Positions 1-64,000 of a DNA stretch of 64,000 bases are shown here, one piece after another. The position numbers were made by a program, and so were the translations under genes. The notes beneath the pieces were generated by a model. That model made no database searches, was not told the DNA's origin, and saw only the letters and a program-made list of their open reading frames with translations. Source of the DNA: Trichocoleus sp. FACHB-46 (lineage in GTDB: Bacteria; Cyanobacteriota; Cyanobacteriia; FACHB-46); the NCBI RefSeq assembly GCF_014695385.1, contig NZ_JACJOD010000013.1, positions 248,001 through 312,000 of the forward strand, in the 5' to 3' direction. How positions within the stretch are numbered: the first letter of the stretch is position 1; each line of letters opens with the position of its first letter.

Positions 1-1
1 G

Positions 2-826
2 CCAGGAGCGATCGCTCAAACCTCCAGTCTTTGTCCAAAGCCTGCATTAGAGCGCTTGACTCGCTACAAGGTTAAGTCGGGTGAAACGCTAGAGAGTATT
101 GCTCAGAAATATAATTTGATTCCTGCAACTTTGATGGGGTTTAATCCTAGCCTGAGGAGTGGCAAAGCAACTCCTGGCGCAGAGATTGTGATTCCCCCTT
201 ACAACGGGGTGCAGGTAAGCGTTCCAGCAGGCCAAACTTGGCGAGATGTCGCAGCGACCTACAAAGTGCGGGCTGATGTGCTGTTTGAAGTCAATGGTTG
301 CTCAGCCAAACCTGCCACTGTTTTTGTCCCCGGTGTAAATTGGTCTCCAGTCGGCTCCGCCCCACCCAGCATCAGCCCCAAAGATCGCGATAACTATGGC
401 TTAACAAGCTACCCTCTGCCCACCACGGCGACGGTGCTGCTAGGTTACGGTTGGCGGCTACAGCCTGCGATCGCTCAAGTGGCTTTTCATAGCGGCATTG
501 ACCTTGCAGCTCCAGTCGGCACCAATGTTCTAGCGGCAGGCGATGGTGTGGTAGCTTTTGCTGATCAACAAGGCAGCTATGGCAGTTTAGTTGTGATTAA
601 TCATGCGGGTGGAAGGCAGAGCCGCTATGCGCAGTTAGGCAGCATCAAAGTCAAGGCGGGCCAGACCGTGAAGAAGGGCGCGCTAGTTGGTACGGTCGGC
701 ACCACTGGAACGCCTAGTTCAAAAGCAACTCATCTACATTTCGAGGTGCGCTACAACTCCAATTTAGGGTGGGTCGCTGAAGATCCAGAACCTTATATTC
801 AGGGCATGAAAGTGGCAAAACAGTGA
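2..826 (+). CDS. LysM / M23 murein peptidase, 5' partial
   Basis: Cell-wall peptidase that would cut peptidoglycan cross-bridges in the periplasm, or activate an amidase. The frame is open to the window edge and already encodes a segment typical of the middle of this family (Cys-Pro-Lys-Pro then Leu-Thr-Arg-Tyr). The TTG at 56 is therefore probably internal and the gene starts outside the window. Visible order: a LysM repeat beginning with the YKVKSGETLESIAQ segment, a second weaker LysM-like stretch (VSVPAGQTWRDVAATYKV), then an M23 (LytM) domain. The M23 zinc ligands are visible as HSGID (first His and Asp) and HLHFEV (the HxH pair). All catalytic residues are present, so an active enzyme is expected. 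The next gene follows after 31 bases on the same strand. Confidence 0.9.
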   Translation, partial: PGAIAQTSSLCPKPALERLTRYKVKSGETLESIAQKYNLIPATLMGFNPSLRSGKATPGAEIVIPPYNGVQVSVPAGQTWRDVAATYKVRADVLFEVNGCSAKPATVFVPGVNWSPVGSAPPSISPKDRDNYGLTSYPLPTTATVLLGYGWRLQPAIAQVAFHSGIDLAAPVGTNVLAAGDGVVAFADQQGSYGSLVVINHAGGRQSRYAQLGSIKVKAGQTVKKGALVGTVGTTGTPSSKATHLHFEVRYNSNLGWVAEDPEPYIQGMKVAKQ

Positions 827-857
827 TTCAATAAGAAACTGTGAATAAATATTAAAG

Positions 858-1724
858 ATGAGCCACCCATCGCCTGAACAACTCCAAATCTTTTTAGACG
901 TTGCCACGGAAGCAGTGCTGGCAGCAGGAGTCATCTTGCAAGATTACTGGGGCCACCTAGAAGGGATTGAGGAGAAAGGTCGTCCCGGAGATTTAGTCAC
1001 AAAAGCGGACAAGGCCGCAGAAGCAGCGATCCTTCAGGTGCTGCGTCGCCATGTTCCCGATCATCCGATTTTGGCTGAAGAATCAGGGCAGCTCGACAAC
1101 ACCGCCAGCGAATATCTGTGGGCGATCGATCCCTTAGATGGCACCACGAATTATGCCCACCAATATCCTGTCGCCGCAGTTTCGGTGGGGCTGTTAATTG
1201 AGGGGGTGCCGCAAGTCGGAGCTATTTTTGACCCCTTCCGCCAAGAACTATTTCGCGCCGCTACAGGATTGGGAGCCACTCGCGATCGCCGCCCCATTCA
1301 AGTCTCAAAAACCGCTGAACTTAGCAAGAGCCTTTTAGTCTCAGGCTTTGCCTACGATCGCCGTGAAACCTCAGACAATAACTACGCCGAATTTTGTCAT
1401 CTTACTCACCTGACTCAAGGGGTGCGTCGTAGCGGTTCGGCTGCGCTAGATCTAGCCTATGTGGCCTGTGGTCGTTTCGATGGCTATTGGGAGCGGGGGC
1501 TGTCCCCTTGGGATATGGCAGCAGGTATTGTGTTGGTTCGCGAAGCGGGTGGACAGGTTACAGCTTACGACCAAAGCCCTGTAGTCATCCCTTCCGGTCG
1601 CATTCTCGCTACGAATCAGCAAATTCACAGCGCTTTGAGCAATGAACTGTTACAGGTGAGCGCTGCATCAGCCGCAAGAAGTGATAACAATGTATTAAGT
1701 CAGGATGCTAGCCACCCCTCCTAA
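858..1724 (+). CDS. Inositol monophosphatase family protein
   Basis: Mg2+/Li+-sensitive sugar-phosphate phosphatase of the IMPase/SuhB fold, acting on inositol phosphates or related phospho-sugars in the cytoplasm. The 288 residues carry the family signatures in order: the AEESG metal ligand, WAIDPLDGTTNYAH (motif 1, metal-binding Asp residues) and SPWDMAAGIVLVREAGG (motif 2). Length is normal, with a poorly conserved tail after about residue 265. It lies 31 bases after the peptidase gene and may be cotranscribed. Cyanobacteria carry several paralogues (SuhB, HisN-type histidinol-phosphatase, CysQ). Proximity to hisZ is suggestive of HisN but not proof, so I give no gene symbol. Confidence 0.9.
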   Translation: MSHPSPEQLQIFLDVATEAVLAAGVILQDYWGHLEGIEEKGRPGDLVTKADKAAEAAILQVLRRHVPDHPILAEESGQLDNTASEYLWAIDPLDGTTNYAHQYPVAAVSVGLLIEGVPQVGAIFDPFRQELFRAATGLGATRDRRPIQVSKTAELSKSLLVSGFAYDRRETSDNNYAEFCHLTHLTQGVRRSGSAALDLAYVACGRFDGYWERGLSPWDMAAGIVLVREAGGQVTAYDQSPVVIPSGRILATNQQIHSALSNELLQVSAASAARSDNNVLSQDASHPS

Positions 1725-1792
1725 GGCATGCATCCCCTGCGAGGCAAAGTAGACTAGAAGCATTTACGTAGTAGGAAGTGAGACCACAAACC

Positions 1793-2755
1793 ATGTCTTT
1801 TCAAATTGACCGAGGGCTATTTAAGCTGGATTTCACTGACTACTACGCCATCTTGGGAGTCCCAATCAACTCGGACGCTAAAGAGATTCGAAAGCGCTAT
1901 CTTAAAATCGCGCGTAACCTCCATCCAGATAGCTTTTCATCCGAATCTGAGGACGAAAAGCAGCAAGCCACAGAGTTATTATCCAAGCTCGTTAATCCAG
2001 CTTACGAAAAATTATCTCAAGATCGCGAACGAGCTGAATACGAAGTCTTAGTGCGGCTGAAAGGTCAACAAGCTATTAAAGAAAAAGATTCTGTTCAAAT
2101 CTTTAGTGAAGTAGCGACACAACTCTCTAAAGCTAATGATGTTGACCATGCCTACAAAACGGCACTACAAGAGATAGCAACTAAGCAGTATCAAACTCTA
2201 GATCAGATCCTGGAACTGACTGGTCAAATTAGTGAGTTAAATTTTGTCTACCTCCTACGCAAAGGTGGTGCCGTTCCAGGGTCTTCACAGACTAAAAATC
2301 AGGCTGCGGGGGGTGCTGCAACTTCTAATCAAGCAGGTAAATCTAATCAAGCGGCGAATGCTGCTCCAGCGCCTTCTACTGCTTCACAAGCCAAGCCAAC
2401 CGCTGTAGAACAATATTGCCGTCGGGCCGAAGAATTGATTGTTAGAAACGCTTTTGCTCAAGCAATTTTGGAACTCCGCGACGGTTTGAAATTAGAACCA
2501 AATAACAGCCGCTGTCATGGCTTGTTGGGCATGGTGTATTTGAAGCAAAACCAGGCCAAAATGGCTAAGATTCATATTGAGCGAGCACTACAGTTAAATC
2601 CCAAAGATGAGATAGCTTTGGAAGCGAAGCAGAAATTAGATAAGCTGTCTGCTGGAACTGGCGGCAAAGCTAAACCAGCCAAGGCTGGTCAGTCCGAGAA
2701 ACCCCGTGATTCGGGTGGTGGTTTGTTTGGTTTGTTTGGTGGAAAGAAAAAATAA
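1793..2755 (+). CDS. J-domain protein with C-terminal TPR
   Basis: Cyanobacterial DnaJ-type cochaperone, presumably stimulating an Hsp70 (DnaK). The ATG at 1793 is preferred over the GTG at 1778 because the protein then begins MSFQIDRGLF, the form I recognise for this family. The J domain spans about residues 13-80 with an intact HPD at 44-46. A Gln/Ala/Ser-rich linker (about 160-205) follows, then roughly two TPR units (about 205-285, with LKLEPNNSRCHGLLGMVYLK). The tail is Lys/Gly-rich (GGGLFGLFGGKKK). No Cys-rich zinc domain is present, so this is not a canonical DnaJ. The stop codon overlaps the hisZ start by one base (TAATG), pointing to translational coupling. Confidence 0.88.
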   Translation: MSFQIDRGLFKLDFTDYYAILGVPINSDAKEIRKRYLKIARNLHPDSFSSESEDEKQQATELLSKLVNPAYEKLSQDRERAEYEVLVRLKGQQAIKEKDSVQIFSEVATQLSKANDVDHAYKTALQEIATKQYQTLDQILELTGQISELNFVYLLRKGGAVPGSSQTKNQAAGGAATSNQAGKSNQAANAAPAPSTASQAKPTAVEQYCRRAEELIVRNAFAQAILELRDGLKLEPNNSRCHGLLGMVYLKQNQAKMAKIHIERALQLNPKDEIALEAKQKLDKLSAGTGGKAKPAKAGQSEKPRDSGGGLFGLFGGKKK

Positions 2756-3984
2756 TGGTTTATCAACCACCTGCTGGAGCTAGAGATCTCCTGCCACTCG
2801 ATGTGGCTCAAAAGCGCTGGATTGAGAAGGGTCTACAGCAAGTGTTTCATCGCTGGGGCTATCACCGCATTATTACTTCAACCTTAGAGCGGCTGGATAC
2901 CCTGATGGCTGGGGGAGCGGTGCAGCGCTCTACGGTGATTCAAGTTCAAGATGCCGAGAATGAGGTGTTGGGGCTGCGGCCAGAACTGACAGCTTCGATC
3001 GCACGGGCAGCAGTGACTCGGATGGCGGGTGCTACCTATCCCCAACGGCTCTACTACAACGCCAATGTATTTCGGCGGGCGGCTCAAGCGAATCACAACC
3101 GTCAGCAGGAGTTTTACCAGGCGGGCGTGGAGCTGTTGGGCGGCGGTGGCTTAGTGGCAGATGCGGAGATTCTGCTGTTGCTGGCCGACTGCCTGAAGAA
3201 TCTTGGTCTAGCCCAGTGGCACTTGGTATTAGGAGAAGCAGGACTGACGCGATCGCTACTCTCGCCGTTTCCGAGCCACTTGCAGGACACGGTACGGCAA
3301 GCGATCGCTCATCTAGACCGCATTGCCCTAGAAACTCTCCCTCTCTCGCCAGAACTGCGGGAACGAGCGCTGTTTTTGGTGGATCTGCGCGGTCGCCCAG
3401 CGGATGTGCTGCAAAAGGTGTCAAGTTTAGACCTGGATGCGGCTCAGCGTGAAGCGGTAAATAACCTCAAGTCTTTGGTGGAACTGTTGAGTGATAGTTT
3501 TGCTGCACAGCCAGGCCAATCTCCCCTGATTCTCGATCTCAGCTTGATTCAAACCTTCGACTATTACACAGGCATTGTGTTTGAAGTGGTGAGTGAGGCG
3601 GAGACGGGGCAGCGCGTGTTGGGCCAGGGTGGACGCTATGACCAGTTGTTAGGTCTGTATCATCCTCAAGGAGAAACGTATCCTGGGATTGGTTTCTCGC
3701 TCAATATCGAGGATTTGCATCAAGTGCTGTTGCCCACCGAGCAATTGCCTCAGGAAACACCGAATAGTGATTGGTTGGTGGTGCCAGAAAGCGCTCAAGC
3801 TTATACGGCGGCTTTTGCTTATGCCCAAAAGTTGCGGGAGTCGGCTGAGTTGGTGCGGGTTGAGGTAGATTTGGGCGATCGCCACTCCCCAGAAGCGGTG
3901 CGGGAATATGCGCGCGATCGCCGGATTGCCCAGGTGGTTTGGATTAAGGTGGATGGTTCTGCTGAGGTAGAGTCACTCACCTAA
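2755..3984 (+). CDS. hisZ: ATP phosphoribosyltransferase regulatory subunit HisZ
   Basis: Regulatory partner of the short form of HisG, the first enzyme of histidine synthesis. It is a class II aminoacyl-tRNA-synthetase-like (HisRS paralogue) protein without tRNA charging activity. The start region (PPAGARDLLP), the GLRPELTASIARAA segment (motif 2 region) and LGQGGRYDQLLGLY with PGIGFSLNIE (motif 3 region) identify it. The 409 residues are typical of HisZ and lack the HisRS anticodon-binding domain. The ATG at 2755 overlaps the preceding stop codon (TAATG). hisG is not in the window, so the complex must form with a distant gene product. Confidence 0.93.
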   Translation: MVYQPPAGARDLLPLDVAQKRWIEKGLQQVFHRWGYHRIITSTLERLDTLMAGGAVQRSTVIQVQDAENEVLGLRPELTASIARAAVTRMAGATYPQRLYYNANVFRRAAQANHNRQQEFYQAGVELLGGGGLVADAEILLLLADCLKNLGLAQWHLVLGEAGLTRSLLSPFPSHLQDTVRQAIAHLDRIALETLPLSPELRERALFLVDLRGRPADVLQKVSSLDLDAAQREAVNNLKSLVELLSDSFAAQPGQSPLILDLSLIQTFDYYTGIVFEVVSEAETGQRVLGQGGRYDQLLGLYHPQGETYPGIGFSLNIEDLHQVLLPTEQLPQETPNSDWLVVPESAQAYTAAFAYAQKLRESAELVRVEVDLGDRHSPEAVREYARDRRIAQVVWIKVDGSAEVESLT

Positions 3985-4071
3985 TCTCGTCCTGAATCTT
4001 TAGGTTGATCCTGATAGCTTAGAAGAAGCAATCAGATTGATTTTTTTTGCGTTTTTGAGAGAGAGAACACT

Positions 4072-4296
4072 GTGCCACATACGATTGTTACGAATATTTG
4101 TGAAGGCGTTGCCGATTGTGTAGATGCTTGCCCAGTGGCCTGTATTCATGAGGGTCCTGGTAAGAACACGAAAGGGACTGATTGGTATTGGATCGATTTT
4201 TCTACCTGTATTGACTGCGGGATTTGTTTGCAGGTTTGTCCGGTGGAGGGGGCGATCGTGCCGGAGGAGCGGCCTGATTTGCAGAAGACGCCTTAG
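4072..4296 (+). CDS. Bacterial-type 4Fe-4S (7Fe/8Fe) ferredoxin
   Basis: Small electron carrier of 74 residues with a GTG start. Two cysteine sets are visible. The first half has Cys10, Cys16, Cys20-Pro and Cys24, spaced like the variant cluster I site of seven-iron ferredoxins. The second half has the classical CxxCxxCxxxCP motif (CIDCGICLQVCP). Whether the first site holds a 3Fe or 4Fe cluster cannot be read from sequence. It is a monocistronic-looking gene 87 bases after hisZ. The redox partner is unknown. Confidence 0.92.
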   Translation: MPHTIVTNICEGVADCVDACPVACIHEGPGKNTKGTDWYWIDFSTCIDCGICLQVCPVEGAIVPEERPDLQKTP

Positions 4297-4327
4297 TTGT
4301 TAGTTCCTGACTTGAGGAAGCCGAACC

Positions 4328-4379
4328 TTTGGGGGCAGGTGCCCCCAAACCCCCACTGGGGGACGGTTGCGTCCCCCAG
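4328..4379. repeat. Two adjacent perfect palindromes
   Basis: Two hairpin-forming palindromes lie between the ferredoxin and the ABC ATPase. The first has arms TTTGGGGGCA / TGCCCCCAAA (4328-4337 and 4340-4349) with a 2-base centre. The second has arms CTGGGGGACG / CGTCCCCCAG (4356-4365 and 4370-4379) with a GTTG tetraloop. Neither is followed by a clear T-tract. They look like a small dispersed palindromic element, a common class in cyanobacterial intergenic DNA. That assignment is inference. Confidence 0.6.
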
Positions 4380-4431
4380 ACCCCCTCCAAAAGGGTGATT
4401 GAGTCTAACTGATACCTCCCTTGCTTCCTAC

Positions 4432-4477
4432 GCTCTACTCCCTATCCCACTGCCCCCTAAGCTCTACTCCCTATCCC
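4432..4477. repeat. Direct repeat in pyrimidine-rich tract
   Basis: A perfect 17-base direct repeat (GCTCTACTCCCTATCCC) occurs at 4432-4448 and 4461-4477. It sits in an almost pure C/T tract that ends at the next start codon. Such pyrimidine strings recur between cyanobacterial genes. No function is evident. Confidence 0.6.
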
Positions 4478-4497
4478 CTATCTCTTAACCCCTACCC

Positions 4498-5229
4498 ATG
4501 ACCCATTCTGCTCCTTTGCTTGAAGTTGAAGATGTCTATGCAGGTTATGTGAAGGATCTGAATATTCTGCAAGGCGTGAATATGCGGGTGTATCCGGGGG
4601 AGTTGGTGGCGGTGATTGGGCCGAATGGGGCGGGTAAGTCTACGCTGGCGAAAACGGTTTTTGGGTTGTTGACGCCAAATAGCGGCAAGATTACGTTCCA
4701 AGGGGAAAGTATTGCGGGTCTGAAGTCGAATCAGATTGTGCAGCGGGGCATGTGCTATGTGCCGCAAATCTCTAATGTGTTTCGATCGCTGAGTGTGGAT
4801 GAAAACCTGGAAATGGGGGCTTTTATTCACAATGAGCCGTTGGACGCAACCAAGGATCGCATTTATACGATGTTTCCTGACTTGGCAGGGCGGCGGCGGC
4901 AGCGGGCGGGCACTCTGTCGGGTGGTCAGCGGCAAATGCTGGCGATGGGGCGAGCGTTGATGCTGCAACCAAGCTTGATGTTGCTGGATGAGCCTTCGGC
5001 GGCGCTATCACCGATTTTGGTGAACAATGTGCTGGAGCAAATTAAGCAAATTAATCAAAACGGGACAGCGATCGTGCTGGTGGAGCAAAATGCTCGTAAG
5101 GCGCTGGAGATGGCCGATCGCGGTTATGTATTAGAGGCGGGGCGCGATCGCTTTGAAGGGCCAGGGCGTGACTTGCTCTATGATCCCAAGGTGGGTGAAT
5201 TGTACCTTGGGGCGGGTAAGGCTCACTGA
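4498..5229 (+). CDS. livF: Branched-chain/neutral amino acid ABC ATPase, LivF type
   Basis: Nucleotide-binding subunit of a high-affinity amino acid importer (LivF; NatE in the cyanobacterial N-I system). Over 243 residues it shows Walker A GPNGAGKST, a Q-loop in YVPQISNVF, the ABC signature LSGGQRQMLAMG and Walker B LMLLDEPSAAL. The C-terminal GPGRDLLYDPKVGELYLG is typical of LivF. The other transporter subunits (LivG, LivH, LivM, binding protein) are not nearby, so the gene is scattered, as is common in cyanobacteria. The UrtE subunit of urea transporters is the main alternative. Confidence 0.87.
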   Translation: MTHSAPLLEVEDVYAGYVKDLNILQGVNMRVYPGELVAVIGPNGAGKSTLAKTVFGLLTPNSGKITFQGESIAGLKSNQIVQRGMCYVPQISNVFRSLSVDENLEMGAFIHNEPLDATKDRIYTMFPDLAGRRRQRAGTLSGGQRQMLAMGRALMLQPSLMLLDEPSAALSPILVNNVLEQIKQINQNGTAIVLVEQNARKALEMADRGYVLEAGRDRFEGPGRDLLYDPKVGELYLGAGKAH

Positions 5230-5301
5230 GACAGATGAGAGTCAAGCAGTAACTTCTGCAATTATGCAAAATAGGTATAGCTTTTGTGACCATTCTTCAA
5301 C

Positions 5302-7176
5302 ATGAGTTACTGCCTCAATCCTGTATGTCGAAACCCTGAGAATACGGGTGATGTGGAAAAGTGTTTGGCATGCGGTACACCTCTACGGTTAAAAGAGCGA
5401 TACCGAGCTATAGAACCAATTGGTCAAGGAGGCTTCGGTAAAACCTTTTTAGCGATTGATGAAGATTTACCTTCAAAGCCGCACTGTGTAATCAAACAAT
5501 TCTTTCCTCAAAGCAGTCAAAGCTTTTCAAAAGCAGAAGAGTTATTTCGTCGTGAAGCTGAGCAGCTGGAACAACTGGGTAAGCGGCACCTTCAAATTCC
5601 GGAATTATTTGCTTTCTTTGAATTGGGTAGCGGTTTGTACTTTGTTCAAGAGTTTGTTGATGGACAAGACCTAGACCAAGAACTCAAGAACGTAGGAAAA
5701 CTTGACGAAGCCAAGATTTGGTGCTTGCTTGAGGAGTTACTATGTATCCTCAAATTTATTCATAGCAACCGAGTAATTCATCGCGATATAAAGTCTGCAA
5801 ATATTATTCGTCGAAGCACTGATCACAAACTTGTCTTGGTAGACTTCGGCATTTCTAAGCTTGCGAGCGAGACTGGTATAGAGGTAACTGGAACTGTAAT
5901 TGGTAGTCGTGGATATGCTGCCCCAGAGCAAGAAGAGGGAAAAGGTTATTTTTCCAGCGATCTTTTTGGTTTAGCTGCAACCTGTTTTTATTTGTTGACG
6001 AGTGTGCAACCTTCTAAAGTACTATCGCAATGGGGTAACTGGCAGAAGAATTTAAAAAACCATCTGAAGAGAAATAATATTAGTGATGACTTAAGAGACT
6101 TGCTTGTCAGACTTTTGCAAAGAACTCCTAGCCAACGATATCAATCAGCAGATGAAGTCATTGAGCTTCTAAACTCTATAAGACCTCAGATTACTGTTGC
6201 ACCGACATTGCCTGTCTTCACAATCGCGGATAGAAAAATAAATGAAATATGGCCATGCGAAAAAACCTTGACTAGCCACTCGTCAACCGTACTTTCTGTA
6301 GCCATTAGTCCGGATGGTCAAGTCTTGGCTAGTGGTAGTGGTGTGGATGACATGCTAGTCAAAATCTGGGAGTTAAGCACAGGAAAACCTATCCGAAGCC
6401 TCTTTGGGCATACAAGCGGAGTGCAGTTCGTTACTATTAGTTCTGATGGTCAAACTCTTGTAAGCGCTAGCAGTGATAAGGTAATCAAGGTTTGGGACTT
6501 AGTTACAAAACATTTACGTCACACCATCACGGAAGACTCTAACTGGTTTTGGTCAGTTACTACTAACTCCAGTGCAGAAATTCTTGCTGTTGGTCATGAG
6601 AACGGGGCTAACTTATGGGACTTGACAGCGGGTAAACTACTCGGCACGCTGGTCAGCCAAGATCGGTTCTCAGATGACTATTCTATAGATGGACCTATTT
6701 TTTCAGTGGCAATCAGTCTTGATAATCAGATTGTTGTTGGTGGTAGCCATGACGGAAAGATCAAACTTTGGGAATTAAGCACAGGTAATTTGTTAGATGT
6801 TATTTCAACTGGACATGAAGGGCTAGTGAAACCTCTTATCTTTAGTCCTAACGAACACATTCTTGCTAGCAGTGGAAGTGATGACAGCACAATTAAGGTT
6901 TGGGACTTAAAGAATCATGAATTAGTTCACACTTGCAACGGCCATACAGATCGGATTCGCGCACTTGCTTTCAGTCCCGATGGTCATACTCTAGCAAGCG
7001 CTAGTAGTGATGAGACAGTTGGGTTATGGGATATGAAAACAGGTGAAAAATTGTTAAGCCTTGAAGGTCATAGTGGGCCAGTTCTATCAGTAACCTTTAG
7101 TCCTGACAGTCAAACCCTTGTTACTGGGGGTCAGGATAAAACTATTAAAATCTGGCAACGCGCTTGTATACTGTAG
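5302..7176 (+). CDS. Zinc-ribbon Ser/Thr protein kinase with WD40 propeller
   Basis: A 624-residue soluble signalling protein in three parts. Residues 4-24 form a four-cysteine zinc ribbon (Cys4, Cys9, Cys21, Cys24). Residues 34-290 are a Hanks-type kinase with glycine loop GQGGFGKT, catalytic Lys65 (VIKQF), HRDIKSANI, DFG and GYAAPEQ, so it should be active. From about residue 320, seven WD40 blades end in WELSTG, WDLVTK, WDLTAG, WELSTG, WDLKNH, WDMKTG and IWQRA, enough for one closed propeller. There is no membrane segment. A/T content is higher than in neighbours. The substrate is unknown; the propeller probably recruits it. Confidence 0.93.
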   Translation: MSYCLNPVCRNPENTGDVEKCLACGTPLRLKERYRAIEPIGQGGFGKTFLAIDEDLPSKPHCVIKQFFPQSSQSFSKAEELFRREAEQLEQLGKRHLQIPELFAFFELGSGLYFVQEFVDGQDLDQELKNVGKLDEAKIWCLLEELLCILKFIHSNRVIHRDIKSANIIRRSTDHKLVLVDFGISKLASETGIEVTGTVIGSRGYAAPEQEEGKGYFSSDLFGLAATCFYLLTSVQPSKVLSQWGNWQKNLKNHLKRNNISDDLRDLLVRLLQRTPSQRYQSADEVIELLNSIRPQITVAPTLPVFTIADRKINEIWPCEKTLTSHSSTVLSVAISPDGQVLASGSGVDDMLVKIWELSTGKPIRSLFGHTSGVQFVTISSDGQTLVSASSDKVIKVWDLVTKHLRHTITEDSNWFWSVTTNSSAEILAVGHENGANLWDLTAGKLLGTLVSQDRFSDDYSIDGPIFSVAISLDNQIVVGGSHDGKIKLWELSTGNLLDVISTGHEGLVKPLIFSPNEHILASSGSDDSTIKVWDLKNHELVHTCNGHTDRIRALAFSPDGHTLASASSDETVGLWDMKTGEKLLSLEGHSGPVLSVTFSPDSQTLVTGGQDKTIKIWQRACIL

Positions 7177-7291
7177 CTTTCCCGCTACCGTTGATTTATA
7201 GGTTTTTCAAACTTTAGCGATTGAAAGATATTGAGTTGATTCTGACGTAGAATAAGTAATCTGGCTCAGCAAAAATTTTGACGACTCGTTC

Positions 7292-7771
7292 GTGACTCTG
7301 CAACTCGACTCTCACCACATTCAAGCGATCGCGGCTCACGCTGAACGCACTTACCCGGAAGAGTGCTGCGGTTTGCTATTGGGGAAATTGGGTTCAGGTG
7401 CTAGCGAATCCAGGATGGTGGTAGAAGTTCGTGCCACTGAAAATATTTGGACTCAGGATTTAGGAGACACGATCGAGTTGCCCAGTGATTGGGATGTGAT
7501 CCAACACAAGCATTTTTGGATTGATCCCCGCGAGATGCTGCAAGTTCAGCGGGAAGCCCGCGATCGCCACCTCGACATTATTGGTGTGTACCACTCCCAT
7601 CCCGATCATCCCGCCACACCTTCGGAGATGGACCGAATGTGCGCCTGGGCGCACTACTCGTATGTTATTGTTTCCGTTCAACACGGTAAAGTTATAGATC
7701 TGCGTAGCTGGAGCCTGACCGAAGACCATCGGTTCCAGTCAGAAGATATTTTGATTGCTGAGGCTGCTTAG
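7292..7771 (+). CDS. JAMM/MPN+ metalloprotease (Mec-like)
   Basis: Zinc isopeptidase/protease of the JAB1/MPN/Mov34 fold, 159 residues, GTG start. The complete JAMM motif is visible as H101-x-H103-P then S111-x-x-D114, with an upstream Glu in YPEECCGLLLG. Prokaryotic members of this type trim or release ubiquitin-fold sulfur-carrier proteins (MoaD/ThiS/CysO-like). It is followed after 54 bases by an E1-like activating enzyme on the same strand. That pairing supports a role in processing a sulfur carrier, though no such carrier is encoded in this window. Confidence 0.9.
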   Translation: MTLQLDSHHIQAIAAHAERTYPEECCGLLLGKLGSGASESRMVVEVRATENIWTQDLGDTIELPSDWDVIQHKHFWIDPREMLQVQREARDRHLDIIGVYHSHPDHPATPSEMDRMCAWAHYSYVIVSVQHGKVIDLRSWSLTEDHRFQSEDILIAEAA

Positions 7772-7825
7772 TTTTAGCGATTTCCCCGAACTCGCCTATC
7801 CCATCATCTCTTTGCATTCATTGCC

Positions 7826-8998
7826 ATGCTCAATCCCAATTTGGATGAGATCCAACTCACAAAAGACGAATACGAACGGTATTCTCGCCACTTGATTCTG
7901 CCAGAAGTCAGTCTGGAAGGGCAAAAGCGCCTTAAGGCGGCTAGCGTTCTCTGCATTGGCACAGGCGGCTTGGGTGCGCCGCTGCTACTCTATTTAGCCG
8001 CAGCAGGAATTGGCCGCATTGGTATTGTGGACTTTGACGTGGTGGACCACTCAAACCTCCAGCGTCAAGTGATCCACGGTACTTCTTGGGTGGGTAAGCC
8101 CAAGATCGAGTCGGCTAAGAACCGAATTCTCGAAATCAACCCCAACTGTCAAGTTGATTTGTACGAGACTCGCCTCAGTTCTGAAAATGCCCTCGATATC
8201 GTTGAACCTTACGACATTGTGGTGGATGGCACTGACAACTTCCCCACTCGTTATTTGGTCAACGATGCTTGCGTGTTGCTGAACAAGCCCAACGTCTACG
8301 GCTCCATCTATCGCTTTGAAGGCCAAGCGACGGTCTTCAACTACGAAGGTGGCCCCAACTACCGCGACCTCTATCCCGAACCCCCACCGCCGGGACTCGT
8401 ACCTTCCTGCGCTGAGGGTGGCGTTTTGGGAATTCTGCCAGGTATTATCGGGGTGATTCAAGCCACCGAAACGGTCAAAATCATTCTGGGCAAAGGCACC
8501 ACGTTGAGTGGTCGGCTGCTGCTTTACAACGCCTTGGATATGAAATTCCGGGAGTTGAAGCTGCGGCCCAATCCGGTGCGACCCGTAATCGAGAAGCTGG
8601 TAGATTACGAAGAGTTCTGTGGCATTCCCCAAGCTAAGGCAGCGGAAGCCCAGCAACAAGCGGAAATTCCTGAGATGACGGTGCAAGACCTGAAGCAACT
8701 GCTCGACAGCAGTGCGGATGACTTTGTGCTGATCGATGTTCGCAACCCGAATGAGTACGAAATTGCCCAGATTCCTGGCGCTATTTTGGTGCCCCTCCCC
8801 GACATTGAAAGCGGCGAAGGCGTGACTAAAGTCAAAGAAGCCCTGAATGGTCATCGTTTGATCGCTCATTGCAAAATGGGCGGACGATCGGCTAAAGCTC
8901 TCGGCATCCTGAAGCAAGCAGGCATCACTGGAACCAATGTGAAGGGTGGTATTCAAGCTTGGAGTCGGGAAATCGATCCTTCTGTGCCTGAATATTAA
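7826..8998 (+). CDS. moeB: E1-like adenylyltransferase with rhodanese domain (MoeB/ThiF type)
   Basis: Adenylates and thiolates the C-terminal glycine of a ubiquitin-like sulfur carrier (MoaD/ThiS) for molybdopterin or thiamine synthesis. The 390 residues comprise an E1 domain (1-265; nucleotide motif GTGGLG at 45-50, candidate thioester Cys195 in VPSCAEGG) and a rhodanese domain (about 283-388) with active Cys349 in HCKMGGRS. The structural zinc CxxC found in bacterial MoeB and Uba4 is replaced here: PNYRDLYP stands where CYRCLFP is usual. It forms a probable operon with the JAMM protease upstream. Cyanobacterial proteins of this type carry MoeB or ThiF labels interchangeably. Confidence 0.9.
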   Translation: MLNPNLDEIQLTKDEYERYSRHLILPEVSLEGQKRLKAASVLCIGTGGLGAPLLLYLAAAGIGRIGIVDFDVVDHSNLQRQVIHGTSWVGKPKIESAKNRILEINPNCQVDLYETRLSSENALDIVEPYDIVVDGTDNFPTRYLVNDACVLLNKPNVYGSIYRFEGQATVFNYEGGPNYRDLYPEPPPPGLVPSCAEGGVLGILPGIIGVIQATETVKIILGKGTTLSGRLLLYNALDMKFRELKLRPNPVRPVIEKLVDYEEFCGIPQAKAAEAQQQAEIPEMTVQDLKQLLDSSADDFVLIDVRNPNEYEIAQIPGAILVPLPDIESGEGVTKVKEALNGHRLIAHCKMGGRSAKALGILKQAGITGTNVKGGIQAWSREIDPSVPEY

Positions 8999-9588
8999 AC
9001 GCCTGAGTTCTCAACTCTTCGCAATTTACTAAATCATCGCCTCCTCACTTCCGCTGCAATCCTTTCTTAGAGTTTGGATTGGCCGAGGTAGAGGGGGTGA
9101 TCGCTTTTTTGCTAATTCGTTTTCCTGAATTTGTCTGCTAGTGATGATCGTTACTTTCCTAGCAGCAAACTCGTGCATTAATGTTAATTGGCCATTGTGC
9201 TTAGCTCTCTAGAGCTGAAATTTAACTAGCGCCGCATTGAGTGCAATGAATCCTGATTTATCTATCTGGGGATCAATCTCTAAACTAGATAGTTAAACTA
9301 CATTTCTGAAGTTTGCCCCGACTGTAAAAAAACAAAAATTTCGTGCTGACAAATGCCATTTCGCTACTGGCAATTTAATTTGTCTCCCAAGATGGATGGC
9401 GGGGATCGCCCAGTGGCTCTACCTTGGAGTTCAGTGAACCTAAGTTTTTAGCCTTTGCTTAAACATTTTTGAATCCCAGACCAGGGGTAGCAGACCGAAT
9501 CGCTAAGGCTAATTGAATGAACCAATTAAGCTCAGCCCTTGTATTTCTTTAATTAACAATTTTTAAACTGTTTGGAGAGCTAAGTGCC
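8999..9588. other. Intergenic region, 590 bases
   Basis: No convincing ORF, RNA gene or strong terminator was found between moeB and the zinc-ribbon gene. The right end holds AT-rich sequence likely to contain the promoter of the downstream gene, whose start is preceded by a GGAGAG ribosome-binding site. Confidence 0.5.
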
Positions 9589-9786
9589 ATGAATAGCGAT
9601 GTTAATAAGTGCCCTTATTGCGATAGTCCTTTGCTACGGCACGCGCGTCAAAAAGGAGTCTATTGGTTCTGTACCTCCTGCTGGCAAGAAGTCCCTTCCC
9701 TGTCTAGTGCAGTTCTGCGAAGTGAGACTCCTATGACTGCTCTAACACCGAACAAAGCCACCTCTGCTTATCGCTCTGGACAATAA
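9589..9786 (+). CDS. Small zinc-ribbon protein, conserved in cyanobacteria
   Basis: A 65-residue protein with two CxxC knuckles (CPYC near residue 8 and CTSC near residue 33), forming a one-zinc ribbon. The remainder is low-complexity and Ser/Thr/Ala-rich. The aromatic spacer VYWFCTSCWQEVP resembles short cyanobacterial proteins of unknown function. The start is supported by GGAGAG upstream, and a terminator follows 47 bases after the stop. It may bind nucleic acid or protein; no function is known to me. Confidence 0.8.
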   Translation: MNSDVNKCPYCDSPLLRHARQKGVYWFCTSCWQEVPSLSSAVLRSETPMTALTPNKATSAYRSGQ

Positions 9787-9832
9787 GAGAGATTTTTAGT
9801 CAGACCGAGTTTGAGTCGCATAGAGCCATTAG

Positions 9833-9861
9833 CCCTGTCTTTAGTATTAAGGCAGGGTTTT
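9833..9861 (+). terminator. Rho-independent terminator
   Basis: Stem CCCTGTCTT / AAGGCAGGG (one G-U pair) with a 7-base loop, followed by TTTTCT. It ends transcription of the small zinc-ribbon gene. Confidence 0.75.
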
Positions 9862-9937
9862 CTGTTGAGCCAGCGGGCAGATTGCTGGAACCCAATCTTG
9901 TAAGATTGAGAGAAATCAAGGGTTTTAGGCAATTCCT

Positions 9938-10963
9938 GTGCTAGCAGCTCTCCTCTACGGTCAAGAAGATTTACGCTTAGAACAAGTCCCCGATCCCACT
10001 CCTGGCCCTGGGGAAGTGGTGATTCAAGTGGCAGCCGCAACGACTTGTGGCACAGACCTCAAAGTATGGCGGCGCGGGGGTCATGCCCGAATGCTGCGTC
10101 CTCCAACTCTATTTGGCCATGAAGCTGCTGGAGAGATTGTGGCCATTGGGTTAGGGGTGACAGGCTGGAACATTGGCGATCGCGTAGTTGCCAATAACTC
10201 CGCTCCTTGTCTCAACTGCTTTTTCTGCCACCGTCAAGAATATTCGCTCTGCCCCAACTTAACTTTTAACAACGGCACTTTTGCTCAATATCTCAAAATT
10301 CCCGCGCCGATTGTCCAGCAAAACTTGCTGCCGATTCCGGAAGATTTACCAGCAGAGTTAGCGGCAATGACCGAGCCGCTAGCTTGTGTCTTGCATGGAG
10401 TCGCCCGCTCTAACGTTAAACCTGGCGATCGCGTGGCTTTGCTTGGAGATGGCGCGATCGGACTCATGTTTGTGGCAGCTTTGGCAAACCAAGGCGCAGA
10501 AGTGTTTTTGTTTGGGGGTAGTGACTCACGCCTGCAAGTTGGCTCCAAGTTTGGCGCTGCCCAAGTCTTTAACTATCGCCAAGTGCCTGACATACCTACA
10601 ACAGTGAAAGAGCTAACAGATGGTTGGGGCGCGGATGTGGTGATCGAAGCAACGGGAGTACCTGCGGCTTGGGAAACGGCGATCGCCTGTGCCCGTCCCG
10701 GTGCAACAGTGAATCTATTTGGCGGTTGTCCTCGCGATACCACGATTACCGTCAATACCGAACAACTCCACTACAGCGAACTGACGCTAAAAGGTGTTTT
10801 TCACAATACGCCTGACTATGTCCGGGCTGCGTTGTCTTTGCTGGCTAGTCGCACCGTGCCATTTGAGTTGTTGATTAGCGATCGCCAACCCCTTGAACAA
10901 CTCGAACAAGTGTTTCAAGACATGAAAGATCGCAAAGTGATTAAAGTCGCGATCGCAAACTGA
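9938..10963 (+). CDS. Zinc-dependent medium-chain alcohol dehydrogenase
   Basis: NAD(P)-dependent oxidoreductase of the MDR family (threonine/sorbitol dehydrogenase-like), 341 residues, GTG start. Catalytic zinc ligands are visible in TTCGTD and FGHEAAG. The structural zinc lobe is present as four cysteines in CLNCFFCHRQEYSLC. The Rossmann region (VALLGDGAIGLMFVAAL, GADVVIEATG) binds the cofactor. The substrate cannot be inferred, as the family covers sugars, polyols and amino acids. It stands alone between two terminated units and is probably monocistronic. Confidence 0.9.
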   Translation: MLAALLYGQEDLRLEQVPDPTPGPGEVVIQVAAATTCGTDLKVWRRGGHARMLRPPTLFGHEAAGEIVAIGLGVTGWNIGDRVVANNSAPCLNCFFCHRQEYSLCPNLTFNNGTFAQYLKIPAPIVQQNLLPIPEDLPAELAAMTEPLACVLHGVARSNVKPGDRVALLGDGAIGLMFVAALANQGAEVFLFGGSDSRLQVGSKFGAAQVFNYRQVPDIPTTVKELTDGWGADVVIEATGVPAAWETAIACARPGATVNLFGGCPRDTTITVNTEQLHYSELTLKGVFHNTPDYVRAALSLLASRTVPFELLISDRQPLEQLEQVFQDMKDRKVIKVAIAN

Positions 10964-11051
10964 TATATTTAGGGCGCAAATCGCCAATACTAGGGCATTA
11001 CCCATTCCCAATTACCTGGGGCGGTTGTCATGTGTCAACAAGAGGCTTGTG

Positions 11052-11642
11052 ATGAGTAGAGTGCAACTGGGAGCTGTTCTGTCTTTTGGATTGATGCTAG
11101 TGCTAGGAGGCGGGCGAGCGGAGGCGCTACCTGGGCAAACGACTGAAGAGGTTGGGGCTTGGATTCAAGCTCACCCGACTCTGCGGCCTGCCAGTGGGGA
11201 AAAGCTCCTGGTGCGTAAGAACGATAGCGCCGCTCAGCGGTTTACTTTTCAAGCTTCTGTGCTTGCTCCTGGTAAAGTGATTCCGGCTGGAGACCCCAGT
11301 ATCATTCGCTCTGAGCGTCTGTCCATCTTTGACATGATCAATGGCGTGACTCGCAATCGCCTAGACGAATCACTGCGGGTGATTTATGGCCTAGATGTGT
11401 ACCAAGACTACGAGCGTGCCAATCTGGTGTACAGCTATCCCGGAGAAGCCACCGCGTACCAAGCTCGCCGCCGCGCTACCCCTCTGATGTCAGCTTTGCA
11501 GGGAGAACTTCGCACAGGCAATCGTTATGCCTATTGGACCGAAATCGCTCAAACGCGAAATGGAAGTGCCTACGCAGGTCACGTTGTGGTTTTCCTGAAG
11601 AGTGACCTCAATAAACTAGAAACTGAACTGCGAAATCGCTAG
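11052..11642 (+). CDS. Exported protein of unknown function
   Basis: About 196 residues from the ATG at 11052; a longer form from TTG 11025 is less likely. The N-terminus is a signal peptide: MSRVQLG, then a hydrophobic stretch with LGGG and a probable cut after RAEA. The mature part contains IFDMINGVTRNRLDESLRVIYG and no catalytic motif that I recognise. It probably acts in the periplasm or thylakoid lumen. It ends 20 bases before the convergent gene at 11663. I do not recognise the family beyond a general likeness to cyanobacterial hypothetical proteins. Confidence 0.75.
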   Translation: MSRVQLGAVLSFGLMLVLGGGRAEALPGQTTEEVGAWIQAHPTLRPASGEKLLVRKNDSAAQRFTFQASVLAPGKVIPAGDPSIIRSERLSIFDMINGVTRNRLDESLRVIYGLDVYQDYERANLVYSYPGEATAYQARRRATPLMSALQGELRTGNRYAYWTEIAQTRNGSAYAGHVVVFLKSDLNKLETELRNR

Positions 11643-11662
11643 GTTGATTACCAATGCCTAAG

Positions 11663-12007
11663 CTAGGCTGATTTCCACTCATCTGAAAAAATATTTTTTA
11701 CGGCAGTTGAAATTCGCGTAACGTCTTCATCAAGTAGGGGTGGCCAAACCACTCCTAATTTGCGCTGCGAATCATACTGTCGTCGGCTTTCTAGTGCCAA
11801 TATATGCAAGGTATAAATTAATTCTCGGTCTAGGCTCGGGGCGGCTCGCAGTGCCTCAAATACCACTTTCAGGGCGAGTAATATGGACGTAACCTGCCCT
11901 GGAACTGGCGGTTTTCCTTGCTGGAGACGAGATAAAAACGTATCTTGATTTGGGTTGAGCAATCGCGCTTGATTGATTAAAAAACTACGAGCGGTTTCGT
12001 AATCCAT
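11663..12007 (-). CDS. Conserved cyanobacterial protein, sometimes mislabelled dethiobiotin synthetase
   Basis: A 114-residue soluble, alpha-helical protein beginning MDYETARSFL if the second ATG (12007) is used; the ATG at 12016 adds three residues. The block GKPPVPGQVTSILLALKVVFEALR is the recognisable core. No P-loop is present, so the dethiobiotin-synthetase name sometimes attached to this family is not supported. It converges on the exported protein gene with a 20-base gap. Function unknown. Confidence 0.75.
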   Translation of the reverse strand: MDYETARSFLINQARLLNPNQDTFLSRLQQGKPPVPGQVTSILLALKVVFEALRAAPSLDRELIYTLHILALESRRQYDSQRKLGVVWPPLLDEDVTRISTAVKNIFSDEWKSA

Positions 12008-12016
12008 GCCGTTCAA

Positions 12017-12433
12017 AAAATGATAGGGCTTGTCATTGAATTTGCTGATTTAAGGAGTTGGACTTCGATTAAACATCGCTTCTGCCAGGAATGCTGTTTA
12101 AGAGTGCCCACCTAAAAACTGCAAAGCAGCGGAATTGCTGTAAAGCTATCGTATCTGGCGATTAATGCCAAGTTCTCAGCAAAACCTATTACTTAAAAAA
12201 TCAATAAAGTTAGTTTGAAATTAACGTGATCCTCCGGAGCTTTCACCTTAATTGCAGCGGTGCGATCGCGGAAGTTATTGGAAGTTCATTGATTACCTAG
12301 GGACATTCATAGACTCTTCACCGTTTCACTATGTTCAAAATTCAGTAATTCGCCCATAACTAAAGTAGACCTGTACTGATTCAGCTCGGTTTCTCGATTC
12401 CGTCCCTACTCTCCCTCTTGAATATTGCCGTTT
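12017..12433. other. Divergent intergenic region
   Basis: About 410 bases separate the minus-strand gene at 11663 from the polysaccharide locus. No ORF or convincing hairpin was found. It must contain the promoter of the downstream exopolysaccharide genes and that of the minus-strand gene. Confidence 0.5.
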
Positions 12434-13621
12434 ATGAATATCGCCGCTGCAACCATTCCATTTGTCGATCTCACCCTTCAACATCAACCCATTCAAACTC
12501 AGATTGAACAAGCGATCCAAGCAGTAGTGCGGCAGGGAGATTATGTGTTGGGTCAAGCACTGACAGAGTTTGAATTGGCCTTTGCCACTGCTTGTGGCGC
12601 TGAGCATGGAATTGGAGTTGCTTGTGGTACCGATGCGATCGCCTTGGGTCTACAGGCCTGTGGCGTTGGGCCAGGTGACGAGGTGATTCTACCAGCCAAT
12701 ACCTTTGTTGCCACCTTGATTGGAGTCTTACGGGCAGGGGCAACCCCAGTCCTAGTGGACTGTGAGCTAGAAACAGGGCTGATGGATTTAGCTGCTGCTG
12801 CCAAAGCGATCACGCCAAAAACCAAGGTGCTGCTGCCAGTACATCTCTACGGCCAGATGGTGTCGCCTCGGCAGCTTTTAGACTTGGCTGATGCCCATAA
12901 TTTACTAATTTTTGAAGACGCCGCTCAAGCTCACCTGGCAGAGCGAGATGGTTACCGAGCTGGCTCTGTGGGCATTGCCGCAGCCTTTAGCTTCTACCCT
13001 AGTAAGAACCTAGGAGCCGTAGGAGATGGTGGCATGGTCGTGACGCAAGATACGAGTGTGGCCCAAACCATGCGATCGCTGCGCAACTACGGAGCACCCC
13101 GCAAATATTTTCATACGGAATATGGCACCAACAGCCGCCTAGACACCTTGCAAGCGGCTGTCCTCAATGTGAAGTTGCCTCACTTGGCCGAGTGGAACCG
13201 CGATCGCAATCAGATTGCTCAGTACTATGATGCTTTGTTGCAGCCGCTCCACTCAATGGGTTTAGTCCCTGTCACGAATCAAAGTAGCAGCGGTCACGTG
13301 TACCACCTCTATGTCCTGCGTGTGCAAGACTGCCCCTTGACTCGTCAGTTAATTCAAGAAGAGCTTTCAGCCCAAAATATTCAGACAGGCATTCACTACC
13401 CGATTCCCTGCCATTTACAACCTGCTTTTCAAAACTTAGGTTATAAAATGGGTGACTTTCCTCAAGCAGAGCAGCTCTGCCAAGAAATTCTCTCCCTGCC
13501 TATGTATCCTGGTTTGACTCCAGCTCAAGTAGAGCGAGTCGTGGCTACCTTGAAAGGTTTACTCCAAGCATATCCTCCGGCAGCCAACACCCAGTTATGT
13601 ACTCCAGTAATGGCAAACTAA
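12434..13621 (+). CDS. DegT/DnrJ/EryC1 sugar aminotransferase
   Basis: PLP-dependent transaminase that puts an amino group on a nucleotide-bound keto-sugar for surface polysaccharide. The ATG at 12434 gives 395 residues. The Schiff-base lysine is Lys191 in FYPSKNLGAVGDGG; cofactor-binding segments ACGTDAIAL, ANTFVAT and EDAAQAH are all present, so it should be active. Its stop is 4 bases before the exosortase start, so the two are coupled. The operon places it in exopolysaccharide assembly; the exact sugar is unknown. Confidence 0.9.
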   Translation: MNIAAATIPFVDLTLQHQPIQTQIEQAIQAVVRQGDYVLGQALTEFELAFATACGAEHGIGVACGTDAIALGLQACGVGPGDEVILPANTFVATLIGVLRAGATPVLVDCELETGLMDLAAAAKAITPKTKVLLPVHLYGQMVSPRQLLDLADAHNLLIFEDAAQAHLAERDGYRAGSVGIAAAFSFYPSKNLGAVGDGGMVVTQDTSVAQTMRSLRNYGAPRKYFHTEYGTNSRLDTLQAAVLNVKLPHLAEWNRDRNQIAQYYDALLQPLHSMGLVPVTNQSSSGHVYHLYVLRVQDCPLTRQLIQEELSAQNIQTGIHYPIPCHLQPAFQNLGYKMGDFPQAEQLCQEILSLPMYPGLTPAQVERVVATLKGLLQAYPPAANTQLCTPVMAN

Positions 13622-13625
13622 AACC

Positions 13626-14525
13626 ATGCTAATCAGGCGTAAAGTTCCCATTGCGATCGAGCGCTATGTCCTCAATGGCGCAATTCTAGGTCTACTGGCG
13701 TTGCTCTACGCTCCCTTACTATGGCATTGGGTAGATGGCTGGCTCAACAAAAGTATCAGCACTGAACATGAATACTTTAGTCACGGGCTGATTGGCTTAC
13801 CCTTTGCTGCCTACATTGCCTGGAACCAACGAAACGAGTGGCGGCGCTTACCCGAAGCCAACCATCCGCTCGGAATTGCCTTCTTGAGTTTAGGAGCCGT
13901 TTTCTACCTCAGCGGCCTCTCAGATCTAGTCAACTTATCCTTGCCTGCCATCTTGGTGGGGTTGTGCTTGTGGCTAAAAGGCATGCCAGGCTTAAAGCTG
14001 CAAGGTTTCCCATTGATCTTAGTATTTCTGGCAACCCCCACTGAGTTACCTTACCTAATTGCGCCCTACACCTTGCCGCTACAACACTTCATTGCCGCGA
14101 TCGCCGGGTTTATTCTCAATCAGTTTGGGATGGATGTAACGGTCGAGCAGATTTATCTATATGTGGGCGATCGCATTGTGGAAGTAGCGCCTTACTGCGC
14201 TGGCTTAAAGATGCTGTTTACCAGCCTCTATGTTGGCCTGATGCTAGTTTACTGGACAGGCACTTGGACATCACGAACCAAAACTAGCTTGTTTTTCCTT
14301 GGCACCGTGGTCATTAGTGTCAGCGCCAATATTTTGCGCAACACACTTTTGACCTTTTTTCATGGCACTGGACAGGAAAAAGCATTTGAGTGGTTGCATG
14401 CAGGCTGGGGCGGTGACTTGTATTCTGCCTGTATGCTAGGGCTGACTGTCCTGCTCTTGACCAAAATTGATCAGTTTTTCTCCAGCAACCCTGAAAGTGA
14501 TGGTGCTGAGGGCGTGGCTGAGTAA
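13626..14525 (+). CDS. Cyanoexosortase (type B)
   Basis: Polytopic membrane transpeptidase/protease that processes PEP-CTERM-like proteins at the cell membrane. The 299 residues form about eight membrane segments. The catalytic triad of the exosortase family is visible: Cys191 (VAPYCAGLK), Arg238 (NILRNTLL) and His258 (LHAGWGG). It is embedded between a sugar aminotransferase and an EpsI-like partner, the classical exosortase/EPS arrangement. The B subtype is inferred from the neighbour and overall similarity. No PEP-CTERM substrate was found in this window. Confidence 0.85.
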   Translation: MLIRRKVPIAIERYVLNGAILGLLALLYAPLLWHWVDGWLNKSISTEHEYFSHGLIGLPFAAYIAWNQRNEWRRLPEANHPLGIAFLSLGAVFYLSGLSDLVNLSLPAILVGLCLWLKGMPGLKLQGFPLILVFLATPTELPYLIAPYTLPLQHFIAAIAGFILNQFGMDVTVEQIYLYVGDRIVEVAPYCAGLKMLFTSLYVGLMLVYWTGTWTSRTKTSLFFLGTVVISVSANILRNTLLTFFHGTGQEKAFEWLHAGWGGDLYSACMLGLTVLLLTKIDQFFSSNPESDGAEGVAE

Positions 14526-14556
14526 CACTGTATTCCTACCTTGAGTAATTGTAAAA

Positions 14557-15399
14557 GTGACTCATTCCCCTGCCATCATGCGGTTCTTACCTAAATCCTT
14601 CCAGCAGATGCAGTTACCCAAACTTGCTCTATTACTGCTGTTGTTATTGCTGCTAGGAATTGGAGCCGCCCCCAGCTACTTGACTGGTCACTGGCGGTGG
14701 GCTCACCCGCCCAAGGATGCAGCCTTTAAACAACTACGAAATCTAGAGAACACAGAATTAAACTTACCTGGCTGGAAGACCCGGAAGCGACAAACAGTAC
14801 CCATTGGCGGGCATGAATGGCTAGCCCAAGAGATTGAGGCTGAATCCCTAGTGCTATTACCGCCTCAATCACTTAATAGTACAGCGAGCCGCTTGTCTGC
14901 CCCTGAGCCTGCAAGAGCAGTATTACTACTCACCGCTCCTAGGAGTGAAAAAAACCAACCGGAAGTCGAGTGGATGGACATCAATGGGTTTCAGCGTTGG
15001 ACCACAGACTCAGCTCGGCTGTCCCGATTTACCGTAGACGTAGAAAATTCTGCTGCCGTCAAGTTGGGTTCAGATAGTAAGACCTCAGCAAAGTCTCCCA
15101 TTCCCGTGAAAGCCCGGTTTTTACGCGGCTGGAATCAACAACAAACCTTTGCGGTTTTGCAATGGTATGCTTGGCCCGCAGGTGGCAGTCCAGCTCCGAG
15201 TGATTGGTTTTGGGCTGATCGAGCTGCCCAACTGCGCAATGCTCGCCAACCTTGGGTCGCTGTCTGTCTACTGATTCCTATTGAACCTCTCGGTGAGATT
15301 GATACTGTTTGGCCTATGGCGGAATCACTCGCTCAAACGGTGCAAGCTGCCTTAATCAAAGGCCCCCTCACGGCTGAGCCGCGATCGCCAGGTAAGTAG
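14557..15399 (+). CDS. Cyanoexosortase-associated (EpsI-like) protein
   Basis: A 280-residue membrane-anchored protein (GTG 14557; an ATG at 14578 is an alternative start). One N-terminal hydrophobic helix (LALLLLLLLLLGIG, about residues 26-40) precedes an extracytoplasmic domain. That domain holds PGWKTRKRQTVPIGGHEW and WYAWPAGGSPAPSDWFW, aromatic segments like those of EpsI proteins paired with exosortases. It lies 31 bases after the exosortase on the same strand. Its biochemical role is unsettled in the literature I know; assistance in maturation or export is plausible. Confidence 0.75.
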   Translation: MTHSPAIMRFLPKSFQQMQLPKLALLLLLLLLLGIGAAPSYLTGHWRWAHPPKDAAFKQLRNLENTELNLPGWKTRKRQTVPIGGHEWLAQEIEAESLVLLPPQSLNSTASRLSAPEPARAVLLLTAPRSEKNQPEVEWMDINGFQRWTTDSARLSRFTVDVENSAAVKLGSDSKTSAKSPIPVKARFLRGWNQQQTFAVLQWYAWPAGGSPAPSDWFWADRAAQLRNARQPWVAVCLLIPIEPLGEIDTVWPMAESLAQTVQAALIKGPLTAEPRSPGK

Positions 15400-15590
15400 T
15401 AATAAATACTCTAGGTATGGGAACCGAAAAAATCTCACTTCGTCGTCCTCTCCTAAACTAGGTCAAGTCTCCACTAGACGACCAGCGGACGACCAGCCAA
15501 ACTCAAAGTTCAATTCTTGCTTTGCCCTAACGTTTTTAGTGACCTCGCTCCAATCGCAGTATAAGAACGCTCGCAACTCTTTCAAGCCCT

Positions 15591-16856
15591 ATGTCCCAAG
15601 CCTGTTTTCGGATACGTCAGTTTCGTGCCTTCACCCTAACCGGTCTGTACTCCGTCGCAACTACGGCATCGTTTACAGCTCTCTTGTGGGCGGCCAATGC
15701 TAGGTTTTTGCCAGAGGCAGCAATTGGGCAGACCAATCAACCAGCCAGCGATCGCCAAACCTTACCTACGGTTGTGCCAACAGTTCCGGTTAACCCAGTT
15801 GTACAGCCGCTGCCTAACTCGTTTCCCCCACTATCCAACACCTTCCCAGCCACGCCACCCAACGCCAGAACCCAGTTCGACTTATATCGCTTAGGGCCTG
15901 GAGATGGAATTGCTGTAAACGTCAATCGGTTTCCAGATTTGAGTTTCACGGCCAACGTCAACCCCGAAGGCAATATCACCGCACCCTTGCTAGGTACGAT
16001 TTCTGTCAGGGGTCTCACTTTAGAAGAAGTTCAGGAACGACTACGAGTTGGCTTTAATCGGTATGTGATCGATCCAATGGTGGTCGTAACCTTAGGAAAT
16101 CAACGCCCGGTGCAAGTAACCATCCTAGGAGAAGTTACCAAACCAGGTTTCTACCCAGTAGCTGGAGCCCAGCCCCGGATCTCGAACGCCCTACTCGCTG
16201 CGGGGGGAGCTACGAATCGAGCGGATTTAAGGGAAGTGCAAGTGCGTCGGACCTTGATTGACGGCACGGTCATTGAACAAAGAGTTGATTTGTTTACTCC
16301 CATCGCCAATGGCGGACAACTGCCAGACCTGCGTCTAGAAGACGGAGATGCGATCGTGATCCCTAGACTGGATGTGGGTGAGGACAAGGATTACGACCGT
16401 AGCTTGGTCGCTCGTTCTACCCTTGCCAAACAACAAATTACGGTGCGAGTTCTAAGTTATGCCGGTAATGGCATCGGCAACATTAACCTACCCAATGGCA
16501 GTACCTTTTTAGATGCTTTAACTGCCATTAGCCCTAATTTGCAGAACGCCAGACTCAAGAAAATTGCTTTGATCCGCTTCGATCAAGAGCAAGGGAAGGC
16601 GATCGCCAAAGAATTAAATGGCAAGAAAGCCTTGATGGGCGATGTTTCGCAAAATGTTCCACTTCAAGATAATGATGTCATTATTGTGGGTCGTAATTTG
16701 GTGGCTCGAATTACCTACGCTCTCAATACATTTACTCAACCGTTCCGCGATGTCTTAGGATTTCTATTGTTCTTTAGCGAAATCTCTGATAGTGCCAGCG
16801 ATCTTTTCGGCCCGGGTTCTAACGATGATGACAATAATGACGATGATGATGATTAG
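15591..16856 (+). CDS. Polysaccharide export protein, Wza/OPX type
   Basis: Periplasmic/outer-membrane channel component that exports exopolysaccharide. The 421 residues show a signal-like N-terminus, a Pro-rich stretch (about 50-95), and a Poly_export domain (YRLGPGDGIAVNVNRFPDLS through PLLGTISVRGLTLEE). SLBB domains follow (VQVTILGEVTKPGFYPV), then a further soluble domain. An acidic tail DDDNNDDDDD ends the protein, which is unusual. It is followed after 107 bases by the Wzc-like partner. The 190-base gap upstream suggests it has its own promoter. Confidence 0.88.
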   Translation: MSQACFRIRQFRAFTLTGLYSVATTASFTALLWAANARFLPEAAIGQTNQPASDRQTLPTVVPTVPVNPVVQPLPNSFPPLSNTFPATPPNARTQFDLYRLGPGDGIAVNVNRFPDLSFTANVNPEGNITAPLLGTISVRGLTLEEVQERLRVGFNRYVIDPMVVVTLGNQRPVQVTILGEVTKPGFYPVAGAQPRISNALLAAGGATNRADLREVQVRRTLIDGTVIEQRVDLFTPIANGGQLPDLRLEDGDAIVIPRLDVGEDKDYDRSLVARSTLAKQQITVRVLSYAGNGIGNINLPNGSTFLDALTAISPNLQNARLKKIALIRFDQEQGKAIAKELNGKKALMGDVSQNVPLQDNDVIIVGRNLVARITYALNTFTQPFRDVLGFLLFFSEISDSASDLFGPGSNDDDNNDDDDD

Positions 16857-16963
16857 GTAACAAAGCGTAGCAAAAGCTGCAATTCACCGGAAATGCTAAG
16901 TTACCTTAGAAGCTAACCTGCTGTTTCAGCGCCCCCTTTCCATCTACGCGTTTTCCTGCTGCT

Positions 16964-19159
16964 ATGACTCCCCCCTTTGTTAAACGTTATCTCATTGCTC
17001 TGGATCGACATAAATGGGCTGGACTTGCGGGTTTTGCCCTGATTATGGGTGCCTCTGTATTGGTGGCAGCCCAACCAGAAGAACCACCGACTTACGTGGC
17101 CCAAGGAACGCTAGCGAACAATCGCCCGCCTGTAACCTTTTCTGAGACAGGCACTCAGATCCAAGCCGAGGGACAGGTCCTGAGTCCAGAAATCTTACTA
17201 GCAGATAACGTGGTTGAGGCCGCTGCTAAGCAGGTTGATGCTGAGCCAGACGAGGTGCGACGCAATGCAACAGTAGAAGAACCCAAGAAGGAGAAGGGCA
17301 AAAACGATAATGCAGGTGCTGGTTCGTTCATCATCACCTATCGTGACGGAAACGATCCTAAGCGGGCTGCTGAAACGGCTAAGGTGCTGATGGATGGCAT
17401 GGTGGAGCAGAGCCGCCTCATTAATACAGCACGCTTACGGGCGATCATTCAGGAACTGAATCAGCGTCTACCCCAAGCAACTAAAGACCTCAGAACCGCG
17501 GAACAGCAGCTAGAGCAGTACGACCGGAGAGAAGGTCCTGCCCTAGTAGCGGCTCAGAATGGCAATGTGATTACAGCGATTCAAAATGCCGAGGAGCAGC
17601 AACGGCAACTCCGCTTGGCAATGGAAGGAACGATGGCTCAAATGCGGAGCCTACAACAAAGATTAGGGTTGAATCCTGAGCAGGCCTATGCCTCTTCTGC
17701 CCTCAGTGCCGATCCAATCATTGCCAATTTGCGATCGCAGCTTTATCAAAACGAATCCCAGATAGCGCTGCTCAGTCAGTCGTTGCGGCCTGAACACCCA
17801 ACGATGATCGAGTTACGAAATCAGCAACAAGCCTATGAAACATTGTTGCAACAACGCGCTGGTGAAGTTGTAGGTGGCAACCAAGTTGCAGCTCCCTTAG
17901 TCGGTGGCAACCAAATTCGCAGAGATAGTAGTTTGGACCCAGCTAGGCAGCAGCTAGCTAACCAACTTACTAATTTGCAAACTCAACTAGATACGATGCG
18001 GCAGCAGATGGCCTCGGCAGCTCGCACCGAGCAAGAAATGCGCCGTGAATATGCGGTTCTACCCAACAAACAGTTAGAGCGCACTCGCCTAGAACAACAA
18101 ACAATTCTGAAGCGCACCTTTTACGACCGGATGCAGGCTGCTTTGGTGGATGCCAAGGCTGCCGAAGCAGAAACGGCTAGCAGTTTGACGATCGCGAAAG
18201 CGCCAGAGGTGTCACAGGATGCCAAACCTGCGAAAAATGCTCCTTTAACACTCGGGATTGGAGCTCTAGTCGGCCTGATCGTGGGTGGTGGGTTAATCTT
18301 GCTGCTAGATTCCCTGGAAGGCAAGTTCTACACCCTCGAAGACGTGCGAGAAGCCTTACGTCAGCGAGAAATTGCGATTTTGGGCGTCTTGCCGTTGCTA
18401 CCGAATCTTGATCCTTATAGCGACGACATTCCCGTTGTGGTCGATCCTGAGTCGCCTTATGCGGACTTTTATGAGCGGCTGCGAAGTAATCTACGCCGTG
18501 CCGAAGGTAAGACGCTAAAGGTCATTTTAGTGACGAGTGTGGTAGGTCAAGAAGGCAAGACTTTGAGTGCTTATAACTTAGCGATCGCCTCCGCTAGAGC
18601 TGGCAGACGAACTCTACTAGTAGAAGCAGATTTGCGGTCACCTTCCCAAGCCAAGTCTCTCAAGGTCGCTCCTGACCCAGACAGCGCGATCGAACCACTA
18701 CGCTACTACGGACAATTCGGTGACTGCATCCGCTTGGTTCCCGATGTCGAAAACCTCTATATCGTTCCTAGCCCTGGCCCCCAGCGTCAAGCCGCCGCTA
18801 TTTTGGAGTCAAGCGAAATTCGTCGTCTCCTAGAGGATGTGCGGGGTCGCTTCGATATGGTGATTCTCGACACCCCTTCACTCAGCCTCTGCAATGATGC
18901 CCTCCTTCTAGAACCCTATAGCGATGGCATGCTATTGGTGACTCGGCCAGGTTATACCGAAGACAGCCTGCTAGCTGAAGCTACTGACCAGTTAGCGGAG
19001 TCAGATTTCCGGCTACTGGGAGCCATCATTAATGGGGTAGACATCCCTGTACAGTCAGTTGAACCCTTACTCGATGAGGAATTGACTGCTCATGCACTTG
19101 GCGAGGACATGGCTGAAGACCTAGGAGAAGTAGCCACTAGCACCAGAGACTACCGCTAG
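16964..19159 (+). CDS. Wzc/GumC-type polysaccharide copolymerase with BY-kinase-like domain
   Basis: Inner-membrane protein that controls chain length and export of exopolysaccharide together with the Wza-type channel. The 731 residues comprise TM1 (about 18-38), a long periplasmic coiled-coil region rich in Gln (about 150-400), TM2 (APLTLGIGALVGLIVGGG), and a cytoplasmic P-loop domain. The Walker A is a variant, VVGQEGKTLSAYN; Walker A' is LLVEADLRSPS and Walker B is MVILDTPS. The C-terminus has only one Tyr rather than the usual tyrosine cluster, so autophosphorylation may be weak or absent. Confidence 0.87.
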   Translation: MTPPFVKRYLIALDRHKWAGLAGFALIMGASVLVAAQPEEPPTYVAQGTLANNRPPVTFSETGTQIQAEGQVLSPEILLADNVVEAAAKQVDAEPDEVRRNATVEEPKKEKGKNDNAGAGSFIITYRDGNDPKRAAETAKVLMDGMVEQSRLINTARLRAIIQELNQRLPQATKDLRTAEQQLEQYDRREGPALVAAQNGNVITAIQNAEEQQRQLRLAMEGTMAQMRSLQQRLGLNPEQAYASSALSADPIIANLRSQLYQNESQIALLSQSLRPEHPTMIELRNQQQAYETLLQQRAGEVVGGNQVAAPLVGGNQIRRDSSLDPARQQLANQLTNLQTQLDTMRQQMASAARTEQEMRREYAVLPNKQLERTRLEQQTILKRTFYDRMQAALVDAKAAEAETASSLTIAKAPEVSQDAKPAKNAPLTLGIGALVGLIVGGGLILLLDSLEGKFYTLEDVREALRQREIAILGVLPLLPNLDPYSDDIPVVVDPESPYADFYERLRSNLRRAEGKTLKVILVTSVVGQEGKTLSAYNLAIASARAGRRTLLVEADLRSPSQAKSLKVAPDPDSAIEPLRYYGQFGDCIRLVPDVENLYIVPSPGPQRQAAAILESSEIRRLLEDVRGRFDMVILDTPSLSLCNDALLLEPYSDGMLLVTRPGYTEDSLLAEATDQLAESDFRLLGAIINGVDIPVQSVEPLLDEELTAHALGEDMAEDLGEVATSTRDYR

Positions 19160-19556
19160 TTCTTGCTAACTTTCAAGAATTTAGAGCTTTTTTGAAACCT
19201 CTGTAGCTTTTGGGACTCCGCACCCTGCTACAGAGGTAAGCTATTAGTTGAAGTAGTTGAAGCAAAATTAGTAAGAACTTTGACCTTAGAGTTGTCGGTT
19301 ATCGGCAAGAACTCTACTGCACTGCTAAACTCGTTAAATCTTAATTTAATCTCCGTAAAAAGCCCGATTTCCCAATCGGGACAATTGCACATACTGATAA
19401 GCATGGCACTCCACCCGATCAATTTATAAACTCTTCACAAGCGGATAGACATCTAATTTCGGTAGGGTTTAGCACAGAAATTGAATCCCAGATATTAAGC
19501 TGACCCCTAAATGCTCACCCGCTTAACTTGACTGGGTTTATCTACCCCCCTTTAAC
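19160..19556. other. Intergenic region with two hairpins
   Basis: Between the Wzc-like gene and the response regulator. A perfect 10-base inverted repeat (CCTCTGTAGC at 19198-19207 / GCTACAGAGG at 19227-19236) lies 38 bases after the stop and lacks a T-tract on the plus strand. A second hairpin is described separately. Short ORFs here are not credible. Confidence 0.55.
19356..19380 (-). terminator. Minus-strand terminator-like hairpin
   Basis: Arms CCCGATT / AATCGGG (19363-19369 and 19374-19380) with a 4-base loop. Read on the minus strand the stem is followed by CTTTTT. No minus-strand gene lies upstream of it, so it may end an unannotated small RNA, or be incidental. Confidence 0.4.
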
Positions 19557-20603
19557 ATGAGGTTTCCAGTGAACGGTCTTGACCTAGAACGACCTAAAAT
19601 TCTGGTCGTAGATGACCACCCAGCAAGTCGGATGACTGCTGTGGCCCTGCTCTCAGTGGAAGGATATGACGTTTTAGAAGCAGACAGTGGCCCAGCAGCT
19701 TTGACTTGTGTCACTGAGGGCAATCCTGACTTGATTCTCCTGGATGTAATGATGCCAGGAATGGATGGCTTTGAAGTCTGTCGTCGCTTAAAACAAGATG
19801 AGCAAACCCGACTCACCCCAGTTATTTTTATTACCGCCCTAAACGATCGACGAGCTCGTCTAAAAGGGATTGAGGCAGGGGGGGATGATTTTCTCACAAA
19901 GCCATTTGACCAATTAGAACTATCGGCTCGTGTGAAATCTTTGGTGGGTCAGAAGCGCCTGAACGAAGACTTAGACCACGCAGAGCAAGTCCTTTTTTCC
20001 ATTGCTCGCACTGTAGAGAGCCGCGACCCTAACACTGGCGACCACTGCGAACGGCTAGTGATGCGGGTTAAAGCCTTTGGAGAATACCTAAATCTATCTC
20101 GGAGTGAGGTGCGAGACCTAATGTGGGGCGGGTACCTGCACGACATCGGAAAGGTTGGAATTCCAGATGCCGTCTTGCTCAAAACAGCGGGCTTTACCTC
20201 CGAAGAATGGGAAGTGATGAAGCAGCATGTGCTGATTGGAGAACGAATCTGTCAGCCACTGAGAACGATGCGGGGTGTGTTGCCAATTATCCGTAATCAC
20301 CATGAGCGCTGGAACGGCTCAGGCTACCCAGATGGGCTGGTGGGTGACGACATTCCCTTGCTGGTGCAGGTCTTTCAATTGATTGATATCTACGATGCCC
20401 TGACTCACGAGCGACCTTACAAGCGAGCTTATACCCCAGAAGAAGCTCTCGCTATTTTGCTGGAGGAGAGAGACAGAGGCTGGCGGAATCCCAAGTTAGT
20501 GCAGCAGTTTCAGGATTTTATCCATCAAAGTGAGATTAAGCCGCTGCTCTCAGTGCCTCGAACTGAAGTGGTTGCTCACCCTGTAGAATCACCTGTGAGT
20601 TAA
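19557..20603 (+). CDS. Response regulator with HD-GYP output domain
   Basis: Predicted cyclic-di-GMP phosphodiesterase (RpfG-like), cytoplasmic. The 348 residues comprise a receiver domain (1-135: acidic pair Asp19-Asp20, phosphoacceptor Asp63 in LLDVMMPGMDG, Lys in FLTKPFD) and an HD-GYP domain. The metal site appears as HDIGKVGIPD and HHERWNGSGYPDGL, with DIYDALTHERPYK following, so the full signature is intact. It sits directly after the exopolysaccharide operon. Cyclic-di-GMP commonly controls exopolysaccharide output, hence a regulatory link is likely but inferred. No histidine kinase is adjacent. Confidence 0.92.
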   Translation: MRFPVNGLDLERPKILVVDDHPASRMTAVALLSVEGYDVLEADSGPAALTCVTEGNPDLILLDVMMPGMDGFEVCRRLKQDEQTRLTPVIFITALNDRRARLKGIEAGGDDFLTKPFDQLELSARVKSLVGQKRLNEDLDHAEQVLFSIARTVESRDPNTGDHCERLVMRVKAFGEYLNLSRSEVRDLMWGGYLHDIGKVGIPDAVLLKTAGFTSEEWEVMKQHVLIGERICQPLRTMRGVLPIIRNHHERWNGSGYPDGLVGDDIPLLVQVFQLIDIYDALTHERPYKRAYTPEEALAILLEERDRGWRNPKLVQQFQDFIHQSEIKPLLSVPRTEVVAHPVESPVS

Positions 20604-20653
20604 TCGTGTAGAACCGCGGTATACTCCGGTGGAACAGATGGAATCTGAAGGGA

Positions 20654-22021
20654 ATGGTAGCGGTAGCAATCTTAGCGGCTGGACGTGGAACACGCATGAA
20701 GTCGAACCTACCCAAGGTTTTGCATGGTCTGGGTGGGCGATCGCTGGTGGAACGGGTTCTGAATAGTTTGTCTGATATTGAACCATCTCGACGAATCATC
20801 ATCGTCGGCTATCAAGGGCATCTTGTCCAGGAAGCTTTAGCATCTTTTAGCGATGTCGAGTTTGTGGAACAGGCAGAGCAAAAGGGCACAGGGCATGCAA
20901 TTCAGCAGCTGTTGCCTCATCTAGCAGGGTTTCAAGATGACTTGCTGGTGCTGAATGGAGATGTGCCACTTCTGCGGCCAGAAACATTGCAACAGTTGTT
21001 AAAAACACATCAGCAGCACCAAAATGCTGCCACAATTTTGACGGCTCAACTGCCCAATCCTAAAGGATATGGGCGGGTTTTCTGCGATAGCCAAAACATT
21101 GTGAAGCAAATTGTAGAAGACCGAGACTGTAGTCCTGCCCAGAAGCAAAATCATCGCATCAATGCGGGAGTCTACTGCTTCCGGTGGCCTGACCTAGAGC
21201 TGGTACTGCCCCAGCTCAAAGCAAACAACGACCAACAAGAGTACTACCTGACAGACACCGTAAGCTTCCTAGAGCCAGTCATGTCGGTAGATGTAGAAGA
21301 TTATCAAGAAATTTTGGGCATCAATGATCGTAAGCAGTTGGCGGGCGCTTATGAGATTTTGCAGGCCAGGGTAAAAGACGATTGGATGGCTGCCGGAGTC
21401 ACATTGGTAGATCCAGACAGCATCACCATCGATGAAACCGTACAGATTGAACCGGATGTAGTGATTGAACCCCAAACCCACTTGCGCGGCAAAACCACCA
21501 TTCGTGCAGGCGCTCGTATTGGCCCTGGTAGCTTGATTGAGAACAGCGAGATTGGTGAGAATGTAACAGCGCTCTACTCAGTCGTGACGGACAGCACCGT
21601 GAAATCTGGGGCTCGGATTGGTCCTTATGCTCATCTCCGGGGCCATGTGGAAGTAGGCTCTGGCTGCCGTATTGGTAACTTTGTCGAGATCAAGAGCAGT
21701 ACTGTGGGCGATCGCACCAACGTAGCTCACCTGTCTTACATCGGTAACGCGACGCTAGGTGAACGAGTGAATATTGGTGCGGGAACGATTACCGCCAACT
21801 ACGACGGAGTGAACAAGCATCCGACCGTGATTGGCGATCGCACCAAGACAGGCTCCAATAGCGTACTAGTAGCTCCCGTTACCTTAGGGGCAGATGTTAC
21901 TGTGGCAGCAGGTTCCGTCGTGACCAAAGATGTCTCCGATGATTCGCTGGTGATTGCTCGTGCCCGTCAAGTGACGAGAGCAGGTTGGCGGATGAAACCG
22001 CAGGCTGGAAGTGAGGAGTAA
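20654..22021 (+). CDS. glmU: Bifunctional GlmU (UDP-GlcNAc synthesis)
   Basis: Acetylates glucosamine-1-phosphate and then adds UMP, giving UDP-GlcNAc for peptidoglycan and lipopolysaccharide. The N-terminal uridylyltransferase domain has [17 protein letters not shown], and the C-terminal left-handed beta helix (from about residue 255) is built of hexapeptide repeats ([16 protein letters not shown] and others). The acetyltransferase segment [14 protein letters not shown] is present. Length (455) is normal. An upstream GAAGGGA serves as ribosome-binding site. The stop codon lies within one arm of a 14-base inverted repeat. Confidence 0.95.
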
Positions 22022-22080
22022 GGAGTGAGGAGTCTGAAGTCTTGACCTTCCTTCATCTTTCCTCCTACTCCTTACTCCTC
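22013..22080. repeat. 14-base inverted repeat at glmU stop
   Basis: GAGGAGTAAGGAGT (22013-22026, including the glmU stop codon) is exactly complementary to ACTCCTTACTCCTC (22067-22080), with 40 bases between. It lies between convergent glmU and the asparaginase gene and could slow both transcripts. No T-tract was seen. Confidence 0.6.
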
Positions 22081-22088
22081 GCCTCTCT

Positions 22089-23036
22089 TCACGTCGTACC
22101 TACCACCATTCCAGACGCTAATTCTAAGGTGTCGCCGATGCGATCGCCGTTGTGGTAAGCAGCCAAGAGAACATCACTAGTTTTGCCCCAGGCGATCGCA
22201 CCATTGGCATCAATTCCAATGGCACCCAAGTCGCGCTGATTTTGTTGAGACTCAGTAAAGGAGCGCTCAAAGGCAGCTTGTAGGGGTAAGCCGTCGGTAA
22301 CCCGCACGACAATCCGCGCGGCGAGGCACTCGTCAATAATGTCTTCCCCAATGCCAGTACAGCTAATCGCTGCATGAGTGGTGGCGTAGTTGCCCGCAGG
22401 CATGGCAGAATCGCTGACTCGGCCCACGCGCTCGAAACCTTTGCCCCCAGTTGAGGTGCCAGCTACTAGATGACCTTGGTTGTCGAGCGCGACCACTCCA
22501 ATCGTACCGCGCCCCGCATTGCTATCGGCAACGAGTTCCTCTGCGACGACACCCGCCATTGTTTTGGAAAAGTTGCCTTGCCGTTCCTGAATCCACTCTT
22601 GTAGCCGTAGCTCCGTTAAAGGTTCATGGGGGGGAATTTGCAGTTCACGCACTAACTCAGCGGCTCCATGGTCAGAAAGCACGCGATCGGCAGCATTTTG
22701 CAAGGTTTCAGCCAGATTGATCGGATTTTTTACCCGAGAAACGTTAATCACACCACTAAAGCGTTGAGTTGCGCCATCCATGAGCGCCGCACTCATGCGA
22801 ATTTGGCCGTCGGATTGCAGCACCGAGCCAGTGCCAGCATTAAAACGGGGATGGTTTTCTAGAAGCTGACAACCCCGAACCACAGCAGTTTGGGCGCTGG
22901 CTCCTTGGTTGAGGAGGGCATAAACTTCTTCCACGATGCCGTAAAGAATTTGTCGTAATGCGTCTGCTCCCCCTTTGCCTTTTAAGGAGCTACCCGCCCC
23001 TCCATGAATAATTAGCTTTGGCTGCACCCGTGACAT
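22089..23036 (-). CDS. Isoaspartyl peptidase / L-asparaginase (Ntn hydrolase)
   Basis: Plant-type asparaginase that cleaves isoaspartyl dipeptides and asparagine. The precursor self-cleaves before a catalytic Thr, visible in the GRGTIGVVALD segment (linker to the beta subunit); GTSTGGKGFERVGRVSDSAMPAG supplies substrate binding. The N-terminal LIIHGGAGS is the family start signature. The ATG at 23036 (MSRVQPKLIIHGG) is chosen; the ATG at 23045 adds three residues. About 315 residues, complete. It may help in turnover of damaged proteins or of cyanophycin dipeptides (beta-Asp-Arg), a known role in cyanobacteria. Confidence 0.92.
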   Translation of the reverse strand: MSRVQPKLIIHGGAGSSLKGKGGADALRQILYGIVEEVYALLNQGASAQTAVVRGCQLLENHPRFNAGTGSVLQSDGQIRMSAALMDGATQRFSGVINVSRVKNPINLAETLQNAADRVLSDHGAAELVRELQIPPHEPLTELRLQEWIQERQGNFSKTMAGVVAEELVADSNAGRGTIGVVALDNQGHLVAGTSTGGKGFERVGRVSDSAMPAGNYATTHAAISCTGIGEDIIDECLAARIVVRVTDGLPLQAAFERSFTESQQNQRDLGAIGIDANGAIAWGKTSDVLLAAYHNGDRIGDTLELASGMVVGTT

Positions 23037-23126
23037 AACTAGCACCTTTAGTAAATTAGATAAGACTCAACTGCCTGAAACTGGCGAAGCTGGCGCGATC
23101 GCTAGCCCAGCCGACAACTCCCCGAT

Positions 23127-23291
23127 CTATAAATCTAGCGACTGAGCTTGACTACGACGACGGCGACACCGCTCTGAACAGTATTTAACTTCATCCCAGC
23201 AGCCTTCCCATTTTTTTCTCCAGGTAAAGGGACGTTGGCAAACCGGACAAATTTTAGTCGGTAAATCGGATTTAGAGCGAGCACGTCCCAT
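23127..23291 (-). CDS. DUF2256 small zinc-finger protein
   Basis: A 54-residue Cys-rich basic protein. Four cysteines form CPVC near residue 15 and CSERC near residue 38, followed by an RRRR stretch. The pattern [18 protein letters not shown]...W..V.YCS.RCRR is that of DUF2256 proteins. It is encoded 90 bases upstream of the asparaginase gene on the same strand, so cotranscription is possible. Function unknown; a one-zinc nucleic acid or protein binder is plausible. Confidence 0.88.
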
Positions 23292-23424
23292 AGTCAAAGC
23301 ATCTAGAAATCAAACGGTGAGTCGTAGGGTACGGTTGTAGATTAGGCTGTTTTAGGAAATAACCTATAACTCCAGGCTTAGTCTACTAAAACCTTAGCTG
23401 CTTACCCTCTATTCCTGGTTTTAC

Positions 23425-24279
23425 ATGTCTGAAAGTGCCTTAACCAAAGTCCGAATTGTCTTGGTAGAACCCGCAGGGCCGCTCAACATAGGTGCGATCG
23501 CCCGTGTGATGAAAAATATGGGTCTGCAACAGTTGGTGTTAGTTAATCCGCATTGCGATCCCCTAGGGCCAGAAGCACGCCAGATGGCCGTTCATGCAGT
23601 AGATCTTCTCACCACAGCTCACGTAGTCCCGAATTTGCCGACTGCTCTCCAAGGATGCCAGCGGGCGATCGCAACCACAGCCCGGAGTCGCACCTTAGAA
23701 ACTGAGTTGGAGCATCCCCGAACCGCTCTCCCTTGGCTATTACCCGGAGTTAGGGAAGTTGAGGAAACAGAGCCGGAAAACAGCTCAGACGCAACACCAA
23801 CGGATACTTGGCAATCAGCCTTAATTTTTGGGCCAGAGGATCGCGGGCTGAGTAACGAGGAACTGAACTATGCACAGCGCTTCATTCGCATTCCCTCCAG
23901 CCCAACGTATCCGTCGCTGAACTTAGCTCAAGCAGTAGCAGTTTGTTGTTATGAGCTATATCAATCTATTCAGATCAGCGCAGAACTCACTGGAATCCCG
24001 CCAATCGCCCCCAAACCAACGGCCCTAGCAACGCCTGAATCCTCAACCACCCCAGTGATGGCTCCTCTAGAATCCTTAGAAGGGTATTACCAACAGTTAG
24101 AAACTTTGCTCTTGAAAATTGGTTATCTTTACCCGCATACTGCAACCAGTCGCATGGAGAAGTTTAGGCGATTATTTAATCGAGCTGAGCTTTCGGCTGC
24201 TGAAGTAGCGATGTTGCGGGGTATTCTCAGTCAAATGGAATGGGCGCTCCAGCAAAGTCAGAAGTACGAAGAGGTATGA
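23425..24279 (+). CDS. trmJ: TrmJ-type SPOUT RNA methyltransferase
   Basis: S-adenosylmethionine-dependent 2'-O-methyltransferase with a knotted SPOUT fold, expected to modify position 32 of tRNAs. The 284 residues include VRIVLVEPAGPLNIGAIARV (motif 1), LIFGPEDRGLSNEEL (motif 2) and IPSSPTYPSLNLAQAVAVC (motif 3). The C-terminal helical segment matches the TrmJ (Xm32) family rather than generic TrmH. A central insertion (about 105-125) is acidic and low-complexity. The gene is divergent from the DUF2256 gene, with 133 bases between. Confidence 0.88.
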   Translation: MSESALTKVRIVLVEPAGPLNIGAIARVMKNMGLQQLVLVNPHCDPLGPEARQMAVHAVDLLTTAHVVPNLPTALQGCQRAIATTARSRTLETELEHPRTALPWLLPGVREVEETEPENSSDATPTDTWQSALIFGPEDRGLSNEELNYAQRFIRIPSSPTYPSLNLAQAVAVCCYELYQSIQISAELTGIPPIAPKPTALATPESSTTPVMAPLESLEGYYQQLETLLLKIGYLYPHTATSRMEKFRRLFNRAELSAAEVAMLRGILSQMEWALQQSQKYEEV

Positions 24280-24515
24280 ACCTTCGGCTCTCTTGGAGTC
24301 CTCTCAACATAGGTACAACCTAGACAAGAGGGGGCGATCGCGAGTCATGAGGTGCAGTTGCAGCCGAACAAGGTTAAAATTCATCCAAATTTGTGCAATT
24401 AACCGCAAATACGATTAACCTTACGGCAGCGTTGCTCAACGCCCGCAATGAGAAATGAGGGGATTGGTGTGGCTAGAGGTGTACAGTTTAATGTGTTGTG
24501 TCGGGAGGCTCGCTA

Positions 24516-26345
24516 ATGACAGATCAAGGTAGCACTATGAGCCGTCGGCACCGTCGTCGCCAAATGTTGCAGGCATCGCAGCAGCAAGAAGTTGCGAAAA
24601 GACTGCCTAGCCAACCCGAAAATTTGCTTTCCGCTCAGGGCACCGTGCCTAAGGCTCCCACGCAATCGCAGCAGCGGGCTAGCCATCGAGCGGGATCGCA
24701 GTCACACTTACGGCTTAACTTAAAGCAACTGTTGTCAGGCCAACCAGAGCGGCGTTTACTGCCCCTCGCTAGGACAAACGGGCAACTAGTGGTATCGCCA
24801 TCGAGAACTAGCGCGATCGCACCTACGACCCGCCGTTCAGCCAGAGAAAGCGGTTTACGCACGTCTAACAATGCTCAGCGTCTCCCCGGACCGCGAGATA
24901 CCAACTCAATCGACGATAGTCTTTGGCGCGATCGCTTACTGCCACTCACTCCCAAAGCAGCAACCCGAGAAGCAGCTAGAGGAATAGGCGCAAAAAATTC
25001 CCCACTCTCGGAGCGACAAACTCAAGTCAGCAGCCCCATTCCAGGCAATTCATCGGGTTCCAGAACTCGATCAGGCAAGCGCACTCGACAACGCAGTCCT
25101 AAACTGCACCGCTCCCAACCCACAGCTCAGTCAATTGCAGAGTTGAAGCGCAAGGCAGCTCAGCGATCGCAGCTTCGGCGGTCAGTATCTCCTTTGCTGT
25201 ATGGCACTCGCCTGTTGATTTTGGGCTTAGGCATTGGGGTAATTGCTGGCACTTTGCTCTCTACTCTAGACCCTAGCCGCTTTATGGCTGGAGCCTCTCA
25301 AACGGCTATCAACGCTAAGAGCCAGACTGAACAACAGGCAAAAGTGGTTAACTCAGCTAAACTTCCGATGCCGTTGAAGTTAAGCCAAGAAGCTGCCCCC
25401 CTGAAAGCTGAGATTCAAGGGTTAACCAGACAAACCTCCGGTTTAACCCCAGGCGTGTTTCTGATCGATCTGGATACGACGACCTATGTAGACCTGAATG
25501 GAACTGCCGTCTTTCCAGCAGCTAGCACAATCAAAGTTCCAGTCTTAGTAGCCTTCTTTCAAGATGTAGATGCTGGCAAAATTCGCCTAGACGAGCTTCT
25601 AACGATGAAGCCTGAGTTGATTGGCTCTGGGTCAGGCGATATGCAGTATCAACCTCCAGGGACAAAATTTAGTGCCCTAGACACCGCATCCCGAATGATC
25701 ACGATTAGCGACAATACAGCAACCAACATGCTAATTGCTCGCTTGGGTGGGGTTGCTGCGCTCAACCGACGCTTTCAATCTTGGGGCCTCACAGCGACGG
25801 TAATTAACAACCCCCTACCTGACTTACAAGGCACCAATACCACCAGCCCTAGGGATTTAGCCACCTTGATGGCCTGGGTGAATCAAGGGGATTTGGTGTC
25901 GATGCGATCGCGCGATCGCATGCTTGACATTATGCGGCGCACCGTAACCGATACCTTGCTGCCCCGCGGTTTAGGAGAAGGTGCCACCATTGCCCATAAA
26001 ACTGGAGATATTGGTTCGCTGATTGGAGATGTCGGTTTAATTGACATGCCCAACGGTAAGCGATACGTCATTACCGCTTTGGTCAAACGTCCCTTCAACG
26101 ACGGGCAAGCTTCAGAGTTAATTCGCCAAATTTCCCGCGTCACCTACAACAATCTCAGCCAATCGGGGGGAGCTGCGAATACTCTGCCGGGGTCCACTAT
26201 GGCTCCGGGTCCAGGAGTAGGTATGCCCAACCCAGCAGGAAATATGCCACTGGGCAACCCCGCCAATGTCCCAGGTCAAGGCCGTCCCATGGCGCCTGCT
26301 GCCCCCAGCACTTTTAACCAACCACCAGGGTTTAATCAGCAATAA
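24516..26345 (+). CDS. Membrane-anchored serine hydrolase, class A beta-lactamase fold
   Basis: The ATG at 24516 is chosen because GGGAGG lies 7 bases before it; an in-frame GTG at 24498 is also open. The 609 residues start with a highly basic, Gln/Ser/Arg-rich segment of about 225 residues, predicted cytoplasmic. One membrane helix ([19 protein letters not shown]) follows, then a periplasmic beta-lactamase domain. The catalytic set is complete: Ser337-x-x-Lys340 (STIK), Ser398-Asp-Asn400 and Lys495-Thr-Gly. The C-terminal 60 residues are Pro/Gly/Met-rich. True antibiotic hydrolysis is doubtful; a peptidoglycan-related role is as likely. The 3' end overlaps obgE by 14 bases. Confidence 0.85.
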
Positions 26346-27432
26346 GACTTTCCGAGAGACTTTGGGAAAGATCTTCAGCCAGATCCGGGGGGAGATCCTC
26401 TGAAAGGCTTGCTGCTTCCTCCGCCGCCATTTGGTCTAGAGTCTGCCAAATCTCTTGCAGCAAAGGCTCTAGACCGATGCGCGCTACGGCTGAAATCAGA
26501 AAAACAGGCACTTGGCTAAGTTCTCTTAGGTGAGCTGCTACAGCCTCCAAGGTTTGTGCAGCTTCCTCCTGATTCTGGATGGCATCCATTTTATTGAGGG
26601 CAATAATCTGCGGGCGATCGCTGAGCCCCCGACCGTAAGCTTGCAACTCATCTTGAATGACGTGATAAGTCGCGATCGGATCTTCAGTAGTTGCGTCAAT
26701 GAGGTGGAGTAAAAGTCGAGTCCGCTCAATGTGGCGAAGAAAGTCGTGGCCCAAACCTGTACCCAGGTGCGCTCCTTCAATTAAGCCAGGAATATCGGCA
26801 AATACTGTGCCGTCTCCCGTTGGTTTACGCACCACGCCTAAGTTGGGCACCAAGGTCGTAAAGGGATAGTCGGCAATTTTGGGTCGGGCAGCAGATAACA
26901 CCGAAATCAAAGTAGACTTGCCCGCATTGGGTAAGCCAATAATTCCTACTTCCGCCAACAGTTTTAACTCCAGTCGCAGCAAGCGGGACTCACCAGGTAA
27001 GCCAGGCAAGGCTCTTTCAGGAGCGCGGTTATGGTTGCTGAGGAAGTGCTTATTACCCAGCCCGCCTTTGCCACCTTGAGCAATGCAGAAGGTTTGCCCA
27101 GGTGTAATCAAGTCGCCCACTATTTCATCCGTTACGGCATCATAAATCATTGTGCCGCAAGGAACTTCAATGATTCTGTCATCCCCTGATGCTCCTGTGC
27201 GGTTGTTGGGGCCGCCTCGCTCGCCATCTTCCGCCTTAAAGATGTGTGCGTATCTAAAATCAAGCAGGGTTTGCAAATTCTGATCCGCCTTCAAGATCAC
27301 GGAACCACCTCTGCCACCGTTGCCACCAGAAGGCCCCCCTGCAGGTACATACTTTTCACGCCGGAAGGCAACTAAGCCATCACCGCCGTTACCCGCTTGA
27401 ACTTGAATTTCTGCTTGATCAATGAATTGCAT
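26332..27432 (-). CDS. obgE: GTPase ObgE/CgtA
   Basis: Essential ribosome-associated GTPase in 50S assembly and stress response. The 366 residues start with the glycine-rich Obg domain (1-158; e.g. [15 protein letters not shown]), followed by a GTPase domain with P-loop GLPNAGKS, switch [20 protein letters not shown] and SAVARIG. The C-terminal extension is short and acidic ([18 protein letters not shown]). The last 14 bases overlap the convergent beta-lactamase-fold gene. Confidence 0.96.
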
Positions 27433-27588
27433 GAGGATGAAAACTGAAGCGTTTATCTATCCATCATAGGTAACTACTTCTCCCTTGAGTTGAGTTAATT
27501 TCAGCTCGAAGTGTCTGTACCATGACTGTCTCTCCTGAGCGTAACGATTGCAGCGATAATGAGCGATCGCCTCTTCAAAGTAAGTCGG

Positions 27589-27849
27589 TTAGCCATGTTC
27601 GTTAACTTGTTGTTGTAGCCACCCATCTACAGGTTGACCGTCGCGCCGCTTCAGCTCAATTTCGACCACTAAGACTTCCTGGGAACCTGGAGGGGCAGGC
27701 TTTTGATGAAACAAAATTTCGTAGGCCGCAGGGTCTTCGTTGCGCTCCCGCAGCCAATCTTGCACCTTCATCGTGGCAAAGAGCGATTGCCCCTGCTCAA
27801 ACATGCGCGTAATTTGCATTTGCAGGGTGTAGGGGTTGTACCGAGGCAT
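27589..27849 (-). CDS. Conserved cyanobacterial protein, unknown function
   Basis: An 86-residue protein beginning MPRYNPYTLQMQITRMFEQGQSL. The sequence is mixed alpha/beta with a VLVVEIELKRRDG strand region. No catalytic motif, signal peptide or membrane segment was seen. It lies upstream of obgE on the same strand with a 156-base gap. I do not recognise a named domain. Confidence 0.7.
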   Translation of the reverse strand: MPRYNPYTLQMQITRMFEQGQSLFATMKVQDWLRERNEDPAAYEILFHQKPAPPGSQEVLVVEIELKRRDGQPVDGWLQQQVNEHG

Positions 27850-27964
27850 CGCTGACTCCGATCGCTGAACAGTACCCAGATTTTAGCTTGGGGAGCGATC
27901 GGCGGTTTGCGATTAGCAGTTAGCCGAATTCAACCGCTAACAAACAACCACCAATCGCTATAAA

Positions 27965-29593
27965 TTACCGAGCAATGAAGTGCGCCCAAACATTGCCATC
28001 TGGACCTGCGACTCGATCCATGTAGCTGTAGGGATAAAGCAGCTTACGGCCTTCGGTGTCGTAGTAGCCAGATAGAGCATCGCCCCAAGGGTCGTTTACG
28101 ATGAAGCCTTGCGCCGTGTAACCTACCACGCAAACAATATGGCCAGTCGCTGTGAAGTCTCCCCCCATCACGACAGGGCGACCATTGATTAGTTCGTCCT
28201 TTACGGCTGCCCAGTTGCGAGTGGTGCTAAAGCTGGTTTTGAAACCATAGGCCTTAATCATTTCTGAGAGAACCGCATTATCGGTTTGCGATCCTTGGCC
28301 GTAGCGGTTGAGACACCATTGCAAGAGTTCATCCTCTAATTGGCCGCCTTGCGATCGCCGTCCGTAATAGTAAAAAATCATCGCGATCGAGGTGACGTTG
28401 CAAGTCGCCCAGGAATAGCGCGGATTGTCCCGTTGGGAAAAGTAAGGAACATTCAGTTCCACCTGGGGTGGCATCGGGTTGAAGGGCTTGGTGCCCCGCT
28501 TCATTTGGATAAAGTCGGGAAAGATATAGCCCGTGTTGCCAAACTGAGGCAACTCTTCGGTGAGGGAGGCTTTGATGTGGCCATCGGCGATCGCATAACC
28601 TGCCACCCCGTAAACACTGCCTGCCGTTATCGCGAACTTTTCTGAAGCTTGCAGACTGGCGGAATCAACCGGACGTTTTTTGAACACAGTGGTTTTGAGC
28701 ACCGTGGCTGTGAGGGCGTCTGGGTCAAAAGACACAACTTTATTGTTGTGCTTGATCTGAATGTGCTCCCAATAGATATAGCCCGTTTGCCCCAAACCCT
28801 GAATAGGAGTAGCCAGAGACACCCGGAAGTGACCTTTGATCGCAGCGTATCCAGTAATTTGTAAAGTTTGGCCCTGTAACAACTCAGCTTTTTGGTTGGC
28901 TGCTAATGAGGCAGAGTCAGCAGGCTGAGCCTTAATTAAGGTGGTTTGCGTAACCAGAACCTGAGCGCTTAAAGGTGTGTTAGGAACATCGCTGATATTA
29001 AACTTGAAAACCTGTGCTCCCTTGCTGAGTTGCACATGCTCCTCAAAGAAATAGCCGAATTCTCCAATCGGGGCAATGGGCGGGTCAAGCACCACTTTGA
29101 GATGTCCATCCACTGAGCCATAGCGACTGACCTTGAAAGTTTGGCCTGCCTTTACAGCTACCTTCTGCTGAGCGTTGAGACGGGCTGAGTCGATGGCACG
29201 AAACTTAAATAAGGTATCTCGCAAGACTTTTAAGGTTAGCGACTGGCCTACCGTCATCGGGTCAGTGCTGACAGTCAGGTAAATCACTTCATCGTCAACC
29301 AGCTTGCCAGCGCTATCAGTGCCTTTGAGTTTTAGCCAGCGAGAGCCTGCGGCCTTAAAGCCTTGGTTCAAGTTCACTTGCCAAGTGCGCTTTTGAGCAT
29401 CCATCATCACTTCCAAGGGATACTTGTCCTCTGCGGCGAGTGAGACTTTGGCAATTCGTAGTGGGTCATAAGTTCCCTTGAGAACCACGGCCTGATTGAT
29501 CAGAACTTCTCTGGGGCCACTGTAGGTGAGTGCGGGTGGGGCAGAAGCAACGGCTGGACTACTGGGCGGATTTTGGGCTTGGGGGTTGGTCAT
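27965..29593 (-). CDS. C39-like cysteine peptidase with three repeats
   Basis: The C-terminal 170 residues form a papain-like C39 peptidase: Cys398 in SWATCNVTSIAM, His485 in GHIVCVVGY and Asn500-Asp501 in IVNDPWGD are the expected catalytic residues. Before it come three similar repeats of about 68 residues (122-189, 212-279, 297-365). Each has the frame TLxKxxPxDSASL...GQxxxVxGYxxxxGHxKVxL...GxxGYIFxxxIQ, an SH3-like layout often used for substrate binding. Residues 20-110 look like a bacterial Ig-like domain. No signal peptide is apparent, so export, if any, is non-classical. It is not linked to bacteriocin genes. Confidence 0.85.
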   Translation of the reverse strand: MTNPQAQNPPSSPAVASAPPALTYSGPREVLINQAVVLKGTYDPLRIAKVSLAAEDKYPLEVMMDAQKRTWQVNLNQGFKAAGSRWLKLKGTDSAGKLVDDEVIYLTVSTDPMTVGQSLTLKVLRDTLFKFRAIDSARLNAQQKVAVKAGQTFKVSRYGSVDGHLKVVLDPPIAPIGEFGYFFEEHVQLSKGAQVFKFNISDVPNTPLSAQVLVTQTTLIKAQPADSASLAANQKAELLQGQTLQITGYAAIKGHFRVSLATPIQGLGQTGYIYWEHIQIKHNNKVVSFDPDALTATVLKTTVFKKRPVDSASLQASEKFAITAGSVYGVAGYAIADGHIKASLTEELPQFGNTGYIFPDFIQMKRGTKPFNPMPPQVELNVPYFSQRDNPRYSWATCNVTSIAMIFYYYGRRSQGGQLEDELLQWCLNRYGQGSQTDNAVLSEMIKAYGFKTSFSTTRNWAAVKDELINGRPVVMGGDFTATGHIVCVVGYTAQGFIVNDPWGDALSGYYDTEGRKLLYPYSYMDRVAGPDGNVWAHFIAR

Positions 29594-29951
29594 AGTGTCC
29601 TCAGTCGGTCGATGACTCTTTCTTCTAGTCTTCTATCTAGAGTGGCGACTTCATCCTATGGAAGTGGCACCCTTCAACTTGAATTCTGAATGGCTATGCT
29701 TCTGATTGCTCACTCAAGGCAGGGGGCAGAGGCAAAGCACTCAGGGCAACTACAGTTGGAATGGAATACTTTCCGACACATGTCAAAAATTAGGTCAGGC
29801 ACTCCTAGCGCTAAGCTACTTCCTGCTGCTCTGACACCCATCTGGCAGAAGGCTGAAAAGAAAAGTCCCAAGATGATGGCAACCTTGGGACTTAACAACA
29901 TAAATGAAATTAAACAGTACTAATCAAAAATCACTAACGCAGTGCTAGGGG
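29594..29951. other. Intergenic region, 358 bases
   Basis: Holds the upstream region of the C39 peptidase gene and, on its right side, the terminator of prxQ. Small ORFs on either strand run through the terminator stem and are not believable. Confidence 0.5.
29855..29893 (-). terminator. Rho-independent terminator of prxQ
   Basis: Perfect 10-base stem AAGTCCCAAG / CTTGGGACTT (29863-29872 and 29884-29893) with an 11-base loop. On the minus strand it is followed by a T-rich run (TTTTCTTTT). It lies 58 bases after the prxQ stop. Confidence 0.8.
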
Positions 29952-30389
29952 CTATACACCCAAGTCAGCCAAAATATCAGTTGCATGGGTGTCGGTCTTC
30001 ACAGTGGTGTAGACATTGCTGATGGTGCCGTTGCTGCCAATGACGTAGGTGACACGCTTGGCATAACCACCCCCATCGACATCGTAAGCTTTCGTGATGG
30101 CACCGTTGACATCGGCGAGGAGAGGGAAGGGGAGATTAAACTTCTCTGTAAACTTCTGGTGAGAGGTTTCGTCATCAATGCTGACACCTAGCACCACAAT
30201 GTCTTTGCCTTGATACTGGCTGTAGTTGTCTCGGAAGCTGCAAGCTTGTTTGGTGCAACCGGGCGTATCGTCTTTGGGGTAGAAGTACAGCACAACCGCC
30301 TTGCCTGCAAAGTCAGACAGCGAAACAGTATTACCGTTGGTGTCTTTGGCTGTAAATGCGGGGGCAGTATCGCCAACAGATAAAGGCAT
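29952..30389 (-). CDS. bcp: Thioredoxin-dependent peroxiredoxin PrxQ/Bcp
   Basis: Reduces hydrogen peroxide and alkyl hydroperoxides using thioredoxin. The 145 residues contain the peroxidatic Cys45 in DDTPGCTKQAC and a resolving Cys50 five residues later, the spacing that defines the PrxQ/BCP class. The N-terminus (GDTAPAFTAKDTNGNTVSL) is typical. No transit or signal peptide. It is monocistronic, with its own terminator. Confidence 0.94.
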   Translation of the reverse strand: MPLSVGDTAPAFTAKDTNGNTVSLSDFAGKAVVLYFYPKDDTPGCTKQACSFRDNYSQYQGKDIVVLGVSIDDETSHQKFTEKFNLPFPLLADVNGAITKAYDVDGGGYAKRVTYVIGSNGTISNVYTTVKTDTHATDILADLGV

Positions 30390-30701
30390 AGATTTGGCTT
30401 CCTTCTAGTTTCTAGGTTCAGTTCCAGATTGTAACTTACCGAGCTTTTTACAGCCCTAGCGGGAGTGATTCCAGAAGGAGGCGATCGCTGCCTATTCCTT
30501 GAGGTTGAACCGTAAAACGTAAAGTTATACTTCAGGCGCTTGATCAAGTACTTTGATATTCTGTAGTCTTTGTTACAGAAATATTTTTAGTTCTTAGCGG
30601 CAGAGTCGCTTAACTGATAGTAATCTGCCAATTGATTTAGCAGTTGCTACTCAATCTCAGACTAAAGCCCAGGCTAAGACTCAAATTAAGGAAACTGACT
30701 T
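30390..30701. other. Divergent intergenic region
   Basis: About 310 bases between divergent prxQ and the small protein gene at 30702. AT-rich; no clear element was found other than the promoter space both genes need. Confidence 0.45.
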
Positions 30702-30953
30702 ATGAAAGCTCAAATGCAATATTCCCAAACTGCTTTTGCTCAGACTGCTAACTTTTGCTGGCTCCCTGGCCTGGCTCCCGCCCCTACTGAAGCCGAGGCT
30801 TCTACTTGGGTGCATTTGCTCCAGCCTCCCAGCACTTTTAGCTATGACGAAGCTTTGCTAATTTGTCAGCAGTCTGAAGATGAGTGGCTGGCTTGGGTGC
30901 CTGAGCACGGTGAAGTAGTGCTGCACGTCAATCAGTTTTATCGCGCTGCTTAA
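30702..30953 (+). CDS. Small protein of unknown function
   Basis: An 83-residue acidic, Trp-rich protein with ATG start. The C-terminal half STFSYDEALLICQQSEDEWLAWVPEHGEVVLH reads like a compact domain. The first 25 residues are less regular and lack a clear signal peptide. It lies divergent to prxQ and convergent to the ghaB gene. I do not recognise a family. Confidence 0.6.
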   Translation: MKAQMQYSQTAFAQTANFCWLPGLAPAPTEAEASTWVHLLQPPSTFSYDEALLICQQSEDEWLAWVPEHGEVVLHVNQFYRAA

Positions 30954-31029
30954 CTGAGTCAGGCTCCACAGGGAGTACTTACAGTTGACTTGAGGCGACG
31001 CGATCGCCTCATCCAATGCTAATCCGATG

Positions 31030-31758
31030 TTAATGAGTAGCGGCTAGCTCTACAGTCTCCACATCATTATCACTATCACTGGGTTTAAGGAGTGATACTT
31101 GAGTGCGTACCCACTCAAACCAAGCCTCCAAGCCTTCCCCAGTTTTGGTGGAAACCGGAATGATGGTGGCATGAGGATTCATTTGCCGCACATTCGCCAC
31201 AATCTGTTGAATATCCACTTCCAAGTAGGGCGCTAAATCCATCTTGGTAATCAGTAAGCAGTTCGCTTCTTGGAACATCACTGGGTATTTCAGTGGCTTA
31301 TCTTCGCCCTCGGTGATGCTGAGCAGCGCGATCTTGGCATGCTCACCCACTTCAAACTCGGCTGGGCAAACTAGATTCCCCACGTTTTCCACCAAAACCA
31401 AATCGAACTCATTGGGGTTGTATTGGTGAGAAAACTGATGCAAACCGCCTGCTACCATCTTGGAGTCGAGGTGGCACGAGCGCCCTGTATTGATGGCAAT
31501 GACTGGAACGCCATATTGCCGCAAGCGATCGGCATCTAGTTCGGTGGTCATGTCACCTTCAATCACTGCAATTTTTAGCTCACTGGTTAAAGCGGCTAGA
31601 GTCCGTTCTAGTAGGGCCGTTTTGCCAGCGCCGGGACTGCTCATGAGGTTGAAACAGGTGATACCCCACTGATCAAAATGTGCCCGATTGTGGTCAGCTC
31701 CCGCTTGGTTGACGTGGAGTAGGTTAATGCCAAGGGCAGCGTCGAAGGTTTGGTGCAT
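31030..31758 (-). CDS. ghaB: HypB-like nickel GTPase of guanidine hydrolase (GhaB)
   Basis: GTPase that helps deliver Ni2+ to a target enzyme. The 242 residues show P-loop [15 protein letters not shown], the metal/G-domain motif [29 protein letters not shown] and the base-specificity loop ITKMDL. The N-terminal histidine-rich nickel store of some HypB proteins is missing. It is the third gene of a riboswitch-controlled unit with a ureohydrolase and HypA-like gene. That context matches the GhaA/GhaB chaperones of cyanobacterial guanidine hydrolase, so hydrogenase maturation is less likely. A shared role cannot be excluded without the rest of the genome. Confidence 0.85.
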
Positions 31759-31808
31759 GAGTTTCAGTGAGGGGGAAGGGGTGAGGAGTGAGAGGTCAGA
31801 AGGAAGGG

Positions 31809-32207
31809 TTAAGCGATCGCTGCGTTAGCTGGGTCAGAATTAACAGCGTCAGCAGTAGCAACAGAGTATTCAATGCGATCGATTTTGAGTTCGCGGCCAG
31901 ATCGGATGTCTTCCATCGGGGATTGGCATTGGGGACAGGCATATTGCAGACCAATCTCAGGGGCGTATTCTGCTTGGCAACGGTGACAGAAAGCAATTAA
32001 AAGAGTTTCTGCGATCGCCAGTTCTGCGCCTTCGAGAAAGGTGTTGCGCGTCTGCACTTCAAAGGCAAATTGCAGACTGACAGGTTCCACACAAGTGCAT
32101 TTGCCCACAGTTAGGTGAACTCGGCTTACCTTAGGTTGTTCTGGCTGCGCTTCCCACCAGTCCTTAACTGTGAGAATGAGGGCTTTGGTCATATCAGTTT
32201 CGTGCAT
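31809..32207 (-). CDS. ghaA: HypA-like nickel chaperone of guanidine hydrolase (GhaA)
   Basis: Small metallochaperone that binds Ni2+ through its N-terminus (Met-His-Glu, present here as [10 protein letters not shown]) and carries a structural zinc at two CxxC pairs (CHRC and CPQC). The 132 residues end with an Ala/Asn-rich tail. It starts 3 bases after the ureohydrolase stop and precedes ghaB by 50 bases, so the three are cotranscribed. Naming follows the guanidine hydrolase context; by sequence alone it would be called HypA. Confidence 0.85.
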
Positions 32208-32210
32208 ACC

Positions 32211-33407
32211 TTAGCTCCACTCCGCGACCAATTCTGGGGTTGCCTCGGGATGAATGAAACTGGCCTTTTCTTTACGCGGTAGTTGCCCGGACAAGACCAG
32301 ATGAGCCATTGTGTCGCAAATGACGCGAGTCGCCATTAAAGAGGTGATGTCGCTGATGTCGTAGGGAGGGGAAACTTCTACGATTTCAAGACCGCAAACA
32401 GGGGCACGCTGGACAATTTTGCCGAGGAGATAGAGGGCTTCGCGCGGCATGAGGCCACCGGGTTCGGGCCAACCTGTACCAGGGACAAACCCAGCGTCAA
32501 TGCAGTCAATGTCAAAGCTAATGTATACGCAGTCAGTGCCATCCATAGCCCGCTCTAGAGCAAACTCTACGGCTGCATCTAGGCCCATTTCCATAATGTC
32601 TGTAACAGTCAAGATGTTGGTGTTCCGCTCGCGGCAAACTTTCACGCCTTGTCGAGGCACTTGCCAGCCCCCAATGCCTAACTGCACCAAGTTCTTGGGA
32701 GGTGCATTCTTGATGTTGTTGGCATGGAACCAAGGGCAGGTATGCATGCGCTCGTCTAGGTCAGTCTCTTGGGTATCCACATGGCGATCGAAGTGAATAA
32801 TGCCAACTTTTTTATCCCCTAGGTGCCGACAGATGCCCCGAACCGTAGGATAACCAATCGAATGATCGCCGCCCATAATGATGGGAAAAGCACCCGAACT
32901 AAAAACGTGGGCAATGCCCTTAGAAATCTGATCAAATGATTTTTCGTTATTCGCAGGGATGGTGAAAATATCCCCCACATCACAGAGGGTAATTTGCTCT
33001 CTCAGGTCAATGCCCAGTTCAAAGTTGTAAGGGGTATAAAGCGCTGAGATCCGGCGAATTCCTTGGGGGCCAAAGCGAGTTCCGGGGCGATAGGTAGTAC
33101 CCGAATCATGGGGAACTCCCACGATCGCGACATCATATTCCCCGACTCTTCTCACATCTTCTAAATAAGGCGCTTTGAGAAAAGTATTGATGCCTGCATA
33201 GTGCGGCAATTCTCCGCGAGAAAAAGTGGGAATGGTGCGATCGCGAATACTTTCGGCAGCTTCTAAACCATACTCCAAGCCTCTAGAGACTTCTTGTTGC
33301 CAGCCAGTCAGGGGCAGATGAGTCTCCAGTTCTAGGGCACGATTGGCTTCAGTTTGGCGCTGCGGTGAGTCGCCATTAGGACTTCGAAAAAGTGAATCTT
33401 CAGTCAT
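32211..33407 (-). CDS. gdmH: Nickel-dependent guanidine hydrolase (GdmH), ureohydrolase family
   Basis: Would convert guanidine to urea and ammonia. The start is set at the ATG at 33407 (MTEDSLFRSP), giving 398 residues; upstream codons run back into the riboswitch leader. The family metal site is visible in GGDHSIGYP, HFDRHVDTQE (a DRHVD form instead of the usual DAHxD) and SFDIDCIDAG. The loop PGTGWPEPGG has Trp where agmatinases usually have Thr. The N-terminal extension of about 90 residues is longer than in agmatinase. A guanidine-I riboswitch upstream and nickel chaperones downstream support guanidine, not agmatine, as substrate. Confidence 0.88.
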   Translation of the reverse strand: MTEDSLFRSPNGDSPQRQTEANRALELETHLPLTGWQQEVSRGLEYGLEAAESIRDRTIPTFSRGELPHYAGINTFLKAPYLEDVRRVGEYDVAIVGVPHDSGTTYRPGTRFGPQGIRRISALYTPYNFELGIDLREQITLCDVGDIFTIPANNEKSFDQISKGIAHVFSSGAFPIIMGGDHSIGYPTVRGICRHLGDKKVGIIHFDRHVDTQETDLDERMHTCPWFHANNIKNAPPKNLVQLGIGGWQVPRQGVKVCRERNTNILTVTDIMEMGLDAAVEFALERAMDGTDCVYISFDIDCIDAGFVPGTGWPEPGGLMPREALYLLGKIVQRAPVCGLEIVEVSPPYDISDITSLMATRVICDTMAHLVLSGQLPRKEKASFIHPEATPELVAEWS

Positions 33408-33455
33408 GGTTTGTGGCGATGCGAGTGGACTAAAAAACAGAGAAAATTGCAACAC

Positions 33456-33505
33456 AAAAGCCCAGGAGAGCCATAGCAGTTCAACTCTGCTACGTACCTC
33501 CCGGG
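33456..33505 (-). terminator. Riboswitch-linked intrinsic terminator
   Basis: On the minus strand, GCCCGGGAG (the 3' strand of the guanidine aptamer) can pair with CTCCTGGGC (33460-33468) through one G-U pair, followed by TTTT. A small AGCAG/CTGCT hairpin sits inside. The aptamer and terminator share the same strand, so only one can form. Guanidine binding would be expected to block termination. Confidence 0.85.
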
Positions 33506-33625
33506 CTTTTTTCCCGCCGTGTGACCAGCTAGTGTTTCTACAAAATTGCCGAAATACTAAAGACTGGTTGCCTCTCTCGGACCAGACGTTTGAGCCATCA
33601 AAACTAAAACCGGAACCCTAGAAGC
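33496..33625 (-). promoter_or_regulatory. Guanidine-I (ykkC) riboswitch
   Basis: Read on the minus strand, the leader of gdmH contains all the conserved blocks in order: CTAGGGTTCCGG, CTGGTCCGAGAGAGGC, then ACACGGCGGG, A-rich, and GCCCGGGAGG. These are the hallmark segments of the guanidine-I riboswitch class that binds free guanidine. It lies about 90 bases upstream of the gdmH start and overlaps an intrinsic terminator, giving a transcriptional ON switch. Confidence 0.95.
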
Positions 33626-33844
33626 AATTAAATTGTTGTGATAGTTCTAGCAACAGCACAAAAGCAATTGTGTATTGAAAAATACAAAGTTTCGCGATCG
33701 CGAAACCTGAAGGCAATCTGACAGACCTTCCGGACTGGTGGCGATATCGCTGAGAATCTAAGATTAGGAGATAATGCAAGCAACTGTAATTTCAGCTAGC
33801 TGCGTTACAGCTTGATTTTTGACTCAACATCCTTGTGCTTCTCA

Positions 33845-34255
33845 ATGACTGTAGTCAATCCCAACCGTTCTAGAACCATTCACTATCCCAGCCGAACCGT
33901 CAAGCGAGCTAAGCAGGCCATGCGTTGTGCTCCATTTCGGGGCTACTTGTTTGTCACCATGCACCAGCAAAGCGTCTCCCTACAGGCGATCGCGGGGTCC
34001 GCTGGAGTACAGCAGCAATATACACGCCAGCCACTATCAGAATTGAAGGCTGAGAGTGCTTTGCTATGGTTAATCCAAGTGGGAGTGCTACGGCGAGAAG
34101 TAGATGGTCAGGGTTTGACGGATAGTTTTCGGCTCACGCCCCTTGGTCGGCAAATCGTAGAGCAGTGGCAACTGCAAGGAGGAAATTGGCCTAGTGCAAC
34201 GCTATGGGACCACCTCTATAACGCCTTGAACCGTTGGGTAAGACTACCTATTTAG
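33845..34255 (+). CDS. Conserved protein, Npun_F0494-like
   Basis: A 136-residue protein from the ATG at 33845 (MTVVNPNRSRT); the longer TTG-start version is not favoured. The N-terminus TIHYPSRTVKRAKQAMRCAPFRG is the recognisable block. The middle (QSVSLQAIAGSAGVQ...LTDSFRLTPLGRQIV) resembles a winged-helix DNA-binding domain. I recall this family as Npun_F0494 proteins, with no established function. It lies 47 bases before cobQ on the same strand. Confidence 0.7.
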   Translation: MTVVNPNRSRTIHYPSRTVKRAKQAMRCAPFRGYLFVTMHQQSVSLQAIAGSAGVQQQYTRQPLSELKAESALLWLIQVGVLRREVDGQGLTDSFRLTPLGRQIVEQWQLQGGNWPSATLWDHLYNALNRWVRLPI

Positions 34256-34302
34256 TCGGTGCTGATGAATGATTGAAATGGGATAGCCAGCGAGGACCTC
34301 GG

Positions 34303-35772
34303 ATGAAAGCCATTATGATCGTGGGCACTACGTCCCACGCTGGAAAATCGCTACTGACTGCGGCTTTGTGCCGAATTCTGAGCCGTCGCGGTTGGCGGGT
34401 CACTCCTTTTAAGGGCCAGAACATGGCTCTTAACGCTTACGTAACCTCAAGCGGAGGGGAAATTGGTTACGCTCAAGCCGTACAAGCTTGGGCAGCAGGG
34501 GTCAGCCCTCGCATTGAGATGAACCCAATTTTGCTCAAGCCTCAGGGAGATATGACTTCCCAGGTGATTCTCAAAGGCAGAGCAGTAGGCAAAGTCAGTG
34601 CAGCCGACTATTACGAGCATTACTTTGAACCAGGCTGGCAGGCGATCGAAGAATCGTTGCGACGGCTGGGCGAAGAATTTGACTTAGTGGTGTGCGAAGG
34701 AGCAGGCAGTCCTGCCGAGATCAACCTCAAGCACCGCGACTTGACTAATATGCGGGTGGCAAAACACTTGAATGCGTCCACCATTTTAGTTGTAGATATC
34801 GATCGCGGTGGCGCTTTTGCCCATATCATCGGCACCTTAGAACTCCTAGAGCCTGACGAACGAGCCTTAATTCGCGGCATTGTCATCAATAAGTTTCGCG
34901 GTCAGCGATCGCTCCTGCAATCCGGGATCGATTGGCTACAAGAGCGCACAGGCATTCCCGTCATCGGTGTGATTCCATGGATGGAAGACTCTGGTTTCCC
35001 AGCCGAAGATTCGCTAGATTTGTTCGAGCGCCGTACCAGCCAAAGCAATCGTGATCTAACGATCGCCGTGGTTCGCCTGCCTCGGATTTCTAACTTCACT
35101 GACTTTGACCCACTGGAGTCAGAATCAACCGTCACCGTGAAGTACGTGGGTCCAAAAGATTCTTTAGGCTATCCAGATGCGGTGATTATTCCTGGCTCTA
35201 AAGCCACGATCGCTGACTTGCTGACTCTGCAAAAAACTGGCATGGCCGAAGAAATTCAAAACTATGCCGCAGCCGGTGGCACCGTCCTCGGAGTCTGCGG
35301 TGGCTTCCAAATGCTGGGTAAAATTTTGGCAGACCCCGAAGGGCTGGAGGGGCATGAAGGTCGCTATAAGGGCCTGGGGCTGTTACCCCTCAAAACCGTG
35401 ATTACAGGGCAAAAAGTAGCTCGCCAGCGTCTAGTCAGTTCCAACTTTCCTCAAACTGGACTGCCTGTTTCAGGTTATGAAATCCATCAAGGCCGAACCC
35501 AGGTGATGGAAGGGGAAGGGGTGCAGTTGTTATTTGAAGATGCCAATTTGGGAGTAGTGGACAAGAGCTTGTCTGTATGGGGCACCTATCTGCATGGCTT
35601 GTTCGACAATGGCCCCTGGCGGCGAGCTTGGCTAAATCGCCTCCGACAGCAGCGCGGTCTGAAGTCTTTGCCAACCGGAATTTCCAATTACCGAGAACAA
35701 CGAGAAGCCCTTTTAGATGCTCTGGCTACTCAGGTTGAATCACACCTGGACTTAGGCCCCATTCTTCCCTAG
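34303..35772 (+). CDS. cobQ: Cobyric acid synthase CobQ
   Basis: Amidates four side chains of adenosyl-cobyrinic acid a,c-diamide in cobalamin (or pseudocobalamin) synthesis, using glutamine and ATP. The ATG at 34303 (MKAIMIVGTTSHAGKS) is chosen over the upstream start at 34273. The 489 residues have a dethiobiotin-synthetase-like ATP domain (P-loop GTTSHAGKS) and a C-terminal glutamine amidotransferase domain. Its nucleophile lies in GVCGGFQMLG, with downstream YEIHQGRT typical of CobQ. Other cob genes are not nearby. Confidence 0.95.
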   Translation: MKAIMIVGTTSHAGKSLLTAALCRILSRRGWRVTPFKGQNMALNAYVTSSGGEIGYAQAVQAWAAGVSPRIEMNPILLKPQGDMTSQVILKGRAVGKVSAADYYEHYFEPGWQAIEESLRRLGEEFDLVVCEGAGSPAEINLKHRDLTNMRVAKHLNASTILVVDIDRGGAFAHIIGTLELLEPDERALIRGIVINKFRGQRSLLQSGIDWLQERTGIPVIGVIPWMEDSGFPAEDSLDLFERRTSQSNRDLTIAVVRLPRISNFTDFDPLESESTVTVKYVGPKDSLGYPDAVIIPGSKATIADLLTLQKTGMAEEIQNYAAAGGTVLGVCGGFQMLGKILADPEGLEGHEGRYKGLGLLPLKTVITGQKVARQRLVSSNFPQTGLPVSGYEIHQGRTQVMEGEGVQLLFEDANLGVVDKSLSVWGTYLHGLFDNGPWRRAWLNRLRQQRGLKSLPTGISNYREQREALLDALATQVESHLDLGPILP

Positions 35773-35803
35773 AGAGGCACAGTCAACCTTTCTCTGAAAA
35801 GCT

Positions 35804-35838
35804 AAAAAAATAAGCGCACCCTCTATTCAAGGTGCGCT
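35804..35838 (-). terminator. Hairpin with minus-strand T-tract
   Basis: Perfect 8-base stem AGCGCACC / GGTGCGCT (35813-35820 and 35831-35838) with a 10-base loop, 40 bases after cobQ. The T-run lies on the minus strand (complement of the A-run at 35804-35810). It could still attenuate cobQ transcripts; its orientation is unexplained. Confidence 0.5.
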
Positions 35839-35947
35839 AAATGTCCCTAACCCTTTGGGTGCAACGTACCCATTTGTCCTTAAGCTATACAGTAAAGGCT
35901 GGCTCGTCAGAATGCCGTTAGATTTAGCTTTATTTTAGGGTTTTGTC

Positions 35948-36187
35948 ATGAGTGTTTGCATTCGCTTTCTACCCGACGATGTCACGATTGAGGCAGAACC
36001 AGGAGAATCATTACTGGAAGTGGCTGACAGAGCGGGAGTTGACATTCCCACGGGGTGCCTGATGGGGTCTTGCCACGCCTGTGAGGTAGAAATTGAAGGC
36101 GGGGAAACGATACGGAGTTGCATTTCGGCAGTCCCACCAGGGCGATCGCAACTCACCATTCAACTATTCTCCGATCCTAGCTGGTAA
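35948..36187 (+). CDS. [2Fe-2S] ferredoxin domain protein
   Basis: A 79-residue plant-type ferredoxin fold. The cluster cysteines are in GCLMGSCHACEVE (Cys-x5-Cys-x2-Cys) and IRSCISAVP (fourth Cys). The spacing of the first pair differs by one residue from classical PetF (Cys-x4-Cys), so it is a divergent member. It is shorter than photosynthetic ferredoxins. The redox partner is unknown. The gene stands alone. Confidence 0.87.
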   Translation: MSVCIRFLPDDVTIEAEPGESLLEVADRAGVDIPTGCLMGSCHACEVEIEGGETIRSCISAVPPGRSQLTIQLFSDPSW

Positions 36188-36320
36188 ATTCTTTTTGTAG
36201 AGAAAGTATCCCCTTGGGGAGATGCCAAGCTAACAATCACTTGCCTCTCCTGAGAGACGTAGGAAGACTCTTTGCTGCTTACCCTGATTGGTAACAGTAC
36301 TAATCAGGAGATCAAGAATC

Positions 36321-36734
36321 ATGATTCCCAAGGGTTTCGCCATTTTGGGAGCAAGTTTACTCACCCTAAGCTTCTTGCCTGCGGCTTCTGTCCAAACTTC
36401 TAGGCAAGTGGCGACTGGTAACTTTACGCTATCCGGAGAATCACTACGCGGTGTTCAAGGTCGTAGCATCAGCCAAGATTTCCCCGTTGGGCGATCGCCT
36501 CGACCATTAGTGTCATCCACTAGCTCCAACACCAACACTACATCTGGCCCCCAAGCAGATCTAGCGCTAGAACCACTACCGAGAAATTGGACCGTAGGCG
36601 ATCGCGTAGATGTAATTCTCGATCGCTCGTCCGGTGCGGTAGTTGAAACCACGCCTCTGCTAGTTCAAGATGCACCCGCTACCGAGTCACCAGAATTGCG
36701 AGTGCAATATCAACTGTTGCAAGAAGACCAATAA
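36321..36734 (+). CDS. Exported protein of unknown function
   Basis: A 137-residue protein from ATG 36321, chosen because AGGAG lies 10 bases upstream; the earlier in-frame start at 36288 has no such site. It has a signal peptide (MIPKGFAILGASLLTLSFLPAAS) and a mature part rich in Ser/Thr/Asn/Pro. A short folded stretch LPRNWTVGDRVDVILDRSSGAVVETTP is the only ordered-looking block. No motif recognised; predicted periplasmic. Confidence 0.7.
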   Translation: MIPKGFAILGASLLTLSFLPAASVQTSRQVATGNFTLSGESLRGVQGRSISQDFPVGRSPRPLVSSTSSNTNTTSGPQADLALEPLPRNWTVGDRVDVILDRSSGAVVETTPLLVQDAPATESPELRVQYQLLQEDQ

Positions 36735-36889
36735 CTTACGTTTAGACGGTAAATGCTTCTGGATCAATATCCCAGTTGACCCATTGAATCCCATTGAATC
36801 ACTGAGTAACGCAGGGTTAGGAAGCGGGAAACTGACTGGAGAGCGATCGCAAACAACGGAGCAGCAGCGTATAGAACGTTGAGGTGTGG

Positions 36890-37325
36890 TTACTTGTTCT
36901 TGGTCTGAGTCTTCGCTTGCTCAATCGCGATTTCGCGCATGGCTTGGAAGGAACTGATATTTGCTGCGCCTTCAATCGCTTTGACTGCCAAATCCTGAAC
37001 CTGTTTGAGGGCAGCGCTAAGCTGTTACGAGAGAGCATGAATCCGGGTCTCCTGATTTTGTAGGGTCTCCTGTAGGGATTGGATGCGTAATTCATAGTTG
37101 CGCTTGTTCCCTTCCATGTCTTTGGCATACAAATCTGCTTTGACCTTGGCTTGGTGATGAGCAATGCCCCTGCCTTCTTCCTTGACGCGTTTGATCGCCG
37201 CCTCCAACTCTTTGGGGAAGCCTTCCACCTTTTCTTTCAGCTCGGCAAATTGTTTCTCTCGGTCCGCGATCGCGGTTTCTTGCTCGGTCCGCTGTTTTTC
37301 GTCCGATCGCCAACGCTCATTTCTT
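36890..37325 (-). pseudogene. Decayed coiled-coil gene, copy 1
   Basis: A 3' fragment of a long coiled-coil protein, rich in Lys/Glu (VEGFPKELEAAIKRVKEEG, then KADLYAKDMEGNKRNYELRIQSLQETL). An in-frame TAA at 37025-37027 interrupts it. The same frame continues beyond with the conserved C-terminus QLSAALKQVQDLAVKAIEGAANIS and ends at TAA 36890. The 5' part is missing: homology begins near 37325, right after the stop of the 213-aa ORF. It is a paralogue of copy 2, clearly similar over the shared region but well diverged, so this is not a recent duplication. Confidence 0.8.
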
Positions 37326-37958
37326 GCGCTTACGGCTCTGTGAAGTGTGAGTTTCCAACCAATTTGTCAAATCAGCCTCACTATTGAAATCCCAGAGAGC
37401 TGTGTCTAAACTCCAAAGTATGTTGGTAGAAAGGCGAGAAACTTGCTGTTCTAAGGCTGGTTCCAGGCTTCCGAGTTGATGTTGTAACCGTTGCAGAACT
37501 CGATGTCGTTGGTATTCTGCTTCAGTTGTGAAATGATGAATTTCTGGCTCAATAACTTTGTAATCTAGCGTCACGATCGCCTCTGTCATTCCAGAAATTT
37601 CTGCGTCTGGATCGTCCCACCAGGGAGGCTCAAACATCACGAGAAAGTAGTAATACTTTTCACCATTTCTCAGCACTTGAGAGGAAAGCTCTAATTTTTG
37701 AAATTTAGGTTTTTGGTGGCTCATTTGATGAATGTAGGCAGATGCTACGTCAATCACAGCATCAATGCGAACATCTAAAGGAGATTGACCATTCCAGGTA
37801 TAAGTGCGGTGTTCATCACTGACATAAAAGGTATGTTCTACGATCGCCTCGTTGCGATGTGAGGTATGACCGCAAAGTAATTGCTTCATGAATTGCACCA
37901 AGATCGATGGCTTGTGGAGAATTCTTTGTAGGGGCGTAATATTAAGGCACTCATGCAA
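37317..37958 (-). CDS. Unknown protein between decayed coiled-coil genes
   Basis: A 213-residue ORF (ATG 37958; an internal ATG at 37889 would give 190). It holds an ordered alpha/beta core (EHTFYVSDEHRTYTWNGQSPLDVRIDAVIDVASAYI, KYYYFLVMFEPPWWDDPDAEISGMTEAIVTLDYKV) and ends in a basic SRKRKK. No signal or membrane segment. I do not recognise a family. Both its ends lie at the points where the two flanking coiled-coil pseudogenes break off, suggesting the region was rearranged around it. It is still open over its full length, so it may be functional. Confidence 0.65.
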   Translation of the reverse strand: MHECLNITPLQRILHKPSILVQFMKQLLCGHTSHRNEAIVEHTFYVSDEHRTYTWNGQSPLDVRIDAVIDVASAYIHQMSHQKPKFQKLELSSQVLRNGEKYYYFLVMFEPPWWDDPDAEISGMTEAIVTLDYKVIEPEIHHFTTEAEYQRHRVLQRLQHQLGSLEPALEQQVSRLSTNILWSLDTALWDFNSEADLTNWLETHTSQSRKRKK

Positions 37959-37964
37959 TTGGAG

Positions 37965-38496
37965 GAGCTTTCAAAGGCACGCATGGCCAGGTCTTGAGCC
38001 TGGCGCATTGCAGCTTGAAGTTGATTGGAAATTTCGGTGATTTATTCCGTTTGTTTTTGGTTTTTAGCTTCGAGAGATTGGATTTGCAGTTCGTAGGATT
38101 GCTTGGTGGCTTCCCATTCTTGCTCGAACAAATCCGCTTTGACCTTCGCGTCTTGATTAACTTCGCGAATACCTTCCTCTCTAGATTTCTTAATTGCTTC
38201 CTCTAATTCTTTAGGGAAAGCTTCGGCTTTTTGGCGATAAGTTTCTAGCTGCGTTTGATTCGCTGGCAAAATCCGCTCCCGTTCTGACCAATCTTTTTCT
38301 TTGGCCTGAGCTGTTTCCTGAAGTTCTCGCTCAATTCGGCGTTGTTTGGCTTCGTAATCGTCGGTGGCAATGGTGCGCGATCGCTCAGCTTCTTCCTTGG
38401 TGGCGAGCTTGGACTTACGGTTTGCCGCTCCGCCAAAATCTGTTGAAATGCTTCTAAAGTCTTGGCTTTGCTATCTTTGACGGCACCTGAGGTCAT
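37965..38496 (-). pseudogene. Decayed coiled-coil gene, copy 2
   Basis: Starts at ATG 38496 with MTSGAVKDSKAKTLEAFQQIL, the N-terminus of a long cyanobacterial coiled-coil family. The frame shifts near 38418, after about codon 27. The correct frame resumes as SKLATKEEAER, then RTIATDDYEAKQRRIERELQE. From my memory of the family, about 150 middle residues are missing. The C-terminal half (KADLFEQEWEATKQSYELQIQSLE) meets an in-frame TAA at 38042-38044. Beyond it the frame continues NQLQAAMRQAQDLAMRAFESS and breaks near 37965. Frameshift, internal deletion, nonsense codon and 3' truncation together mark it as dead. Confidence 0.82.
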
Positions 38497-38678
38497 GAAA
38501 CATCTCCTAGAACTAGAACTTGAATCTTGTTGATGGGATTTATATGAAGCAGGCTTTGCCCGCTCCACATAAACCTTCTTGGTGAATCACTGAATCTGGA
38601 AAGAACTTGTTTTGAACTAACTCGAACTCGCGGCGGGGAATGTTTCGGAGGGATTTCTGTTAAAGTGAAATCAGGATT

Positions 38679-38767
38679 GCAAACTGTGGTTTACATTTTC
38701 TGAACACTATTATGGCATTTACTTCGGAAAATGTAAAGCTAGCAGACTAAATTTGCAAACTATAGTT
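38679..38767 (+). promoter_or_regulatory. Operator-like repeats ahead of XRE gene
   Basis: Two copies of GCAAACTRTRGTT (38679-38691 and 38755-38767; the second contains the perfect palindrome AACTATAGTT) flank an 11-base perfect inverted repeat TTTACATTTTC / GAAAATGTAAA (38690-38700 and 38727-38737). The set ends 29 bases before the XRE start. The layout suggests autoregulation by the XRE protein. Confidence 0.65.
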
Positions 38768-38796
38768 ATCAAAAACTTGTCCTAACTGTCAATGCA

Positions 38797-39171
38797 ATGG
38801 AAACTGATGACTTTGGTAAGAAGGTGCGCGATCGCCGCCGAGAAGAAAAACTCAGCCAGGAAGAATTGGCACAGCAGGTAGGAATTTCCCGCAACTACCT
38901 GTCACAAATCGAGCGCGGGCAGGCCACCAATCTGTCCTGGCAAGTGATGGAACGCCTCACCTCGGTATTGGGGTTGAAGCAAGAACAAACAGGAACCTTA
39001 GAGGCAATGGCAGATTTGCCGTCCAGCTTGGCGGAGTTCGCCAAAACCGCCGACCTCCCCCCGGATGATGTGCTAATGTTGGCGCGGCTCAAGTACCGAG
39101 GTCAGCAACCCACGACCCCGGAAAAATGGGAATTGCTCTATAACGTGATTAAGATGACTGTTGGTAAATAG
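38797..39171 (+). CDS. XRE-family transcriptional regulator
   Basis: A 124-residue helix-turn-helix protein. The HTH spans about residues 8-62 with RREEKLSQEELAQQVGISRNYLSQIERGQ, the classic XRE pattern. The C-terminal half (AEFAKTADLPPDDVLMLARLKYRG) may serve for dimerisation. It is followed by an ImmA/IrrE-like gene, 38 bases on. XRE regulators paired with IrrE-type proteases are typically cleaved when the protease is activated. The promoter holds paired operator-like repeats. Confidence 0.93.
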   Translation: METDDFGKKVRDRRREEKLSQEELAQQVGISRNYLSQIERGQATNLSWQVMERLTSVLGLKQEQTGTLEAMADLPSSLAEFAKTADLPPDDVLMLARLKYRGQQPTTPEKWELLYNVIKMTVGK

Positions 39172-39209
39172 ATTCGCCATTAATCCAGTGAGTGAGGCAG
39201 AACAGTTCC

Positions 39210-40070
39210 ATGCAGTACAGGCATCCTGGGCAAGCTTTCCTGTCCCGTCATGGGCTGCTGCAAACTGAGCAGGATATGTTCCGCTATGTTGAGTTTTTGC
39301 GGCAATCAGCGGGGCTGAGTGATGAACCGCCGATCGATCTCTTACGCATCTACCAAGAATTCGGCATGCCTACGCCTCTGCGGGCACCGCTAGCCGATCA
39401 GCAAGGCATTCTGGTGGATAGCGATGCAGGTTTAATTCTGATTAAAGAAGATGACCCCTTGGTGCGGCAACGCTTCACCGAAGGTCATGAGCTAATGGAG
39501 TTGTTGTTTGACGCTCAGGAGCGGTTATTCCTAGGCACCAACACCCAACTACCCTGGCAGGCGGAGCAAAAAGAGCAGTTGTGCGATCGCGGAGCCGCAG
39601 AGTTGTTGATGCCTACCTCTTCGTTTTTGCCCCAACTCCGCAGTCTCGGCTTCTCCCTCCGCACAGGACAAATTCTCGCGAATCTCTACCAAACCTCGCT
39701 GCTCGCCACTTTGCTCCGCATGGTGCAACATGAATCGGGAGCCTATGCGGTAGTAATGTGGCACCAGGCTCTACGCCGTCGGGAAGCAGAAGGTTGCCTC
39801 CCCACAAAACCACAACCTAAAAAGAAACTGCGCGTGTGGTGGCGGGCCAAGGCTCAAGGTTGGAGCAGCGGCTTCATTCCCAAAAACAAGTCCATTCCCC
39901 ACGGCTCCCTCATTGCTGAAGCGTTTCACAGTGGACAGCCTCAAACAGGTACGGAAGCCCTAGACTTTGGCTGTGGCCCGCTTCACTGTTATGTAGAAGC
40001 ACTGCCTATCCAGTTAGGTGGCAAATCCTGTGTTCTATCTTTGTTGCATCTACCGTCACCTAGTCGGTAA
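39210..40070 (+). CDS. ImmA/IrrE-like protein with altered zinc motif
   Basis: Partner of the XRE regulator; 286 residues from ATG 39210 (GTG 39192 is an alternative start). The N-terminal domain resembles the ImmA/IrrE (DUF955) protease: RFTEGHELMELLFDAQE followed by CDRGAAELLMPTSSF. The canonical HExxH is instead HExxE (His93, Glu94, Glu97), so one zinc ligand is replaced. The second half (about 190-286) has a basic linker KPQPKKKLRVWWRAKAQGW and a C-terminal domain of unknown type. It may be a non-proteolytic sensor or use a different ligand set. Confidence 0.8.
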   Translation: MQYRHPGQAFLSRHGLLQTEQDMFRYVEFLRQSAGLSDEPPIDLLRIYQEFGMPTPLRAPLADQQGILVDSDAGLILIKEDDPLVRQRFTEGHELMELLFDAQERLFLGTNTQLPWQAEQKEQLCDRGAAELLMPTSSFLPQLRSLGFSLRTGQILANLYQTSLLATLLRMVQHESGAYAVVMWHQALRRREAEGCLPTKPQPKKKLRVWWRAKAQGWSSGFIPKNKSIPHGSLIAEAFHSGQPQTGTEALDFGCGPLHCYVEALPIQLGGKSCVLSLLHLPSPSR

Positions 40071-40134
40071 AGCTACAGCGTAGGTAGAACTTATAGCGCG
40101 GACATCTTGCCCACGCCATCAAAATTTTAGCTAT

Positions 40135-40470
40135 TTACTTAGCTGTACTCGGCATTCTCATCATTCCTGGCATGGGTTGCATCATGTCTTTTTTGTTGTG
40201 ATTCATCATGCCTGACATGTTGCCACCCATCATGTTTTTACAACAGCTACATCCACCCTCGTTAGCTGGCTGCATTGTTGGCTTTTGCCAAACAGCGGGT
40301 TGATTCATCGGTTTTTGAGTGATTGACTCACTCATCTTGTCAGCAGCTGTTATTTTCGTGGGAGTTTGGTTTTGCTCAGCCGCTGATGCAGAGCTTACCG
40401 CTACGGTAAACAGGCCAAGTGTCGCGATCGCACCACTCAAAATTGCGGCTTTGCCTTTTGTCATACTCAT
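40135..40470 (-). CDS. Exported Met/Cys-rich putative metal-binding protein
   Basis: A 111-residue protein with a signal peptide (to about residue 31, ASA-AEQ) and a mature part of some 80 residues containing 14 Met and three Cys clustered as CSCC. The Met pairs (NMMGGNMSGMM, DMMQPMPGMM) and His near MNHN are typical of copper/silver-binding periplasmic segments. No known domain is evident. The role in copper handling is inferred from composition only. The gene is monocistronic and convergent with the ImmA-like gene. Confidence 0.8.
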   Translation of the reverse strand: MSMTKGKAAILSGAIATLGLFTVAVSSASAAEQNQTPTKITAADKMSESITQKPMNQPAVWQKPTMQPANEGGCSCCKNMMGGNMSGMMNHNKKDMMQPMPGMMRMPSTAK

Positions 40471-40613
40471 ATTGAACGCTCCATTTTCAAGTCGCCCTAC
40501 TCAGTAAAGATAGTAGAGATGTGAATGAAGCTATCTTAGAGTCTCCAGCCGACTAGGGAGTCAAAGCGTTCTGAGTTGGGCGATCGCGACTGCTTAGCTC
40601 TAGATCAACAGGA

Positions 40614-41066
40614 TTAAGCTTCTACCTGGGTTTTAACTTGCAGTGCGTATTGCTTGAAACGCTCTAGATCGGCTTGGATCGTGGATTCTACCACTCGTCC
40701 CAAGAATAGATTGTCCATCAGCTTACCGATAATGCCAGGGATGGCGTAGGAAACGCTAAGTTTGACGATGCTGCTGTTACCGCGATCGTAGAAACGAATC
40801 GCGCCTCGGTTGGGTAAACCATCCACTGATTCCCACTGGATAATTTGCTGAGGCACAATTTTGACGATGCGCGATTGCCAACTAAAGGTCCAACCGCCTG
40901 TAGCTAGCTTCCAGCGAGACAGATCTGGGTTGTCCTCCTGCACTTTCACTGAGTCAATCCACTTCATCCAGCGGGGCATTTGCTCCAGGTCAGACCAGAG
41001 ACTCCAGGCCAATTCAATGGGGACATCGACTTCAACTTGGACGCTATGTTCTAGCCAATCGGACAT
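40614..41066 (-). CDS. SRPBCC (polyketide cyclase/START-like) protein
   Basis: A 150-residue START-fold protein (ATG 41066; upstream codons reach into a C-rich repeat and are not favoured). It begins with VQVEVDVPIELAWSLWSDLEQMPRWMKWIDSV, the SRPBCC N-terminal signature, and forms a hydrophobic ligand cavity. It lies just downstream of zds on the same strand, a pairing I know from other cyanobacteria (slr0940-slr0941). A role in carotenoid or lipid handling is plausible but unproven. Confidence 0.88.
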   Translation of the reverse strand: MSDWLEHSVQVEVDVPIELAWSLWSDLEQMPRWMKWIDSVKVQEDNPDLSRWKLATGGWTFSWQSRIVKIVPQQIIQWESVDGLPNRGAIRFYDRGNSSIVKLSVSYAIPGIIGKLMDNLFLGRVVESTIQADLERFKQYALQVKTQVEA

Positions 41067-41095
41067 GCTCAGATCTCGCTGGTGATGGTAAGTTA

Positions 41096-41125
41096 GATCC
41101 CCCAACCCCCCTTAAAAAGAGGGCT
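41096..41125. repeat. C-rich dispersed repeat
   Basis: The tract GATCCCCCAACCCCCCTTAA followed by AAAGAGGG is a remnant of a small interspersed repeat common between genes of filamentous cyanobacteria. It separates zds from the SRPBCC gene. Confidence 0.45.
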
Positions 41126-41131
41126 AGTGAG

Positions 41132-42607
41132 TTAAGCGTTCATTGTTACAGGTTGACGATTCTCAGTTACTTGAGAAAAATTAGCCAGAATTTCTCGCGC
41201 AGCTTGCCGCCCAGACAGAGTGGCTCCTTCCATACTGTCGATGTAGTCTTGCTGGGTGTAGCTGCCTGCCAGGAAGAAGTTGGCGATCGGGGTTTTTTGG
41301 GGAGGACGGTAGGGGTCCATGCCTGGGGCTTCGCGGTACAGGGATTGCGCCAGTTTGACGACACTATACCAGGTCATGTTCAGTTCTCGCGAGGAGGGGA
41401 ACAGATCATGCACTTGCTTGAGGACGTGCTGAGCGATCGCCTCGTTGCTCTGCTTAATAAATGGATCACCTGGAGTCAACACCAACTGCAACAATGACCC
41501 TTGCCCCGGACGGTAGTAGTCAGCAGGGCTAGACAGCGCCAAATCGGAGAAGCAAGAAAAGTCTGCATCAGCCGTGTAGAGCAGGTTGTCAATTCCGGCG
41601 GCGTGCTCTAATTGTTTACGAGCTTGGGGGTCTTGTAGTTCCGTCACCCAACCATCAAACCGCAGTTGAACCGTCGCTACAGGAACCGCATCGAGCTTGT
41701 AGATATTGTCGAACTCGGACCATTGCCGCCATTCGGAAGGTAGGAGGCGTTGCACCCCCGGTACATCACAGGCACAGAGGTAAGCATCCGCAGTAACGGT
41801 TTCTTCGGTGTCACCGTTAGCAATCACTAACCCAGTGACTTTGGTTTGATCACCTGCGTCTTCAAACAGGACTTTGCGGACACCCCGGCGGGTGTGTATC
41901 TTGGTGCCCCGCGATTCTAAATAATTCACAATCGGCTTGAGCAAATATTCGTGGGGAGAGCCTTTGAGCATGTTCAGCTTAGAGGCTTCGGTTTTGGTGG
42001 CAAACATCTGGAAAATCGTCAGCATACAGCGAGCTGAGATATTTTCCGTGTCGATGAAACCTAAAGCGTAGGCGATCGGGTTCCACATCCGCTTCAGGCT
42101 ACCATTCGAGCCACCATGACTGCGGAACCACCGGGCAAAACTGACGCGATCGAGTGCGCGGATTTGTTTCATGCCGCCTTCGTAGTCGATCAAGCCGCGA
42201 ATCATCGGGCTGGTGCCGAGGGCGATCGCATTTTGCAGCTTATCGAGGAGCGACAACTGCCCGGTAGTGAAGAAGGCTTTGAGGCCATTAAAAGGTGCCC
42301 CAATCGGAAAGCGGAAATCGAGTTCCTTGACCACACCGCCACGATTGACGAAGGTATGCGTGTGTTGCTTGGGCAGCAGGTTCTCAAATGCGCCAACCTT
42401 TTTCATCAACGCAAACAGATTGGCGTAGTTAAAGAAGAACACATGCAGGCCCATCTCGATGTGGTTGCCGTCAGCATCTACCCAACTGCCAACTTTGCCA
42501 CCGACAAACGGACGAGACTCAAAAATCTCTACTTCATGCCCTGCATCGACTAAATCGACGGCTGCGGCCATGCCAGCAAGCCCCGCCCCAACGATCGCAA
42601 CTCGCAT
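41132..42607 (-). CDS. zds: Zeta-carotene desaturase (plant type)
   Basis: FAD enzyme that desaturates 9,9'-di-cis-zeta-carotene to prolycopene in carotenoid synthesis at the membrane. The ATG at 42607 ([19 protein letters not shown]) starts exactly at the dinucleotide-binding motif and gives 491 residues; upstream in-frame codons overlap the neighbouring gene and are not needed. Downstream segments [30 protein letters not shown] and the C-terminal [18 protein letters not shown] are diagnostic of the plant/cyanobacterial ZDS family rather than CrtI. Confidence 0.94.
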
Positions 42608-42663
42608 TCTGCCTTTCCTGATAATTGCTTTACATATTTTAAGACAGAGTGAGCAAGTGAGGT

Positions 42664-44292
42664 TCAGACCCAATCGATCTCTAACTTCAGCTCCATTGGG
42701 CCAATGCCTAGTTCTTCGGCGGAGAGCGATCGCGCTTCCATCAACGCCAGCATGTCTTTGACGGGTGGTTGGCCACGGGAAGCCCCAGTTACTCCTTTAG
42801 CAATCACTAAGCCGCAATAGCCTTTCGTTTTTTTACAAACTCGCTCCCATTTCTTGCGGGCGGCTGTGTAAGCAGCATTTTCCTCAATAAACTCTTCAAA
42901 TAGGTGCAATTCTCCGTTGTTAGTTTGCAGAACCCCTAAGTCGTAGGTTGTCCCCGCAAACGGATCTTCACCAGGGTTAAAACAAATAGCGTTCAGGCCA
43001 CCTGCCGCTTGTAGACCTTGGATTAAAGCTTTGGCTTTAGGCTGCGAGGTTTGAATGAAGACGACAGGGAGACCTTCACCTACTGCTTCAACGCGGGTAT
43101 CAGCGAGCTGATAAAAGCCTGAGTCTTTTCTCAAAAGTTCGACAGTTTCCCAGGGCAAAATTTCTAGCCAGCGTAGACAATCCTTGGGCACCAAATCGTC
43201 GCGCAGCACTGGAAAGTCTAAATCCTCGTCTTCGTCATCTGTCAATGCCGCTAATTCAGCAGCAACATCGGGCAAGGTAGAAACTTGGACGCAAATCTGT
43301 GATTGCTTGGATTTTATGCCTAGTTCAGCCAACGGAATACGGTAGCGGCTACTAATAGCTGGGAAGTGATCGAGCGATAGTTTTTTGCCATGCTGACGAA
43401 AAAAGCGATGGAGCGCTTCTGCGGCAATTGAACAGGCGATCGCTTCTTCTTCATACAAATACGATCGCATGCGCTCCAGTGGGTGCAAATTGCCAAAGCT
43501 AGGTTGTACTTCCGAAGGTGGCAATTCTGACAAATCAAGCGTTTCGTCGTCAGTTTCATCTTCCGTCTGCTCGAAGGTGATAAACATGCAATCTTGCTTT
43601 AGGAACGCAGATTCCATGTGATCGCTTGAGTCTTGGTTTAGGATCTGTTGACGAAATTGCTTCAGGGAATCCAGCGAACGATAGAGCAAAATGCCATATT
43701 CCATGCCCATCATGCCCATGACGCAAGCATAGAGGGTCTCCACATCCCATTGATTAATCTCGATGGCTAAAATTTGATGCTCGCCTAAAATTTCCCAAGG
43801 CTCACCGTCCCAAAGCTCATAAGCTTTTTCAGTTAAGGCTTTGGCATAGGCTGGAGGCAGTTGAGGAGGGCGGACGCTAGCAGCTTCTTGAAAGCCCTTA
43901 AAGATTTCATCAATCAGGGGTAGGTCTGGCACATAATCAATCACAATGTCCAGATTTTGGAGAACACCCCGGAGGAAAAACTGAAGTTCGCGATCGCGCA
44001 CCACAATCTTTTGCGGACGGCCCGGTAAAGCAGGGCTATGAGGATGCTCCATTGCTTGCAAAAGGGCTCGGACTACCGCCTCTGCACCTGTTTCTAACGG
44101 TACAATGTCCATCGCTCGCACCACTGCCTGCGAACCGTCTACCCAGAGAATGCACTCCCCTTCCCCTTTCAGCTCTGCCCCAACACTTGCCGCTGCGCTA
44201 TCGGTCAATGGACGGCGATCGCCCTCCCAAACACTAGGAATTTGTTGCAAGTTTTGCAGGCGACGACAGGTGGGGGGAGTCAGAGTAGTCAT
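42664..44292 (-). CDS. Large cyanobacterial protein of unknown function
   Basis: A 542-residue cytoplasmic protein with acidic patches ([38 protein letters not shown]). It has no membrane span or signal and no clear catalytic motif. Its N-terminal 100 residues ([34 protein letters not shown]) look like an ordered alpha/beta domain and the middle part contains [13 protein letters not shown] recall homologues across cyanobacteria without assigned function. It lies 56 bases upstream of zds on the same strand, so cotranscription is likely. Confidence 0.75.
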
Positions 44293-44740
44293 AGACCGAA
44301 CCAGTGATTATAGAAGGCTAGGGCAAAGGGGAAAGATCAATGGTAGCCATATTAAAGCTGAAACGTGGGGCTCATCGGGCAGAGCTGAGAAGCAAGCAAA
44401 ATTCAGGGGTTGTTGCCCAGTCAGCCTTGCAGCGCCAATGGCAATGCCAGCGACCTATGCAAAAAACTTTTGCTAGAGAATTTATCGTACTAAATCTGGC
44501 TTAACCTAAGCCATTAAGGGCACAACGGAAAAGCACAGCAGACATGGCTAGTTTGCAATCGCTCAGCTGCGATCGTGTTCGAGCAATCGGCTATCGAGGT
44601 TAAGATCTAGAGTAGAACCATCACAGCGAGTTTGAGGGGTTTGGCTGGTACAACCAATTTAGCTGAAATACCCTTCAGAAAATAGACTGAAAAGCTGAAG
44701 CAATCTACGTTTTAAGAAGCATAAGGAGTCACACCGAGCA
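44293..44740. other. Divergent intergenic region, 448 bases
   Basis: Between the large unknown protein (minus) and the SufA/IscA-like gene (plus). No convincing ORF or RNA element was found. AAGGAG near 44721 is the ribosome-binding site of the plus-strand gene. Confidence 0.5.
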
Positions 44741-45094
44741 ATGACACAAGCAACTCAGTCTCAACAAGGAATTTTGCTAACGGAAAATGGCCTCCGCCAA
44801 GTGCTTGCGCTGCGAGAAAAGCAAGGTAAAGATCTCTGCCTGCGGGTAGGAGTGCGCAATGGCGGTTGTTCTGGTATGTCTTACCTGATGGATTTTGCTG
44901 ACCCCAAGGATATTCGTGAAGACGATGACGTGTTTGACTATGACGGTTTCAAAGTCATCTGCGATCGCAAGAGTTTACTCTACTTATATGGTTTAGTGCT
45001 GGACTACAATGATGCCTTAATTGGTGGTGGCTTTCAATTCACCAATCCCAACGCTTCTCAGACTTGTGGTTGTGGGAAGTCATTCTCGGCTTAA
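44741..45094 (+). CDS. sufA: A-type iron-sulfur carrier (SufA/IscA)
   Basis: Iron-sulfur carrier or scaffold delivering clusters to apo-proteins. The 117 residues contain the three conserved cysteines, one in [12 protein letters not shown] and two in the C-terminal CGCGKSF. Length and motif spacing fit the HesB/IscA/SufA family. The AAGGAG upstream fits the ATG at 44741. The gene precedes a TPR protein on the same strand. Confidence 0.93.
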
Positions 45095-45212
45095 GTAGCC
45101 AGCTTTGAGTTTAGAACCGTAGCCCAAAATTAGTCCAAAACTACGAACCATGCTCCCCTTAGCATGGTTTAATTTAGTGCTGCCATCTCAACCATTCAAG
45201 TTTTGAACTGAT

Positions 45213-45635
45213 ATGACTCAGACCATTGAAGATCTCTTTGATGCAAGCATTGAACGCTACAAGGCAGGAGAAGGCCCAGACACCCTGATTCCTGTGTTCA
45301 AAGACATTTGCGAGCGGGCCCGCAAAAGTAGCCCTGCTTGGACTTGCTTAGCTTGGCTGTATCTCTTAGATAACAAACCTACCCAGGCTTACAATGCAGC
45401 GCAAAAAGCAGTCAAACTCAATCCGCAAGATCCGCAAGCCCAAGTAAATTTAGCGATCGCCATGCTGGAAACCTCCAAAAAAGGCGTCCGTGATCATATT
45501 GAGTTAGCTCAACAGATCATGATGGTGGCTAAAGAATTAGAGGACGAAGTTAAACAAAATCTTGAAGAAGGGTTAAGCAGAAAACCCGATTGGAAGAGTT
45601 TGCAGCGAGTTCAGCAGTGGCTATTCGAGGCCTAG
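45213..45635 (+). CDS. TPR-repeat protein
   Basis: A 140-residue helical protein with one clear TPR pair (AWTCLAWLYLLDNKPTQAYNAAQKAVKLNPQDPQAQVNLAIAML). It is conserved next to a SufA/IscA gene in cyanobacteria as far as I recall. A role as a protein-binding adaptor is inferred from the repeat. No membrane segment. Confidence 0.85.
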   Translation: MTQTIEDLFDASIERYKAGEGPDTLIPVFKDICERARKSSPAWTCLAWLYLLDNKPTQAYNAAQKAVKLNPQDPQAQVNLAIAMLETSKKGVRDHIELAQQIMMVAKELEDEVKQNLEEGLSRKPDWKSLQRVQQWLFEA

Positions 45636-45654
45636 GAGCTGCATGTGGTAATGA

Positions 45655-45793
45655 ATTGAGCGTTTAGAGATATAAAACTCTCTGTCTATTTATATCGCTC
45701 AATAATTGCTCAAACAACTTAACGATAAATCCGAAAATCTAATGATAAGATTTTATGAACTAAGCGATAAGCTGAGCTTTTAGCTTTATCGCT
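45655..45793. other. Three consecutive hairpins
   Basis: Three perfect or near-perfect stems follow one another between the TPR gene and the next small gene. ATTGAGCG / CGCTCAAT is at 45655-45662 and 45696-45703. AAAATCT / AGATTTT is at about 45735-45755. AGCGATAA / TTATCGCT is at 45763-45770 and 45786-45793 and can extend by GCT/AGC around one bulged base. The last is followed by GGTTCATTTTT and may be a terminator. Confidence 0.6.
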
Positions 45794-45827
45794 GGTTCAT
45801 TTTTAACATTCACGGAGTTAGGCCGCC

Positions 45828-46022
45828 ATGATCATTGAGAATGTCGCTGTTAAGCCAGAAACTCGGAATCACAAAGGATTTTTTGTTCAAGAAACTTCTT
45901 ACAGGCTGGTTGGGATGGATCAATCAGGCTGGGCTTTGATTTGTATTGATGATGCAGTTTGCCACTATGTAGATCCAGATGATCTGAGCCTTCCCGGAGA
46001 AGCAATGAATGATCTGGACTAA
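45828..46022 (+). CDS. Small protein of unknown function
   Basis: A 64-residue acidic protein with ATG start after CGGAG. It has the ordered stretch SYRLVGMDQSGWALICIDDAVCHYVDPDDL. No signal peptide, membrane segment or known motif. It is followed by a strong terminator, so it is a real transcription unit or the end of one. Confidence 0.65.
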   Translation: MIIENVAVKPETRNHKGFFVQETSYRLVGMDQSGWALICIDDAVCHYVDPDDLSLPGEAMNDLD

Positions 46023-46076
46023 GCAGACTTTTTAGATAGTTAATTTCAAAATTATCAATTCTGCTTCTACAATTGT

Positions 46077-46111
46077 GGCTGTACTCATTGCAAGTACGGC
46101 CATCTTTTTTT
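46077..46111 (+). terminator. Rho-independent terminator
   Basis: Stem GGCTGTACT / AGTACGGCC (one G-U pair) with a 7-base loop, followed by ATC and seven T. It terminates the small acidic protein gene. Confidence 0.85.
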
Positions 46112-46148
46112 GTAATCTATTTTTTGTGGCTCTCAGCCTAAACAATTG

Positions 46149-46394
46149 ATGAAAGACAACCTTTTAAAGTGGATTAATCTAGCGCTTGTTGCTGATTTAT
46201 TTTTAGTTTTATTTAGCTTTTTCTGGCTCGCGATCGCGGTGATAGGCCGTTCTGCGGGCGTTCCTTTAGGCTTAGATTTGTGGTACAAGCTCTGGGACCC
46301 TGTGTTCACCCCAGCGCTAGGAATTCTGATGGCAGGAGCTTTAGTCAGTGGAGCCGCTAGTTGGATTTCGCAAAAACTGAACCCCAAAACTTGA
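46149..46394 (+). CDS. Small membrane protein, conserved in cyanobacteria
   Basis: An 81-residue protein from ATG 46149 (TTG 46146 is an alternative start). It has two membrane helices, LALVADLFLVLFSFFWLAIAVI and a second around PALGILMAGALVSGAASWI. A short hydrophilic loop (LGLDLWYKLWDP) separates them. No catalytic motif. Predicted to sit in the plasma or thylakoid membrane. Function unknown. Confidence 0.75.
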   Translation: MKDNLLKWINLALVADLFLVLFSFFWLAIAVIGRSAGVPLGLDLWYKLWDPVFTPALGILMAGALVSGAASWISQKLNPKT

Positions 46395-46479
46395 GGTTTC
46401 CAAAACTGTAACTTGCTAACCCCTCAATGACGCCAGTGACACAGTAGACATATCCGCTCGATTCAAGGGTTGAGGATAT

Positions 46480-47223
46480 ATGAACTGTGCCCCTCTAAGT
46501 CGTTTTATTAGAACCGGAAATCACTATTTAAGAGCTGCATTCCTGTTACTAGGTGTCATTGGCCTAAGCGCTTGTCAAGCCCCATCCAGCAATAGCCCAC
46601 TCACCAGAACCTTAATGGTTTCGGGTAAAGGTGAAGTCCATATTCCAACCACCCTCACCCAAGTCCAACTGGGAGTGGAAGTCCAGAATCAAACGGCTGA
46701 GGCTGTGCAACAACAAGTGGCGCAGCGATCGCAAGCTGTGGTTAAGCTCCTCCAGTCTCGCCAAGTCGAAAAGCTAGAAACCACTGGCATTCGGCTCAGT
46801 CCTCAATACAGCTATAAAGATGGAGAACAAAGCATCAAAGGCTACTCGGGGGCAAACATGGTCAGCTTTCGCATGCCAACAGACAAAGTTGGCACCTTAC
46901 TAGATGATGCCGTCAAAGCAGGCGCAACCCGGATTGATAGCGTTTCCTTTGCTGCCTCTGACGAAGCGATCGCCACAGCGCAACAAGATGCAATTCGAGA
47001 AGCCACTGCCAAAGCTAAAACTCAAGTGAGTGCAGCTTTAGAAGCTTTGGGGCTGCAACAGCGAGAAATTCTCAACGTTCAAGTAATGGGTGGTAACCAA
47101 ATGCCCCCACCGATGCCAATGGCGATCGCCGGAGAACTAACTCAAAATGCCAAAGTGCCTACGCCCATAATCGGTGGAGAGCAGGAAGTTGCAGCGATTG
47201 TAACGCTACAAGTCCGTTATTAA
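46480..47223 (+). CDS. SIMPL (DUF541) domain lipoprotein
   Basis: A 247-residue exported protein with a lipobox (VIGLSAC, lipidated Cys near residue 32) and a SIMPL domain. The domain opens with MVSGKGEVHIPTTLTQVQLGVEVQ and ends in a C-terminal block QEVAAIVTLQVRY. SIMPL proteins assemble into channel-like or pore-blocking oligomers, and their function is poorly known. The gene converges on metK across a strong shared hairpin. Confidence 0.9.
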   Translation: MNCAPLSRFIRTGNHYLRAAFLLLGVIGLSACQAPSSNSPLTRTLMVSGKGEVHIPTTLTQVQLGVEVQNQTAEAVQQQVAQRSQAVVKLLQSRQVEKLETTGIRLSPQYSYKDGEQSIKGYSGANMVSFRMPTDKVGTLLDDAVKAGATRIDSVSFAASDEAIATAQQDAIREATAKAKTQVSAALEALGLQQREILNVQVMGGNQMPPPMPMAIAGELTQNAKVPTPIIGGEQEVAAIVTLQVRY

Positions 47224-47257
47224 CACTTCTGAGGCGAGAACCCTGAATGCTGAAAAG

Positions 47258-47299
47258 ACAAAGCGATCGCGACCCAATAAAGAGTGGCGATCGCTTTGT
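47258..47299. terminator. Bidirectional terminator with HIP1 stem
   Basis: Perfect 13-base stem ACAAAGCGATCGC / GCGATCGCTTTGT (47258-47270 and 47287-47299) with a 16-base loop, between the convergent SIMPL and metK genes. The HIP1 octamer forms part of both arms. T-rich flanks are weak in both directions. Confidence 0.7.
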
Positions 47300-47312
47300 A
47301 ACAAGTTCAAGA

Positions 47313-48569
47313 TTAAGCTAAAGCACTAGAAAGGGTAAGAGCTTCTTTTAGTAGATCTGCCTTATCGGTTTTCTCCCAAGGCAACTCTAGGTCAGTGCGG
47401 CCCAAATGACCATAAGCAGCCACATCTTGGTAGAAGCGACCACCCCGCTCAGCTGGGAGCTTTTGCAAATTAAAGGCTTTGATGATGCCTGCTGGACGCA
47501 ACTCAAAGTGCTGTTGCACTAGCTCTAGGAGTTTCTCATCATCTACCTTGCCCGTACCAAAAGTCTCTAGCATAATGCTGACCGGGCGAGCCACACCAAT
47601 GGCATAGCTTAACTGCACTTCACACTTCTCCGCTAGTCCAGCCGCCACGATATTTTTAGCGACATAACGGCAAGCATAAGCAGCGCTACGGTCTACTTTG
47701 GTAGGGTCTTTTCCAGAGAAAGCGCCGCCACCGTGACGAGAATAACCTCCATAGGTATCCACAATAATTTTGCGTCCCGTCAGACCAGAGTCACCCTGAG
47801 GGCCACCAATGACAAACTTGCCTGTAGGATTTACGAGGAAGCGCGTGTTTTCATCGGGTTCCACAGAAATATCTGCAAAGATTGGTTCTACGACCAAAGA
47901 CCACAAATCTTCCTTGATCTTGGCTTGCACCGCAACCTCATCAGTGATGTCACCGATGGTAGCTGTATGCTGCGTAGAGATCAAAATAGTATCGATGCCA
48001 ACCGGACGGCCATCTTCGTAAGCGACCGTGACTTGAGTTTTACCGTCTGGGCGTAAGTAAGACAGTTGCCCCGTTTTTCTAACGCTTGCTAAGCGACGGG
48101 CAATTCGGTGAGCCAGACTGATCGGCAAGGGCATCAGTTCTGGTGTTTCGTTGCAAGCAAAACCAAACATAATGCCTTGGTCGCCTGCTCCGGTGACATC
48201 CAGGTCTTCTGTGCTGGACTCTTCACGGCGCTCCTGTGCCGCGTTCACACCCTGAGCGATGTCGGGGGATTGCCGATCTAAAGCTACTAAGACGGAGCAA
48301 CTATTGGAACAGAAGCCGTTCTCGGCACCTGTGTAGCCAATCTCGGCAATTTTCTGGCGAGCTAGTTCAATGTAGTTGACGTTGGCTCTGGAAGTAATTT
48401 CGCCAGTAATCAAAACCAAACCTGTATTGACAACCACTTCAGCCGCAACTCGGCTAGTGGGATCTTGAGCCAAGAGGGCATCTAAGATGGTGTCCGAGAT
48501 TTGGTCGCAAATCTTATCGGGGTGGCCTTCGGTAACTGATTCAGATGTAAAAAGGTAGCGACGAGACAA
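47313..48569 (-). CDS. metK: S-adenosylmethionine synthase
   Basis: Makes S-adenosylmethionine from methionine and ATP. The 418 residues contain [12 protein letters not shown] (start of the ATP/metal site), [31 protein letters not shown] and the usual three-domain layout. Length is slightly above the bacterial average, as in other cyanobacteria. It has its own extended -10 promoter. No known SAM riboswitch was found upstream. Confidence 0.97.
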
Positions 48570-48623
48570 GGAAATATCCTCTCTTTAGCTAAACGGACTA
48601 GCGCTCAGGGGTTAAGTTCCGGA

Positions 48624-48640
48624 ATTATACCACTTGTGGT
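48624..48640 (-). promoter_or_regulatory. Extended -10 promoter of metK
   Basis: On the minus strand TGGTATAAT (extended -10) lies about 55 bases upstream of the metK start, with no good -35. The adjacent ACCAC..GTGGT dyad (5-base arms, 2-base centre) overlaps the -10 upstream edge and may be an operator. Confidence 0.5.
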
Positions 48641-48718
48641 CATGCTCGTAGCCCCCCGACCTAGGCTCCCATAGGCAAAGTGCTTCTCTGACTGAGATCA
48701 ATGGTTTACAAGCAATTT

Positions 48719-49465
48719 TTATTCTGCGTTCAATACTTCAATTTCGTCCCACCGCGCGATCGCTACATCTGCATCTGGTAAATTAAAGGACTCAGCCCAT
48801 CCCCAGGTTGCCCCAATCCCACCTGCTGCTCCTGCTGTCCGTGCCATGACTAAATCTGCACTGGAATCACCCACCACGAGCGTTGCCGCAGGTTCTACTT
48901 CCAGTGCTGCACAAGTTTGCTGAAGCAATCTGGGGTCAGGTTTTGTAAGTCCTGACTCAGTACCCATCAATAAATCAAAATAAGGCTCCAATTCGTACCT
49001 TTGAGCAAAATCTTGGACATTGGCAGTAGAGTCTGAAGAAAGAATTGCGGCTTTCACGCCTATTGCTTTGAGCGATCGCAAGCAAGGCAATGCATCTGGA
49101 TAAATGGCTGTGTAGTCAGCCTTAGGCTGAAAATACTGATCTGCTGCTTTGAAGGTTGTCTGAGCGATTGCCAACGACTGCACCCAATCTCGACCTGTAG
49201 CCGCAACATAAGCGGCAGCAGCAATTTCATTCTCGCGACGACTGCCCACTGCTAAAGCGCCAGCAGGATTGAGGCGATCGCCTACTAAACCAAACATTTG
49301 CAACAGCGATGCTTCTATGCCTGGAACTTCGAGATTGAGGAGGTGCGATCGCATCTGACCTAACTTGATCAAAAAAGATTCTGAATTCGCCAGCGTCCCA
49401 TCCTTGTCGAAAATCACCGCTTCAATATTGGTGAAGGTTAAGTGCTGGCAGCGAACGATCGCCAA
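48719..49465 (-). CDS. HAD-family phosphatase
   Basis: The TTG at 49465 is chosen because a perfect AGGAGGGA lies 5 bases upstream; the earlier in-frame start at 49510 overlaps the rpsA terminator. The 248 residues are a Gph/phosphoglycolate-phosphatase-like HAD enzyme. Catalytic Asp pair is in VIFDKDGTLANSES, motif II Ser/Thr in ILSSDSTANV, Lys in GLTKPDPRLL and motif IV Asp in VVGDSSADLVMA. All four are present, so it should be an active phosphatase. Substrate unknown. Confidence 0.88.
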   Translation of the reverse strand: MAIVRCQHLTFTNIEAVIFDKDGTLANSESFLIKLGQMRSHLLNLEVPGIEASLLQMFGLVGDRLNPAGALAVGSRRENEIAAAAYVAATGRDWVQSLAIAQTTFKAADQYFQPKADYTAIYPDALPCLRSLKAIGVKAAILSSDSTANVQDFAQRYELEPYFDLLMGTESGLTKPDPRLLQQTCAALEVEPAATLVVGDSSADLVMARTAGAAGGIGATWGWAESFNLPDADVAIARWDEIEVLNAE

Positions 49466-49511
49466 ATCTATCCCTCCTGCGAATTTGTTAAAGCAACAAA
49501 ATGAAGGCAAT

Positions 49512-49542
49512 AAAAATGAAGAGGAGTCAGCCCCTCTTCATT
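49512..49542 (-). terminator. Rho-independent terminator of rpsA
   Basis: On the minus strand, AATGAAGAGG / CCTCTTCATT (49515-49524 and 49533-49542) with an 8-base loop, followed by TTTTTA. It lies about 90 bases after the rpsA stop and before the HAD gene. Confidence 0.85.
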
Positions 49543-49633
49543 CAAGAACAGTTAAATAATTGATCGCTAGCTCACAGAGAAAAACGATCTGTAGCAACAC
49601 TAGCCCAGTAACTGAAATCTAGTTGTTGAAAGT

Positions 49634-50650
49634 CTAGATTTCTACAGCTGAAGGTTGCTCTTCTGCCACTTCTTCAGGAGCTGCCGCTTCTACCACTTCT
49701 TCCTCAGCTTCCTCAACTGCGGCAGGAACCTCTTCGATGGTCACGCCCTCTTGCTGCGCTCGGAGCTGCTCACGATACTTAGCAGCCATTTCCTCTGCCT
49801 TTTCATAGACAACCTGAGGATTCTTCACCATGTCACCGGGTTCTGGTTCCAGCTGCTTGGTAGAGAGAGAAATCCGACCACGCTCAGCATCCAAGTCAAT
49901 GATCATGACCTTCACTTCATCATTGACATTGAAGACGCTGTGGGGGGTGTCAATGTGATCGTGAGAAATTTCAGAGATGTGCAACAGACCGCTCACACCG
50001 CCGATATCGATAAATGCACCATAAGGCTTAATACCGCGCACGGTACCAATCACCACCTCACCAACTTCCAGGCGGTTCATCTTACGCTCAACCAGCGCCC
50101 GACGATGACTGAGGACTAGGCGGTTACGATCTTCGTCTACTTCTAGGAATTTTAAGGGTAGCTCTTCGCCAACCAACTCTTCTTTGGGCTTACGAGTACT
50201 GATGTGAGAACCAGGAATAAAGCCACGCAATCCTTCAATTCTGACCAGCGCACCACCTCGGTTGGTCGCAAATACGCTAGAACGAACCGTCGCATCTTCT
50301 GCTTGCAACTGACGGACTCGCTCCCAAGCTCGCATGTATTCAATTCGACGAATAGACAGAGTCAACTGTCCATCTTCATTCTCATCCGTCAAAATGAAAA
50401 ATTCGCGAGTTTCGTTCGACTGCAATACTTCTTCAGGAGCGTCAATGCGGTTAATTGACATTTCCTGAATGGGAATATAAGCAGCCGTCTTAGCACCGAT
50501 GTCAATCAGAGCGCCCCTCGGTTCCAAGCTGAATACTGTGCCGGCGACCACATCGCCAGGGCTGAAATGATAATCGTATTTGTCGAGTAGGGCTGCAAAA
50601 TCGTCGTGTGTAAAGCCAATGTCCTTAGCCGTTGTTTCCTGATTGACCAT
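49634..50650 (-). CDS. rpsA: 30S ribosomal protein S1
   Basis: RNA-binding ribosomal protein that helps initiation. The 338 residues hold three S1 domains: about 30-100 (VVAGTVFSLEPRGALIDIGAKTAAYIP), 115-183 (the divergent SSVFATNRGGALVRIEGLRGFIPGSH) and 197-270 (VVIGTVRGIKPYGAFIDIGGVSGLLHISEIS). An acidic, Glu/Ala/Val-rich tail ends the protein. Three S1 domains instead of the six of E. coli is normal for cyanobacteria and chloroplasts. Confidence 0.95.
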   Translation of the reverse strand: MVNQETTAKDIGFTHDDFAALLDKYDYHFSPGDVVAGTVFSLEPRGALIDIGAKTAAYIPIQEMSINRIDAPEEVLQSNETREFFILTDENEDGQLTLSIRRIEYMRAWERVRQLQAEDATVRSSVFATNRGGALVRIEGLRGFIPGSHISTRKPKEELVGEELPLKFLEVDEDRNRLVLSHRRALVERKMNRLEVGEVVIGTVRGIKPYGAFIDIGGVSGLLHISEISHDHIDTPHSVFNVNDEVKVMIIDLDAERGRISLSTKQLEPEPGDMVKNPQVVYEKAEEMAAKYREQLRAQQEGVTIEEVPAAVEEAEEEVVEAAAPEEVAEEQPSAVEI

Positions 50651-50888
50651 GCTAATTGTTTCCCAGTGTCTAATCTATTTGGTAAGTTTCGTCTCCTATC
50701 GATGTACACGCACGTTTACTAATGTGCAGCCTACACCTGTATCCCCCCCAAGCACTATTGTAGGAGATCTGCTCTAGATGGTTTGTGGGTTCAGAAGAAC
50801 TATCATAACGCAATAGCTTCCCCCGCTAATATCTTTAGAGGGGTTTTTATGAATTTCTATAACAGTTTTATAATTCTTAGGAATAAGG

Positions 50889-51452
50889 TTAGGAATGGGT
50901 CATAAAGGCAGCGGGTGTTTCTTGTTCAGATCCTGCCTCAGCGCCAGCTACAACATCAATGCTGCTCTCAGCAGCCTCACTAGTCCCCTCTCCTTGATTG
51001 AGACATCCTTGCAGGTGATTGAGCGTATCAATGAAATCTCGAATCCCTCGAAATTGACGATAGACCGAGGCAAATCGAATATAAGCAACTTCACTCAGAA
51101 ACTGTAGGCGCTGCAATACTAATTCACCAATCTCGGTGCTCGGCACCTCGCGTACTGCTCTTTGCTGTAGTTCAGCTTCGATTTCATCGACTAAAGCTTC
51201 TAGGCGGTCTGAGCCGATGCCTGTTTTTTCGCAAGCCCGTACAATTCCTCGAAGCAGCTTGGAACGGTCAAATGATTCGCGATCGCCATCTCGCTTAATG
51301 ATTGCGATCGGCACATACTCAATGCGCTCGTAAGTCGTAAAACGGCGACCACACTTCAAGCATTCCCGCCGCCGCCGCACACTTTGACTCGCCTCCGCAG
51401 AACGAGACTCAAGAACACGATTATCGGGGTGTTGGCAGAAGGGACACCGCAT
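50889..51452 (-). CDS. nrdR: Transcriptional repressor NrdR
   Basis: Zinc/ATP-cone repressor of ribonucleotide reductase genes. Four zinc-ribbon cysteines (Cys3, Cys6, Cys31, Cys34) and an ATP-cone domain ([33 protein letters not shown]) are complete. The C-terminal tail (about 150-187) is Glu/Ala/Ser-rich and longer than in most species. It lies downstream of psbT on the same strand, with a strongly structured 188-base gap. Confidence 0.95.
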
Positions 51453-51494
51453 ACTTACCTAATCCTTTGAGCAGGAAAAGAATCAAAGGTGAAA

Positions 51495-51570
51495 ACCTGA
51501 GCCACTTCAATTGCAAGCTGTTCAGAGGCAGAGAAGTAAAACTCTCTAAGAACAGCGCCGAGGCTCAGGT
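51495..51570. other. Three-tier nested hairpin between psbT and nrdR
   Basis: Three nested inverted repeats share one centre: ACCTGAGCC / GGCTCAGGT (51495-51503 and 51562-51570), GCTGTTC / GAACAGC (51517-51523 and 51550-51556) and AGAGA / TCTCT (51530-51534 and 51543-51547). Read on the minus strand it ends in a T-containing stretch. It may terminate psbB-psbT or act in the nrdR leader. Confidence 0.7.
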
Positions 51571-51640
51571 CATCAAAAACTTTGAATTGTTGCTTCTGGG
51601 AGAATTTTACACCAGTAATGTAATTTTACTGAATCTGAAG

Positions 51641-51736
51641 CTATTTACCGATCCGGGGTGGCTCGCGGAAGGCGATCGCAAAGAACAACACTCCGATCGC
51701 CAAAGTCAAAATCAAAATGTAAGCAACGGCTTCCAT
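51641..51736 (-). CDS. psbT: Photosystem II protein PsbT
   Basis: A 31-residue single-helix thylakoid subunit of photosystem II near the dimer interface. The sequence begins [19 protein letters not shown] and ends FREPPRIGK, the recognisable PsbT pattern. It lies 124 bases downstream of psbB on the same strand, the usual order in cyanobacteria and plastids. Confidence 0.97.
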
Positions 51737-51860
51737 GTCAAAAATTCCTGAGCAATCTAGCTAACTATTAGTTTATCAACAGAAGGAGAAGAACGGCCTA
51801 ACAACTCCTAAATTGCATTAGAGAGACCATTAGACCATTCTTAGCCTTCTCACACAGAGT

Positions 51861-53390
51861 TTAGACTGCTTCCTTCCGGCGGGTACTCTTGTCACCCACT
51901 TTCTGGAACAGACCCCACTCAACTTGCTCCTCAAGGTCAGCCTCAACCCCAGCAAACACGTCGCGGAACAGAGTCCGAGAACCGTGCCAGATGTGACCGA
52001 AGAAGAACAAGAGCGCAAAGACGGCATGTCCAAAAGTGAACCAACCACGAGGGCTAGTCCGGAATACCCCGTCAGAGTTTAGAGTTTCGCGATCGAACTG
52101 GAAGGGCTCACCCAATTGAGCCGCACGAGCATAACGCTTCACAGTCGCAGGATCATTGAATGTTTGACCATCCAATTCACCACCGTAGAAGCTGACAGTT
52201 ACACCAGTCTGCTCAAAGCTGTATTTAGATTCAGCCCGACGGAATGGGATATCTGCCCGAACTACACCTTCGCTGTCAGTCAAGACAACTGGAAAGTTCT
52301 CAAAGAAGTTAGGGATACGGCGCACAAACAGCTCGCGACCTTCAGAGTCCGTGAAGACAGGGTGGCCTAGCCAAGTCTGAGCGATTCCATCACCTTTGTT
52401 CATCGGACCTGTACGGAACAAACCACCCTTCGCCGGGTTGTTGCCCACATAGTCGTAGAACGCTAGCTTCTCAGGAATCTCTGACCAAGCTGTTTCGAGA
52501 CTGCCGCCTCCAGCAACAGTGGCTTCAACCCGACGGTTGATTTCTTGATGGAAGTAACCTTGGTCCCACTGATAACGAGTTGGCCCAAACAGCTCAATGG
52601 GGGTGGCAGCATTGCCATACCACATCGTACCTGCGACCACAAAGGCAGCAAAGAAAACAGCCGCAATACTGCTAGAGAGTACAGTCTCGATGTTACCCAT
52701 CCGCAGCGCTCTGTAAAGACGCTCTGGAGGACGAACACTGAGGTGGAATAAACCAGCAATAATGCCAACCGTTCCAGCAGCAATGTGGTGAGCCACAATA
52801 CCACCAGGGTTAAAGGGGTTAAATCCAGCAGGTCCCCACTCTGGAGCTACAGGCTGGACACTGCCTGTTAAGCCATAGGGGTCGGAAACCCACATTCCAG
52901 GTCCAAACAAGCCTGACAAATGGAATGCACCAAAGCCAAAGCAGAGTAGACCAGACAAGAACAAATGAATGCCAAACATTTTTGGCAAGTCGAGGGCAGG
53001 CTCACCAGTCCGGGGATCTCTGAACAGTTCTAAATCCCAATAAACCCAGTGCCAGCAGGCAGCGAGGAATAGCAGACCGGAAAGGATAATGTGAGCAGCT
53101 GCAACACCTTCAAATGACCAGATACCAGGATTGGCTGCCGCTTCACCTGCAATGCTCCAGCCACCCCAGGATTGAGTGACACCCAAACGAGCCATAAAGG
53201 GTAGAACAAACATGCCCTGACGCCACATGGGGTTCAGGACAGCATCGCTAGGATCGAAAATAGCCAGTTCATATAACGCCATTGAACCGGCCCAGCCTGC
53301 CACAAGTGCAGTATGCATTAGGTGTACAGAAATCAGTCGCCCTGGGTCATTCAGAACGACTGTGTGTACTCGGTACCAGGGTAGTCCCAT
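51861..53390 (-). CDS. psbB: Photosystem II CP47 chlorophyll protein
   Basis: Inner antenna of photosystem II in the thylakoid membrane. The 509 residues begin [33 protein letters not shown] and show six membrane helices with chlorophyll-ligand histidines. The large lumenal loop between helices V and VI (about 250-440) is complete, and the C-terminus ([17 protein letters not shown]) is typical. Its start is set by the conserved MGLPWYR N-terminus. Confidence 0.99.
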
Positions 53391-53915
53391 TGACTACGCT
53401 CCTCCTCTAGATATTCCTACTTCAACGCTTCTTTCAGCATTTTGTTAAGGTGCCGGATACTGATAAACCTACCAGATCTAGAACCGCTGTAACTCTTTTG
53501 CCGTTTAGCACTGTCTACCAAAATTGCCTCTAAACAAGACAGCTTAAGCAGTTTGACAATGCGCTTATAAAGATGAAATGTATAAAGAAGTGTAACCAGT
53601 GTTAGAGCCTAATGCAAGCAAAGTTGATGGTTCCGCAATAGTCCTTCGTGACTTGTAACAGCCTTCAAGATCCTGACATCTTCCGGTTTCTAACTAAGAG
53701 CTGGCAGAATGAGCCTCCTGGGTCAGATCAGCAGCAAGTCATTTGTTAGCTTAGAAACGGGAAGCTTTGATTCTGAGAAAGAATTTGCATTTCTTGAACC
53801 TTGAATGGCTAAGCTGATACATTTTTGCTGCAATGCCCATGCCGCTTGGATAGAGCCGCTTTTGTGATGATGGGTGAATGTAACGAAGAGACAAAGAGGG
53901 GAACGGGTATCGGGT
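53391..53915. other. Divergent promoter region psbB / ferredoxin
   Basis: About 525 bases between psbB (minus) and the ferredoxin gene (plus). No ORF is credible on either strand. It must hold the light-regulated psbB promoter, which I could not pinpoint, and the ferredoxin promoter. Confidence 0.5.
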
Positions 53916-54221
53916 ATGGGAAACATTAAGTTCATCAAAGAGAATAAAGAGATCATCGCAGCGGATGGAGCCAACCTGAGATTTAAGGCGATCGAGAATG
54001 GGATTGATATTTATACCTTCATTGGTAAGATGACGAACTGCGGCGGGTATGGCCAATGTGGTACTTGTATCGTCGAGGTTGTAGAAGGGCTAGATCATCT
54101 CTCTCCTCGCACTGAGGTGGAGGATCGTAAACTCAAAAAGAAGCCTGATAACTATCGACTAGCTTGCCAAGCCCTCGTAAATGGGCCTGTGAGCGTGAAT
54201 ACTAAGCCTAAAAGCTCTTAA
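53916..54221 (+). CDS. [2Fe-2S] ferredoxin beside psbB
   Basis: A 101-residue plant-type ferredoxin fold starting at ATG 53916 ([13 protein letters not shown]); the longer start at 53874 is not favoured. Cluster cysteines are in [14 protein letters not shown] (Cys-x5-Cys-x2-Cys) and RLACQALV (fourth Cys). It is divergent from psbB and upstream of psbM, a gene order I recall from other cyanobacteria. It is not the main photosynthetic ferredoxin; an adrenodoxin-like or thylakoid-associated role is possible. Confidence 0.9.
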
Positions 54222-54395
54222 GTAGAGATTGAGGGTAGGTGTTGGCAGGGAACCCATCTGTGATACAAGATAGACAGAGCACTGAAGGCTCTTCACAAAG
54301 CCCAGTTCTAACAACAGCATTGCCAGTGGCGGCAACTTGTTTATTTGAGTGAGCTGGGCCTGTTAGTAACTTTGAAATAAATTTGAGGCTGGGTA

Positions 54396-54515
54396 ATGGA
54401 AGTTAATGAATTAGGCTTTGTCGCAAGTATTCTGTTTGTGTTGGTTCCAGCAGTCTTTTTGCTGATTCTCTATATCCAAACTGCCAGCCGACAATCAGCA
54501 GACCAAGACAAATAG
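54396..54515 (+). CDS. psbM: Photosystem II protein PsbM
   Basis: A 39-residue single-helix thylakoid protein at the photosystem II dimer interface. It reads [21 protein letters not shown] followed by [12 protein letters not shown], a clear PsbM match with a short polar tail. It lies 174 bases after the ferredoxin gene, ahead of a terminator. Confidence 0.96.
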
Positions 54516-54626
54516 TTTGCTTGAGAGATCGTAGAGACGTTGGGTTGTGCTTTTACTTTCCTCTCGACGGCTGCAAAACTTGGGTTAATTTACGTTTCCG
54601 AGCAACTGAATTGGATTGATACTGCT

Positions 54627-54659
54627 AAGCGCCTACTTGTTATAGAGTGTGGCGCTTTT
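54627..54659 (+). terminator. Rho-independent terminator after psbM
   Basis: Perfect 7-base stem AAGCGCC / GGCGCTT (54627-54633 and 54651-54657) with a 17-base loop, ending in TTTT. It lies about 110 bases after psbM and just before the convergent methyltransferase gene. Confidence 0.65.
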
Positions 54660-54672
54660 GCTATGGTTGCAA

Positions 54673-55635
54673 TCAAACTCTCCGTTTGAGCAAAGTTCTT
54701 TGGTGGGGTAGGCTGTTGCGCTCCCAGAACACGCGATCGCAGTAGCCCTGAATGTGGCGATCGCTTTCTGCTAAGGCCAAACGTTTAGCTGCCAAGCAAG
54801 CATAGTACTCGTCTAGTTCAATTCCGACAAACTGCCGCTCCAGTTTCTTAGCGACGACAGAAGTCGTTCCAGAGCCAAGAAACGGGTCGAGAACCACAGC
54901 ACCCACGGGTGAGCTAGCCAAGATAATTTTGGCGATTAGTTTTTCTGGTTTTTGGGTGGGATGGTCGGTGTTTTCCGGCATTGACCAGAAGGGCACGGTC
55001 ATGTCGGTCCAGAGATTGGAGGCTGCGGTCAACCGAAAGTTGCCCTCTGAGGTATTTTGCCAATCTTTGGGTTGCCCTGACCCATCGGTGTAAGGAGCGC
55101 GAACTTGACGCTTCAGTTGCACGGCCTCAGCATCGAAGTAGTAGTCTTTTGAGACGGTACAAAACCAAATATCTTCGGCGCAGTTTTTCCAATTGGCTTT
55201 GGCTCCCCGACCTTTTTCGCGCTCCCAAGTGATGCGATTGCGCACCGTGAAATAGCGCGAGGCGATCGCATAAAGGGCGAGAGAAGATTGCCAGTCCCCA
55301 CAGAGATAAACCGAGGCTGTGGGCTTGAGTACTCGTACTAGGCGAGACAACCAGCTATCTACCCAATCACTGTACTCTTCTAGCGATCGCTGTTTCACCC
55401 ATTGTTGATTGAATTGCTTGGTGAGGTTATAGGGAGGATCAACTACCAATAAATCCACAAATTGCTCTGGTAACCAGCCCAAAACTTGGAATAAGTCTTG
55501 GCAGATGGTTTGGTTAAGCAGCGTATGAGTGGTAACTGGACCACTTAACTGCAACAGTTGGGATTGGTAATGCGATCGCTCCGCTTCTGTCAACGTCAGG
55601 GTACGATTTCGAGCGGCTCTGACTCTCTCTGCCAC
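54673..55635 (-). CDS. Orphan DNA methyltransferase (DPPY type)
   Basis: Amino-methyltransferase acting on adenine N6 or cytosine N4. Catalytic motif IV is DPPY (66-69) and SAM-binding motif I is DPFLGSGTT (about 250-258). Motif IV therefore precedes motif I, the beta-class order. The target-recognition region lies between them. No restriction endonuclease is encoded nearby, so it is a solitary epigenetic enzyme. Cyanobacteria carry several conserved orphan methylases of this kind (for example a GGCC m4C enzyme in Synechocystis). The recognition site cannot be read here. Confidence 0.88.
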   Translation of the reverse strand: MAERVRAARNRTLTLTEAERSHYQSQLLQLSGPVTTHTLLNQTICQDLFQVLGWLPEQFVDLLVVDPPYNLTKQFNQQWVKQRSLEEYSDWVDSWLSRLVRVLKPTASVYLCGDWQSSLALYAIASRYFTVRNRITWEREKGRGAKANWKNCAEDIWFCTVSKDYYFDAEAVQLKRQVRAPYTDGSGQPKDWQNTSEGNFRLTAASNLWTDMTVPFWSMPENTDHPTQKPEKLIAKIILASSPVGAVVLDPFLGSGTTSVVAKKLERQFVGIELDEYYACLAAKRLALAESDRHIQGYCDRVFWERNSLPHQRTLLKRRV

Positions 55636-55786
55636 GTTTCACCCTCTAAAACAGGCTTGGCTCTAGAGTAGCGTCTGAAAAACCGCTCAGAAGTTTTGCT
55701 TCACAAAGCAACAACCTGGACTAGATTTCAGGAGTGCCTGCCTCTAGCCCAGGTTGGTTGACTCAACAACTCAATTAACTGCAAAC

Positions 55787-56632
55787 TTAACCGACTGTGC
55801 GCTCTAGCAACACAGGGCAATTGGCATAAACCCGCACGTAATCGGATAGGGAGCCGCCTAGCAGGCGATCGAGATCAGGCAAGCCTTTGCCAATTGCAGG
55901 ACGGCGATCGGGAGAGCCTAACATCAACAGGTCAACGCTCATCTCTTCGGCTAAGCGACAAATTTCTTCTCCGGGCTTACCGCTGGTGGAAATGCAACGG
56001 TAGGCAATGCCCCACTTTTTCGCCGCTGCTACAGCAGGGGCCAAGACAGGATCTTGCTCTGGATTGTGCATGGTCACACCGGATCTTTCTTTCTTGGGAT
56101 TAACGTGAGTTAGGAGCAATTGTCCTCCCTTCACATCGCGCAACAAGAAGGTCGCTAAGTCAAGTGACTTTTTAGCTGAGTCAGAATTATCCATTGCTAC
56201 CATGACGCGATGGATTTGCTTTACATAAATGTCGTCCTTGACGAACAACATGGGACGAGAAGAAGCTTGGAAAACATACTGGCTGACAGAGTCTTCTAAG
56301 ATTGCCTCTAGGCGCTTTAGGCCACGGGAACCCATAATCACGAGATCGGCATCAATCTCATCAGCGACGCGGCAGACTTCATCCTTAGGATTGCCTTCGC
56401 GTAGAATCGTCGTAACATGGCCCGAATCAAGGTGCAGGGATTGCACAGCCGCCTCTAGGAGTTGTTGGCCTTGCTCCCGCTTTGCAGCCATTGCTTCAGC
56501 CGTAATTTGGGGCTGCACTACGTGGAGAACTGTAACGGATGCCCGTTGCATGGACGGAATGGCCATTAAAGCCTTGAGCATCTCTTCAGAGTGTCCATTT
56601 CCGGAATCAGCTAGCAGAATTCTCTCAATCAT
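55787..56632 (-). CDS. Tandem universal stress protein
   Basis: A 281-residue cytoplasmic protein of two UspA domains (1-143 and 145-281). The ATP-binding loop is well kept in the first half (MGSRGLKRLEAILEDSVSQYVF). In the second half it is altered by an insertion (MLGSPDRRPAIGKGLPDLDRLLGGSLSDYV), so that half may not bind nucleotide in the usual way. Tandem Usp proteins respond to starvation, oxidative or light stress; no specific role can be read here. Confidence 0.9.
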   Translation of the reverse strand: MIERILLADSGNGHSEEMLKALMAIPSMQRASVTVLHVVQPQITAEAMAAKREQGQQLLEAAVQSLHLDSGHVTTILREGNPKDEVCRVADEIDADLVIMGSRGLKRLEAILEDSVSQYVFQASSRPMLFVKDDIYVKQIHRVMVAMDNSDSAKKSLDLATFLLRDVKGGQLLLTHVNPKKERSGVTMHNPEQDPVLAPAVAAAKKWGIAYRCISTSGKPGEEICRLAEEMSVDLLMLGSPDRRPAIGKGLPDLDRLLGGSLSDYVRVYANCPVLLERTVG

Positions 56633-57046
56633 GGTTTCGCCTCGTGCCCAACAAAATTGTCTAGTTTCTTAAATTGATGCCTGAACAGTTCGGTGATTGG
56701 TAACACCTTTTAATCATTCATTAAGTTGAATGATCGAATGGCTCAAAAACTTTAGCCTTCTTCTTACAAGATCATCATATCTACGGATAGTGAATGGTCC
56801 TATTCTCTTAAAGATTTGTGATTCCAATTTCTTGTTAAGAAGTGTCACGATTATTAGGTCAAAAGTATCTGTGTAAAGGATTTGTAGTAATCAAACTCAG
56901 TTTTCATTCTGAGAGGAGAGTAAAAATCGACAGTTTGAATTGATTCAGCAAAATTAGGCCTAGGCGAACTTAAATAATCTGAACAATTAGTGTAAAAATT
57001 AGTTTAGAAATTAATGTAAAACTTAGATTTTTTAGGCGATCGCAAC
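56633..57046. other. Divergent intergenic region, AT-rich
   Basis: About 410 bases between the stress protein (minus) and the thioesterase (plus). A perfect 8-base dyad ATCATTCA / TGAATGAT (56713-56720 and 56727-56734) lies about 80 bases upstream of the stress protein start and may be an operator. No ORF or RNA gene was found. Confidence 0.5.
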
Positions 57047-57541
57047 GTGTCGGAAAGTAAACAAATACAACCTCAAGTTCCTGCTTCGGGAGCAATTCAA
57101 AGCCCACCGTTGTTCGCATCGGGAAGTTGGTTTGAGTACCCGGTGCGGGTTCATCCTAACCATACTGACTATGCTGGAGCCGTTTGGCATGGTGCTTATG
57201 TGGCTTGGATGGAAGAAGCTCGAATTGAATGCCTACGCGCGATCGGCATTGATTATGCTGACCTAGTTGCGTTGGGTTGTGACTTACCTGTAGTGGATCT
57301 GTCAGTGCGCTATCATCGCTCCCTCCGCCTAGGCATGTCGGCGATCGTTAAAGCTCGGATGGCCGATGTCGATGGAGTGCGAATCAACTGGGATTATCAG
57401 ATTCAATCTCCGGACGGCGCGGAACTATACCTGACAGCGCGGGTGATCTTGGTAGCGGTTGATCGGGAAAAAGGCAAAATTATGCGGAGACTGCCGCCCG
57501 CTGTCAAAGATGCCTTGGCTCGATTGGTAGGTGTGAGCTAA
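57047..57541 (+). CDS. Hotdog-fold acyl-CoA thioesterase (4HBT family)
   Basis: Predicted acyl- or aroyl-CoA thioesterase, 164 residues, GTG start. The 4HBT pattern is visible: YPVRVHPNHTDYAGAVWHGAYVAWMEEARIE, with the catalytic Asp replaced by the HTDYAG arrangement usual in the family. The first 28 residues are a low-complexity extension. A DHNA-CoA thioesterase (phylloquinone pathway) role is possible, as such enzymes are 4HBT proteins in cyanobacteria, but the sequence alone does not decide it. It converges on the next gene with an 11-base gap. Confidence 0.87.
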   Translation: MSESKQIQPQVPASGAIQSPPLFASGSWFEYPVRVHPNHTDYAGAVWHGAYVAWMEEARIECLRAIGIDYADLVALGCDLPVVDLSVRYHRSLRLGMSAIVKARMADVDGVRINWDYQIQSPDGAELYLTARVILVAVDREKGKIMRRLPPAVKDALARLVGVS

Positions 57542-57552
57542 CAAGCTTGCAA

Positions 57553-57774
57553 TTAGCTGCCAAACAGGAACTGCCAAACAGCCTGAACGATTTGGAGAAC
57601 TTGATTCCATACTTCTTGGAAGCCAATTCCAAAGAACAGTTGCAGCGCCAGAATCCCTAAAGCGACCAAGATGGCCGTTTTGACTGTGGTTTTGACCAGG
57701 TTGATTAAAGCCGTAAAAACCAGTGCCGCCACGATGAGGGCAGCGAGGATCAGGATCAGTTCTCCACCCATCAT
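57553..57774 (-). CDS. Small membrane protein
   Basis: A 73-residue membrane protein starting MMGGELILIL at 57774, 4 bases after a near-perfect GGAGG (anti-SD match), so a longer start at 57804 is rejected. Two hydrophobic helices (LILILAALIVAALVFTALI and TAILVALGILALQLFFGIGF) are joined by a short Lys-containing turn (NLVKTTVKT). The C-terminus (EVWNQVLQIVQAVWQFLFG) is amphipathic. No known domain. It is convergent with the thioesterase gene. Confidence 0.78.
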   Translation of the reverse strand: MMGGELILILAALIVAALVFTALINLVKTTVKTAILVALGILALQLFFGIGFQEVWNQVLQIVQAVWQFLFGS

Positions 57775-57860
57775 GTCACCTCCAATTTCCAGGCGATCGC
57801 TCAACCTTGAATTCAGCCTAAGCTTGCCTGTTGCTAATGAATGACTGGAATGAGTCGATG

Positions 57861-59057
57861 TTAACGCAGAGAGATCAGGCGATCGCCTTGGTTGAGTTCC
57901 TCAGTTGCTTGCAAAACAGCTTGTCTAGCCCACTGGTCAGCCGCCACAATGTCTTGCAAGGAAGGAGTAGCTGAGTTTTGGGTTTGGTAGCGATCGCAAG
58001 CGGTTTCGATTAGGCGAGGGATATCTAAGAAGCGAACCTTTTCGTCGAGGAACAGGGCTACTGCTTGCTCATTTGCAGCGTTGAGAACCGCTGGCATCGA
58101 GCCACCCGCACGACCCGCAGCATAAGCCAACTGCATACAAGGATACTTCTGGTGATCGGGAGCGCGGAAGGTGAGGTCGCCTGCTTTCACTAAATCGAGG
58201 CGTTCCCAGTTGGTGTAGATGCGATCGGGCCAAGACAGAGCGTAGAGCAGAGGTAGGCGCATATCGGGCCAACCCAGCTGCGCCAAGACAGAGGTATCTT
58301 GCAGCTCAATCAGTGAGTGAATAATGCTCTGGGGATGGATGACGATTTCGATGTCGTCGTAGTCCATGCCGAAGAGGTAGTGCGCTTCGATGACTTCCAA
58401 TCCCTTGTTCATGAGGGTGGCCGAGTCTACCGTAATCTTCCGACCCATTGACCAGTTGGGATGCTTAAGTGCATCAGCCACTGTCACCTGGGGCAGTTTC
58501 TCCACAGGCCAATCGCGGAATGCACCACCGGAAGCAGTCAGCAGAATTCGCCGCAGTCCACCTTTGGGAACTCCTTGTAAGCACTGGAAAATAGCCGAGT
58601 GCTCGGAGTCGGCAGGCAACAGTTTGATGCCATGTTTCTCGACTAAGGGCAGCACTACAGGGCCACCTGCAATCAAAGTTTCTTTGTTGGCGAGGGCAAT
58701 ATCTTTCCCTGCTTCGATCGCGGCGATCGTGGGAAGCAAACCTGCACAACCAACAATTCCAGTAACGACGGCTTCTGAGTCGCCATATCGCGCCACTTCT
58801 ATAATTCCCGCATCCCCCGTGAGCAGAATCGGCTGGGGGTCGAGGTCTGCGATCGCCTCCTTCAGCTCTGGCATTTTCTCCTCGTCACACAGGGCCACAA
58901 TTTCTGGCTTAAATTGTCGAATCTGTTGCGCCAGTAGTTCGACATTCCGTCCAGCCGCTAACCCAACAATCCGAAATTGATCGGGATATTGGGAAACAAT
59001 GTCTAGCGTTTGCGTACCAATCGAGCCAGTGGAGCCGAGGAGAGTAATTGCTTTCAC
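57861..59057 (-). CDS. dxr: 1-Deoxy-D-xylulose 5-phosphate reductoisomerase
   Basis: Second enzyme of the MEP isoprenoid pathway, converting DXP to MEP with NADPH; the target of fosmidomycin. The 398 residues carry the Rossmann start [16 protein letters not shown], the metal/substrate site [15 protein letters not shown], and [11 protein letters not shown]. Length is standard. It is followed downstream by the small membrane protein gene. Confidence 0.97.
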
Positions 59058-59176
59058 AATCGCTTAAGAATTGACTGCAATTCCACTATAAATGGCGATG
59101 GACACGTTCTAACCAACCAGAAGCTGGGTTTATTTCTGCTCATCTCATGCTGCTGGCTTTATGCATGGCGATCGCT

Positions 59177-59686
59177 TTACGAACCCTTAGCCTCTCGAAA
59201 CATCATTAAAAGGTCAAGGGATACGGGCTCAGCAACACCGAGGATGGTGAGAATGGCATGAGCTTGACCACGATGGTGAGTCTGGTGATTAAAGAAGTGA
59301 GAGAGAATTTCGCCCAGAGGTTGACGGTGAGCTGCTCCGTCGAGCGTGTGATAGCTCAACTCTTGATTAAGCTCTGCTTCAGTTAATCCTTCAATAAATT
59401 GCAGAATGCGATCGTCTTCGGCTTCTCTGGCGGCTTGGAGGGAAGGTAAGTCTTCAAAGGCGATCGCGTTCAACTTATCAGGATGCTCTCCAGTTCCAGT
59501 GATCCGCCGCATCCAAATGCGATCGGCTGTAAGGATGTGGTTTAGTGTTCCTTGTAAGCTACCAAAATACGCCCCTACGTTTTTACGATAGGCTTCATTG
59601 GGCAATTCACGAGCCATTTTGTAGAGTCTGGCATTCGCCCAAGCGTTATATTTTGCGATCGTGACAAAATGCGATTTCAGGTTCAT
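59177..59686 (-). CDS. DinB-family metalloprotein
   Basis: A 169-residue four-helix-bundle protein of the DinB/YfiT family. The metal-binding histidines are visible: one in GTLNHILTADRIW and two in FFNHQTHHRGQ. Members are often bacillithiol or other thiol transferases, but in cyanobacteria the substrate is unknown. It begins 8 bases downstream of the stop of the amber-split gene and may share its transcript. Confidence 0.92.
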   Translation of the reverse strand: MNLKSHFVTIAKYNAWANARLYKMARELPNEAYRKNVGAYFGSLQGTLNHILTADRIWMRRITGTGEHPDKLNAIAFEDLPSLQAAREAEDDRILQFIEGLTEAELNQELSYHTLDGAAHRQPLGEILSHFFNHQTHHRGQAHAILTILGVAEPVSLDLLMMFREAKGS

Positions 59687-59694
59687 GGCTCTAT

Positions 59695-60483
59695 CTACTC
59701 AAAGAACCATTTGTAGACTGTGACTTCCTGTCCAGGCTGATTATTTACCGTTATGACTACCAAGGTTTTTCCCTCTTCATTTTTAAAGTGAAAGCGACAG
59801 AGACCTAATCCTGTGCCAGAACATGAAGTTACTTCTTGATAACCTTTTTCAGAGAATAGATACTTAACAGAAGAATTCTCTAAATCCGGAAACAAACCCA
59901 TGCTGGCAGGAATTTGTGCCTACCAGCCTTGATTGAGTAAAAGTTGTCTTGCCTCTTCATATGGCATCATTTGTTTCAAGCTGATTGACACGGAACCTTG
60001 CTTAGAAGAACTTTGAGATTGGCTACTTGATTCATCACTAGTTGCTCTTTGGAGATAAATTGTAAAAGTTTCGTTTGGATCAACCTGTAGATTTAAAATT
60101 TGTCTTTTCAGTTGAAAGCCATCCTTACTTAAAATCACTTCAATATCTTTTCTCCTTGGAACTTCAATATTGACATATCCATTGCTGTCCGTATATCTAG
60201 ATATTGGGGCACCATTAAAGATAAATCGAACTTCTACTTGTTCAATAGGCTGATTGTCAGTTGTATAAATATTAAAACCCACCTCCATCATCTCATTTGG
60301 CTTAGTTTGGGATTGAGTATTTTCAGTTGTAGAGCCTTGAGGAAAAATCTTCTGCACCAAGCCTGGGAAAAACTGTGGAAAGCCTATTGCTGTTATGAGA
60401 GCTGCTACTCCAGTTAATACAGCAGTAGTAATGGCTGCCCATCCATCAAGCTTTGACTTTTTATCTTCTTTTCCATCTGGCAT
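59695..60483 (-). pseudogene. Membrane-anchored gene split by an in-frame amber codon
   Basis: Two ORFs are joined by a single TAG at 59920-59922 in one continuous frame. The first (187 residues, ATG 60483) has a membrane helix (AAITTAVLTGVAALITAIGFP) and an Ig-like/carboxypeptidase-regulatory domain (about 70-150), then YEEARQLLLNQGW before the stop. The frame continues AQIPASMGLFPDL and a Cys-containing domain with TSCSGTGLGLCRFHF. A one-base change (CAG to TAG) would restore a 262-residue protein. I recall the YEEARxLLxxxGW plus CSGTGxGxCRFxF pair as one domain in other cyanobacterial proteins. Recent inactivation is likeliest. Confidence 0.8.
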
Positions 60484-60724
60484 ATATGACTTAAACCTTA
60501 GTGATCAAGGAGGTATGAAGGAAAATCGAAATTCAACTGCATAAAGACTACAAGCTCAATCGATTCTATGGCATCTAATTTCCTAGCTACAATCATCTAT
60601 TGCAGCTTCAGATAAGTAAGCGTTTCAAATAATCTGTCGCAGGTGAGCTGACCCAGAGAGGCGTTTTGGGTTGATATAGTAGCAAAGCGATCGCAAACCC
60701 TAACCCTTATTGGCATTCTCGACC

Positions 60725-60937
60725 ATGTCCCCGGTGGATTTTTCACAGCAGACCATTTCTGTCACCTTAGATGCAGCACTGGTGCAACAGGTAGACCAAC
60801 TAACCAGCGATCGCGATCGCGCCATTGCTGAAGGTTTGCGTTGGTGGTGCGAAAAACAATCAGCTCAACAACGACTAGCGTTTGCCCAAGCTCGGCACGA
60901 ACGCCACGAACGCGACGAGACAGGTTGGTTAGTGTAA
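60725..60937 (+). CDS. Ribbon-helix-helix protein
   Basis: A 70-residue DNA-binding protein from ATG 60725 (the TTG at 60710 adds five residues). It resembles CopG/antitoxin RHH proteins: QTISVTLDAALVQQVDQL forms the ribbon and first helix, SDRDRAIAEGLRWWC the second helix. The tail is rich in Arg/His/Glu. No toxin gene follows; the next gene, 5 bases on, is an ABC transporter ATPase, so this may be a local regulator of the exporter operon. Confidence 0.78.
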   Translation: MSPVDFSQQTISVTLDAALVQQVDQLTSDRDRAIAEGLRWWCEKQSAQQRLAFAQARHERHERDETGWLV

Positions 60938-60942
60938 GCCAC

Positions 60943-61866
60943 ATGATTGCACTCGAAGCCTACAACCTGAGCAAAACCTATCGCGATCGCGGCAAACAAA
61001 TTCAAGCCGTGCGCGATGTTTCCTTAACCATCAAACCCGGAGAAGTTCTCGCGTTTTTAGGGCCAAACGGAGCAGGCAAAACAACCACGATCAAGATGAT
61101 TGCGGGCTTGATTCGGCCTGACTCTGGCTTTGTCAAAATTGCTGGCAGTGACCCCCACCGCGACCCCTGCGCCTTAAAGCTGCTGGGTGCAGTTTTGGAA
61201 GGCAATCGTAATGTCTACTGGCGGCTCAGCCCAGAAGAAAATCTGGAATACTTTGGCATGTTGCGGGGGCTGGATCAACGTCAGGCGAAACGGTATGGGC
61301 GATCGCTGCTAGAACGCTTTGGCTTGATGGATAAACGTCGGAGTCCAGTGCAAGCGCTGTCACGAGGAATGCAACAGAAACTAGCGATCGCCGTAGCTCT
61401 GGTGCATCAACCGCAACTTTTACTGTTAGATGAACCCACCCTGGGCCTTGATGTAGAAGCTACCGAGAACGTCAAAGCTTTGGTACGCGAAATTGCTGAA
61501 GAAGGACGGGCGATTTTGCTCACCACCCACCAACTCGACATTGCCGAACAGCTTTCCGATCGCGTGGCGATTATTCAAGCAGGTGAAATTATTGCTGAGG
61601 AACCTACCCGTGAGTTAATTCGGCAATTCTCTGGGTCTGCTTACACCATTGAACTCGAAAGCCCATTGGATGCCAAGCAGAGTCAGGCGATCGCGGCCTT
61701 GGGTGCAGTCGTTGAAACTGAACAAACCGTATATGTTCAGGGTGCTGAAACGTTGTATCAGGTGTTTGCTATTTTGCAGCCCTTGCCGATTCTGCGGGTG
61801 AAGAAAGACCAAGCTGATTTGACAGGCATCTTTTTGAAACTGGTGCGGGAGGGGCGAGATGCTTAA
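60943..61866 (+). CDS. ABC exporter ATP-binding protein
   Basis: ATPase of an ABC-2 type exporter (DrrA/CcmA-like), 307 residues from ATG 60943. Walker A GPNGAGKTTT, Q-loop region, signature variant LSRGMQQKLAIAVALVHQP and Walker B LLLLDEPTLGLDVEATE are complete, with the switch His in TTHQLD. The C-terminal 80 residues follow the usual DrrA extension. It overlaps the permease gene by 8 bases and lies 5 bases after the RHH gene. Substrate unknown (drug, lipid or polysaccharide). Confidence 0.92.
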   Translation: MIALEAYNLSKTYRDRGKQIQAVRDVSLTIKPGEVLAFLGPNGAGKTTTIKMIAGLIRPDSGFVKIAGSDPHRDPCALKLLGAVLEGNRNVYWRLSPEENLEYFGMLRGLDQRQAKRYGRSLLERFGLMDKRRSPVQALSRGMQQKLAIAVALVHQPQLLLLDEPTLGLDVEATENVKALVREIAEEGRAILLTTHQLDIAEQLSDRVAIIQAGEIIAEEPTRELIRQFSGSAYTIELESPLDAKQSQAIAALGAVVETEQTVYVQGAETLYQVFAILQPLPILRVKKDQADLTGIFLKLVREGRDA

Positions 61867-62632
61867 TTTGTTTTGGGCAGAATTACGGCGGAGTTGGATT
61901 CAGTTCATTCGTTACCCTGCCGACGCGATCGCCGGACTCTTAATCACCACATTGGTCTTCTACGGGCTGTTTGCTAGTGCCCGTTACATTGCTGGGCCTA
62001 GCGTCCAGTTTGGCGATCGCTTAGATGCGATAGTCATTGGATATGTGCTGTGGACGCTGTTGATCTTCATCATGAACGACATCGCCGTTGGTTTACAGGC
62101 AGAAGCCCAAACCGGGACGCTAGAGCAGTTATTCCTATCTCCCTTCGGAGCCTCACGAGTCTTCTTGATGCGGGCGATCGCAAGTCTCACTCTCCGCTTA
62201 TTCCTGACTCTCGTAGGGCTGCTGATCATCATGGCAATCACAGGCAGTCGGCTCAATTTCAGCTTCAGTTTATTTTTGCCGCTCAGCACCATTCTGCTTG
62301 GAGCCTACGGTTTATCTTTTGCGCTCGGAGCCTTGGCGTTGCTGCTCAAGCGGGTACAGCAAGTGTTAGGCATTTTTCAATTTGCCCTATTGTTCCTGAT
62401 TTCAACCCCCACTGAAGATTGGACAGGTTCACTGCAAATGTTATCAAGAATCTTACCGATGACCGCTGGGGCAGGTGTGCTGAGAGAACTAATGGCAGAA
62501 GGGCAAGCCCTAGATTGGAACGAGTTGGCGATCGCCTTTATTAATGGGGCTGTCTATTTAGTAGTTGGTGTATTGCTATTTTGGCAAGCCGAACGTCGAG
62601 CTAAACAACGAGGTTTGTTAAGCGGATATTGA
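61859..62632 (+). CDS. ABC-2 type exporter permease
   Basis: Integral membrane partner of the preceding ATPase, 257 residues with six predicted helices. The segment LEQLFLSPFGASRVFLMRAIASL carries the coupling-helix motif of ABC-2 permeases (EQL then PFG), and further helices follow (NFSFSLFLPLSTILLGAYGLSF, QVLGIFQFALLFLIS). It starts within the last 8 bases of the ATPase gene, so translation is coupled. Confidence 0.9.
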   Translation: MLNLFWAELRRSWIQFIRYPADAIAGLLITTLVFYGLFASARYIAGPSVQFGDRLDAIVIGYVLWTLLIFIMNDIAVGLQAEAQTGTLEQLFLSPFGASRVFLMRAIASLTLRLFLTLVGLLIIMAITGSRLNFSFSLFLPLSTILLGAYGLSFALGALALLLKRVQQVLGIFQFALLFLISTPTEDWTGSLQMLSRILPMTAGAGVLRELMAEGQALDWNELAIAFINGAVYLVVGVLLFWQAERRAKQRGLLSGY

Positions 62633-62710
62633 GCCTAAAATGCGTGAAGAATCACCCCTCCCAACCCTCCCCGACGCGGAGAGAGCTTCAAGCCCCCTAC
62701 AAAATCTTTT

Positions 62711-63649
62711 ATGCAATCTCAAACTTCTGCCCCTGGAAACCAGACTGTCTCTCCCACGCAGTTTTATACCTGGAAAGGATATCGTTGCGCTTATGAGGTG
62801 CAAACTCCCCCTGACGCGTCCACGGGAACTGGAACACCCTTGTTGTTAATTCATCCGATCGGTGTGGGATTGTCACGGCACTTTTGGCAGCGCTTTGGGA
62901 GAGAGTGGTATCAAGCGGAGCATCGTAACCCTATCTACAACCCTGATCTGTTGGGCTGTGGCAACAGTGATATGCCTCACGTGACTTATACCCCCGAAGA
63001 TTGGGCGGAGCAGTTGCAGTACTTTTTGCAGACGGTGGTTCAGAAGCCTGTAATTGTCGTGGTGCAGGGAGCTTTATTTCCAGTTGCGATCGCCCTTACC
63101 CAACTGCAAAAAGAGACAAATTTAATTCGTGGGTTAGTCCTATCTGGTCCTCCTGCTTGGCCTGTGATGACTAAAGCTTCTAAGCCTTGGCAGCGACGAC
63201 TCTCCTGGAATCTCTTTGACTCTCCCCTGGGGGCAGCTTTCTATCGCTATGCCCGTCGCCCCCAGTTTTTGCGATCGTTCTCTACCAAACAACTGTTCGA
63301 TCGCGCCGAAGCGGTGGATCAAGAATGGGTAGATATGCTAGTACAAGGCGCTCAAGATCCCGCCAGTCGTCATGCGGTGTTTGCTTTCCTCGCGGGCTTT
63401 TGGCGGCAAAATTACGAGCAGGCGATCGCCTCAATTCAACAACCCACGCTGGTAGTGGTTGGGGAAACTGCCTCCAGCATTAGCCGCTCTGGCAAACAGG
63501 AAACTCCCGAGCAACGCATTGCTGACTACCTCGCCCATCTTCCTCAAGGCCGTAGCCTCAAGATGACAGGTCGCAATGTCATGCCCTACGAAACAACTAC
63601 CGAATTTGTCCAAGCGATCGCGCCCTTTGTGCAGGAATTGTCCCAGTAG
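62711..63649 (+). CDS. Alpha/beta hydrolase with missing nucleophile
   Basis: A 312-residue alpha/beta-hydrolase fold protein. The oxyanion-loop segment LLLIHPIGVGLSRHFW and the strand-turn NPDLLGCGNSDMP are normal. At the nucleophile elbow, where GxSxG is expected after VIVVV, the sequence is QGALFP, so Ala121 stands where the catalytic Ser should be. The protein is therefore probably non-catalytic or uses another residue. It follows the ABC exporter by 78 bases and may belong to its operon. I recall cyanobacterial relatives with the same elbow. Confidence 0.82.
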   Translation: MQSQTSAPGNQTVSPTQFYTWKGYRCAYEVQTPPDASTGTGTPLLLIHPIGVGLSRHFWQRFGREWYQAEHRNPIYNPDLLGCGNSDMPHVTYTPEDWAEQLQYFLQTVVQKPVIVVVQGALFPVAIALTQLQKETNLIRGLVLSGPPAWPVMTKASKPWQRRLSWNLFDSPLGAAFYRYARRPQFLRSFSTKQLFDRAEAVDQEWVDMLVQGAQDPASRHAVFAFLAGFWRQNYEQAIASIQQPTLVVVGETASSISRSGKQETPEQRIADYLAHLPQGRSLKMTGRNVMPYETTTEFVQAIAPFVQELSQ

Positions 63650-63815
63650 AGGCAAAGTGCTTAGTTAGGAGTTGTTGCCTGAGCAACGATGATTGTGATC
63701 AATCTGCAAACAAATTGTTACATTTAGGCAATAGGCTGGTGGCTGTTTTACAGGTCACCCCTAGTTTTACAGTCAACAGTCACTTGAACTGGCACACATT
63801 GCTTTGACGAGCCCT

Positions 63816-64000
63816 ATGAATTCAGATCCTTTGCCTGCTGAACCTAGTATTCCGCCCGCTACTGATGCTGGAATTGACAACGCATCACCGGAAGCGGAAA
63901 CTTCTCCGAAGCCTAGTTACGTCAAATTAGCCATGCGTAACATGGTTCGCAAACGGGGTAAGTCCTTGTGGCACTTCACCTTGACCACCGTTGGTTTATT
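63816..64000 (+). CDS. DUF3285-like small membrane protein, 3' partial
   Basis: The gene starts at ATG 63816 and runs off the window. The readable part is a Pro/Ala/Ser/Glu-rich N-terminus (about 35 residues), then KPSYVKLAMRNMVRKRGKSL and the start of a hydrophobic segment (TLTTVGL). This block matches the DUF3285 family, cyanobacterial proteins with one membrane helix. Function unknown. Confidence 0.75.
   Translation, partial: MNSDPLPAEPSIPPATDAGIDNASPEAETSPKPSYVKLAMRNMVRKRGKSLWHFTLTTVGL

Follow-up and report, generated by a model that had tools for sequence, protein, structure and literature searches.

The gene on the minus strand at 59695-60483 of the window (the whole stretch of 64,000 nucleotides that was analysed, G000:C13:248001-312000, from a genome of 6.56 Mb in 92 contigs) is open except for a single in-frame TAG. 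The question raised by this locus is whether that codon has disabled the gene, has left a shorter protein that still works, is an error in the sequence, or is read through. The analysis described below suggests that this is probably an accessory gene that entered a variable slot by horizontal transfer and that a single nonsense mutation has recently put out of action. The coordinates of the gene, its domains, its neighbours and a related tRNA array are given in Table 1.

Table 1. Positions of the features discussed in the text (window coordinates unless a locus name is given).
Feature	Position	Strand	Remarks
Interrupted gene, 262 codons and terminal TAG	59695..60483	-	Open except for one internal TAG
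First open frame, 187 aa	59920..60483	-	Membrane anchor, beta-sandwich domain and first helix of the GW domain
In-frame TAG	59920..59922	-	Immediately 3' of the conserved GW
Downstream open frame from ATG, 68 aa	59695..59901	-	Shine-Dalgarno-like sequence not seen before it (by eye)
Hydrophobic stretch, presumed single transmembrane anchor, aa 14-45	60349..60444	-	By eye; L057 and L058 start alike
Carboxypeptidase-regulatory-like beta-sandwich, aa 74-144	60052..60264	-	PF13620 E 1.9e-05, 25.3 bits; cut-off 32.3
GW domain, aa 164-262, containing the TAG	59698..59994	-	Sequence comparison and model, pLDDT 87.0, pTM 0.80
Variable slot	59694..60628	.	Unmatched at the corresponding place of two same-genus genomes
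Repeat at slot border	60629..60697	.	Two more copies, one partial, in the G001 slot
DinB-family gene, conserved left neighbour	59177..59686	-
Short frame before the ABC transporter ATPase	60710-60937		Conserved right neighbour
ABC transporter ATPase, conserved right neighbour	60943..61866	+	Start codon chosen by eye
Array of 30 named tRNA genes	L105:2781-5670 (G000 contig C35)		10.2-kb contig; ParA-like and HNH-like frames by eye
tRNA-like gene in a longer conserved hairpin	L105:3327-3478		Anticodon CUA, CUU, UGA or GAU by copy

Reading frame and domain architecture

Read on the minus strand from 60483 to 59695, the sequence gives an ATG, 187 codons, a TAG (59922-59920), 74 open codons and a second TAG (59697-59695), and the first TAG is the sole interruption of the 262-codon frame from 60483 to 59698. 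The preliminary description, which gave no strand, had called the frame continuous on either side of the amber codon at 59920-59922, and the reading of 187 + 74 open codons confirms this. The 74 open codons past the TAG are weak evidence in themselves (p ~0.03 from base composition alone). The strong evidence for continuity is that the frame past the stop, as judged by sequence comparison, encodes the remainder of a domain that is kept whole and in a single frame in relatives. In both parts of the gene, the gene's own frame is the one of the three that the codon use fits best. The GC content is 37.4% in the part before the stop and 39.2% in the part after it, compared to 53.5% in the nearby dxr gene; across the window, it ranges from 45.2 to 52.0% in 2-kb steps.

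As shown in Table 1, a presumed anchor and two further domains were identified in the 262-codon frame, which agrees with the earlier proposal that read-through would give a membrane-anchored two-domain protein. The first of these domains resembles the carboxypeptidase regulatory-like domain PF13620, but its score lies under the curated cut-off, and the match is a likeness only and not membership in the family. Relatives of this beta-sandwich were found at L026, L028, L035, L036, L041, L046, L048 and L050. The second domain, of about 95 residues, is called the GW domain here. Pfam and NCBIfam searched with the window protein gave no match for it (residues 164-262), and Pfam searched with 12 GW-domain members gave weak PASTA and UBA matches in three of them and nothing more. 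NCBIfam had no match to any part of the protein. The interrupted gene marks a domain that occurs in cyanobacteria and proteobacteria.

The TAG is located within this second domain and not at the boundary between the two. In the model of the GW domain, which was built from 37 sequences, one helix lies ahead of the stop; the other two helices and each of the four long strands come after it. According to this model, a GW domain cut at the TAG should not fold. The five top-ranked structural matches of the domain belong to the BLIP / OsmE / BamE (SmpA-OmlA) fold group, with Z values of 5.7 to 4.8, which are in the tool's middling range, and with rmsd values of 2.4 to 2.6 over 59-64 residues at 5-8% identity. 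Foldseek gave no match to the GW domain at E <= 0.001, where the best match (E 0.48) was to another fold, and a sequence search of the PDB with the domain gave nothing at E <= 1. A BLIP/BamE-like fold is accordingly suggested for the modelled domain as a lead only. The domain carries two nearly invariant cysteines and is probably a binding module.

Relatives of the GW domain and the age of the lesion

Relatives were found in 13 of 59 genomes, the own one counted, and matches to some part of the protein in at least 105 of 388 genomes, where at most six candidates were scored per genome and the counts are lower bounds. No match came from a first scan of genome contigs with the whole protein, nor from a tblastn search in which the protein was compared to the plasmid collection. 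The comparisons below use two collections that overlap. The first is a named-locus collection of cyanobacteria and proteobacteria, in which 80 of 85 loci were kept and for which one of the two search patterns contained GWQ. The second is a set of 51 sequences, from which L053, L055 and L056 (domain E-value > 1e-8) and the duplicate L004 were dropped, and in which L057 and L058 are counted twice.

The GW domain lies in one continuous frame in 49 of the 51 relatives, the exceptions being L054, with a TGA inside, and L031, which is broken near its end; it is also continuous in all 18 further loci. At the column of the stop, the 51 relatives have Gln in 28 cases, Ile in five, Arg, Glu and Lys in three each, and then others. 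The column after the stop has Ala in 14 of them, and 12 of these 14 have Gln (by eye). In the larger collection, Gln occupies the stop column in 46 of the 80 loci, where one search pattern itself had Gln. The codon had been expected to correspond to Gln in relatives, and Gln is indeed the commonest residue there. As indicated by these counts, in particular 28 of 51 and 12 of the 14 rows with Ala next, Gln is the likeliest candidate for the former residue at the TAG, and other residues are possible. In a further alignment of 11 relatives, which was drawn from GWQA rows, the Gln is there by selection. The motif GWQAQIP, which had been proposed on restoring Gln, stands as far as GWQA; GWQAQIP verbatim was unseen in the 51 relatives, some of which have GWQAIDIP (L027) or GWQAIEIP (L063, L067) at this place.

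A stop in the same column was found in none of the 51 relatives and in none of the 80 loci. Likewise, in a test for stops (not frameshifts) that covered each match up to its last six residues, none of the 80 loci has one anywhere inside the GW domain. Among the at least 126 listed rows, which cover various parts of the protein, three have internal stops, namely the window's own and two others.

The two parts as separate genes with their own starts, which would have contradicted the preliminary description, were found in none of the relatives examined. L055 (G220) and L056 (G138) seemingly consist of two genes each; they are single-frameshift relics, with one frameshift each, and in the other 18 loci examined from that family the frame runs through without a break. 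Programmed frameshifting, which these two loci had brought into consideration, was rejected because of those 18 continuous loci. Loss recurs in the GW-domain family, as indicated by the lesions in L031 (near its end), L053 (two frames), L054, L055 and L056. In L054 (G277), the TGA stands exactly at the first conserved Cys, and this locus is probably a relic.

The partners of the domain vary among the relatives. Signal- or lipoprotein-like starts are recognizable by eye, the beta-sandwich occurs with other tails, and L057 and L058 have two GW domains after a similar anchor. The combination of anchor, beta-sandwich and GW domain has no clear case in the 61 loci compared (two of which overlap), so that the three-part protein was nowhere seen intact among them, and none of the relatives is a close ortholog.

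Of the columns that reach 80% conservation among the 51 relatives, the interrupted gene has kept all eight before the stop and all 12 after it. The preliminary description had regarded both halves as conserved and the event as recent, and the conserved columns of both halves bear this out. Since neither side has lost any of its strongly conserved residues, the lesion looks young on sequence grounds. With zero changes seen, the neutral drift of the part after the stop would amount to at most ~0.105 substitutions per site (95%), a rough bound that presumes the conserved columns to have been intact when the stop arose. The four-fold-site divergence of the neighbouring genes is 0.466 (DinB, G002), 0.421 (ABC, G001) and 0.385 (ABC, G002).

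The genomic slot and readings of the stop

In the two same-genus genomes, G001 and G002, the DinB-family gene and the right neighbours are 1.4 and 2.4 kb apart, with 84-88% DNA identity to the genes flanking the slot here. In G002, the slot is occupied by a frame of 359 aa whose NucS match falls under the cut-off, and the G001 slot holds aspartyl-protease-like, BrnT-type and 206-aa frames, among smaller ones. Neither of these genomes has the GW domain, of which the genome of the window has one copy. The region is a slot for changing accessory genes, and we infer that the interrupted gene was gained horizontally. The repeat at the slot border (60629-60697) contains GTTGATATAGTARCAAAG, and G001 (L024:1408-2903) has up to three copies in or beside its slot. 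This repeat is perhaps a promoter that is copied with each cassette.

The course of events that we consider probable is as follows. The gene would have been gained in the slot between the DinB-family gene and the ABC-transporter operon. When intact, it would have encoded a protein that crosses the membrane once and exposes the beta-sandwich and a C-terminal alpha/beta domain on the outer side. One nonsense mutation would then have caused translation to end after the first helix of the last domain, and the product would now be at most a 187-residue protein with a last domain unable to fold. The gene resembles a nonsense pseudogene in that its frame is stopped early within a conserved domain and in that homologs with this domain whole exist.

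The counterpoint is that the first 187 codons still encode the anchor and the whole beta-sandwich. The stop may have left a functional product, shortened to the anchored beta-sandwich by loss of the last domain, that selection has maintained. In favour of this is L041, a relative with a frame of 146 aa that comprises little beyond anchor and beta-sandwich, and the joining of the beta-sandwich to different tails in other relatives also speaks for this reading. However, the short product would end in ~20 residues of the start of a domain that cannot fold, and there has been little time for selection of a short form because the downstream half has not decayed. We regard this reading as unlikely, although it comes first after the disabled accessory gene, followed by an error in the sequence and then by conditional read-through.

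An error of sequencing or assembly would mean that the organism itself has no stop at this codon. The lesion is a single-codon event in a 92-contig draft, and both halves are fully conserved. On the other hand, the site has no homopolymer, and the genome is 99.98% complete and 0.3% contaminated, with the gene on a contig of 589 kb, although these values describe the general quality and not the base itself. Weighing these points, we consider an error quite improbable.

Stop usage, a tRNA array and known systems

The remaining readings concern decoding of the TAG. RF1 is present in the genome (519.5 bits against a cut-off of 423.25), and TAG ends 99 of 275 genes (>= 200 aa) in a 452-kb stretch of it, compared to 79 of 229 genes in 400 kb of G001. 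Reassignment of UAG and general amber suppression were rejected, since TAG is an ordinary stop at this share and RF1 is present. A back-up stop within three codons follows 18 of the 99 TAG ends and 24 of 139 TAA ends, and no sign of adaptation to UAG decoding was seen in this genome. A scan for stops against G001 gave twelve in-frame stops in G000 alignments (5 TAA, 2 TGA and 5 TAG), several of them at alignment edges.

At least 73 tRNA matches were obtained in the genome, where 150 of 344 candidates were scored; anticodons were assigned by ARAGORN, and by eye for the five tRNAs for which ARAGORN named none. C58 and C32 carry two more matches, which resemble tRNAs but contain inserts. Among the matches scored, one gene has a CUA anticodon (L105:3362-3433), and this tRNA-like gene with its flawed acceptor stem is the candidate for a tRNA decoding UAG. 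The array that contains it has relatives on plasmids of Nostoc, Tolypothrix, Calothrix and Kovacikia. In 14 arrays, from the 15 best plasmid hits, the equivalent slot has CUA in three (L132, L140, L141), CUU in seven and no named gene in four, one of which (L131) holds a degenerate copy of the element. The flanks of the element are conserved and fold into a longer hairpin. Its solo copies have the anticodon UGA (G002, L126) or GAU (C58, L108, by eye).

The genome also has a TROVE/Ro60-like gene with a 536-aa frame (L145 and L109, G000 C32:153748-155027), just upstream of which lies a tRNA-like stretch with an insert that is perhaps its Y-RNA neighbour. The presence of this gene brought up a Y RNA as a possible identity of the CUA element. 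However, what the array element shares with the stretch beside the TROVE/Ro60-like gene is confined to the T arm and, loosely, the 3' flank, and in Rfam tRNA was the sole family that the two solo copies matched over its cut-off.

The CUA gene could matter for the interrupted gene if the TAG were read through under translational stress, possibly by this array-borne tRNA, so that the full protein would be made conditionally. The gene folds as a cloverleaf within an array of 30 tRNAs, on a contig with a ParA-like frame, and CUA recurs in the plasmid arrays as described above. In Anabaena, according to the portions of PMC10272220 available to us, the tRNA array is silent until translational stress induces it, and lacZ variants with UAA, UAG or UGA gain activity when the repressor TrcR is lost. 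Those portions describe the same effect for frameshift and start-codon variants; it is thus neither amber-specific nor, as far as they go, shown to stem from the array. The words suppressor, amber and CUA are absent from PMC10272220. Moreover, the element has an A-A mismatch in the acceptor stem and is embedded in a longer hairpin, and its anticodon varies between copies. The use of TAG also speaks against read-through, as the share of TAG-ended genes is similar in G001, where a 435-base piece with the element has no match, and TAG-ended genes have no closer back-up stops. Programmed read-through would be expected to leave a conserved stop, and none of the 51 relatives and 80 loci conserves one at this codon. 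We therefore hold conditional read-through to be very improbable.

We give still less credence to the broader idea that the CUA gene is a natural amber suppressor, active only under stress, which switches genes like this one from short to full-length products. If such a suppressor reading were true, in-frame TAGs in accessory genes of such cyanobacteria would be conditional and not dead; and should the array-borne CUA gene in fact decode UAG, it would act as a suppressor of natural origin that is gated by stress, for which the interrupted gene would offer a ready reporter. Separate translation of the two frames as two proteins can practically be dismissed, because it would split one compact domain of the model and no relative examined has the halves as separate intact genes, and because the ATG 18 bases past the stop, its one favourable point, has no Shine-Dalgarno-like sequence by eye.

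The locus thus looks like an ordinary extra gene that was recently lost, and the only unusual circumstance is the tRNA-like gene with a CUA anticodon elsewhere in the genome. For annotation, the two frames should be treated as one interrupted gene and not as two hypothetical proteins; as a broken accessory gene, it has little wider import.

Two known systems can be compared. The array on C35 is of the same general kind as the plasmid trn operon of Anabaena, which has 26 tRNAs according to the portions of PMC10272220 available to us; it differs in having 30 named tRNAs, one of them with CUA, where Anabaena PCC 7120 is known here from the literature alone. Among the literature matches listed, a scope that leaves aside the principal account of the Anabaena array (NAR 2021), a CUA gene in cyanobacterial tRNA arrays is not reported, and no novelty is claimed. 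The interrupted gene itself is comparable to nonsense-disrupted pseudogenes in accessory regions. Here likewise, a conserved domain is cut by one premature stop, the domain is whole in relatives elsewhere, the gene is missing from same-genus genomes, and nothing essential differs.
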